Positions 1-37,770 of a DNA stretch of 37,770 nucleotides are shown one piece after another. The DNA lies in assembly GCA_021785355.1 (NCBI GenBank), contig JAJYFR010000002.1:74529-112298 (forward strand). The letters are read 5' to 3'. The translations under genes were made by a program, and so were the position numbers. This DNA is from a bacterium (GTDB lineage Bacteria > Patescibacteriota > Dojkabacteria > JAKAPS01 > JAJZLI01). Under the pieces are notes generated by a model. It ran no database searches and was not told the origin of the DNA. It saw only the letters and a program-made list of their open reading frames with translations. Every line of letters starts with the position of its first letter. Position 1 is the first letter of the stretch.

Positions 1-2
1 AA

Positions 3-86
3 GAATATATAGAAAAAATGAAAGGTAATATATATATTATAAGTAATATTAATAAAGGAACAACTTTTAGAATAGAGATACAATAA
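3..86 (+). CDS. Sensor histidine kinase, C-terminal end only (partial)
   Basis: An open frame enters from the left edge and stops at TAA (84-86), one base before the next ATG. The last 27 residues contain KGNIYIISNINKGTTFRIEI, which looks like the final strands of a histidine kinase ATPase domain (the G-T-T-F box). The C-terminus of the next gene (GGNIIVQSKEKIGTTTIIEF) matches it closely in pattern, so two paralogous kinases probably stand in tandem. The evidence is only 27 residues, and the rest of the gene lies outside the window. Confidence 0.6.
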   Translation, partial: EYIEKMKGNIYIISNINKGTTFRIEIQ

Positions 87-87
87 G

Positions 88-1338
88 ATGGAAGATAAAA
101 TTAAAGAAATAATCAAAACAGAACAAATTGAAAATATATCTTTAATGATAAGAAATACAATACTAGTGATATTAATTATAGTATTGTTATTAATATTTAA
201 TATATTTTTATTTAATCAATTAAGAAATATATATCCATTTGCATTAATAACAATATCTTCATTACTAATAGAATACATCATTTTTCATATATTAATAAAA
301 AAGAAAACTCTAAATAAAAATATAATAGAATTATTACTATTAGCCTTGGCAATGGTACCAATATATTTCTATAATGGAGGAGTTAATAGTCCATTTTTTA
401 TAATATATTTAATTATAATATTTGAATATACAATAACTGTATCAAATATAAAAAATATATTACTGATCAATATTTTAATTTTTATAATAAATATATTATA
501 TATATTTATTATAAAAGATTATGCTTCAAGTACTATTCTTATGTTTGTTGTTGATACTTTCATAGCTATACTTATAAGTTATATCTCTAATACTGTTATG
601 AACTATAATGTAAACATAAAAGATAAATATGAAATAGAGAGAGAAAGTAGAGAAAAAATTGAAAAAATAAATAATGATAAGGATGAATTTATATCTACAA
701 CATCACATGAATTAAGAACTCCTGTTGCTGCTATAAGAGGTTATCTACAATTAATTCAATTTTATCCAGAATATAAAGATGTAAAACCAGAAATAATAGA
801 AAGATTTAGTTCTCTAGAGAATATAATAGAAGACTTAAGTACTTTAATAGAAAATTTACTAAATGCATCTAGACTAGATCTTAATAGAATATTTGTAAAT
901 AAATTAAATGTTAATATTAATCAAGAAGTTATAAGTGCAATAGGAACTGTATTAAAAAAAGCTAAGAAAAAAAATATTACAATATTATTTAATCCTAAAG
1001 TTGTAAATATTTTTTTAATATTGGATCCTGAAAAATTCATAGATGCCATTTCCAATATTATAGATAATTCTATAAAATTTTCTTCAGAAAATTCAATAAT
1101 ATTAATATCTATAGAAAATAAAAATAATAAAATAAAAATAAAAATAAAAGATAAAGGTATAGGAATGAGTAAAGAAAAATTATCAAAGTTGTTTGATAAA
1201 TTTGATAATTCAGAAGAAAATACAAAAAAAACTGTATTAGGAATGTACCTTGCAAAAAGATTTATTGATATAATAGGAGGTAATATTATAGTGCAAAGTA
1301 AGGAAAAAATTGGAACAACAACAATTATTGAATTTTGA
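88..1338 (+). CDS. Membrane sensor histidine kinase
   Basis: A 416-residue protein with about six hydrophobic helices in residues 20-170 and almost no extracytoplasmic loop, so it probably senses a signal in or at the membrane. A short linker leads to a HisKA domain with the phospho-acceptor H207 (SHELRTP) and an ATPase domain with the N box (NIIDN, 323-327) and G1 box (DKGIGM, 355-360). The second glycine-rich box is unusual: VLGMYLAK (383-390) in place of the usual GLGLGLYI-type sequence. The start lies one base after the stop of the preceding kinase fragment, so the two are probably co-transcribed. No response regulator gene is visible. Substrate and partner are unknown. Confidence 0.9.
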   Translation: MEDKIKEIIKTEQIENISLMIRNTILVILIIVLLLIFNIFLFNQLRNIYPFALITISSLLIEYIIFHILIKKKTLNKNIIELLLLALAMVPIYFYNGGVNSPFFIIYLIIIFEYTITVSNIKNILLINILIFIINILYIFIIKDYASSTILMFVVDTFIAILISYISNTVMNYNVNIKDKYEIERESREKIEKINNDKDEFISTTSHELRTPVAAIRGYLQLIQFYPEYKDVKPEIIERFSSLENIIEDLSTLIENLLNASRLDLNRIFVNKLNVNINQEVISAIGTVLKKAKKKNITILFNPKVVNIFLILDPEKFIDAISNIIDNSIKFSSENSIILISIENKNNKIKIKIKDKGIGMSKEKLSKLFDKFDNSEENTKKTVLGMYLAKRFIDIIGGNIIVQSKEKIGTTTIIEF

Positions 1339-1371
1339 TTGAAAAATATATATAATAAAAACCATCCAAGT

Positions 1372-1443
1372 TCCTCGATAGCTCAATGGTAGAGCAACTC
1401 GCTGTTAACGAGAAGGTTCTAGGTTCGAGTCCTAGTCGAGGAG
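1372..1443 (+). tRNA. tRNA-Asn (GTT)
   Basis: Full cloverleaf: acceptor TCCTCGA (1372-1378) with TCGAGGA (1436-1442); D stem GCTC/GAGC (1381-1384 and 1392-1395); anticodon loop CTGTTAA (1402-1408) with GTT at 1404-1406; T stem CTAGG/CCTAG around TTCGAGT; discriminator G at 1443. The first anticodon-stem pair is an A-A mismatch (1397 and 1413); the other four pair. No CCA is encoded. The gene lies at the left border of an accessory island. Confidence 0.95.
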
Positions 1444-1573
1444 ATGTGTTCTTGGATGCCTCCCCTACAACATTAATAATATCTTGGTATATAGGAATTA
1501 TATCACAGTTCAAATACTTAAATCCCCCGAATTTACAACTCAAATATCAAATATATTTAGTGTATATAAGCTA

Positions 1574-1611
1574 TTGACAAACCACTTTATGTAATGTACT
1601 ATAATATACAT
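1574..1611 (+). promoter_or_regulatory. Promoter and probable operator of the BrnT/BrnA pair
   Basis: TTGACA at 1574-1579; a -10 of TATAAT at 1600-1605 (20-base spacing) or TACTAT at 1597-1602 (17-base spacing). A perfect inverted repeat, ATGTA-8-TACAT (1594-1611), is centred on the -10. This is a natural site for autorepression by the ribbon-helix-helix antitoxin. TATAAT ends 6 bases before the ATG at 1612, so the transcript should be leaderless. Confidence 0.65.
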
Positions 1612-1923
1612 ATGGACGTTAATATAGATTTATCTGACATAATTGGGTTTGAGTGGGATAAAGGTAATAAAGATAAAAATAAGCTTAAACATAATGTAGA
1701 ACAAAATGAATCAGAAGAAGTATTTTTTAATAAACCTATATTTTTAGAAAATATTAAACATTCGACTAAAGATGAGGTGAGATACTATGCCTTAGGAAGA
1801 ACCTTGAAAAATAGATATCTTCTGATTTCTTTTTGTAAAAGACAAAATAAAATTAGAGTAATATCTGCAAGAGATCAAGATAAAAAAGAAAAAGAATTAT
1901 ATAAAAAATTATTAAATATATGA
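1612..1923 (+). CDS. brnT: BrnT family type II toxin (ribonuclease)
   Basis: A protein of about 103 residues with the BrnT pattern: FEWDKGN...NKLKHNV at the N-terminus, a central EEVFFNKP, then RYYALGRT and a C-terminal RVISARDQDKKEKELY. BrnT toxins are RelE-fold ribonucleases that inhibit translation and are neutralised by a BrnA antitoxin, which is encoded just downstream. An upstream in-frame ATG at 1594 would lie inside the -10/operator region, so the ATG at 1612 is the better start. The toxin-first order is typical of this family. Confidence 0.85.
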   Translation: MDVNIDLSDIIGFEWDKGNKDKNKLKHNVEQNESEEVFFNKPIFLENIKHSTKDEVRYYALGRTLKNRYLLISFCKRQNKIRVISARDQDKKEKELYKKLLNI

Positions 1924-2198
1924 ATAAAATAAAACAAATACCAAAATTTAAAAATGCAGATGAAGAAATAAATTTTTGGGATAATCATTCTTTAGTGGAT
2001 TATATAGACTCTTTTAAAAAAGTAAATTTAGAGTTACCTAATCTAAAACCTTCCACAAAAAATATTAGTTTACGTATGACTGAATCTATGTACTTACAAC
2101 TAAAACAGTTAGCAAATAAAAAAGATGTCCCTTATCAATCATTAGTGAAAATATTCTTAGATGAAAGAATCAAAGAAGAATACTCTGATTTAAAATAA
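1920..2198 (+). CDS. brnA: BrnA/CopG family antitoxin
   Basis: A 92-residue protein overlapping the toxin by 4 bases (ATGA). It has the familiar layout of this antitoxin group: IPKFKNADEEINFWDNH at the start, then NLKPSTKNISLRM leading into a ribbon-helix-helix DNA-binding domain, with DVPYQSLVKIFLDERI in the last third. The RHH dimer normally binds the toxin and represses the shared promoter. The palindrome at 1594-1611 is the obvious candidate site. Confidence 0.85.
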   Translation: MNKIKQIPKFKNADEEINFWDNHSLVDYIDSFKKVNLELPNLKPSTKNISLRMTESMYLQLKQLANKKDVPYQSLVKIFLDERIKEEYSDLK

Positions 2199-2318
2199 GA
2201 TTAAAGAAATTAGTCGTAAATTATTATATAAACATTCCTGTTAATGATGTTGAAATATTTAAATATATCTAACATAAAAACGAGTTCACGTTAAATAACT
2301 TAACATCTATATTGTAAT

Positions 2319-2349
2319 CTTAGTTCTAAATTTGTCTACGACGGAGAGT
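2319..2349 (+). repeat. Dispersed island repeat, copy A (diverged)
   Basis: Contains TAGTTCTAAATTTGTCTACG followed by ACGGAGAG. It aligns with copies B, C and D (shared core TTCTAACTTTGTCC then A-ACGGGGAGA) but has several substitutions. It lies just after the BrnT/BrnA pair. Confidence 0.55.
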
Positions 2350-2430
2350 TTTATATATTCCTAATGGAATCTCTCTATCCATAGTTTTATTATATCAAAT
2401 AATCATAATATTACACATACTATCTCTGAT

Positions 2431-2461
2431 TTTAGTTCTAACTTTGTCCAATACGGGGAGA
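2431..2461 (+). repeat. Dispersed island repeat, copy B
   Basis: TTTAGTTCTAACTTTGTCC followed by AATACGGGGAGA. Near-identical to the cores at 4001-4031 and 5083-5112. It lies directly beyond the 3' end of the minus-strand nucleoside phosphorylase gene. Confidence 0.75.
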
Positions 2462-2473
2462 TTTGTATTTGAA

Positions 2474-3232
2474 TCATTCCATTTTTATAATGGTATCTAG
2501 AACATTTTTGAGACTATTAACTAATACCTCACTTCCAAATTGAGGATTCCACTCTAAATCTACTAAAGAATCACTTATTACAAAACATGAGGCTATATTA
2601 ATTTTTCTTAATTGACATACAGAAAATAAGGCAGATGCTTCCATTTCAACTGTTAGTATTCCTAAATCTTTATAATGATTAATCTCATCAACTGTCTCTC
2701 TGTATGGAGTATCTATAGTCCAACTTCCTCCTTTAATATATTTTATATCAGATTTATTAAAAATTTCTTCTAATTTCAATGTCAAATCTTTTGTTGGATA
2801 AGAATACATAGAACTTTTTATATAATGATGAGATACTCCTTCATCCCTTATTGCTTTTGTACACAAAACTAAATCACCTATATTAGACTTCTCTTGCAAT
2901 CCACCTGCAGTTCCAAAATTTATAAATGTATCTATACCTAGAGCTATCATTTCTTCTAATGAAGTTACTGCCACTGGGGCACCAATACCATCAATCTTAA
3001 AAATACCTACTGACATATTTTTTAATAAATAAAAATCTCCGAAAATTTCTATATGTTCAGTTTTATATTTCTCTAAAATATATTTTAAAAGTTTAGAAGA
3101 ATATATTAATATTACAATTTTAGGATTCTCAAATTCCTTCCAATCTTTAGATTTTTTAGAATATGCTATAAAGTCTTTAGCAGAAAAATATGATTTATAT
3201 AAATGTTTATTTTTTAAATTTGGATAAGACAT
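2474..3232 (-). CDS. Nucleoside phosphorylase (PNP/UDP family)
   Basis: A 252-residue protein of the purine/uridine phosphorylase superfamily, which splits nucleosides with phosphate into a base and (deoxy)ribose-1-phosphate. Visible family signatures are DGIGAP (81-86), the phosphate-binding FGTAGGLQ (106-113), VEMEAS (195-200, ribose contact), and SD (220-221), the usual site of the base-contacting Asp. The active-site set looks complete. Base specificity cannot be told. A salvage enzyme suits an organism with few biosynthetic genes. It stands alone between two toxin-antitoxin cassettes and is bordered by the island repeats. Confidence 0.85.
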   Translation of the reverse strand: MSYPNLKNKHLYKSYFSAKDFIAYSKKSKDWKEFENPKIVILIYSSKLLKYILEKYKTEHIEIFGDFYLLKNMSVGIFKIDGIGAPVAVTSLEEMIALGIDTFINFGTAGGLQEKSNIGDLVLCTKAIRDEGVSHHYIKSSMYSYPTKDLTLKLEEIFNKSDIKYIKGGSWTIDTPYRETVDEINHYKDLGILTVEMEASALFSVCQLRKINIASCFVISDSLVDLEWNPQFGSEVLVNSLKNVLDTIIKME

Positions 3233-3238
3233 ATTCAG

Positions 3239-3244
3239 ATAATA
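3239..3244 (-). promoter_or_regulatory. -10 element of the nucleoside phosphorylase gene
   Basis: Read on the minus strand, TATTAT is followed by 6 bases and then the ATG at 3232. This is the same leaderless spacing seen at 1605, 4965, 14168 and 26032. Confidence 0.45.
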
Positions 3245-3269
3245 TCATATTTATAGATAAATTTTTCCA

Positions 3270-3388
3270 TTACGATTCTAACTTCACCCACTTATACTGA
3301 AAATAGTCTAAAAGGGATATAATCCATCTAAGACAAAAGGGGATTTAGTATTTGTTATATAGGTATATTTATAATTTTATCAAAAATT
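3270..3388 (+). repeat. Dispersed island repeat, copy E (strongly diverged)
   Basis: Begins with TTACGATTCTAACTT, resembling the repeat core, and ends with TTTGTTATATA plus ATAATTTTATCAAAAATT (3371-3388). That last 18-base string is identical to 4062-4079 beyond copy C. The middle is not recognisable. It precedes the second toxin-antitoxin pair. Confidence 0.4.
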
Positions 3389-3420
3389 TATTTAAAGATT
3401 ATTCAGTATGTTGATATTTT

Positions 3421-3460
3421 TCGACATTTAATGTAATATATAGGTATAATTTAGTACCTA
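3421..3460 (+). promoter_or_regulatory. Promoter and probable operator of the RHH/RelE-type pair
   Basis: TCGACA (3421-3426), 18 bases, TATAAT (3445-3450). The inverted repeat TAGGTA-8-TACCTA (3441-3460) covers the -10. The 8-base spacer is the same as in the BrnT/BrnA operator, which suits an RHH antitoxin that represses its own operon. Confidence 0.65.
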
Positions 3461-3465
3461 AAATT

Positions 3466-3714
3466 ATGGATAATAAAACTCAAGTACAAGTAAAAATTAG
3501 TATATCTCCTAAATTAAATGAATTGATTAAGTTAAAAGCTGAACAAGTAGGTATTCCTGTAACACAGTTTATCAAATATCTTATAATAAAAGAGTTTGAT
3601 AGCAATACCTTATATCCTTCCATAGATACAGAAAAAAAAGTACTAAAAGCACTAAAAGAAATTGATAAATCTAATAAAGTTGAAAATATACACGAATATT
3701 TCAAAAATTTATAG
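3466..3714 (+). CDS. Ribbon-helix-helix antitoxin (RelB/DinJ-like)
   Basis: An 82-residue protein. Residues 5-45 (VQVKISISPKLNELIKLKA, then VTQFIKYLIIKEF) have the strand-helix-helix pattern of RHH/RelB/DinJ antitoxins. The charged C-terminal half (KALKEIDKSNK) would wrap the toxin. It precedes a RelE-type toxin gene by 3 bases, the usual antitoxin-first order. The palindrome over the -10 at 3441-3460 is the likely self-repression site. Confidence 0.75.
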   Translation: MDNKTQVQVKISISPKLNELIKLKAEQVGIPVTQFIKYLIIKEFDSNTLYPSIDTEKKVLKALKEIDKSNKVENIHEYFKNL

Positions 3715-3717
3715 ACA

Positions 3718-3987
3718 ATGGAAATTAGATTTTCTAAAGAGATAGTAAAAGAACTAAAGAAAATAAAAAAATATGACCCTATACTGTTAAAACAAATTGA
3801 AAAGAAATTAATATTATTTAGGACTAATATTAATCACAATTCGCTGAGACTACACAAATTATCAGGAGAATTGGATAACCTTTGGAGCATATCAATTAAT
3901 ATGAGTATCAGAATGGTTTATGTAAAAATAAGTGAAAATGAGGCTTATTTTGTCAATATTGGGACTCATGATGAGGTATACAGGTAA
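3718..3987 (+). CDS. RelE/YafQ-like toxin (mRNA interferase)
   Basis: An 89-residue protein with the RelE/ParE superfamily pattern: FSKEIVKELKKI at the start, LRLHKLSGELDNLWSISI in the middle, then IRMVYV and the terminal GTHDEVYR that is common in YafQ/RelE-like toxins. Relatives cut mRNA on the ribosome. The gene follows the antitoxin by 3 bases and seems intact. The exact subfamily (RelE, YafQ or HigB) cannot be fixed by eye. Confidence 0.8.
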   Translation: MEIRFSKEIVKELKKIKKYDPILLKQIEKKLILFRTNINHNSLRLHKLSGELDNLWSISINMSIRMVYVKISENEAYFVNIGTHDEVYR

Positions 3988-4000
3988 AGATTATACTTAA

Positions 4001-4079
4001 TTTTGGTTCTAACTTTGTCCAGTACGGGGAGAATTTTATGTTTTTGTTATATAACATATATATAATTTTATCAAAAATT
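4001..4079 (+). repeat. Dispersed island repeat, copy C (long form)
   Basis: TTTTGGTTCTAACTTTGTCC, then AGTACGGGGAGAATTTTATG and TTTTTGTTATATAACAT (to 4057). Copy D has the same sequence with two substitutions over about 50 bases. GTTATATAAC is a perfect palindrome. ATAATTTTATCAAAAATT (4062-4079) is shared with copy E. It follows the RelE-type toxin gene by about 14 bases. Confidence 0.8.
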
Positions 4080-4155
4080 CATTTCCTATAAGTAATAACT
4101 AATAATTACTTGTACCTGATATTTAATAATTTCATAAAATATGATATACTTATAA

Positions 4156-4209
4156 AGGTGGAAATGCGTGAACTTGCACTAGTTTGCAGTTGGGTTCAAA
4201 TCGCCACCT
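4156..4209 (+). other. tRNA-like remnant (possibly from tRNA-Cys)
   Basis: A 54-base stretch bounded by AGGTGG (4156-4161) and CCACCT (4204-4209), which pair as an acceptor stem. Inside are a D-arm-like TGC/GCA hairpin (4165-4178), CTAGTTTGCA (4179-4188) resembling the 5' half of a tRNA-Cys anticodon arm with GCA, and a perfect T-loop consensus GTTCAAATC (4194-4202). The 3' half of the anticodon stem, the variable loop and a pairing T stem are missing, so it should not work as a tRNA. The minus-strand DUF3800 gene ends inside it. It could be a decayed tRNA or a recombination scar left by an integrating element. Confidence 0.4.
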
Positions 4210-4958
4210 GTTTTGTTTATAATATTTCCTTTAAATTCTTTAATTGAAAATTTCTTTCCAAATCTTAAAGAATATTCATTTGCAATAGATAGCTTATCTA
4301 TGTTTAGATGTTTTTGTAAATATTTCATTAATTGAAATTTAGGATTATGTTTATTAGGATTAACTATTCCATATTTAATCTTAAAAGAATATGCTGTAAT
4401 ACCAAGAAGTACATCTACTAATTGTATTTCACTAATAGCATGAGATTCAACTCTACATATCCCAAATAATGCATTTCTCCTTGTTTTTGTTTTTGCCTTA
4501 TTTTTAATTTCTTTCTCAAAATTATCATCTTTTGGTGTACTTACATCATCTGCTAATATAACTATATATTCACTCATTTCAAGAGACTCAGAAACTAATT
4601 TAGCAACAAAAGCATTATAAGCTTTATAATAATTATCTTTAAAATATTTATGTAAATCTAATAATGACTTATCAAATATTATACAGTAGAATCCAATATT
4701 TGGAGTATTAAAAAATACATCAATAAATCCTTTATAGATAGAAACATTTTTAAGAGTAATATCACTGAATTTAAATTCACCATGAAAATTTATTTTATTT
4801 TTATACTGAATGATTTCCCGATGTACTTCACTAGGATGTTGAACCTTTAATAATCCCAACCCAAAAACTCTATCTTCTTTTGGAGAATGCAATAATCCTA
4901 CTTCATCAATAAATCCAAAAGTTGAAATATTAGTCTTTGGCCCTGGTTTATTATCCAT
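4179..4958 (-). CDS. DUF3800 family protein
   Basis: A 259-residue protein with DUF3800 signatures: an N-terminal FGFIDEVG (family pattern: IDESG), a central ILADDVS, and a C-terminal SHAISEIQLVDVLLGI resembling the family's IQLADLLAG. The DUF3800 fold is thought to be RNase H-like, and members are often found on mobile or defence-rich islands; the function is unknown. Its last residues (GGDLNPTAN) are the antisense reading of the tRNA-like remnant at 4156-4209, so the natural C-terminus may have been replaced when the element landed there. Confidence 0.75.
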   Translation of the reverse strand: MDNKPGPKTNISTFGFIDEVGLLHSPKEDRVFGLGLLKVQHPSEVHREIIQYKNKINFHGEFKFSDITLKNVSIYKGFIDVFFNTPNIGFYCIIFDKSLLDLHKYFKDNYYKAYNAFVAKLVSESLEMSEYIVILADDVSTPKDDNFEKEIKNKAKTKTRRNALFGICRVESHAISEIQLVDVLLGITAYSFKIKYGIVNPNKHNPKFQLMKYLQKHLNIDKLSIANEYSLRFGKKFSIKEFKGNIINKTGGDLNPTAN

Positions 4959-4964
4959 AGTTAA

Positions 4965-5017
4965 ATTATATTACACACTAACAATTGTTGCAAGCTATTT
5001 ACAACAATAATTGCAAG
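4965..5017 (-). promoter_or_regulatory. Promoter of the DUF3800 gene with upstream direct repeats
   Basis: On the minus strand: TTGCAA (4988-4993), 17 bases, TATAAT (4965-4970), 6 bases, ATG. Two direct repeats, ACAATTGTTGCAAG (4981-4994) and ACAATAATTGCAAG (5004-5017), match at 12 of 14 positions. They lie 23 bases apart, about two helical turns, and one overlaps the -35. They may bind a regulator. Confidence 0.55.
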
Positions 5018-5080
5018 AACAATTTAAAGATATATGTTGAAAAAACTTACGAGATATGACTGATATATAATTCTTTTCTA

Positions 5081-5138
5081 ACTTTGGTTCTAACTCTGTC
5101 CAATACGGGGAGAATTTTATGTTTTTGTTATATAACAT
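5081..5138 (+). repeat. Dispersed island repeat, copy D (long form)
   Basis: ACTTTGGTTCTAACTCTGTC, then CAATACGGGGAGAATTTTAT and GTTTTTGTTATATAACAT. Nearly identical to copy C over about 50 bases. It lies between the DUF3800 gene and the next plus-strand gene and marks the right edge of the repeat-bearing island. Confidence 0.8.
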
Positions 5139-5190
5139 TATTATATTTTTAATGTTGAAATATTATTCCAATATGACACAATTGCTCTAG

Positions 5191-5940
5191 ATGGATAATA
5201 ATATAGATAATAATCCGCAGACAAATAATAATATACCTGCATCTACAGCTAATGGTGTCAAAAAGTGGCAAATCAATACTCTCATTGCACTAATTATTAT
5301 TCTTATAATTATCCTAGGATTTATTCTTTATTTACTAACTTTTAAAAAAACTCCTTCATCAAATATAGTAACTTCTAAAACTTCTGTGACTAATAATAAA
5401 CCTAATATTATAACTAATCCATATAAAGGTTGGTTAACTTATACCAATTCTATTTATGGTTACTCTTTTAAATATCCTAATACTTGGATTGTTAATTCAA
5501 AAACTAACACTATTATTGTTACATCTCCAAATGGATATAAATTTCAATATACAGAAATATCTTCTCCATTTGCTTCAGAAGGAGCACAAATTGTAGAAAA
5601 AAGTTCTTATATAAACATTAACAATACTAACTTTTATAAATACTATTTAAATACACAAACTAATGGATGTACAACTCAAATGGGATTTCGATATGAGATT
5701 ATTCCTAATACTTGTGTGAATTCTTTTTCTGAAATAGAAATAGGGACTACAATCCCTACTTCAGTTAAAGATCAAAATGGAACAATTTTTAACAGCATCA
5801 ATGCCCCAACATTTATAAATATTAATAATCACTTTATCTTTATAAAATTTATTCTTCCGAATATTACTACAATAAATAGTTCTTCATTTTTAATAATGAA
5901 TCAAAACTTGAACCTAATATTAAAATCCATAAAATTTTAA
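5191..5940 (+). CDS. Membrane-anchored surface protein with PsbP-like region
   Basis: A 249-residue protein: a short Asn-rich cytoplasmic tail (1-27), one membrane helix (about 30-50), a Ser/Thr/Asn linker, then an extracytoplasmic domain. The stretch YTNSIYGYSFKYPNTWIV near residue 90 is the opening typical of PsbP-related small beta-rich domains. No catalytic residues can be named. A stop codon directly precedes the ATG, which fixes the start. The function is unknown; an exported accessory or adhesion role is only a guess. Confidence 0.6.
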   Translation: MDNNIDNNPQTNNNIPASTANGVKKWQINTLIALIIILIIILGFILYLLTFKKTPSSNIVTSKTSVTNNKPNIITNPYKGWLTYTNSIYGYSFKYPNTWIVNSKTNTIIVTSPNGYKFQYTEISSPFASEGAQIVEKSSYININNTNFYKYYLNTQTNGCTTQMGFRYEIIPNTCVNSFSEIEIGTTIPTSVKDQNGTIFNSINAPTFININNHFIFIKFILPNITTINSSSFLIMNQNLNLILKSIKF

Positions 5941-6099
5941 AACTCCTTAATCTTCTTATTTTTCTTCTCTAACTTAATCCCATTCAAGTATTTCTTTTGT
6001 TCTAATTAGATTAAATGTATTAATGCATGTATAACTCATACAAAAGATTGAAATAACTATATGTATATAATACAATAAAAACACTATATAAATATAATT

Positions 6100-6903
6100 A
6101 TGGATGATATATTAAAACCTACTGAAAGTAATTCTTTTATACAACCTGAGAATAATATATCTCAAAATAATGATAATTCCAATAAACAAGTTTTTGTTTC
6201 AGAAAATACTCAATCTTATTCAAATAATAATAGTATAAATTCTACTTCAAATAACACTAGTGTTGATGAGCTGAAAGTTGAAACTGCTAATACAAATAAT
6301 AATACTCAAGATTTTTTAAAAAAAATAAAAAAATCCATAATTTTTTTAATAGTAGGAGCTTTAGCATTAGGAGCTCTAGTAACATTATTTATGTATTGGA
6401 CAGGGAATTATAGCTCTATTTTACGTCCAATATTAACTGTAATATATATTATAATATTAGGTATTTTTGGATTAATTAATGTATCAACATATGGTAAAGT
6501 GAAATTAAAAATGATTCCTATTTTAGGAAATATTTTTGCAATTATTGCGTCTTTCATAATGATATATCTTATATATAGTACTTCGAATGTATTTACAATT
6601 GAAAATCATTATTCTTCAGTATTTTATGTATCAGCTATAGCATTAACGCAAGTAGGGTTATTATTACTAACTACTTTAAAAAATAATTATGTAAGATATA
6701 TTGCTTTAGTAACAATAATGTTTGTTTTAATATATACTCTTATTGATATTTTCATTGTTTTATCCAACTATAATATATTTTCAGGAAATATATTTACTAA
6801 AATATATATAACCTTTTTGATTTTAAATATTACAGGAACCTTAGTTACTTACATTTTGTATAAATTAAATAAAAATGTTAAAGACAATATATCTATAAAT
6901 TAA
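6100..6903 (+). CDS. Polytopic membrane protein with Asn-rich N-terminus, unknown function
   Basis: A 267-residue protein. Residues 1-75 are a low-complexity Asn/Ser/Thr-rich segment, followed by a Lys-rich step and then about six hydrophobic helices to the C-terminus. No family motif is recognised. The Asn-rich head matches the style of the preceding gene (both open with MDD/MDN and runs of Asn). That may reflect AT-driven codon use more than function. TATAAA at 6087-6092 ends 7 bases before the ATG. Confidence 0.6.
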   Translation: MDDILKPTESNSFIQPENNISQNNDNSNKQVFVSENTQSYSNNNSINSTSNNTSVDELKVETANTNNNTQDFLKKIKKSIIFLIVGALALGALVTLFMYWTGNYSSILRPILTVIYIIILGIFGLINVSTYGKVKLKMIPILGNIFAIIASFIMIYLIYSTSNVFTIENHYSSVFYVSAIALTQVGLLLLTTLKNNYVRYIALVTIMFVLIYTLIDIFIVLSNYNIFSGNIFTKIYITFLILNITGTLVTYILYKLNKNVKDNISIN

Positions 6904-6951
6904 TACACTCATCTAACAATCTTGATTTTTTTATAAACTAAATCGAATAAA

Positions 6952-7755
6952 TTATATTTGGATATCCCTCCTATTAAATATAAATAGTCCTAAAAGAAAA
7001 AATATTATAAAGATTAAAGAGAAAATAATTATAGAAAGACTCTTTATATTATTATATTGAAGTATATTATTTACATTATAATAATAAAAAAGTGAGAAAT
7101 ATTTTAAGTTTTCTAAATTAGAAGATAAGGAAGGAGCTATATTAAAAACATACATAATTGATATTATAAAAGATAATAAAGTATTTGATGCACTTTTTGT
7201 AGAAAAAATAGAAGATATAAAAAAACTTAAACTTAAAATAGATAAACTGAAAAATAAAGTAAGTATAATGAGAAGATAAATATCTAAAATTGAATATTTA
7301 AGATTCTCTATAGTTGCTAAAGGAATTATTAAAAATATAGAAAAAAATATAAAAATAATAATAGAAATTATACCCGATATATATTTTGATACATATATCT
7401 TAATACGAGAAATAGGGAGAGATAAAATTAAACCAATAGTACTATCTTCTATCTGTCCTACTAATTGAGAATTTGAAAATGAAACAATAAAAAATATAAT
7501 TATTAAAGGTAATATCAATCCTGTATATTTACCTGACAAATAATTCAAAAATGTCAATTGACCATTAGAAGCTATACCGAATGCTTTAAGCATAACTTTT
7601 GGAAGAGATGCCAGTAACTGATTATATGCTTTCGATTGACTCTGAAGAGCTGGAAAAGTTACAGCTAAGAGTAAAAGATACAGAAAAGTACCTATAGAAT
7701 AGTAAATTATTAGCATCTTCTTTTCTTTTAATATGTTTTGTATAAAACTCATCAT
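6952..7755 (-). CDS. ABC-2 type transporter permease
   Basis: A 267-residue membrane protein with about six helices and a large loop after the first (about residues 35-75), the usual plan of ABC-2 permeases. A conserved-looking EDSTIGLILSLPISR (107-121) marks the coupling region after helix 2. It overlaps the ATPase gene by 4 bases, so the two form one exporter. The substrate is unknown; drugs, lipids or peptides are typical for the family. Confidence 0.8.
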   Translation of the reverse strand: MMSFIQNILKEKKMLIIYYSIGTFLYLLLLAVTFPALQSQSKAYNQLLASLPKVMLKAFGIASNGQLTFLNYLSGKYTGLILPLIIIFFIVSFSNSQLVGQIEDSTIGLILSLPISRIKIYVSKYISGIISIIIFIFFSIFLIIPLATIENLKYSILDIYLLIILTLFFSLSILSLSFFISSIFSTKSASNTLLSFIISIMYVFNIAPSLSSNLENLKYFSLFYYYNVNNILQYNNIKSLSIIIFSLIFIIFFLLGLFIFNRRDIQI

Positions 7756-8618
7756 TTCTTATAAAATTCTAAAAAAGTATCTTCTAAAGATATAGGCTCT
7801 ACTAGTAAATTTTCAATATCATATTTACTTATTATTTTTATAAATGAATTAATATCTGTCTTCACTTTTACTTTAATACTATTTTTTGTATTATCTACAA
7901 TCTCAAGATTTTCAAAATCTTTAATATTGTACTTTTCTTTAAATTTAATAATAACAGAATATATTTTCTTTTTTTTAACTTCATCTATACCTTCTATATC
8001 TACTAACATTCCTTCTTTTATTATCCCTATCCTATCACAAACATCTCCTACCTCTTGAAGGTCATGAGACGAAAGAAAAATACTTACACCTCTCTTCTTT
8101 ATATCTAAAATTAAAGAATGAAATATACTTTGATATAAAGGATCTAAACCTCTAGAAGGTTCATCTAATATAATGATTTGAGGATTACAAATTAAAGAAA
8201 GCAGTAAAGAGACTTTTTGTCTATTCCCATAAGATAAAGTTTTTATTCTTGAATTTAATGAAATATCCAAAGATTTTATTATATTTTTATCGTATTCAGA
8301 TGGTTTTTTAAAACTATATACAAAATTTATATGATCAGAAACAGTCCAATTCATGTTTAATATATCAGAAGATGATCCATATGATATTTTCTTTTTTATT
8401 TCAACAATATTATTCTTAATATTTTTAGAAAATATCTTTATACTTCCTGTATCTGGATATATAAATCCCATTAAACAATTTATCGTTGTAGTCTTTCCTG
8501 CACCATTAGGACCCAAAAATCCAAAAATTTCACCTTGTTTCAAAGAAAAATTTAAATTTTTTAAAACTTCCTTTGTTCCAAAAGATTTAGATAGGTCAAA
8601 AACTTCTAATACATCCAT
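7752..8618 (-). CDS. ABC transporter ATP-binding protein
   Basis: About 288 residues from the preferred start. Numbered from the longer frame that starts at 8636, it has Walker A GPNGAGKTT (42-50), signature LSYGNRQKV (134-142, an LSGGQ variant), Walker B IIILDEPSRGLDP (144-156) and switch histidine H181 in SSHDLQEV. The remainder forms a C-terminal accessory domain as in multidrug or bacitracin-type exporters. The longer frame (MYYIGC...) would begin inside the -10 element, so the ATG at 8618 is preferred. It is co-transcribed with the permease. Confidence 0.9.
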   Translation of the reverse strand: MDVLEVFDLSKSFGTKEVLKNLNFSLKQGEIFGFLGPNGAGKTTTINCLMGFIYPDTGSIKIFSKNIKNNIVEIKKKISYGSSSDILNMNWTVSDHINFVYSFKKPSEYDKNIIKSLDISLNSRIKTLSYGNRQKVSLLLSLICNPQIIILDEPSRGLDPLYQSIFHSLILDIKKRGVSIFLSSHDLQEVGDVCDRIGIIKEGMLVDIEGIDEVKKKKIYSVIIKFKEKYNIKDFENLEIVDNTKNSIKVKVKTDINSFIKIISKYDIENLLVEPISLEDTFLEFYKK

Positions 8619-8627
8619 ACACCCTAT

Positions 8628-8662
8628 ATAATACATTCTAAAATATTATTGTCAATAATATT
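8628..8662 (-). promoter_or_regulatory. ABC exporter promoter with 21-base palindromic operator
   Basis: On the minus strand: TTGACA (8650-8655), 16 bases, TATTAT (8628-8633), then 9 bases to the ATG at 8618. The perfect inverted repeat AATATTATTG-T-CAATAATATT (8642-8662) covers the -35. Its core has the 7-1-7 geometry of Fur-family boxes but not a known Fur consensus. It also lies 71 bases upstream of the divergent redox operon. Confidence 0.6.
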
Positions 8663-8733
8663 TTTTATTATTTTAATCTTATTTTAATGAATAATTGTGA
8701 ATATGTAATCTTAAAATCACATTATAAATAAAT

Positions 8734-9171
8734 ATGAAGCCTAAAATTATAATACCTATATTTGTTGTTATTGCTGTAGGAATAATAGTAGCTATAACAA
8801 TACAACCTTATCAAGGTTCAAACAGTACTAGTACCAGTTCTACAAAAAATACTATTTCTTCAAACAAAAATTCTATACCTGTAACTACACAATATAAAAA
8901 TGGATCATATACAGGAAGTGTACAATCTAATGTTTTTGGAAATTTACAAGTAGCATTAACTATACAAAACGGAAAGATATCTAATATTAAATTTTTATCA
9001 TATCCTCAGAACGAGAGTACATCACTTTATATATCCCAACAGGTTGCTAAACCTCTTGTACAAGAAGCTATTCAAGCTCAAAATGCTAATGTAAGTGTAA
9101 TCTCTGGAGCAACTTATACATCTCAACTTTTTCAACAATCTCTTTCTGATGCATTAAAAAAAGCCACATGA
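8734..9171 (+). CDS. Membrane-anchored FMN-binding protein (flavinylation target)
   Basis: A 145-residue protein with an N-terminal membrane helix (4-24), a Ser/Thr-rich linker (28-50), and an FMN-binding domain of the RnfG/NqrC type. The flavinylation motif SGATYTS is at 124-130, with T127 the likely residue for phosphoester-linked FMN. The domain should face outside. It overlaps the next gene, apbE, which encodes the enzyme that attaches FMN to such motifs. It heads a four-gene redox operon and is probably its terminal one-electron carrier. Confidence 0.85.
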   Translation: MKPKIIIPIFVVIAVGIIVAITIQPYQGSNSTSTSSTKNTISSNKNSIPVTTQYKNGSYTGSVQSNVFGNLQVALTIQNGKISNIKFLSYPQNESTSLYISQQVAKPLVQEAIQAQNANVSVISGATYTSQLFQQSLSDALKKAT

Positions 9172-9893
9172 AAAAAACAAAAATAATTATGGGACTTCCC
9201 ATCACAATAGAAATTGTTGATAAATGTTTATATTCTGATATAAATGAAGTTTTTGGTTTTTTTGAATATATTGATAGAGTTTTTAGTACTTATAAAAAAA
9301 ATTCAGAAATATCAAAAATAAATAAAGGGTTAATAAAAAATTACAGTAAAGATATGAAAACTGTTTTTGTATTAGCAGAAAAAACTAAAAAAGAAACAGA
9401 TGGTTTTTTTGATATTAAATTCAGAGGAGAAATCGATCCATCAGGAATTGTAAAAGGTTGGTCAATTAAAAAAGCTTCTAATATACTTAAGAATAAAGGA
9501 TATAAGAATTATTACATAGAAGCAGGAGGTGACATTGAGGTTGTAGGAAAAAATTTAGATAAAGAATGGAAAATTGGAATAAGAAATCCTTGGAATCTTG
9601 AAGAAATAATAAAAGTAGTGAAATTAAAAAATAAAGGAATAGCAACATCAGGAACATATATAAGAGGAAATCATATATATAATCCTCATACTAAAAAAAA
9701 TATTAATTCTAATATAAGTCTTACAGTAATAGCTAATAATGTATATAATGCTGATAGAATTGCAACAGCAGCTTTTTCTATGGGAAAAGAAGGTATTAAT
9801 TTTATAGAAAATCTAAAAGGATATGAAGGATATTTAATAGATAATAAAAAAAATGCAACATTAACATCTAATTTCAATAAATATATAATATGA
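9168..9893 (+). CDS. apbE: ApbE-type FAD:protein FMN transferase
   Basis: A 241-residue enzyme that transfers FMN from FAD to a Ser/Thr of target proteins, using Mg2+. Family motifs in order are STYKKNSEISKIN (40-52), DPSGIVKGW (91-99), AGGD (119-122), IRNPW (138-142), ATSGTY (159-164), HIYNPHT (169-175) and DRIATAAFSMG (196-206). It is shorter than typical ApbE (about 300-350 residues) and starts directly in the catalytic domain with no signal peptide or lipobox, although its likely target faces outside. It overlaps both neighbours by 4 bases. Confidence 0.88.
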   Translation: MKKTKIIMGLPITIEIVDKCLYSDINEVFGFFEYIDRVFSTYKKNSEISKINKGLIKNYSKDMKTVFVLAEKTKKETDGFFDIKFRGEIDPSGIVKGWSIKKASNILKNKGYKNYYIEAGGDIEVVGKNLDKEWKIGIRNPWNLEEIIKVVKLKNKGIATSGTYIRGNHIYNPHTKKNINSNISLTVIANNVYNADRIATAAFSMGKEGINFIENLKGYEGYLIDNKKNATLTSNFNKYII

Positions 9894-10147
9894 AAATAAT
9901 AACAAATACACCTTATTTACTTATATTTGGACAAGATCTCGTCTATTGGACAGGAATGATAGGAGGAGTTCTTTTCTTAATATTAATAATTAGTGCAATA
10001 ATAAAAAAGTTTAATTTAAAAATATGGAAAAATCATCAAATTATGGCTACTAAATACCACCATTGGTTAGGTTGGATTACTCTTGCAATACTTCTGATTC
10101 ATACTATTCTTGCAATAATACAATTTAATTTTCATATATTTTTATAA
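9890..10147 (+). CDS. Small ferric-reductase/cytochrome b-like membrane protein
   Basis: An 85-residue protein with two membrane helices (about 16-37 and 58-78). Histidines H57/H58 and H71 lie on the second helix, 13-14 residues apart, as in haem-binding helices of ferric reductase-like proteins (KYHHWLGW...LLIHT). Only one such helix is present, so two copies would be needed to bind haem with bis-His ligation. Placed between apbE and a flavin reductase, it probably carries electrons across the membrane. The assignment rests on the His pattern and context. Confidence 0.6.
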   Translation: MKIITNTPYLLIFGQDLVYWTGMIGGVLFLILIISAIIKKFNLKIWKNHQIMATKYHHWLGWITLAILLIHTILAIIQFNFHIFL

Positions 10148-10828
10148 ATGTTTGATTCACTAAAAAAACATAAAGGAGTAATATACTCAAATAAAAAATT
10201 ATCTAATACTTTAAATCATATTGTAATAAAAACTGAAGATTACATATCATTTGAACCTGGAGATTATATAACACTATTTATAGGGGGATATGTGCCTAGA
10301 AATTACTCTATAGCTAATATTTCTTCTCCTTCAAAAAATATAGAAATAATAATTAATACATCAACTCCAGGTGTAGGTGCTAGAGAACTTAAAGATATAA
10401 AAAGTGGAGTAGAAATTAATTTTTTAGAACCTTTCGGGAATTTTAAATACAAAAAAAATAAGTATAGCTGGTTTATTGCAGTAGGAAGTGGAATATCTCC
10501 ATTAATCCCTATGATACATCAAGCAAAAATAGATTTATCTAATATCAAGATTTTTTTTGGAGCAAGAGAGGAATTTGATATACCCGATTTATCTTTCTTG
10601 GATATACCTATAAATTATACAATAACAAAACCTTCTGATGAATGGAAAGGAGATGTAGGCAGAGTTCAATTAATATTAAAAAAAGAACTTGATAAAAATA
10701 AAAATATATTAAATAAGATTTATTTTTATATATGTGGACAACCTATTATGATAAACCATACACTTGATTTGCTTCAAAATAATAACATAAAAAATGAAAA
10801 TATAATTTTCGAAAAATATTCTTTATAG
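10148..10828 (+). CDS. FAD/NAD(P)-binding oxidoreductase (ferredoxin reductase-like)
   Basis: A 226-residue protein of the ferredoxin-NADP reductase superfamily. The FAD-binding motif RNYSIAN is at about 56-62, a GSGISPLIPMI nucleotide-binding turn at about 113-123, and YICGQPIMI at about 193-201 near the C-terminal NAD(P) site. No iron-sulfur cluster cysteines are seen. The ATG follows the stop of the preceding gene directly. It likely takes hydride from NAD(P)H and feeds the small membrane protein and then the FMN-binding protein. It converges with the next gene, overlapping by 6 bases. Confidence 0.82.
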   Translation: MFDSLKKHKGVIYSNKKLSNTLNHIVIKTEDYISFEPGDYITLFIGGYVPRNYSIANISSPSKNIEIIINTSTPGVGARELKDIKSGVEINFLEPFGNFKYKKNKYSWFIAVGSGISPLIPMIHQAKIDLSNIKIFFGAREEFDIPDLSFLDIPINYTITKPSDEWKGDVGRVQLILKKELDKNKNILNKIYFYICGQPIMINHTLDLLQNNNIKNENIIFEKYSL

Positions 10829-11782
10829 AAAATTTACTCCATCAAAAATACCTTTAACTAAAAGTTTGACATTACCCCCTGTAATATTATATACACCTTC
10901 ACTATAAGTATAATATTTAGTTCCAAAAACATCAGGGTTTGCACTCCTGAATACCGCATAAACATTCTTAGAATTAAAAGCTATTCCATCTATATATTGC
11001 TTATTAATACTTAAATATAAAGAAGATGTATTGCTCTTCAAATTAATTTTATATACATTTGCACTATATAAACCACTAGAAGATAAAGTATCTCTTACTA
11101 TAAATAAAGTATTATTATATCCAGAAACACCATCAGCATAACTTCCTAAATTAACAACACAGGATATATTATTAAAATTATTTACACTAAGTTTGATGAG
11201 AGAACAATTATTATAATTTTCTAAATTTATATACAAATTATTATTATAAAAATATATACCATGTGGATTTAAGAGATTAGAAACAACTTCTTGTGCTTTA
11301 AAAGTATTAATATTTATTTTCACAATTACTCCTCTTAAAACATCAGTCGCATAAAGATAACCATTATAAAAGGCAAGATCTCCTACTCCTTCAAAATTGT
11401 AAAATTGATTATTCTCATAATAACCATTAATAGTTGATGCAAAATTGTTATAAGAACAATGAGATGGAATACAGATATTGATAGCATTACTCTCATTAGA
11501 AATCGCATATTCATTCTTTTTAAATTCTATAACTGAATCTGCAGCCTTTCCTTTTCCTAAAAAACCACTAATCACTACACTTTTTGAATTATTAATATTA
11601 ATGGAATATAAATAATTTAAACCTGTATAAAGCAATATATTGGGAATTTGCTTTTTTAACAATGATTTTGTAGTTCTAGTTTTATAAACTGTAACTTTAC
11701 CAGCAGAATAATAACTATTTACAAAATATATAAAACCTAATATTAAAATTATAGAGAATATTTTTATTATTTTCTTTATCAT
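10823..11782 (-). CDS. Membrane-anchored beta-propeller-like surface protein
   Basis: A 319-residue protein with an N-terminal membrane anchor (5-24) and then repeated strand-rich segments of the type LAFYNGYLYATD, GIYFYNNNLYINL and GIAFNSKNVYAVF, spaced as in SMP-30/NHL/YVTN-like propellers. Three cysteines (near 104, 109 and 198) may form disulfides. No catalytic metal site can be assigned. It faces outside the cell. It is an unknown surface protein of propeller type. Confidence 0.6.
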   Translation of the reverse strand: MIKKIIKIFSIILILGFIYFVNSYYSAGKVTVYKTRTTKSLLKKQIPNILLYTGLNYLYSININNSKSVVISGFLGKGKAADSVIEFKKNEYAISNESNAINICIPSHCSYNNFASTINGYYENNQFYNFEGVGDLAFYNGYLYATDVLRGVIVKININTFKAQEVVSNLLNPHGIYFYNNNLYINLENYNNCSLIKLSVNNFNNISCVVNLGSYADGVSGYNNTLFIVRDTLSSSGLYSANVYKINLKSNTSSLYLSINKQYIDGIAFNSKNVYAVFRSANPDVFGTKYYTYSEGVYNITGGNVKLLVKGIFDGVNFL

Positions 11783-11811
11783 ATTATCCCAATACTAACA
11801 CAATAACTTCA

Positions 11812-11923
11812 ACTTATATAGACTTATATAGGATAGGGTGTTATAATATCTACTAGTAATTTAGATTTTTTATAAAACAAAAAAATCTAAGTATTTATTT
11901 TTTGATGTTTTATAAGAAATTAC
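11812..11923 (+). promoter_or_regulatory. Promoter and structured 5' leader of the DEAD-box helicase
   Basis: TAGACT (11819-11824), 17 bases, TATAAT (11842-11847). The tandem decamer ACTTATATAG x2 (11812-11831) overlaps the -35. The predicted transcript starts near 11854 and has a leader of about 70 bases holding an 11-bp hairpin (11861-11871 with 11880-11890, 8-base loop) followed by a T-rich run. This contrasts with the leaderless promoters elsewhere and suggests attenuation or temperature-sensitive control. Confidence 0.5.
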
Positions 11924-13102
11924 GTGTACTCATATAGAAAAAATTCCACTCAAAGACCTTATTCTAGAAATAGGAGAAGATTTAAAAGTAAAGAAGTAGT
12001 TGATGTTTCTAGATATATATCTAAAAATGTAGAAACTGTTGTAGAAACAAAATATACACCTCAGTATAAATTTGAAGATTTCAATATAGACTCAAATTTA
12101 AAAAGAAATATATTAAATAAAAAATATATTAATCCTACAGAGATACAAGATAAATCTATTCCTTTCATACTTGAGGGTAAAGATCTTATAGGACTTGCAA
12201 ATACAGGAACAGGAAAAACAATTGCATTTCTAATACCTTTATTGGATAAAGTAATAAAGGATAAAAATCAAAAAGTTTTAATTATAACTCCTACAAGAGA
12301 ACTAGCTACTCAGATTAATACAGAGCTAAGAAGTTTGTCAGCAGGATTAGGAATTTATTCTACTCTTTGTATAGGAGGAGTAAGTATAGGAAAACAAATA
12401 TTTGAACTTAAAAGGACTGTACATTTCTTAATTGGAACACCAGGAAGATTAAAAGATCTTTATCAAAGAAAAGTTCTAAGATTAGAAGTTTTTAATAATA
12501 TTGTTTTAGATGAAGTAGACACTATGTTAGATATGGGTTTTATTGATGATATAAAATTTTTATCATCAAAAATTAATACTCAAAGGCAAACATTATTTTT
12601 TTCAGCAACCATGAATGATAATGCCAGAAATATATCTCAATTATTTTTAAAAGATCCAATAACTGTAAGTTTATACACAAAATCTGTTGCATCTAAAAAT
12701 GTTGAGCAAGATATAGTGAAAGTTAAAAGAAGTGAAAATAAAATAGACATTTTACATAATTTATTAATACAACAAGATTTCAAGAAAGTATTAATATTCG
12801 TAAAAACAAAGCATAATACTGAAAATATCTCAGACACTTTAAATAAAAGAGGATTTAATGTACAATCAATACATGGTGATAAATCTCAAGCAAAAAGAAA
12901 TAAAGCTTTATCACTTTTTAGGGAGAACAAGATTAACATATTAGTAGCAACAGACGTAGCTTCTAGAGGTTTAGACATCATGGATATTACTCATGTAATA
13001 AATTATGACTTACCTGAGAATTACGAGGATTATATTCACAGAATAGGAAGGACAGGCAGAGCAGAAAAAAAAGGGAAGGCTCTTACTTTTATAGAAGAGT
13101 AA
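11924..13102 (+). CDS. DEAD-box ATP-dependent RNA helicase
   Basis: A 392-residue RNA helicase core. Arg/Ser-rich N-terminal tail (1-25); Q-motif region PTEIQ (71-75); motif I TGTGKT (94-99); Ia PTRELA (123-128); Ib GTPGR (161-165); motif II DEVD (176-179) instead of DEAD; III SAT (197-199); V ATDVASRGLD; VI HRIGRTGRA (352-360). There is almost nothing after motif VI, so the C-terminal tail of RhlE/CsdA relatives is absent. The start codon is GTG. It lies 42 bases before an RRM gene, so both may act in RNA remodelling or cold adaptation. Confidence 0.92.
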   Translation: MYSYRKNSTQRPYSRNRRRFKSKEVVDVSRYISKNVETVVETKYTPQYKFEDFNIDSNLKRNILNKKYINPTEIQDKSIPFILEGKDLIGLANTGTGKTIAFLIPLLDKVIKDKNQKVLIITPTRELATQINTELRSLSAGLGIYSTLCIGGVSIGKQIFELKRTVHFLIGTPGRLKDLYQRKVLRLEVFNNIVLDEVDTMLDMGFIDDIKFLSSKINTQRQTLFFSATMNDNARNISQLFLKDPITVSLYTKSVASKNVEQDIVKVKRSENKIDILHNLLIQQDFKKVLIFVKTKHNTENISDTLNKRGFNVQSIHGDKSQAKRNKALSLFRENKINILVATDVASRGLDIMDITHVINYDLPENYEDYIHRIGRTGRAEKKGKALTFIEE

Positions 13103-13144
13103 CCCCTCATTAATTTAGTTTATTTTATTATTTTATTTACAATT

Positions 13145-13405
13145 ATGGCAAAAAATTTATTTATAGGAAAACTACCATATGATCTTACAGATGATGAGTT
13201 GAAAGAACATTTCTCTCAAGTAGGTAATGTACAATCTGCAAAGGTTATTATGGATAAATTTAGCGGACAAGGAAAAGGTTTCGGTTTCGTAGAAATGGAA
13301 ACAGAGGAAGAAGCTAAAAAAGCTATTCAAGAACTTAACAATAGTACTCTTAAAGGTAGAACTATTGTAGTTAATGAAGCTAGACCAAAAGAAAATAAAT
13401 ATTAA
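13145..13405 (+). CDS. RRM-type RNA-binding protein
   Basis: An 86-residue single RNA recognition motif. RNP2 is LFIGKL (5-10), and RNP1 is KGFGFVEM (44-51) with the two stacking aromatics F46 and F48. Bacterial stand-alone RRM proteins bind single-stranded RNA. The gene ends just before a strong terminator and follows the helicase, so the two probably share a transcript or a regulon. Confidence 0.92.
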   Translation: MAKNLFIGKLPYDLTDDELKEHFSQVGNVQSAKVIMDKFSGQGKGFGFVEMETEEEAKKAIQELNNSTLKGRTIVVNEARPKENKY

Positions 13406-13420
13406 TTTATTTTGAAAGTC

Positions 13421-13448
13421 AAAGAGGAGGTGAAAACCTCCTCTTTTT
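13421..13448 (+). terminator. Rho-independent terminator after the RRM gene
   Basis: A perfect 11-bp stem, AAAGAGGAGGT / ACCTCCTCTTT, closed by a GAAA tetraloop and continuing into TT. The flanking A and T runs allow action in both directions, so it may also end the minus-strand gene that stops at 13460. It is the clearest terminator in the window. Confidence 0.9.
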
Positions 13449-13459
13449 ATATTTAATAA

Positions 13460-14161
13460 TTAAGTAAGAATATATCCTGAAAAAAATATTATCCAAGTAA
13501 GCATAAATCCTATCCAAATTATACTCACATTATAAAATCTAGAAACAGAAGCAACAAATGCCAAAATAAATACAGAAAGAGCTATTAAACCTACCCCAAT
13601 TGTTCTTTTTGTTATTTTATGAGCTTTAATATCTTTATAAAAAGAATATATACATACATATAATATCTCTATAGTACCCAGTGTATTTAAAATTACTAAA
13701 GGTATAATCCATAATCCATTATTAATTATATTTACACCTAAAAGAGAAATATTAAGATCTCTTGCTGTTATTATATTTTTAAAGATTAAAAGAGTTAATG
13801 CATTAAAATTAGGTATGTTAAAAGAAGATATCAATAATAGAAATATTAAAATTAAAGAAAGAGCTAATGTAGAAAAGAATAAATAGTTTTGAATCTTACC
13901 TTTACCTAGAAGATATACAGCTCCTAATCCTAATATTGCAGGTGTTAGACCTGCTCCTAAAAAATAATATATATAGAAATCAAAATAGTTTTTTGTATAT
14001 ATGGAAAGTAAAAAAGCTAAAACAGATATTGCTGTCTCAAAAAAACCAAATGACCAGAATAAATTACTTAATGTTTTTTTCTTTAAATACTTATTTAGTG
14101 ATATTATAAATAATATAAATATTATAATATTACTTACAATTATACTTAAAATTGAAATCAT
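13460..14161 (-). CDS. Seven-helix membrane protein, unknown function
   Basis: A 233-residue protein, almost entirely seven hydrophobic helices with short loops; the longest loop (about 112-140) carries RDLN. No family is recognised; the topology recalls 7TM sensor modules without an attached signalling domain. On the minus strand a TATAAT (14168-14173) lies 6 bases before the ATG, inside the first codons of the divergent GH13 gene. The two start codons abut as CATATG. Confidence 0.65.
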   Translation of the reverse strand: MISILSIIVSNIIIFILFIISLNKYLKKKTLSNLFWSFGFFETAISVLAFLLSIYTKNYFDFYIYYFLGAGLTPAILGLGAVYLLGKGKIQNYLFFSTLALSLILIFLLLISSFNIPNFNALTLLIFKNIITARDLNISLLGVNIINNGLWIIPLVILNTLGTIEILYVCIYSFYKDIKAHKITKRTIGVGLIALSVFILAFVASVSRFYNVSIIWIGFMLTWIIFFSGYILT

Positions 14162-15631
14162 ATGAATATTATAACAAGAAAAAAAAGATATTGGTACAAA
14201 GAAAGTATATGGTATGAGATGTATATAAATCTATTCTATGATAGTAATAAAGACGGCATAGGAGATATACAAGGATTAATAGAAAAAATTCCATATTTGA
14301 AAGATTTAGGAATAGATACTCTACTTTTACTTCCATTCTACCCTAGTACTATGAAAGATTATGGGTATGATGTGACAGATTATCTTAATGTAAGAAAAGA
14401 AATAGGAAATATCGATGAATTTAAAATACTTCTAAAAAAACTTAAAGAAAATAATATTAAAGTTATTATAGATTTAGTTATAAATCATACTTCATATAAA
14501 CATCCTTGGTTTGAAAAATCAAAAAAAAATATATCTCTTTATAAAGATTACTATCTTTGGGAAAAGGATATATCAAATATGAAAAAAGATGATATTATTT
14601 TTAATTCTATTGAAAATAGTAATTGGGAATATAGTAAAGAAAGAAAAGCTTATTATTATCATAAATTTTATAAGTATCAACCTGATTTAAATTGGAATAA
14701 TCCTTTAGTTTTCGATGAATTCAAAAAAATAATATCATTTTATACAAAACTAGGAGTATCTGGTTTCAGAATTGATGCAGCTTTATATATTAAAAAAGAT
14801 TCTAGATATGGCATAGATGAGAAAGGAAGTATAAAAATTATACATAAACTTTTAGAAGAAGGCTTGAAAATCAATAAAGATATTATATTTATTACAGAAA
14901 TTGCAAAACCTCTTGATACGATTAAAAAATTTTTAAAATCAAATATAATGACTTTTAATTTTGATCTAATGCCTAGAATATTAATGTCTTTAAAAATGGA
15001 AGATAAAAAATATGTAGAAAAGTTTCTCCCTTTATATGATTGTATAGAAAAAGATTATCAGGTTGGTAATTTTTTAAGAAATCATGATGGGATATCTCTA
15101 CAAGGATTAAATAAGAAAGACCAATTTATATATTTTAATGCTCTTAATACCTCTAATAATATATTCTCTGGAGAAATCTCTGAAAGACTTATAAATCTTT
15201 TGGAGGATTCTACTGATAAAGTAATTTTGGGATATAGTATTTTGTTTTTTCAGGAAGGAGCACCTATTATATACATGGGAGATGAAAGAGGTGAAGGTAA
15301 TATTACTACTAATAATAAAGATAGCAGAATGGATGTTAGAGGATTAATACAATGGGATAAATATAATACAAAAATATATAAAGAAATAAAAAAATTAATA
15401 GCTATAAGAAAAAAATATATACAAGATATAGTTTATTCAAAACTCATTATAAAAGAATATAAAGATCTTTTATTTTTTAGAAAAAATAATATTCTATTTA
15501 TATTTAATCTTTCCAAAAAAGAAATAGAAATTGAGCTTCAAGGAGAGATATTATATCAAAGAAATATAATTCAAAAAAATAAAATATTTCTAATAGAAAA
15601 TTACGGGATACTATTACTAAAGTCTATATAA
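14162..15631 (+). CDS. GH13 alpha-glucosidase, trehalose synthase (TreS)-like
   Basis: A 489-residue glycoside hydrolase family 13 enzyme. The opening WYKESIWYEM...FYDSNKDGIGD and LLPFYPSTMKDYGYD match the TreS/sucrose-isomerase branch. Catalytic residues are present: nucleophile D205 (GFRIDA), acid/base E246 (FITEIA), and H308-D309 (FLRNHD), with DLVINHTS (104-111) as conserved region I. It is shorter than typical TreS (about 540 residues or more) and has no fused maltokinase. The likely reaction is maltose-trehalose interconversion or alpha-glucoside hydrolysis. No signal peptide is seen, so it is cytoplasmic. Confidence 0.82.
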   Translation: MNIITRKKRYWYKESIWYEMYINLFYDSNKDGIGDIQGLIEKIPYLKDLGIDTLLLLPFYPSTMKDYGYDVTDYLNVRKEIGNIDEFKILLKKLKENNIKVIIDLVINHTSYKHPWFEKSKKNISLYKDYYLWEKDISNMKKDDIIFNSIENSNWEYSKERKAYYYHKFYKYQPDLNWNNPLVFDEFKKIISFYTKLGVSGFRIDAALYIKKDSRYGIDEKGSIKIIHKLLEEGLKINKDIIFITEIAKPLDTIKKFLKSNIMTFNFDLMPRILMSLKMEDKKYVEKFLPLYDCIEKDYQVGNFLRNHDGISLQGLNKKDQFIYFNALNTSNNIFSGEISERLINLLEDSTDKVILGYSILFFQEGAPIIYMGDERGEGNITTNNKDSRMDVRGLIQWDKYNTKIYKEIKKLIAIRKKYIQDIVYSKLIIKEYKDLLFFRKNNILFIFNLSKKEIEIELQGEILYQRNIIQKNKIFLIENYGILLLKSI

Positions 15632-15706
15632 TAATACTATATAGATCTGAGTTTCTCTTTTATATAATCCTTTTAAAACATTACACTTTTTATATATTAA
15701 AAATTT

Positions 15707-16258
15707 TTATAAAAGTTGAATATTTAAAGGATTAAGAACTGTTTTGTTAAATATAACAGATTGTGAATGATCAAGATTAAGAATACTTTTAACATTTGAA
15801 CATACTCCCCCTCCACGATTTGGAAGAACTATATAGAATCCATTAAACTGTTTCACAAAAGTATACCCAGTATTATTATGTCTATCTACATATGTTCCAT
15901 TTATACGTTCTATAAAACCTATACCATCATCATTTTTTGCAGAACAACTAGATGAATCAGATGTCAATTTTTTTGTAGAAAAACTAAAACTTATCATTTG
16001 AACTGGTTTATTAAGAGTATTATTTTTATCAACAGCCATAGATGGAGAAAAAGGCATTTCTGCATCTGTTAAATCAGATATGCTATTAGGAATATTCACT
16101 ATTTTTATACCTAATTGTGGAATATCGAATGTATTACTAACTGAAGAATGACTTGAAGTTACTTGATAACTTTTATAAATTATATATCCGAATACCAACA
16201 CTAAAAGTACTACTAATATAATTAATAAATTTTTTTGATTATTTGAGATTTTATTCAT
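15707..16258 (-). CDS. Membrane-anchored exported protein, unknown function
   Basis: A 183-residue protein: one membrane helix (12-29) and then an extracytoplasmic region with three or four cysteines, including SSSCSAKN and GGGVCSN, that could form disulfides. The segment FDIPQLGIKI opens the domain. No family is recognised. It is well separated (about 100 bases) from the next minus-strand gene. It resembles the anchored protein at 5191-5940 in layout, but no sequence similarity is evident. Confidence 0.55.
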   Translation of the reverse strand: MNKISNNQKNLLIILVVLLVLVFGYIIYKSYQVTSSHSSVSNTFDIPQLGIKIVNIPNSISDLTDAEMPFSPSMAVDKNNTLNKPVQMISFSFSTKKLTSDSSSCSAKNDDGIGFIERINGTYVDRHNNTGYTFVKQFNGFYIVLPNRGGGVCSNVKSILNLDHSQSVIFNKTVLNPLNIQLL

Positions 16259-16358
16259 AATTAATTAATAGGAGTATAAAAAAAACAAATAATAATTGCA
16301 AATTATATTGAAATTAGTAGACTAATAAAAGAAAAATATATAAAAGTTAAAAATATTA

Positions 16359-16808
16359 TTATCTTAATTCAGTTTCTTCTATTACTTCTTCTACACTATT
16401 TTTATCTCTCCAAGTAAAAATATAATTTACGGTAAAGTTTATAATAAAACTTAAAAGAATACTTATATTATTTGCTAAAAGAGTTGATATGAAAGAATTT
16501 TCTTTAGAAATAAAAAAACTAAAAAGTAAAGGGAAAAATATCACTCTTGATATAATAAACCCTAAAAGTATAGACACATGATACTTAAAAAATCTTACCA
16601 ATATTTTGTCATTTCTACTCTCTTTAAAAGTCCAAGCATCATTAATAAAAAAATTATTTATATTCCCTATTTCTGCTGAGAATAAAGTTGCAATATTAGG
16701 AGAAAATCTCAGAACATATTCAAAAAATAATATAGCTATATTGTCTACAATAATACCTATTACACCTACTACAAAATATTTAGATAATTTATTTAAAATT
16801 TTCTTCAC
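16359..16808 (-). CDS. GtrA family membrane protein
   Basis: A 149-residue protein with four membrane helices and GtrA signatures: KYFVVGVIGIIVDN (9-22), NINNFFINDAWTF (48-60) and the C-terminal FIINFTVNYIFTWRD. GtrA-like proteins are thought to help flip polyprenyl-linked sugars across the membrane. It overlaps the PHP gene by 4 bases. No glycosyltransferase lies next to it, so the lipid-sugar partner is unknown. Confidence 0.85.
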   Translation of the reverse strand: MKKILNKLSKYFVVGVIGIIVDNIAILFFEYVLRFSPNIATLFSAEIGNINNFFINDAWTFKESRNDKILVRFFKYHVSILLGFIISRVIFFPLLFSFFISKENSFISTLLANNISILLSFIINFTVNYIFTWRDKNSVEEVIEETELR

Positions 16809-17590
16809 TCTACACTCCTTATATCTCTTGCTTTAGGAAGTATATTCAACATTTTCCTTTTTTTTCTCATATCAAGAGGAATAGGGTTAAAAAGAATATG
16901 ATAACTAAGATAAACTAGTCCTGACTTTCTATCAGAAAAATTAAAACCATAACTTATATTTCTTTGTTTTATATCTTCTACAAGATTATCCTGATAAACA
17001 GTATAAGCACTACCTATAACTCTAAGCATGTGAGCATCAGAACCTCCAACAATAGGAATATTATACTTATTTGCTATATTTATAGCTTTTTTATTAGTTA
17101 AAGCTAAGGAAGATTTTTTATTTAAAAGTTTACCTTTTTTATAAAGTATAGTTGTATAATTGTGAGTACCATTAACCTCTATTGCAAAAGGAATTTTTGC
17201 TGCAACTAACCTTTTTATTAAAACACCACCTCTTTGATGTCTTACACTAAAAAATGGATTGTATGGATGAGCTATAACAGGAAATCCTCCTTGAGAAAGA
17301 ACTTCTTCTGCAGTTTTCTCAACACTCATACCTTTTTTTATATCCTTATTTATATCTAGTGCAACTATATGACAGTCTTTACTAGAAATTTCTGATCCTA
17401 TTCCTACATCAATTTTATAAAGCTTAGAAATCGCATAATTCTTGGCTCTAATAGAACCTTCGATAGAATTATGATCAGTTATATATATTTTATCTAGAAC
17501 TTTTAATTGTTCTGTAAAATCAACAATACTCTCAGGTGCTCTAACCCCATCAGAAAGATTTGAATGTATATGTATATCTGCAATCTTCAT
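16805..17590 (-). CDS. PHP-domain metal-dependent phosphoesterase
   Basis: About 261 residues with the metal ligands of a PHP domain, numbered from a frame two residues longer: H9 and H11 (DIHIHS), D41-H42 (TDHNS), E69 (GSEIS), H76 (CHIVAL), H110 (VIAHPYNPF) and D187-H189 (GSDAH). Such stand-alone proteins hydrolyse phosphoesters, for example nucleotides. The longer frame begins with TTG (17596); the ATG at 17590 gives MKIADIHIHS and is preferred. It lies between GtrA and a GH1 enzyme in one minus-strand run. Confidence 0.85.
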   Translation of the reverse strand: MKIADIHIHSNLSDGVRAPESIVDFTEQLKVLDKIYITDHNSIEGSIRAKNYAISKLYKIDVGIGSEISSKDCHIVALDINKDIKKGMSVEKTAEEVLSQGGFPVIAHPYNPFFSVRHQRGGVLIKRLVAAKIPFAIEVNGTHNYTTILYKKGKLLNKKSSLALTNKKAINIANKYNIPIVGGSDAHMLRVIGSAYTVYQDNLVEDIKQRNISYGFNFSDRKSGLVYLSYHILFNPIPLDMRKKRKMLNILPKARDIRSVE

Positions 17591-17602
17591 AACCAAAATA
17601 TT

Positions 17603-18796
17603 TTAATCTATTGAGTTTCTTTTTACAATTGAAGCATAATATTTACCACTGTTTTTTATTACTCTCTTATTAGATTCATCTAAATAACATAAACCAAATT
17701 TAGCTTTATATCCATTTAACCATTCAAAATTATCTACTAAAGTCCAATAAAAATAGCCTTTCACTGGAATTCCTTCTTCTATCGCTTTAAATAAATATTC
17801 TAAATATTCTTTTATATAAATACCTCTTTTTTCATCATTAATAAGAGAAATTCCATTTTCAGTTATATATATATCTTTCTTATATCTATTATATACATCT
17901 TTTACTAGACTATACATTGATAGAGGATGTATTTTCCATCCTTTGACATCATTTTCAGGTAATTTATTTTCTAAATTAGAAGAAAAACCTTTAAATAAGG
18001 AGAATTCTATTTCTGTATAAAAATATACATTTAATCCTATAAAATCTATATAATCTTTGACTTTATTTAAAAAAGAATAGCTGAAAATACGCTTTAGAAA
18101 ATATATATATATTTTTGAAGGAATGTCTTTTCCTACCATGTCATTATTGTTTTGAGCTATAGATATAGAAGGTTTATCCCAACCATATTTTTTATATATT
18201 TCATTTATTTTTTTATAACTTACTATATGAGAAAGCTCTAGATTTTTTATTACTCTAAAATATTTTATATATGATTTTTTACCAGGAGGCCATTGTTTTG
18301 ATATATATCCTAAAGAAGCATATACAGTAGGTTCATTTATTGTGATCCAATATTTAACATCCATACCTAAATTTTCAACAACAAACTCAGTAAATCTTTT
18401 AAAGTAATTTATTATTTTTTTTGTTTCAAAACTTTTATATTCTGATACCCATTGTGGTAGGGAATAATGAAAAAGAGTCACAAAAGGTTCAATTCCTTCA
18501 ATTTTTAATTTTTTTAATAAAGATTTATAATAATCTAACGCTTCCAAATTCCATTCTCCTTCTTTTGGTTCTATTCTTGACCACTCAATTGAGAATCTGT
18601 ATGTATTCAAGTTTAATTTTTTTAAAAGTTCAATATCTTTCTCATATTCAATATATGAATTACAAGCTTTTCCAGCTTTTTCTATACCCATTTTTTCTTC
18701 CCACAAAGCCCAGTCAGAAAAATTATTTCCACCTTCTATCTGATAAGCAGATGTAGCAACCCCCCATTTGAAATCTTTTGGAAAAACTTTATTCAT
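17603..18796 (-). CDS. GH1 beta-glucosidase family enzyme
   Basis: A 397-residue glycoside hydrolase family 1 enzyme. It opens with FPKDFKWGVATSAYQIEG, where Q19 contacts the sugar; acid/base E155 lies in TINEP (152-156), nucleophile E313 in ITENG (311-315), and the sugar-binding WTLVDNFEW sits at 341-349. It is somewhat shorter than the usual 440-480 residues, and no signal peptide is seen. It should cleave beta-linked disaccharides or phospho-sugars in the cytoplasm. It overlaps the upstream gene (18793-19056) by 4 bases, so it belongs to the TypA operon. Confidence 0.92.
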   Translation of the reverse strand: MNKVFPKDFKWGVATSAYQIEGGNNFSDWALWEEKMGIEKAGKACNSYIEYEKDIELLKKLNLNTYRFSIEWSRIEPKEGEWNLEALDYYKSLLKKLKIEGIEPFVTLFHYSLPQWVSEYKSFETKKIINYFKRFTEFVVENLGMDVKYWITINEPTVYASLGYISKQWPPGKKSYIKYFRVIKNLELSHIVSYKKINEIYKKYGWDKPSISIAQNNNDMVGKDIPSKIYIYFLKRIFSYSFLNKVKDYIDFIGLNVYFYTEIEFSLFKGFSSNLENKLPENDVKGWKIHPLSMYSLVKDVYNRYKKDIYITENGISLINDEKRGIYIKEYLEYLFKAIEEGIPVKGYFYWTLVDNFEWLNGYKAKFGLCYLDESNKRVIKNSGKYYASIVKRNSID

Positions 18797-19056
18797 TCAG
18801 CTTTATTAATGGCAATTTTAAACATATATAATAATATAACAGAAAATAATGAAGATATAAAAATATTGATAATATCTAATATATAGACATTGAGATTTAT
18901 ATTAGGAGTTATAAAAGATATAGAAATTAATCCTCCTATCAAAGATCCAATAATACCTGTCAGAATATATATATATATTCCTCCTCGCATTTTATATTTA
19001 TTTGAAAAAATTATTCCAAATATAATCCCGAAAAGTAGATACACAGACAGATTCAT
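18793..19056 (-). CDS. Small GlsB/YeaQ/YmgE-like membrane protein
   Basis: An 87-residue protein with three hydrophobic helices. GIIFGIIFSNKYKMRGGIY followed by LTGIIGSLIGGLIS resembles the GlsB/YeaQ/YmgE family (helix, basic loop, glycine-rich helix), which is linked to stress in other bacteria but has no fixed function. It overlaps typA by 4 bases and the GH1 gene by 4 bases. Confidence 0.55.
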   Translation of the reverse strand: MNLSVYLLFGIIFGIIFSNKYKMRGGIYIYILTGIIGSLIGGLISISFITPNINLNVYILDIINIFISSLFSVILLYMFKIAINKAE

Positions 19057-20879
19057 GATTTTTTAGATCTCTCCCTTAAACCTTTATTAAGAATTTTCTT
19101 TCTTAATCTTATATGCTTTGGTGTTATTTCCATATATTCGTCATCATTTATAAAATTCATTCCATACTCTATTGTAAGAGGAATCACAGGAGAAAGATAT
19201 ATTGTCTCATCTGTTTTTTCAGTATGCATATTTGTAGCATGCTTTGTTTTTATAACATTAATATCCATATCTCTATCATACTTATTAATTCCTACTATCA
19301 TTCCTTCATACACTTCTGTATCTGGAGTTATAAATAAAGCACCTCGCTCTTGTGCAGTCCCTAAAGAATATGCTGTTGCAATACCTTTTTCAGTAGAAAT
19401 AAGTACTCCATTTCTATCATTTTTAAACTGAGGACTTGAAGGCACAAAATCTAAAAATACATGATTTATAACAGATAATCCTTTTGTTTTATTTAATAAA
19501 TCATTTCTTAATCCAAATAAATTCTTTGTTAAAATTTTATAATAAAATCTAACTCTTTCCTCTCCTTCTTCTACCATATTATCAAGTTGTGCTAAACGCA
19601 TTGAAAGTTCTTTTGTTATTTCCCCTATATATTCTTTTGGAACATCTATTATTAGTTCCTCTCTTGTATCAAATATTTTACCATCTATCTCTTTTTCTAT
19701 GGCCTGAGGTTTAGATATTTGAAATTCATAACCTTCTCTTCTTAGAGTTTCTATTAATATTGAAATATGGAGTTCTCCTCTACCCGAAATTATATATTCA
19801 TCATTCAACACATCCAATTTCATTGAGACATTTCTTTCTAATTCTTTTTCTAATCTTTCTAAAATTTTTCTAGAAGTGACATACTCTCCTTCTCTCCCTG
19901 CTAAAGGTGAAGTATTTACTTCAAATTTTACTTTTACAGAAGGTTCTTGTATCTGTATATCAGGTAATCGTTCTTTATGACCTGATATAGCAACTGTATC
20001 TCCTACCCTTACATTAGAAGCACCTATTATTGTTACAATTTCTCCCGACAAAGCTTCTTTTACTTCTTCCTTTTTTATACCACCTCTATTCTCTAATATA
20101 GATACAACCTTAAACTTTCTTGTATTGTTATTCTCATCTATAACATTTAAATCCATTCCTGGAGTAACTTTTCCCTGAAGTATTTTACCTATAATACCTT
20201 GGCCTAAATAATCATCATAATCAATAGCACTAACTTGCATTAAAAATGGTAAATCTAAAAGAAATTGAGGAGACGGAATATATTTTATAATACCTTCAAA
20301 TAAAGGATTCATATCAGCTTCAACTGAAAAATCATTAGGAATAGTTTCGAATACTTTACCGTCTCTAGCTATTGCATAAAAAATTGGAAAATCTAGTTGG
20401 TTCTCGTCTTGAGCTAATTCTAAAAAAAGATCATATAAACGTGATATTGTCTTATCTATATCTGCAAAAGATTTATCTATCTTGTTTATTACAACAATAA
20501 TCTTTTTCTGCATTTCCAAAGCTTTTTTTAAAACAAACCTTGTTTGTGGCATTGGGCCTTCTTGTGCATCAACTATAAGTAAACATCCGTCTGCCATATT
20601 TAAAACTCTTTCAACTTCTCCTCCAAAATCAGAGTGACCAGGAGTATCTATAATATTAATTTTATAGTCTTTATATGGGATTGAAAGATTCTTAGATGTT
20701 ATAGTTATACCTCTTTCCTTTTCTAGATCACCACTATCCATGATTAATTTTTCTTGCATAACTTTTTCATTATCTCTATATATATGAGATTGCTTCAAAA
20801 AACTATCCACCAAAGTGGTTTTCCCATGATCAACATGAGCTATTACAGCAATATTTCTAATCTTTATATTATCTTCCAT
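19053..20879 (-). CDS. typA: TypA/BipA ribosome-associated GTPase
   Basis: About 608 residues, the usual TypA length. Translational GTPase motifs: G1 AHVDHGKTTL, G2 region ERGITITSKN, G3 DTPGHSDF and G4 NKID, followed by beta-barrel, EF-G-like III/V domains and the TypA-specific C-terminal region (ERGALFITP, IRLRKK). TypA binds ribosomes and helps assembly at low temperature or under stress. The longest frame starts at a TTG (20885); the ATG at 20879 is better. A TATATT preceded by TGG (an extended -10) lies 9 bases upstream of it. Confidence 0.95.
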   Translation of the reverse strand: MEDNIKIRNIAVIAHVDHGKTTLVDSFLKQSHIYRDNEKVMQEKLIMDSGDLEKERGITITSKNLSIPYKDYKINIIDTPGHSDFGGEVERVLNMADGCLLIVDAQEGPMPQTRFVLKKALEMQKKIIVVINKIDKSFADIDKTISRLYDLFLELAQDENQLDFPIFYAIARDGKVFETIPNDFSVEADMNPLFEGIIKYIPSPQFLLDLPFLMQVSAIDYDDYLGQGIIGKILQGKVTPGMDLNVIDENNNTRKFKVVSILENRGGIKKEEVKEALSGEIVTIIGASNVRVGDTVAISGHKERLPDIQIQEPSVKVKFEVNTSPLAGREGEYVTSRKILERLEKELERNVSMKLDVLNDEYIISGRGELHISILIETLRREGYEFQISKPQAIEKEIDGKIFDTREELIIDVPKEYIGEITKELSMRLAQLDNMVEEGEERVRFYYKILTKNLFGLRNDLLNKTKGLSVINHVFLDFVPSSPQFKNDRNGVLISTEKGIATAYSLGTAQERGALFITPDTEVYEGMIVGINKYDRDMDINVIKTKHATNMHTEKTDETIYLSPVIPLTIEYGMNFINDDEYMEITPKHIRLRKKILNKGLRERSKKS

Positions 20880-21000
20880 AAACAAAAGAATATACCATAA
20901 AATAAATATTTAATAAAGGTTTTCTAAGCAATATGATATAATTTCAAGAAATATTATTTTTATTAACAAAAAACTACAGGATTTATATTTTAAAATAATT

Positions 21001-21333
21001 TCAAGATTTTTTTCTTGAAGAAGAAATATTTTTTTTGGAAGAACTTTTTGTTTTTTTAACAGGTTCTTTTTTTATTTTACTATCCTTTTTTGGTTCAATT
21101 ATTTTTTTTGTAGTTTTTTTAACTGGTTTCTTTTCTTCTATCTTTGTTTTTTGAGAAACATCTTTCTGTATATATTTAATAAAGAAATTCAAATCACCAT
21201 AAAAAGAAGATACTAATAGGTAAACTCCAATAATAACTAATATAACCTGAGATACCAGAACACTTAATGATAGACCTATTGCTAGTATCAAAAATCCTAA
21301 TGCAAATAATAAAAATTTCTTATAAATACTCAT
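21001..21333 (-). CDS. Small membrane protein with Lys/Ser-rich basic tail
   Basis: A 110-residue protein. Two hydrophobic helices (8-45) are followed by a tail of about 55 residues made largely of Lys, Ser, Pro and Thr (for example KKPVKKTTKK and KKTKSSSKKN), like the tail of histone H1 or of ribosome-tethered membrane proteins. The tail should be cytoplasmic and could bind nucleic acid or acidic lipid. No family is recognised. It is 18 bases downstream of the ATE-like gene. Confidence 0.55.
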   Translation of the reverse strand: MSIYKKFLLFALGFLILAIGLSLSVLVSQVILVIIGVYLLVSSFYGDLNFFIKYIQKDVSQKTKIEEKKPVKKTTKKIIEPKKDSKIKKEPVKKTKSSSKKNISSSRKKS

Positions 21334-21351
21334 GAGACATATGATAACATA

Positions 21352-21999
21352 TTATTTCCTATCTCTCAAGATATCTTTCAGCTCAGATATATCTTGATTC
21401 CACTTATCCTTAAAAAACCATTCTTCTCCTTCAAATTGCAACTTATATAAGGATTCTTTTTTATATACACTTCCCAAATACATATATTTTAAACTTTTAG
21501 ATTTCGCATATTCTAAAGTTTTTGTCATCATACCTATTCCCAAACTTTTTGAAATATATTCAGTGTCATAAAAAGGATATGCATAATGCAATATTTCTTC
21601 TTTTAAAAAACATATACAATATCCTACAATATCTTCATCTATACTAAATTTCAGTATAGTATTAAATGATGTCTTTTTATCTTTAACAATTGATTTTATT
21701 TTATTTGCACTTATAGTATTTTTTCCAAATTTTTGTGAATAAAATTTTTCACCCATTGCATGAATTTTCCAATCATAATTATCCAGAGGCAATGAATATA
21801 CTTCTAGCAATAATTTATCATTTTTTCTTAATATCCTTCTATTCTCAGACGTAAGATTAAAATTATTAATATTGACTCTCAAAGATCTAATCTTTTGCAT
21901 TACACCTACATCTTTTCTAGTAAGTACAAAACCTCTATCATACATATCTATTATCTTTTTTTCATCTTTCTCAATTATTTCTTTTTCATATATATACAT
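21352..21999 (-). CDS. Arginyl/leucyl-tRNA-protein transferase (ATE/Bpt)-like protein
   Basis: A 215-residue protein. The C-terminal half matches the ATE/Bpt pattern: SLGIGMMTKTLEYAKSKSL (152-170), then YMYLGSVYKKESLYKLQF (172-189) and EEWFFKDKW, corresponding to family sequences like SLG...YLGYYI..CxKMxYKxxFxPxE.W. The N-terminal RSLRVNINNF (38-47) and NRRILRKN (53-60) also match. The N-terminal Cys cluster of classical ATEs is absent. Family members add an amino acid from tRNA to protein N-termini, marking them for degradation. A plain GNAT acetyltransferase is the alternative. Confidence 0.6.
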   Translation of the reverse strand: MYIYEKEIIEKDEKKIIDMYDRGFVLTRKDVGVMQKIRSLRVNINNFNLTSENRRILRKNDKLLLEVYSLPLDNYDWKIHAMGEKFYSQKFGKNTISANKIKSIVKDKKTSFNTILKFSIDEDIVGYCICFLKEEILHYAYPFYDTEYISKSLGIGMMTKTLEYAKSKSLKYMYLGSVYKKESLYKLQFEGEEWFFKDKWNQDISELKDILRDRK

Positions 22000-22054
22000 A
22001 CCATTTATTATAACAAAATATATACAAACAGAATAATAAATATTTTTTTAGATT

Positions 22055-22083
22055 TTGTATATTGATATAATATAGATTATAAT
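22055..22083 (+). promoter_or_regulatory. Promoter of the NicO-like/ROK/OGG1 operon
   Basis: TTGTAT (22055-22060), 17 bases, TATAAT (22078-22083), then 10 bases to the ATG at 22094. The leader would be only about 4 bases, too short for a Shine-Dalgarno site. Confidence 0.6.
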
Positions 22084-22093
22084 CTTACACACA

Positions 22094-22951
22094 ATGAGTA
22101 CCATATTTTTTTTACTACTCTCATCATTAGGTTTAGGTATTGTTCATGGAATTACTCCTGATGAACATACATGGCCAATAACTTTCAGCTACGCTATCGG
22201 AAGTTACTCATCTTCTAAAGGGCTATATGTAGGCTTCTTATTTTCTTTAGCATTTGCAATTCAAAGATCAATTGCAGGAGTAATAGTATATTTAGCTCTA
22301 ATAAATGTGAAGATTTTTTCCACATATAATGGATATGTTTATCTAATAGTAGGAATTGCAATGCTAATTGCAGGTTTATATGTTACAAATAAGCACAGAA
22401 TTCTTCATCTAGAAATATTTCCTTCCTCATGGCTAGGGAAAAAAGATACTCATGATATGCAAGAAGATGTTAGAGAAATAAAACCTTCTATGGCTTTAAT
22501 TCATGGGTTTATTGCAGGTTGGGGATTTGGTGCTTTTGCACTAATACTATATACAATAATAATTCCTAAAATGCCTAATGTCTATTTTGCAATTCTACCA
22601 GGTCTCTTTTTCGGATTAGGAACTATGATAGTACAAGTTATATTTGGAGGTTTATTTGGACATTGGATTAGAAGTATGAAACTTACAGAGAAAGATGGAA
22701 TAAAAGTAGCTTCAAAAATTGCAGGAACTACATTAACTTTTGGAGGAATTATATTTATTTTAGGAGGTTTACTTACAGTACTCTTTCCTAAGATAGCTAA
22801 TATATCCATTAATACTGGTATTGATATCGGGAATTTACATCATTTAGGATTAGGTTTTGCTATGGTTACAACAACAGTATTAATAATAGGAATGGGATCT
22901 ATTTTTTATTTTGTAAGAGAAATGAAAAAAGAATATGAAAATAGATTATAA
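22094..22951 (+). CDS. NicO/UreH-like metal transporter (LysE superfamily)
   Basis: A 285-residue protein with about six to seven membrane helices. The first helix carries GIVHGITPDEHTWP (15-28), a His/Asp motif comparable to the HX4DH metal site of nickel/cobalt transporters. A second half begins ALIHGFIAGWGFGAF, suggesting the internal duplication typical of the superfamily. His-rich loops (HRILHLE, HDMQED) lie between the halves. The likely role is transport of a divalent metal; the ion is unknown. It overlaps the next gene by 17 bases. Confidence 0.65.
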   Translation: MSTIFFLLLSSLGLGIVHGITPDEHTWPITFSYAIGSYSSSKGLYVGFLFSLAFAIQRSIAGVIVYLALINVKIFSTYNGYVYLIVGIAMLIAGLYVTNKHRILHLEIFPSSWLGKKDTHDMQEDVREIKPSMALIHGFIAGWGFGAFALILYTIIIPKMPNVYFAILPGLFFGLGTMIVQVIFGGLFGHWIRSMKLTEKDGIKVASKIAGTTLTFGGIIFILGGLLTVLFPKIANISINTGIDIGNLHHLGLGFAMVTTTVLIIGMGSIFYFVREMKKEYENRL

Positions 22952-23792
22952 AAAAGAAAGACAAATACTAAAAAAAATAATAACAACAAATGAAATATCA
23001 TCTTTAATAAATATAAATAATACAACAATAAAAGATATTACAGTTTTAGGTATTGGTGGATCTCATATATATAAAGCAAATTGTAAAAATTTAAATATAG
23101 AAAAATATACTTTCTATGAAATTGATGAAGGAAATTTTTTTGAAAATATACAAAACTTTATAAAAGAAGAAAAAGAATTTAATACTATCTTCTCTTATCC
23201 TTTCATACCTAAGAAAAATAATGGATATATAGATGCTTTTTTTAAAAATAACACAGTTATATCTAAAAAACTTCCATTTAAAAAAGAAGATTTTCTGCTG
23301 TCTTACAAATTAAATAGATTAACTAATATTGTAAATGATGCTTGTGCATCAAATCTTTTTAATATTTATACCAATAAAGGATATGAGATTTATCTATCTT
23401 TACTATCTGGTACCGGAATTAATATTTCATATTCTCAGAATAATTCTCCTATAAATACAGAATTCGGTAATATAAAAATACCTAAAGAAAGTGATCTTTT
23501 ACAAATACCTGGAGTTGAAAGCTATGAAAATATACTGTCTTTCGATAGTATACAAAAATCACCCTTGGATTTAAAATCTGCCAAAGATCTCTCTGCACAT
23601 ATATTCTCTTTATCAGCTATATCTCTAATTGAAGATTATAAATCTGCTTCATTAATTTTCCAAGGTTCTTTTATAACAAAAGATAAGGAATATTCATTAA
23701 TGATAGAAAAATATATTAAACAATATTTCAAAGGAAATATAAATATTATTATAGATAATTTTTCTGACATAAAAGGTGCATCTTTAATATGA
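22935..23792 (+). CDS. ROK-like ASKHA sugar-kinase family protein (divergent)
   Basis: A 285-residue protein with a ROK-like order of motifs: GIGGSHIYKAN (39-49, phosphate-1 like), NDACASN (134-140, holding the catalytic-type D135), LSGTGIN (157-163, phosphate-2 like), TEFGNI (175-180, matching E-x-G-H-I), FQGSFI (232-237) and the terminal GASLI. The His of the usual EIGH and the zinc cysteines of true ROK glucokinases are missing, so the substrate may differ or activity may be lost. It sits between a metal transporter and OGG1, overlapping both. Confidence 0.5.
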   Translation: MKIDYKKERQILKKIITTNEISSLININNTTIKDITVLGIGGSHIYKANCKNLNIEKYTFYEIDEGNFFENIQNFIKEEKEFNTIFSYPFIPKKNNGYIDAFFKNNTVISKKLPFKKEDFLLSYKLNRLTNIVNDACASNLFNIYTNKGYEIYLSLLSGTGINISYSQNNSPINTEFGNIKIPKESDLLQIPGVESYENILSFDSIQKSPLDLKSAKDLSAHIFSLSAISLIEDYKSASLIFQGSFITKDKEYSLMIEKYIKQYFKGNINIIIDNFSDIKGASLI

Positions 23793-24583
23793 ATACTTCT
23801 TTTATAAAAACAGAGGATTTTAATCTATATTACACTCTTGATGCAGGTCAAAATTTTAATTTCTCAAAAATTGATAAAGAAAGATATAGAGGAGTTATAA
23901 AAAGTTATGCTATTATAATATCTCAGAAAAAAGACATATTAAAAATAGAAAGTTATCCTAAAATACCAGAAGAAGTAATAAGAGAATATTTTAATCTTGA
24001 TATAGATTACAAAAATATAATATTAAAAATAAAAAAAGATAAGAACCTTAAAAATACAGTAGAAAAATATAGGGGATTAAGAATAATAAAGCAAGATGAA
24101 TATGAATGTCTATTCTCATATATAATATCTAGTTATAATTCAATAAAAAAAATAAAATATACATATGAGTATTTATCAAAAACTTTAGGAGAGAGAATAA
24201 TAGATGATTTTTATACCTTTCCTAAAACAGAAATATTGAAAAATACAGATTTAAATATTCTTAAAGAAGGAAAATTAGGATACAGAGATAAATATATAAA
24301 AAATACAGCAAAAATTATATATGAAAATAATATAAATTTATATGAATATAAATATTTTGAATATGACAAAGTAAAAGAAGAATTAAAGAAATTTCCAGGT
24401 ATAGGAGATAAAGTAGCTGAATGCACAATGCTTTATTCTATGAATTTTCATAATGCTTTTCCTAAAGATAGGTGGATAAAAAAATATCTTTCTTCAGATA
24501 ACCAAAACTTTGATATAAATATCTATTCAGGATATGCAGGGTGGGCACAGCTTTTTATCTTTTTGGATATCAGAAAGAAATAA
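23789..24583 (+). CDS. ogg: 8-oxoguanine DNA glycosylase/AP lyase (OGG1 type)
   Basis: A 264-residue DNA repair enzyme of the HhH-GPD superfamily. DAGQNFNF (18-25) corresponds to the OGG1 'SGQ-F-W' N-terminal motif, LGYRDKYI (163-170) to 'GFRAKYI', and the helix-hairpin-helix FPGIGDKVAEC (202-212) holds the Schiff-base lysine K208. D227 (PKDRWI) is the catalytic aspartate, 19 residues later, exactly as in human OGG1 (K249/D268). It removes oxidised guanine from DNA. It overlaps the ROK-like gene by 4 bases and converges with the next gene, overlapping by 14 bases. Confidence 0.88.
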   Translation: MNTSFIKTEDFNLYYTLDAGQNFNFSKIDKERYRGVIKSYAIIISQKKDILKIESYPKIPEEVIREYFNLDIDYKNIILKIKKDKNLKNTVEKYRGLRIIKQDEYECLFSYIISSYNSIKKIKYTYEYLSKTLGERIIDDFYTFPKTEILKNTDLNILKEGKLGYRDKYIKNTAKIIYENNINLYEYKYFEYDKVKEELKKFPGIGDKVAECTMLYSMNFHNAFPKDRWIKKYLSSDNQNFDINIYSGYAGWAQLFIFLDIRKK

Positions 24584-25436
24584 CCTTTGTTTCTTTTAAT
24601 TGTAAATAGACCTTAGTCCAATATATTGAATTTATTACAGAGATCAAAGAAGATAAATATGTAAGAATTAATATTCCTATTATTATACTGATAACACCTA
24701 ATATAAATGATTTGAAAAAAAGAACTTTTACTACAGAAGATATTATTGTTTCTATAAAAGATAGTATTACAGAAAATATAATAGTTACAAAAAGTAAATA
24801 TCCTAATATCAACTTTGTATATAATAATTTATTTGCATATATTGAATTTAAAGAAATTTTTAAAGAATCAATAATATCCACATTATCTAAAACAACAAGT
24901 CTTACTGCAATATAAGCCAACAAAATACTCAAAGGTATAAGAATAATAAAAGATAGTATTAATAATAATATTGTAAAAATTAAGCTTAATTTAGAAAAAA
25001 TAACTGTAACAAATATTATATATATTAAACTCAAGAATATTATTATAAGTGAATAAACTATATAAAAAATAAAATATTCTTTCCATTTATCTTTACCTAA
25101 ATCCCATATTTTAACAAATTCTGAGGATTTATCTTCTTTTGCAATATATTTTATAAGAGATGTAGATGATTTAGATGTATAGAATACCGCAAAAATTATA
25201 TAGAATACAGCAACAACAATAACTAATGGAATCAAAAAGACAGGATAGTGTATTTTAAAAATGTTATTAGAGGTAAAATATTGTTTAAGATTATAATTAT
25301 ATAAATTAAAAAGAAAAAATATTGAAGAAAATATAACAGATATTATTCCTAAATAAAAAATATTAATATTCGATATAAATTCATTTATTGAAAATCTAAC
25401 AAGACTAATTATATATTCTAAAGAAAAATTTTCCAT
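24570..25436 (-). CDS. Six-helix membrane protein, unknown function
   Basis: A 288-residue protein with about six hydrophobic helices and a conserved-looking loop, YIAVRLVVLDN..DSLKISLNSIYANK (around 175-205). That loop resembles the cytoplasmic coupling loop of 'glycerophosphoryl diester phosphodiesterase membrane domain'-type proteins. No catalytic residues are visible. Its 3' end overlaps the OGG1 gene by 14 bases tail to tail. Confidence 0.55.
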   Translation of the reverse strand: MENFSLEYIISLVRFSINEFISNINIFYLGIISVIFSSIFFLFNLYNYNLKQYFTSNNIFKIHYPVFLIPLVIVVAVFYIIFAVFYTSKSSTSLIKYIAKEDKSSEFVKIWDLGKDKWKEYFIFYIVYSLIIIFLSLIYIIFVTVIFSKLSLIFTILLLILSFIILIPLSILLAYIAVRLVVLDNVDIIDSLKISLNSIYANKLLYTKLILGYLLFVTIIFSVILSFIETIISSVVKVLFFKSFILGVISIIIGILILTYLSSLISVINSIYWTKVYLQLKETKVISF

Positions 25437-25476
25437 ATAACTAATAAAAATAAAAAATATTCAGTTCCCTATAAAT

Positions 25477-26025
25477 CTATACAAGCCATTCCTTACTATC
25501 TATAACAAAGGCTTGTCTTGGAAATATTTTTGTCATTAACACATTATGTACTTCTGGATCTTGATCTAAACAAAGATCAGAAAGTACTGTTATTTGAAAA
25601 TCTTTATCCGCAGCTTCTCTTAGAGTTGACAGCACTACTCCACTTGTAGAAATACCTGCAAGTACAATATGTTTGATATCTTGAGAGTGTAAAATCATCC
25701 CAAGATCACTTCCACTAAAAGCACTAATTCTATGTTTTACTACTAATATATCTCCTTCTTCTGGTTCAATAACAGGATGAGAATCTATCATTGAAACTGT
25801 ACTTGTATCCTTCATTGCATTAAATAATTTATTATTAATACTAATTTCGGGGAATTTTGGACGAAAACCAACTACTACAAATATAACAAGAATATTATTT
25901 TTGTGAGCTAGAGATATAGTTTTTTTAACACTACTTATATACGCCTCTTTGTTCTCTTGTCTGTCAATAATACCAGGCTGAACATCCATAACTAATAATG
26001 CAGTTTTTTCATTTTTATTTTCCAT
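25477..26025 (-). CDS. Isochorismatase-like hydrolase lacking the catalytic Cys
   Basis: A 182-residue member of the isochorismatase/nicotinamidase superfamily. D14 (VMDVQPG) and K97 (VVKHRISAF) of the triad are present. The position usually held by the nucleophilic Cys reads GISTSGVVLSTL (124-135), with Val in place of Cys, as in a common TSGVVLST subgroup of unknown activity. A metal-free, non-amidase reaction or a binding role is possible. It stands alone with its own leaderless promoter, divergent from rpoD. Confidence 0.85.
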   Translation of the reverse strand: MENKNEKTALLVMDVQPGIIDRQENKEAYISSVKKTISLAHKNNILVIFVVVGFRPKFPEISINNKLFNAMKDTSTVSMIDSHPVIEPEEGDILVVKHRISAFSGSDLGMILHSQDIKHIVLAGISTSGVVLSTLREAADKDFQITVLSDLCLDQDPEVHNVLMTKIFPRQAFVIDSKEWLV

Positions 26026-26031
26026 ACATAT

Positions 26032-26037
26032 ATTATA
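26032..26037 (-). promoter_or_regulatory. -10 element of the isochorismatase-like gene
   Basis: On the minus strand, TATAAT is followed by exactly 6 bases and the ATG at 26025, so transcription should begin at or next to the start codon. Confidence 0.6.
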
Positions 26038-26063
26038 CTACAATTTTTAATATTGTATGTATA

Positions 26064-26072
26064 TGGTATAAT
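26064..26072 (+). promoter_or_regulatory. Extended -10 of rpoD
   Basis: TGGTATAAT (an extended -10, TGn-TATAAT) ends 14 bases before the rpoD ATG at 26087, giving a leader of about 8 bases. No good -35 is seen, which suits an extended -10 promoter. Confidence 0.55.
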
Positions 26073-26086
26073 TATTCACAAGATTT

Positions 26087-27217
26087 ATGAATACAAAACA
26101 AAAAAACCCAAAAAATATAACAGCAATAACTTCTCTGCATGAAAAAGGTAAAACAAAAGGATTTTTAACAGAAGAAGATATACTAAATTCAGTTCCTTTT
26201 TTGGAAAATGAACTGGAGCTTTTAGAGGAACTTTTCATTCTTCTTGATAGAGATAATATAGATTTGATATATGAAGAAGAAAGACCAAAAGAAGTAGAAA
26301 TAAAATCTAAGAAAAATGTCAAAAAAGAGGTAATGAGTTTAGAGGATAAAATTAAACTTTTAAGAAGTATACAGGCAAATATTGACTCCGATCCTATAAG
26401 AGCATATCTTCAAGAAATAGGAAAAATTCCTTTACTTACAGGAGAAGAAGAAATAATTCTTGCAAAAAGAATAAAGAAAGGAGATAAGAAAGCAAAAGAA
26501 TATTTAACAACCTCTAATCTAAGATTAGTTGTTTCTATTGCAAAAAAATGGTCTAGAAAAGGTAGTTTAGATTTATTAGATTTAATTCAAGAAGGTAATT
26601 TGGGTTTGATGAGAGCTGTTGATAAATTTGATTATAAAAAAGGATATAAATTTTCGACATATGCTACATGGTGGATTAGACAGGCTATAACAAGGGCAAT
26701 TGCAGATCAAGAAAGAACTATAAGAATTCCTGTACATATGATTGAGACAATTCATCAAATGCAAAAAATAAGAGGTAAATTAGCTATTGAGCTTCAAAGA
26801 GCTCCTAAACCTGAAGAAATAGCTAAAGCCATGGGAAAAAGCATAGAACAAGTACAAGAAATAATAAAAATATCTCAATATCCAACTTCTTTATCAACTC
26901 CAGTAGGTGATGACAATTCGAGTACTTTAGCTGATTTTCTTCCAGATGAAGATACTCCAAGACCTTCAGATATAGCTAATAGAGATTATTTAAAAAACCA
27001 AATACAAGAAGTATTAGGAACTTTATCTGATAGAGAAAGAAAAGTTATAGAGCTCAGATTTGGATTACAAGATGGAGTTGCTAGAACATTAGAAGAAGTA
27101 GGAAGAGAATTTAAAGTTACAAGAGAAAGAATAAGACAAATTGAAAGTAAAGCTTTGAAAAAATTAAAAAATAAAGAAGTAGAAAGACTTCTTACCGATT
27201 ATAGAGAAATAGGGTAA
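26087..27217 (+). CDS. rpoD: RNA polymerase primary sigma factor (sigma-70)
   Basis: A 376-residue sigma-70. Region 1.1 resembles the start [17 protein letters not shown]; region 1.2 has [16 protein letters not shown]; region 2 has [31 protein letters not shown] and [13 protein letters not shown] for -10 recognition; region 3 follows; region 4 ends with [18 protein letters not shown] for -35 recognition. It is compact, with no long insert between 1.2 and 2. It is the main sigma factor that would read the TTGACA/TATAAT promoters in this window. Confidence 0.96.
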
Positions 27218-27220
27218 TTA

Positions 27221-27247
27221 AATATAAATATATATCATATTTATATT
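27221..27247 (+). terminator. Possible AT-only hairpin after rpoD
   Basis: AATATAAATAT (27221-27231) pairs perfectly with ATATTTATATT (27237-27247) around a 5-base loop. No T run follows, so termination is uncertain. A second palindrome, CTATTTAAATAG (27294-27305), lies further on, before the next gene. Confidence 0.3.
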
Positions 27248-27371
27248 AAGCATATGTATTCCTCTTTAAATATTCATCCACAACTTGTAATATCTATTTA
27301 AATAGAATATAAATTAGACAAATCCACATAAATATGGTAAAAGGGGCATGTTATTTTAATAAATTAGATAT

Positions 27372-28007
27372 ATGAACGAATTTACAATATTTTTATTAAA
27401 ATCTGGAATACACCAAAATATGCTTTTTATTCTATTAGCTTTACCACTTGCTGCAATGTTAGTTTTGTTTGCAAAAGAGATAATAGGTATAAAATCTTTT
27501 AATTTATATACTACATCTCTAGGAGCAATAGCTCTAATATCAATTGGATCTATATTAGGTATAATACTTTTCTTACTAATAATATTAGTAGACTATATTG
27601 TGGAATATTTTATAAAAGATTTAAAATTACATTTTGCGTCAAAAATAGCAATTACCCTCTCTACTATATCTTTAGTTACAATAATATTACTGGCATTATT
27701 ACATATATATTTAGGAGTTAGCATTAATGTATCACCTTTTGCAATAATTCTTCTTATTCTTTTAACAGAAAATTTGTCTTTTACTAAAATTAATAAAGGT
27801 ATAAAAAATGGAAATATAATATATATGGAAACTATTATACTTTCTTTAATAATATATCTAATACTTGATAATTCTTTTTTAGAAACAGTTCTATTTAAAT
27901 ATCCATATATATCTATTGTAGCTATAATAATAGATGTATATATAGGAAAAACTACATCATTAAGATTAAGAGAAATATACAGATTTCGTAATATTATAAA
28001 AGAATGA
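27372..28007 (+). CDS. 7TM membrane protein of the 7TM-transglutaminase (UUP1-type) family
   Basis: A 211-residue protein of about seven helices. The C-terminal YPYISIVAIIIDVYIGKTTS and LRLREIYRFRNII match the end of the '7TM_transglut' domain (YP...N...GR-TGLRL-E--RFR), and IGIKSFNLYTTSLGAIAL matches its first part (IGIKTFG-Y-P). In relatives this domain is fused to an inactive transglutaminase domain; here it stands alone. It overlaps the ATP-grasp/protease gene by 4 bases and probably anchors or gates that enzyme at the membrane. Confidence 0.8.
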   Translation: MNEFTIFLLKSGIHQNMLFILLALPLAAMLVLFAKEIIGIKSFNLYTTSLGAIALISIGSILGIILFLLIILVDYIVEYFIKDLKLHFASKIAITLSTISLVTIILLALLHIYLGVSINVSPFAIILLILLTENLSFTKINKGIKNGNIIYMETIILSLIIYLILDNSFLETVLFKYPYISIVAIIIDVYIGKTTSLRLREIYRFRNIIKE

Positions 28008-29401
28008 AAAACCCTTTTTCAGAATACAAAAAAATATCTCAAAATCTATTAGGTATTAATGCTAGAAATAAATTATATATAGATAATAAATCTATTAATA
28101 TATCTAACTCTAAGATAAAAGTTAAAAATATACTGAATTTAGAAAAAATCCCTACACCAGAGACTCTTTTTATAATTAAAAGTTTAGAAGAATTAGAAAA
28201 CTTTGATTTTTCTCTACTTCCAAAAAGTTTTGTAATAAAACCTAATAAAGGATTAGGTGGAGAAGGAATAATAATATTTTATGGAAAAAAGAAAAAAAGA
28301 AATGAGAGAGAAGAAGATGCTTTCATATCTGCTAATAAACAAATCTATTCCTTAAGTGATATAAAAAGTCATATATTTAACATCTTAAATGGATATTATT
28401 CAATAAATAAAAAAAATGATATCGCAATTTTTGAAAAAAGAATTATTAATTCTGAATTTCTAAAACAGAATCTTAAAATAAAAGAAGGTCTTCCTGATAT
28501 AAGAATAATTATATATAAAAAATTTCCAATTATGGCTGAATTGAGAATACCTACTATAGAATCTAAAGGTAAGGCAAATTTACACTCAGGAGGAATTGGA
28601 GTAGGAATTGATATTGCTAGAGGTATTAGTACAAATGCTATTTCAAAAGATGAATATATAGAAATAAATCCAGATACAGGAGAAAGATTAAGTGGAATAA
28701 AAATACCTTATTGGAATAATATATTAGAAATGGCAATCAAATCTAGTATAGCTATAAATTCATCTTTCACAGGAGTAGATATTGCTCTTGATAAAGAAAA
28801 AGGACCTCTAGTAATGGAAGTTAATGCTAGACCTGGACTTGCTATTCAAATAGCAAACAAGTCTGGACTAAAGGAAAGATTAGAATCTGTATCTAAATTA
28901 AAAGTAAAAAATGCTAAATCTGCTATTAATATATCAAAGGAAATCTTTGGAGGAGAAATCGATGAAGAAATTGAAGAAATTACAGGAAAAATAGTAATAG
29001 GAAGAGTCGTAAAAGTTAAAATTCAAGATACAGTATACAGCGCTAAAATAGATACAGGAGCTTATTTTAGTTCTATCTCTGATAATATAGCAAAAGATTT
29101 AGGATTTGGAGAAAAAATAGAAATATTTAAAAACTTTCAAATACCTGAAACTAAGGATATAAACACTTTATATAATCTTAAAAATAAGCTTGAGAAAGAA
29201 AATCATGATATTAATATATCACTAGTAAAGTCTGCAAATGGAATAACTATAAGGCCTCTAATAGATATTTCTATATATTTTATAGAAGAAGATATAACTA
29301 TTGATACTAGGGTTTCTATTTCTGATAGATCTAATCTCTTATATGATATTCTTATTGGAAGAAAAGATTTGAAAAATTTCTTAATAGATATAACCAAATG
29401 A
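28004..29401 (+). CDS. Alpha-L-glutamate-ligase-like ATP-grasp enzyme fused to a RimB-like retropepsin
   Basis: A 465-residue two-domain protein. Residues 1-290 are an ATP-grasp ligase: FVIKPNKGLGGEG (76-88, ATP loop), EGLPDIRIII (161-170), ANLHSGGIGVGID (191-203) and the Mg-binding MEVNARPGLAI (271-281). After a linker, residues 328-465 match the 'ATP-dependent zinc protease' or RimB family, now seen as retropepsin-like: KIDTGAYFSS (348-357) with catalytic D350, then KSANGITIRPLI, SDRSNLLYDILIGRKDL. The two activities are normally neighbours, not one chain. The enzyme may add and remove an amino acid or peptide tag. Its substrate is unknown. Confidence 0.85.
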   Translation: MKNPFSEYKKISQNLLGINARNKLYIDNKSINISNSKIKVKNILNLEKIPTPETLFIIKSLEELENFDFSLLPKSFVIKPNKGLGGEGIIIFYGKKKKRNEREEDAFISANKQIYSLSDIKSHIFNILNGYYSINKKNDIAIFEKRIINSEFLKQNLKIKEGLPDIRIIIYKKFPIMAELRIPTIESKGKANLHSGGIGVGIDIARGISTNAISKDEYIEINPDTGERLSGIKIPYWNNILEMAIKSSIAINSSFTGVDIALDKEKGPLVMEVNARPGLAIQIANKSGLKERLESVSKLKVKNAKSAINISKEIFGGEIDEEIEEITGKIVIGRVVKVKIQDTVYSAKIDTGAYFSSISDNIAKDLGFGEKIEIFKNFQIPETKDINTLYNLKNKLEKENHDINISLVKSANGITIRPLIDISIYFIEEDITIDTRVSISDRSNLLYDILIGRKDLKNFLIDITK

Positions 29402-29748
29402 AGAAAAAATCTAAAATTTTTATATTTTTAAGCTTATTCTTTCTTGTATTATTCTTAATATCTACACAATTTATATTACCTCCTAAAAATAATACAGGAG
29501 GTATAATTAATATAAATGTATATATAATTGAAATAGAAATATTTTTATTTTTATTTTTCGTTATAATGAGTATTTTAAAAAATTTTAATAAAATAAATTT
29601 TTTAAATATTATAAAGAATGCCGTCATAATACCTGCGACAATAGTATCTTTATCATTATTAAATATATTTGGGTCTCTGGATATATTAATGATAATAACT
29701 ATACCTTTATCTGCTATAATACTATATATCTTTTTAAATACTATCTGA
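29398..29748 (+). CDS. Small membrane protein following the ligase-protease
   Basis: A 116-residue protein with about four hydrophobic helices (7-24, 38-60, 70-87, 92-112) and a short external PPKNNTGG loop. No family is recognised. It overlaps the ligase-protease gene by 4 bases (ATGA), so it is translated with it and may be a third part of the same membrane complex. The next gene has its own promoter. Confidence 0.6.
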   Translation: MKKKSKIFIFLSLFFLVLFLISTQFILPPKNNTGGIININVYIIEIEIFLFLFFVIMSILKNFNKINFLNIIKNAVIIPATIVSLSLLNIFGSLDILMIITIPLSAIILYIFLNTI

Positions 29749-29754
29749 TATGAT
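29746..29754 (+). promoter_or_regulatory. Extended -10 upstream of metG
   Basis: TGATATGAT (TGn-TATGAT) ends 14 bases before the metG ATG at 29769. It overlaps the stop codon of the preceding gene. Confidence 0.45.
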
Positions 29755-29768
29755 AAAATTCTTAAATT

Positions 29769-31334
29769 ATGAAAAAACTCGTAACAGTATCTTTACCTTA
29801 TGCAAATAGTGAAGCACATGTAGGCCATATTGCAGGAGCATATCTACCTGCTGATATATATCAACGATTTCAAAAACTTAAAGGAGAGGATATCTTATTT
29901 CTTTCAGGTTCAGATATGCATGGAAGTGGGGTTTTGATAAATGCAGAAAATGTATCAGAAGATCCTCATTCATTTGCATTAAAATATCATAATAAATTTA
30001 AAAATATTTTTACTAAACTTGATATAGGATTTGATATTTATTCAAATACTGCAACAGAAATTCATAAAAAAAGAGTACATGATATTTTTCTAAAATTATA
30101 TAAAAATAAATATATTATTCAGAAATTAGAATATCAACCTTTTTGTGAGAATGAAAAAAGATTTTTACCAGATAGATATGTAGAAGGTGCATGTCCTAAT
30201 TGTGAAAATCCCAAAGTAAAGGTAGGTGAAAGTTGCGATAAATGCAATACTTTTATTTTATTTGATAATATAAAAAATCCAGAGTGTAAAATTTGTCACC
30301 ATAAACCAATTCTAAAAAAAACAAAAAACTTTTTTCTAGAATTACCTTTATTTGAAAAAGAAATTAAAAAATATATTAATAAAAAAAATATATTTAGAAA
30401 AACAGTAAAAGATCTATCTGAAAGTTATATAAAAACAGGCCTAATATCAAGATCAATTACTAGAGACATGAGTTATGGAATCAGTATTCCTCTTGAAGGA
30501 TTTGAGGATAAAGTGATTTATGTATGGTTTGAAGCATTAATAGGATACTTATCTATATCAGAAGAATTAAAAGGTGACAAATGGGAGGAATATTGGAAAG
30601 AACCAAGTCAAACAATTTTTTTTATGGCTAAAGATAATATTGTCTTTCATTCAATAATACTTCCATCTATTCTATTGGGATATAACAAAAATCTAGTATT
30701 ACCATACAATATAGTTTCAAATGAATATCTTCTTTTAGAGGGAGAAAAAATGTCGAAAAGTAATAATCATTCATTACTAGCAAAAGATGCTTTAAAGCTT
30801 TTTGGGAAAGATAATTTAAGATTCTATCTTGCATTAAATCTTCCTGAAGGAAAAGATTTTAATTTCCAAAAAAAAGATTTAATAAAAACAATAAATAGCA
30901 CACTAGCTTCTAATATAGGTAATTATATCAACCGAACACTGACTTTTGCATATAACAATTTTGATGGTGTAATAGAAAAATATGAATCCTTGGAAGATGA
31001 AAAATATATCAGTGATTTTTTTAAAAATATATCTTCCTCTTATGATAATTTTAAAATAAAAAAAGCAGTCAATGATATAATTTCATTTTCAGATCACGCA
31101 AATCAAAAATTTGATCAATTAAAAATATGGGAAAATAAGGATCCAAAAAATATATATATATTAATACAATATGTATATGCACTTTCTCTCCTTCTCTACC
31201 CTATAATTCCAGAATCTGCAACAAATTTAGCAAAAATACTAAATACAAAAATAAAAACAGATAAATATAAGCCTTTTTGGGGTAAAATAGAAAAACCTTA
31301 TATAATTTTCCCTAAAATAGAAAATGATGATTGA
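29769..31334 (+). CDS. metG: Methionyl-tRNA synthetase
   Basis: A 521-residue class I aminoacyl-tRNA synthetase charging tRNA-Met. HIGH-type motif HVGH (18-21 in AHVGHIAGAYLPAD), connective peptide with cysteine pairs (CPNC, CDKC, CKIC) for zinc, catalytic-domain YVWFEALIGY and the KMSKS signature at EGEKMSKSNN. It ends after the anticodon-binding helices and lacks the C-terminal tRNA-binding domain of long forms. TatD and RodZ-like genes follow with overlaps, one of the conserved-looking housekeeping blocks here. Confidence 0.96.
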   Translation: MKKLVTVSLPYANSEAHVGHIAGAYLPADIYQRFQKLKGEDILFLSGSDMHGSGVLINAENVSEDPHSFALKYHNKFKNIFTKLDIGFDIYSNTATEIHKKRVHDIFLKLYKNKYIIQKLEYQPFCENEKRFLPDRYVEGACPNCENPKVKVGESCDKCNTFILFDNIKNPECKICHHKPILKKTKNFFLELPLFEKEIKKYINKKNIFRKTVKDLSESYIKTGLISRSITRDMSYGISIPLEGFEDKVIYVWFEALIGYLSISEELKGDKWEEYWKEPSQTIFFMAKDNIVFHSIILPSILLGYNKNLVLPYNIVSNEYLLLEGEKMSKSNNHSLLAKDALKLFGKDNLRFYLALNLPEGKDFNFQKKDLIKTINSTLASNIGNYINRTLTFAYNNFDGVIEKYESLEDEKYISDFFKNISSSYDNFKIKKAVNDIISFSDHANQKFDQLKIWENKDPKNIYILIQYVYALSLLLYPIIPESATNLAKILNTKIKTDKYKPFWGKIEKPYIIFPKIENDD

Positions 31335-32070
31335 TACTCATGCACATATAAATAAAGAATATTACCCCCAAATAGATGATGTTTTGAAAAAAATCATTGA
31401 AAGTGGAGTAGAAAAAATAATAGTACCAGGAACATCTATTCAAGATTCAAGGGAAAATCCTCTATATAAAAATGATATACTATACTATGCTGTAGGAATA
31501 CACCCTTCTGAAAAATATCCCATTGAAAAAAAAGAAATAGAAAAACTGGTATCAAAAAATACTATAGCTATAGGTGAATGTGGGTTAGATTATTTTTATC
31601 CTGTACATTCTTTAGAATTGCAAGAAAAGAATTTCAGAGTTCAAATAGAACTATCAATAGAAAAAAATTTACCGTTGATAGTTCATACAAGAGAAGCACT
31701 TACTGATACATTAAAGATTTTAAAAGATTATTATAAAAAAGGAGATGAAAATAAAGGGGTTATCCATTCTGCATCAGGAGATATAAAAATATTAGAAAAG
31801 ATTGAAGATTTAGGATTTTATCTTTCTTTTAATGGAATTTCTACTTTTAAGAATGCTAAAAATATAAGAGATTTAATAATAAATACCGATATAAAAAAAA
31901 TACTCATAGAAACAGATTCTCCTTTCTTAACTCCAGAACCTAAAAGACAAGAAAAAATAAATACAAGTGCTAACCTTCATTATATACTTGAAAATATAGA
32001 GAAATTAAAAAATGAACCTTACATAAAAGAAATTATATATAATAATTCTAAAAATCTATTTAAAATATGA
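31324..32070 (+). CDS. tatD: TatD family metal-dependent DNase
   Basis: A 248-residue TIM-barrel hydrolase. Metal ligands lie in DTHAHIN (4-10), GECGLDYF, LIVHTREA, GVIHSASG (where the family usually has H-C-F-S-G) and ETDSPFLTPEP. TatD enzymes are 3'-5' exonucleases or deoxyribonucleases involved in DNA repair. It overlaps metG by 11 bases; a second ATG three bases downstream is an equal start candidate. metG-tatD adjacency is common in bacteria. Confidence 0.93.
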   Translation: MMIDTHAHINKEYYPQIDDVLKKIIESGVEKIIVPGTSIQDSRENPLYKNDILYYAVGIHPSEKYPIEKKEIEKLVSKNTIAIGECGLDYFYPVHSLELQEKNFRVQIELSIEKNLPLIVHTREALTDTLKILKDYYKKGDENKGVIHSASGDIKILEKIEDLGFYLSFNGISTFKNAKNIRDLIINTDIKKILIETDSPFLTPEPKRQEKINTSANLHYILENIEKLKNEPYIKEIIYNNSKNLFKI

Positions 32071-32987
32071 AAAATATCTCACAAATACTAAAAAAAACAA
32101 GAGAAAAAAATAAAATTACCTTAGAAGAGGCATCTTCTAAAACTAAAATACGTATAGAATATTTAGAGGCATTAGAAAAAGGTGAGTTTGAAAAGATACC
32201 TACAATTTCAGCATCTAAAGGTTTTATTAAAATATATTCCAAATTTTTAGGAATAAATTCAGAAGATGCAATTACTCTTTTCAGAAGAGATAATAAATTA
32301 GAAGAAAATCATATGTTAAAGAAAAAGAAGAAGAAGTTAAGAATTAATAGTCTAATCTATAGAAAACTTAATCTTTATCTTTTTTTTCTATTAATAGTAA
32401 TATTTCTATTAATAGTATACGGAATCCATGAATATTTTATATTTATAACACCCCCAAAATTAGATATTTTATACCCTAAAAGTAATATTTTATCTGTAAA
32501 TAAATCTCAAATAGAATTCAAAGGCTCTATAAATCCTGCTAATTTACTTTATATAGATGGAGAAAAAATTCAAAATGTCAGTCTTAATGGTAATTTTTCT
32601 ACTCAAATAGGATTACAAGAGGGTTTGAATAATATACAGATTGATGTGAAAAGTATTCTTGGAGAGACAAACTATAAAAATTATTATATTACATATATAA
32701 ATAAGAAAAAACTCGCACAAGAAAAAAATAATACTTTCTATATAGAAATTAAAAGTAAGAATAATCCTGTATTTATAAATGCAATTGTTCAAAATAAAAC
32801 AATATATAATAAAATTCTAAAAGGAAATGTTACTTTAAAAGGTGTATATAATATAGTTTTGACTACATCTAAATTGCAAAATATATCTTTATACTATAAT
32901 AATAAAAATATTGCTCTTCAAGGATCAGGATTCACGGTTATTGTAATAAAATATAATAAGGGTAAAATAGATATAACAAAGAATTAA
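32067..32987 (+). CDS. RodZ-like HTH membrane protein with extracytoplasmic beta domain
   Basis: A 306-residue protein. Residues 4-65 are a helix-turn-helix of the RodZ type (ISQILKKTREKNKITLEEAS...IRIEYLEALEKGEF). A basic stretch KKKKKKLR (86-93) precedes a membrane helix (104-124), then an outside region with a 'PPKLDILYPKSN' opening and an Ig-like, glucodextranase-B-type repeat (FKGSINPANLLYIDG). RodZ links MreB to the cell wall machinery and sets cell shape; no mreB is in view. It overlaps tatD by 4 bases. Confidence 0.75.
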   Translation: MKNISQILKKTREKNKITLEEASSKTKIRIEYLEALEKGEFEKIPTISASKGFIKIYSKFLGINSEDAITLFRRDNKLEENHMLKKKKKKLRINSLIYRKLNLYLFFLLIVIFLLIVYGIHEYFIFITPPKLDILYPKSNILSVNKSQIEFKGSINPANLLYIDGEKIQNVSLNGNFSTQIGLQEGLNNIQIDVKSILGETNYKNYYITYINKKKLAQEKNNTFYIEIKSKNNPVFINAIVQNKTIYNKILKGNVTLKGVYNIVLTTSKLQNISLYYNNKNIALQGSGFTVIVIKYNKGKIDITKN

Positions 32988-32990
32988 TAT

Positions 32991-33272
32991 ATGAACACAA
33001 TATATAATATAATCATTATAATAGCTTCGTTACTCATAATAGTGATCTTAGTACTTTTAATAAAAATAATATTTGATATTGATCAAAATGTTAGAAAAGG
33101 AAAAGATATTATTGAAAATATAAAAGATATAACTAGTAATACAAAAGAGGAACAAGAAAAAATTCATTCATTTATAGATAATAAAATAGAAAAAGTGAAT
33201 TTTGTAACAAAAATGAAAACAGCAGAAAGTATATTTTCTACCTTATATAAGATAATTAAGAAAAAAAATTAA
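32991..33272 (+). CDS. Small single-pass membrane protein with coiled coil
   Basis: A 93-residue protein: one membrane helix (5-29), then a charged helical stretch (33-75: FDIDQNVRKGKDIIENIKDI...) with heptad-like spacing, as in DUF948-type or division-associated coiled-coil proteins. It follows the RodZ-like gene by 3 bases and precedes the FtsA-like gene, suggesting an envelope or division role by position only. Confidence 0.55.
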   Translation: MNTIYNIIIIIASLLIIVILVLLIKIIFDIDQNVRKGKDIIENIKDITSNTKEEQEKIHSFIDNKIEKVNFVTKMKTAESIFSTLYKIIKKKN

Positions 33273-33293
33273 ACTTTTTTTCTTAATTATGAT
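33254..33293 (+). terminator. Hairpin terminator abutting the FtsA-like gene's -10
   Basis: AATTAAGAAAAAAA (33254-33267) pairs perfectly with TTTTTTTCTTAATT (33275-33288): a 14-bp AT-rich stem with a 7-base loop, overlapping the stop codon of the small membrane protein. Its 3' arm runs straight into TATGAT (33288-33293), the likely -10 of the next gene, 12 bases before its ATG. It may end one unit and start the next. Confidence 0.5.
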
Positions 33294-33305
33294 ATTCTCT
33301 AATAT

Positions 33306-34532
33306 ATGCCTCTTTTTGGAAAAAAAACAAAAGAAGAAGATTTATCTTTTATATCACTCGATATAGGAACAGAGTTTGTAAAAGCTTTAATATGTGATAT
33401 TGAAAATGATAATGTAGTAATACATGGATTTGGAAAAGTAAGACAACCCCTAAATGCTATGAAAGGAGGAGTTGTCACTAATATAAAAAGTGTTGTTACT
33501 ACATGTCAGAAAGCTATTGAGATTGGAATGGATGAAGTTGTAGATATACCTAAAATACCTAAAAAAGTTGTAGTTGGTATTGCCGGAGAATTAGTGAAAG
33601 GTGTAGGTATAAAACTTAATTATGAAAGAGAAAAAGCAGACGTAAAGATTAATGATGAAGAAATAAAAAATATACTTGAATCTGTTCACTCAAAAGCATA
33701 TGAAGAAGCAGTTAAAAAATTTAGTGAATCTACAGGAACAGATAAAACACAAATAAAACTTATTAATGCTACAGTCACTGACACATATATAGATGATTAT
33801 AAAGTATCTACACCTCTTGGCTTTCAAGGAAAAAAAGTTACTCTAAACATATATTTTGTATATACTCCATTAATATTTGCAGGTGCAATTGATGATATAC
33901 TTCAATCCTTAGATTTAAAACCAATAATTATAGCAGTACAACCTTTTGCAATAGCAAGATCTATAAAAGGAGCTAGAGATATCAATTTTGATGCCATAAT
34001 AATAGATATAGGAGGAGGAACAACAGATATAGCTATAATTTCTCAAGGAGCATTCCAAGATACCCAAATGTTTGCTATGGGAGGAAGATCTTTTACAAAA
34101 AGAATTGCATCTGATCTTTCAATCTCGTATGAAGAAGCAGAAAAACTAAAAATTGACTATACTGAACAAGAATTAGAAAAATCTAAATCTTTACAAATAA
34201 GAGATTCTATAAAAAAAGATCTTGATTTATGGATATCTGGAGTAGAAATATCTTTAGAAGAAATTCAAAATATAAAAGTATATCCTGACCAAATTCTTCT
34301 TGCAGGAGGAGGATCTAAACTTGCAGAAATAAGATCCAAATTAATAGAATACCCTTGGTCAGCAATCTTACCTTTTCATAGAAATCCTAAAATCAATTTT
34401 CTCTCTCCAGAAAAAATTGACGGTGTAATTGATAAAACATTAAAATTAACAAAACCTGAAGATGTAACACCTGTTTCTTTAGCAAGAATAGTTTTAGATA
34501 TAATAAAAGATGAAGTTATAATAGCTATATAA
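33306..34532 (+). CDS. FtsA/PilM-like actin-fold ATPase
   Basis: A 408-residue actin-superfamily protein. Phosphate-1 loop SLDIGTEFVKA (17-27); an SHS2-type insert around 87-170 containing VVGIAGELVKG; phosphate-2 IIDIGGGTTDIAI (222-234); adenosine motif LLAGGGSKL (311-319). FtsA tethers FtsZ to the membrane, while PilM does a similar job in type IV pilus assembly. The C-terminus (KDEVIIAI) lacks the clear amphipathic membrane-targeting helix of FtsA, and no ftsZ or pilN is adjacent. The next gene encodes a membrane protein that could replace the anchor. Confidence 0.75.
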   Translation: MPLFGKKTKEEDLSFISLDIGTEFVKALICDIENDNVVIHGFGKVRQPLNAMKGGVVTNIKSVVTTCQKAIEIGMDEVVDIPKIPKKVVVGIAGELVKGVGIKLNYEREKADVKINDEEIKNILESVHSKAYEEAVKKFSESTGTDKTQIKLINATVTDTYIDDYKVSTPLGFQGKKVTLNIYFVYTPLIFAGAIDDILQSLDLKPIIIAVQPFAIARSIKGARDINFDAIIIDIGGGTTDIAIISQGAFQDTQMFAMGGRSFTKRIASDLSISYEEAEKLKIDYTEQELEKSKSLQIRDSIKKDLDLWISGVEISLEEIQNIKVYPDQILLAGGGSKLAEIRSKLIEYPWSAILPFHRNPKINFLSPEKIDGVIDKTLKLTKPEDVTPVSLARIVLDIIKDEVIIAI

Positions 34533-34534
34533 AT

Positions 34535-36313
34535 ATGAAAGATACAAAAGTATTCGTTGATTTAGATGACGAAATAACATTTATAAGTGAAAAGATAATA
34601 AGAACACCAACAAATAGGGTTATATTGGTAGTACCAGAAAGATCTGGAATCATAACCTCTTTAGTTGGATTAAAGATGTTAAGAAAAGTAATTGATAAAT
34701 TTGAGAAAGATGTTGTTATTGTAACTACAGATAAACAAGGGAAAAATATAGCACTTAATGCAGGTTATATCTCTGTTGATAAGATAGGAGAAGTGGATGA
34801 AGATATTTGGAAAGAGTCAGTACGTTTAAAAAAGAGATTACATGATTCACTCATTATGTCTAATAAGATACCTTATAAAGAAGATATCTTTCAATCAGTA
34901 GATAATACAAATGATCTAAAAGAAAATAAAGAAATAATTGTACCTGAAAAAAAAGATGAGACACCTCATAAAGAAAATATAAGAAGAGAAGTGTTTGAAA
35001 ACGAGAAACCTTTGCAAAAATCAAAAAAGATTTCATTTGAAGGTTTTGATTTAATAGCAGGAGGAGATGCAGCTTCATATATAACAGATGATGATATTCC
35101 TATAAAAAAAGATAATAATGAAGAAACAAAAAAACCTATTAATCGTGGAAATTTATTTAAAAGTAGCTTTTATAAAGACACAACTATAAATAATAAAAGA
35201 AATAAACTTATACTTTACATAAGTGTTTTTATAATACTCTTGATATTTATTATTTATTACCTCTTTTTAACAACAGCAAATATATCAATATCAGTTTTAG
35301 GTAAAAATATAAAATCTAACACAAAAATAAATCTTTCATTAAATGTATCTCATATAAACCCAAATACACTTACCATTCCTGCTCAAATATATTCAGCTTC
35401 TGAGTCTGGATCTAATTCTATAAATACTACTGGACAGAAAAATACAGTACAAGGAAATTATGCTTCCGGATCTGTCATATTCTATAATTCAACTAATAGT
35501 GCTGTTACTATACCCTCTAATACTACTTTTACAGATAATAATCAATATTCTTTTACAACAACTAACTCGGTATCTGTACCCGCAGCTCAAAGTAGTATAA
35601 CAGGCGTTCAAAATGGAGCTAGTTCATCTCAAAATGTTAGTCTAAATACAAATACGCCACCTGCAGCCTCAGATACATTTAGTAATCCCAATTATACAGG
35701 AATATTAGCATCTAACCAAAATGCATTCACTCAGGGAAATGCTCAAATAATAAAGCAACAAGTAGTCTCATCTCAAGATTATACTAATTTAGAAAATAAT
35801 CTGTCTCAAAGTTTATTTAAAAGTGGTCAACAAAAATTACTTTCTCAAAATAATAATGTAAATTTAATAAAACAGTCAATAAAAAATATTGTTGTAAATA
35901 AGAGTTTTGATCATCAAATAGGAGATGTAGCTCAAGTACTTAATTTGTCTGAGAACACAAAAACTGAAGCTCAAGGATATATTTCTCAAGATATAACAAA
36001 AGTTATATCTGAAAATATTCAAAATAAAGGAGATCTTATAAAAAATTTAAAATATACTATATTAAATATACAAGTATCTACATTAGGAGAAATACAGATT
36101 AGTCTTTCATATACAGGGAAATTATATAAAAATATAAATAAATCAGAAATAATATCTAAAATAAAAGGAAAATCATTTTCTCAAGCAAGAAGTTATATCA
36201 AAAGTTTAAACAATATTCAAAATATATCTATTACAAGTAATCCCTATATATTCACAATATTAGGCTTCCTACCTTCTAATAGTAATAATATATATATTCA
36301 TATATCTAATTGA
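34535..36313 (+). CDS. Large membrane protein with baseplate-J-like extracytoplasmic domain
   Basis: A 592-residue protein that follows the FtsA-like gene by 2 bases. N-terminal Rossmann-like domain (1-90: RVILVVPERSGIITSLVGLK, then VIVTTDKQGKNIALNAGY), a charged linker (95-220), one membrane helix (about 224-246), and a long Asn/Ser/Thr-rich outside part. The stretch GNYASGSVIFYNSTNSAVTI followed by IPSNTTFTDNNQYSFTT matches the baseplate J/gp47-like module found in Patescibacteria surface proteins. The ATPase-plus-bitopic-protein pair suggests a machine spanning the envelope, for division or for a pilus or injection device. Confidence 0.65.
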   Translation: MKDTKVFVDLDDEITFISEKIIRTPTNRVILVVPERSGIITSLVGLKMLRKVIDKFEKDVVIVTTDKQGKNIALNAGYISVDKIGEVDEDIWKESVRLKKRLHDSLIMSNKIPYKEDIFQSVDNTNDLKENKEIIVPEKKDETPHKENIRREVFENEKPLQKSKKISFEGFDLIAGGDAASYITDDDIPIKKDNNEETKKPINRGNLFKSSFYKDTTINNKRNKLILYISVFIILLIFIIYYLFLTTANISISVLGKNIKSNTKINLSLNVSHINPNTLTIPAQIYSASESGSNSINTTGQKNTVQGNYASGSVIFYNSTNSAVTIPSNTTFTDNNQYSFTTTNSVSVPAAQSSITGVQNGASSSQNVSLNTNTPPAASDTFSNPNYTGILASNQNAFTQGNAQIIKQQVVSSQDYTNLENNLSQSLFKSGQQKLLSQNNNVNLIKQSIKNIVVNKSFDHQIGDVAQVLNLSENTKTEAQGYISQDITKVISENIQNKGDLIKNLKYTILNIQVSTLGEIQISLSYTGKLYKNINKSEIISKIKGKSFSQARSYIKSLNNIQNISITSNPYIFTILGFLPSNSNNIYIHISN

Positions 36314-36605
36314 TAAATTATCTTTCTTAATCTATATACTATATCTGTTGGAGATAAAATATTTTTCTTGAATTATCCAATTAGTACTTAAACCTGAGTT
36401 CGACACTTCAGTATCCAAAAAATTTTAGACTTTTTTTATTTCTAATTCAATGGTAGTTTGAATATTTCCAATACATGTATATACTTTTTTTAATGGGTCT
36501 ATTTCTCCTTTTAGTGATATATCTTTGCTAGACAATATATTTTCTACTTCTTATAAAAGATTTATAAATATAAACGATTTTGATACTTATCAATATCACA
36601 AAGAT

Positions 36606-36940
36606 ATGGATAAACAACAAAAGATTACAATTAGAATTGAGTCTAGCTTTATGGAAATAATAAGAAAGGAGGCTCAAATAAAAAAATCTTCTATTCAGAG
36701 TGTTATTAATAGATTAATAGATAAAGGTATAGATGAAGAAATATATAATAAATCTACCTTTGATGGGATCAGAGAAATAAATAAAGTAATATTAGACAAT
36801 TCTGTAATAGTAAAATGGTATCTGAAGGATGAAGAATCTTCATCTCAGACATCTAAAATATCATATTTCATATTTAATTTATAAATTAGTAAATATATTT
36901 AAAGTAACTAAATATACCCTAAACTTAGTTGATTATTATT
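36606..36940 (+). pseudogene. Decayed VapBC toxin-antitoxin module
   Basis: From the ATG at 36606, a VapB/RHH-like antitoxin (QQKITIRIESSFMEIIRKEA, then SSIQSVINRLIDKGIDEE) runs in the same frame into the opening of a VapC PIN toxin, KVILDNSVIVKWYLKDEES, whose first acidic residue is D in ILDNSVIV. The frame then ends at 36884. In the +1 frame, YHISYLIYKLVNIFKV (around 36860-36910) resembles the next VapC segment, so the toxin has a frameshift and a deletion and lacks the rest of the PIN domain. The antitoxin part may still be made. An earlier in-frame ATG (36525) exists, but the added residues look unrelated. Confidence 0.6.
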
Positions 36941-37662
36941 CTCTTTATAATGACTTTATACAAAGGAGCATCGTGTGCTTTTTTATTTACAGGTACATTC
37001 CCTATTTTTTGTGCAACACTCATACCTTTAGTAACTTTACCAAATACAGTATACATTCCATTTAATTGAGTATCTTTGCCCAAAGTTATAAAAAATTGAC
37101 TACCATTTGTATTTGCACCAGAATTAGCCATTGCTAATACACCTGTAGAAAAAGGTATGGATTTATAAGCAGAAGAATATGTATAACCTTTTTTTACATA
37201 AGCTTTGATTAAAACAGAAGGAATACCCAATGAAACAGCATTGATTTCATCATTGAAAGTATACCCTGGTCCACCACTTCCTGTACCTGTAGGATCTCCT
37301 CCTTGAATAACAAAACCTTTTATAACTCTTTGAAAAATAAGATTATTATAAAAACCACTTTTAGCCAAAAATACGAAGCTATTAACAGTTTTGGGTGCAG
37401 CTTTAGGATATAAAGCTATATTGATATTACCATAATTTGTCTCTATAACACCTGTATATACTTTATTTTTATTAATACAAAAATGAGGATAGGAAGGATA
37501 ACTCTTCACACTAGGCTGATATGTTATATCACAAGCAAATAAAGGTGTAGTAGATTTATTGAAATTTATATAATAAAACAAATATGAAATAACAAAAGCT
37601 ACTACAAATATTAAAAATACATAGAGAGAAATTCTAATTTTACTTATACTTTTATCTTTCAT
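36925..37662 (-). CDS. Membrane-anchored peptidyl-prolyl isomerase (cyclophilin)
   Basis: About 245 residues: a membrane anchor (about 12-33), a linker with two cysteines (FACDI, FCINK), and a cyclophilin domain with FQRVIKGFVIQGGDP (catalytic Arg region), GGPGYTFNDE, GVLAMANSGANTNGSQFFIT and the closing GKVTKGMSVAQKI. It folds exported proteins by proline isomerisation outside the membrane. An insert, IKAYVKKGYTYSSAYKS, lies before GVLAMA. The longer frame begins at a TTG (37701) that is part of the -35 TTGAGA, so the ATG at 37662 is taken as the start. Confidence 0.92.
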   Translation of the reverse strand: MKDKSISKIRISLYVFLIFVVAFVISYLFYYINFNKSTTPLFACDITYQPSVKSYPSYPHFCINKNKVYTGVIETNYGNINIALYPKAAPKTVNSFVFLAKSGFYNNLIFQRVIKGFVIQGGDPTGTGSGGPGYTFNDEINAVSLGIPSVLIKAYVKKGYTYSSAYKSIPFSTGVLAMANSGANTNGSQFFITLGKDTQLNGMYTVFGKVTKGMSVAQKIGNVPVNKKAHDAPLYKVIIKRIIIN

Positions 37663-37672
37663 AACAGATAAT

Positions 37673-37701
37673 ATATTACCATAAAATATAGAGTTTCTCA
37701 A
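37673..37701 (-). promoter_or_regulatory. Promoter of the cyclophilin gene
   Basis: On the minus strand: TTGAGA (37696-37701), 17 bases, TAATAT (37673-37678), 10 bases, ATG (37662). This decides the start codon in favour of 37662. Confidence 0.55.
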
Positions 37702-37735
37702 TTTTATATGTTAAACTTAATTTTATTATAAACCT

Positions 37736-37770
37736 ATGGGAAGAAAGAAAAAATCTAAATTAAAAAAGAT
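37736..37770 (+). CDS. Start of a gene running off the right edge (partial)
   Basis: The ATG at 37736 opens a frame reading MGRKKKSKLKK to the edge, a strongly basic N-terminus. TTATAA-like sequence lies about 6 bases upstream, as in other leaderless starts here. Too little is present to name it; basic openings of this kind occur on DNA translocases (FtsK-type) and on ribosomal or membrane proteins. Confidence 0.35.
   Translation, partial: MGRKKKSKLKK

Follow-up and report, generated by a model that had tools for sequence, protein, structure and literature searches.

A probable rearranged rloABC system in Patescibacteria: an RloC-type ligase fused to an RloA-like protease, beside a 7TM protein

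In a 37,770-nucleotide stretch of a Dojkabacteria genome (the window), three genes on the + strand encode a 7TM protein of 211 aa (27372..28007), a 465-aa chain joining an ATP-grasp ligase to a retropepsin-like aspartic protease (28004..29401), and a small 116-aa membrane protein (29398..29748). This system is best read, from its sequence, as a rearranged rloABC: RloC and RloA are joined in a single polypeptide, and RloB lacks its extracytoplasmic part. In Pseudomonas aeruginosa, RloA is a retropepsin, RloB an inactive-transglutaminase-7TM protein and RloC an ATP-grasp protein (PMC12239564). A previous reading of the DNA made from its letters and open reading frames (the sequence-only reading) had described the trio and its 4-base overlaps, and both the ORF coordinates and the ATGA shared by each adjoining pair were confirmed. 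A sigma-70 gene lies upstream (26087-27217) and a methionyl-tRNA synthetase gene downstream (29769-31334). The 116-aa protein had no match in the Pfam scan, and among the loci searched its homologues were confined to the window's family, where they occurred in 7/8 of the genomes searched and always in the same place.

The ligase domain (28004..28948, +, residues 1-315) is of the RloC type. Residues 13-303 matched TIGR02291 (E 1e-70) with 238 bits, below the NCBI equivalog cut-off of 314 bits, and are hence homologous without being called an equivalog; residues 24-297 matched PF14397 (E 1.5e-59). The RimK family model TIGR00768 reached only 36.6 bits (3e-9) against a cut-off of 143.4, so the domain does not belong to the RimK family. 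Its catalytic motifs contain K79 (FVIKPNKG) and E272 (MEVNARPG), and K79, D259 and E272 are invariant in 136/136 non-redundant fusion homologues. The sequence-only reading was right about the alpha-L-glutamate-ligase-like ATP-grasp domain, its motifs and their numbering. Structure prediction of both domains, which that reading had proposed as a check, gave a confident model of each with AlphaFold2 (mean pLDDT 88 for the single fusion chain), and the best Foldseek match of the model was the poly-alpha-L-glutamate synthetase RimK (5zct, 2.6e-11), followed by ArgX and cyanophycin synthetase (CphA).

A Legionella plasmid carries the same families in the split order rloA-rloB-rloC. Its stand-alone RloC-like protein covers residues 8-315 of the fusion in an alignment (36% identity over 317 aa, 6.6e-62) and stops, with the C-terminus ...FSKEMFAR, where the ligase domain of the fusion stops; its RloA-like protein, taken alone, aligns with residues 329-465 (E 6e-4). 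Because of these alignments, we describe the fusion as an RloC followed by a 13-residue acidic linker and an RloA-like domain. The linker, GGEIDEEIEEITG (28949..28987, +, residues 316-328), is missing from the Legionella RloC-like protein and is acidic in most aligned relatives. Residues 318-327 are disordered in the model (pLDDT <50), and the relative orientation of the two domains that it predicts is unsure (pTM 0.66). We also considered the linker as a possible pseudo-substrate of the protease, which seems doubtful: its glutamates are interrupted, whereas RloA required a run of eight consecutive glutamates to cleave an internal reporter (PMC12239564).

The protease domain (28988..29401, +, residues 329-465) has its active site at D350, in a DTGA motif. 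It matched PF05618, the retropepsin family that bears the name 'ATP-dependent zinc protease', at 1e-6, with 28.9 bits when scanned alone (cut-off 27) and 24.8 bits within the whole chain, as well as the RloA3 model (4e-9) and the RloA2 model. A profile built from 30 such domains found the solved RloA-type retropepsins 9g59 (4e-11) and 9g58 (7e-11). The domain had previously been taken as RimB-like; the retropepsin and D350 stand, but the likeness is not to RimB alone, since the domain is close to secreted RloA as well. D350 is kept in 128/136 homologues, and in all but one of the 122 MATCAP-free chains (121/122; see below). HMMER alignments to 9g59 and 9g58, together with the motifs K-x-DTG, RP and DR, place K46, D48, R114 and R137 of RloA at K348, D350, R417 and R442 of the fusion. 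RloA cleaves poly-glutamate, and its R114A and R137A mutants are crippled in both this cleavage and function (PMC12239564). The putative poly-glutamate-binding residues K348, R417 and R442 are all present in 109 of the 122 chains without MATCAP.

The other 13 of these 122 chains lack the basic residues, retain DTG and form one clade (SH-aLRT 95). In all of them (13/13) the first ligase next door is CphA-like, and the loci whose first neighbouring ligase is RimK-like all keep the K348/R417/R442 positions (47/47), which suggests that neighbour ligase type and protease substrate may co-vary. As a repeated association this looked strong, but the 13 chains being one clade, it amounts to a single event. 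Because the CphA-associated clade lost the basic residues yet keeps DTG, the substrate is probably not glutamate in every lineage.

The 7TM protein corresponds to the core of RloB, as it matched PF14402 (4.9e-21) and residues 311-508 of the RloB model NF052267 (2e-12). AlphaFold2 modeled it with a pLDDT of 90, and a fold search with the model returned no PDB match with E <1. Its predicted topology is N-out/C-in: across 134 homologues, loops 1, 3 and 5 and the C-tail carry on average 1.9, 3.5, 2.3 and 5.9 K+R, compared to 0.5-1.0 elsewhere, and a conserved basic C-terminal tail (LRLxExxRFR) would lie on the cytosolic side. The Pfam scan found no inactive transglutaminase domain in the window's protein. 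The earlier proposal that the transglutaminase was lost and the 7TM core kept thus holds for the core and for the absence of the domain, while its loss can be deduced only from the gammaproteobacterial relative. In place of an inactive transglutaminase, five long versions of the 7TM protein (L092, L112, L131, L148 and L156) carry a PKD domain on the outer side of the membrane, together with a region that has no assignment; among six long relatives scanned, the extra part was PKD or had nothing assigned, and PF14400 was found in none. In the fusion ORFs profiled, no TM segment and no signal were seen. Since an ATP-grasp enzyme needs ATP, the fusion lacks both of these features and the C-tail of the 7TM protein is predicted to be cytosolic, the fused protease must by this reasoning be cytosolic too.

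The fusion is widespread in the phylum. We collected 136 non-redundant homologues, those with a name all belonging to Patescibacteria, and 134 of them have a 7TM ORF directly upstream, and 51 of 58 relatives matched the fusion, most of them across both domains. A scan of named genomes gave 80 loci, all from Patescibacteria where the title tells (Moranbacteria, Dojkabacteria, Woesebacteria, Falkowbacteria, Doudnabacteria, Kerfeldbacteria, Jacksonbacteria, Andersenbacteria and Portnoybacteria), and the 7TM gene was directly upstream of the fusion in 80/80. When 241 genomes were sampled evenly across the phylum, 91 gave a match, weak ones included; every strong match to the full ligase lay in a frame of 424 aa or more, the size of the fused form, and no stand-alone RloC-sized frame appeared among the matches listed. 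An assembly artefact, which the sequence-only reading had named as a danger, is ruled out by the presence of the same fusion in independent genomes from many projects. Split rimB-rimK pairs are found in some other Patescibacteria, which are without the fusion (L166-L172).

Compared to rloABC, the window holds the same three blocks in one operon, i.e.: a TIGR02291 ligase, a PF14402 7TM core and an RloA-like retropepsin with the basic residues. The differences are several. C and A form one chain, with C first and the acidic linker between them; RloA has a signal peptide and a conserved cysteine pair, whereas the fused protease has neither (there is no cysteine in residues 326-465) and is predicted to be cytosolic like RimB; the inactive transglutaminase domain of RloB, which faces the periplasm, is missing; and the fused form, widespread in Patescibacteria, is often accompanied by extra RimK/CphA-like ligases. 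RloA of Pseudomonas is a secreted protein while RloC stays in the cytosol, and matches to RloB have been reported as 96% Proteobacteria (PMC12239564). A second relevant system is the RimBK hybrid, found mostly in Flavobacteriales and Rhodobacterales, in which a retropepsin and an ATP-grasp ligase also share one polypeptide, as in DP2392 of Desulfotalea psychrophila (PMC11957791). There, RimB is N-terminal and a RimK-family ligase C-terminal, while our fusion has the ligase, of RloC type, before the protease; the available portion of that source reports no 7TM partner for RimBK, and the fusion has one upstream. Polyglutamylated RpsF is cleaved by the protease portion of DP2392, but the hybrid showed no ligase activity on RpsF. 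The sequence-only reading, which knew these families as separate neighboring genes, had missed both rloABC and the published, proteolytically active RimB-RimK hybrid. A ligase and a retropepsin in one chain (RimBK) and an operon of this kind (rloABC) are already published. What is new, as far as the literature shows, is the joining of RloC to RloA next to a 7TM core, how widely this form occurs in Patescibacteria, its cytosolic protease and the replacement of the latter by MATCAP.

This replacement was found in 14 chains (L032-L034, L146-L155 and L173; L155 seems frame-broken), in which the retropepsin has no flap and the chain runs on into a MATCAP domain (PF08014, 5e-35 to 8e-52 in the chains scanned) that keeps HExxxH. 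The DTG motif or the basic residues are gone in most of them; in several, the ligase and MATCAP are still separated by a shrunken remnant of the retropepsin that seems to be dead, and in L173 the retropepsin is almost gone. The same domain is known from the MATCAP/TMCP tubulin carboxypeptidases (PMC10499314) and from the QEGLA bacterial relatives (TIGR02421). It is absent from the window's protein; the eukaryotic members act on tubulin tails, human ones being tubulin carboxypeptidases and deglutamylases, and a ligase fusion is not mentioned in the available portion of PMC10499314. A literature search returned nothing on DUF1704 together with ATP-grasp. The window's genome gave no MATCAP match, in a search in which no control genome matched either. 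Grouping the MATCAP rows as a single clade was disfavored (p-AU 0.024, for a group named after the data had been seen), and the starred branches of the tree require at least two changes for the gain of the domain, so that, judging from the tree, MATCAP probably joined the ligase chain at least twice. Other arrangements exist: L097 has an intact retropepsin and a divergent MATCAP domain in one chain, and the loci L159 and L165 contain MATCAP as a gene of its own. In L165 (G127), this gene adjoins a 921-aa chain (L165:1911-4673) made of an RloC-type ligase, an intact retropepsin and an ATP-grasp_3 domain (residues 594-774). The swap of retropepsin for MATCAP in the same chain supports a ligase-plus-trimmer, and its simplest reading is that the ligase needs to be joined to a peptidase, of whatever kind, able to cut what it makes. 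Because active-site loss accompanies the gain of another peptidase, the peptidase activity itself seems to be under selection. The swap also strengthens the earlier view of ligase and protease as opposing reactions in one chain, which our results support.

Many loci contain further ligases. At least one additional RimK- or CphA-like ATP-grasp gene was found within 4.5 kb downstream in 78/136 loci, an underestimate given that many loci are short. The window's genome has no extra ligase beside the fusion; two adjacent RimK-family genes lie instead on another contig (C11; L138:4076-5889), directly upstream of mraZ-rsmH-ftsL-ftsI (the ftsL call being based only on its size and position). With identities of 58% and 51%, the two are orthologous to the two genes that come after the fusion in G006, a member of the window's family, and RimK-family pairs also occur in G001, G002 and G005. 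Beside the fusion of G041, a GNAT acetyltransferase is fused to a CphA-like ATP-grasp (L026:2913-4382), the same domain layout as in the osmolyte enzyme N-acetylglutaminylglutamine synthetase. In one clade with long 7TM proteins, the fusion is followed by a gene of ~920-940 aa (L156:2893-5700, L157, L160 and L162), which in L156 encodes a class A penicillin-binding protein (Transgly and Transpeptidase).

The fusion enzyme probably builds glutamate-like chains, and its protease probably trims them. We give an even chance to the explanation that the Patescibacterial Rlo form is a polymer synthase with built-in trimming, docked on the 7TM protein and serving envelope or osmotic homeostasis. Driven by ATP, the ligase domain would attach single amino acids in turn to the C-terminal carboxyl of either an acceptor or a free oligomer, and the product would most likely be poly-alpha-L-glutamate, the amino acid used being presumed. 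RimB and RloA act as dimers (PMC11957791; PMC12239564), and two fusion chains would likewise pair, their retropepsin domains forming one active site that may cut the same poly-acidic chain once it is long enough. Cutting would set chain length, recycle glutamate and supply new short primers. The complex may sit on the cytosolic face of the 7TM protein as its anchor, and this protein may hand the product on to the cell envelope or relay signals from it; both anchoring and transport are guesses, the 7TM model having no PDB match. The output would be homeostasis of the envelope or of osmotic balance, like that of the Pseudomonas rloABC system, which is needed for osmotic stress tolerance and in which deletion of rloB or rloC rescues the loss of the three RloA proteases (PMC12239564). 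Several points speak against this explanation: no product is known even for RloC, the clade with CphA-like ligases has lost the basic residues, DP2392 showed no ligase activity on RpsF, the domain orientation in the single-chain model is unsure, and the 7TM model has no PDB match.

The sequence-only reading had proposed a different outcome, a write-and-erase system in which the ligase tails a specific, perhaps membrane, protein and the fused protease removes the tail. Opposing activities of this kind are known, as RimK tails RpsF and RimB removes the tail (PMC11957791), and the family that takes the retropepsin's place, MATCAP, trims C-terminal residues off tubulin tails (PMC10499314). However, tagging is just one reading of them. 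RimB also stimulates the ATPase and polymer synthesis of RimK through direct contact, yielding free poly-alpha-glutamate of up to 28 residues (PMC11957791), and because RimB both cuts tails and stimulates free-chain synthesis we favor a polymer synthase with trimming, which explains the data no less well than tagging does. Moreover, the one to three further ligases of many loci resemble stepwise product synthesis more than a single tag, and no acceptor is in sight: ribosomal protein S6 of the window's genome ends in VKIQKNV, with no C-terminal glutamate acceptor or tail, and an exact search for four-Glu ends (GAR x4 then TAA, covering TAA ends only) gave zero hits in the window's assembly, as did the backward control. 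Tagging of a protein is in our view possible but doubtful. Its particular form known from RimABK of Pseudomonas, in which a ligase and a cytosolic retropepsin also act in opposition on poly-alpha-glutamate, requires an RpsF with a suitable C-terminus and a RimK-family ligase; RimK-type ribosome tagging by the fusion is ruled out by the ligase family and the S6 tail.

The contact between RimB and RimK could alternatively mean that the retropepsin is mainly a regulatory subunit that activates the ligase allosterically, with proteolysis secondary. The persistence of an apparently dead remnant in several MATCAP chains is in line with this, yet the near-universal D350 in chains without MATCAP, and the pairing of active-site loss with the gain of a peptidase, make it unlikely. 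Least probable of all is a role in modifying peptidoglycan-related material or an envelope peptide, with the 7TM protein handling a lipid-linked form: the mraZ-rsmH-ftsL-ftsI genes after the RimK pair, the class A penicillin-binding protein gene directly after the fusion in one clade and the beta-lactam and shape phenotypes of rlo mutants (PMC12239564) point that way, but the first two are neighborhood evidence that most loci lack, and upstream neighbors include sigma-70 and other unrelated genes.

Beyond the preferred synthase with built-in trimming, we tentatively propose an old machine, docked at the membrane and common to Patescibacteria, whose peptide-polymer ligase is covalently tied to a dedicated peptidase and would make an as yet unseen poly-amino acid for envelope or osmotic balance; this would be mostly poly-glutamate, with another polymer in the CphA-associated clade, and the peptidase would have been replaced at least twice. 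In Pseudomonas, rloABC matters for stress tolerance and antibiotic susceptibility (PMC12239564). The product of rloABC, even that of RloC, is not known, and the fusion, present across a phylum of bacteria with tiny genomes, indicates that the two enzymes work on a single chain and lets a common substrate be predicted for them; the swap from an aspartic protease to a metallopeptidase makes this shared-substrate idea testable. If the proposal is true, the linkage of ligase and peptidase is important enough to have survived a swap to an unrelated peptidase, a relative of tubulin deglutamylases. The swap parallels the tailing of eukaryotic tubulin, in which TTL-type ligases write and such peptidases erase. 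To our knowledge, few envelope polymers are known from Patescibacteria, and a product of this machine would therefore be new biology.
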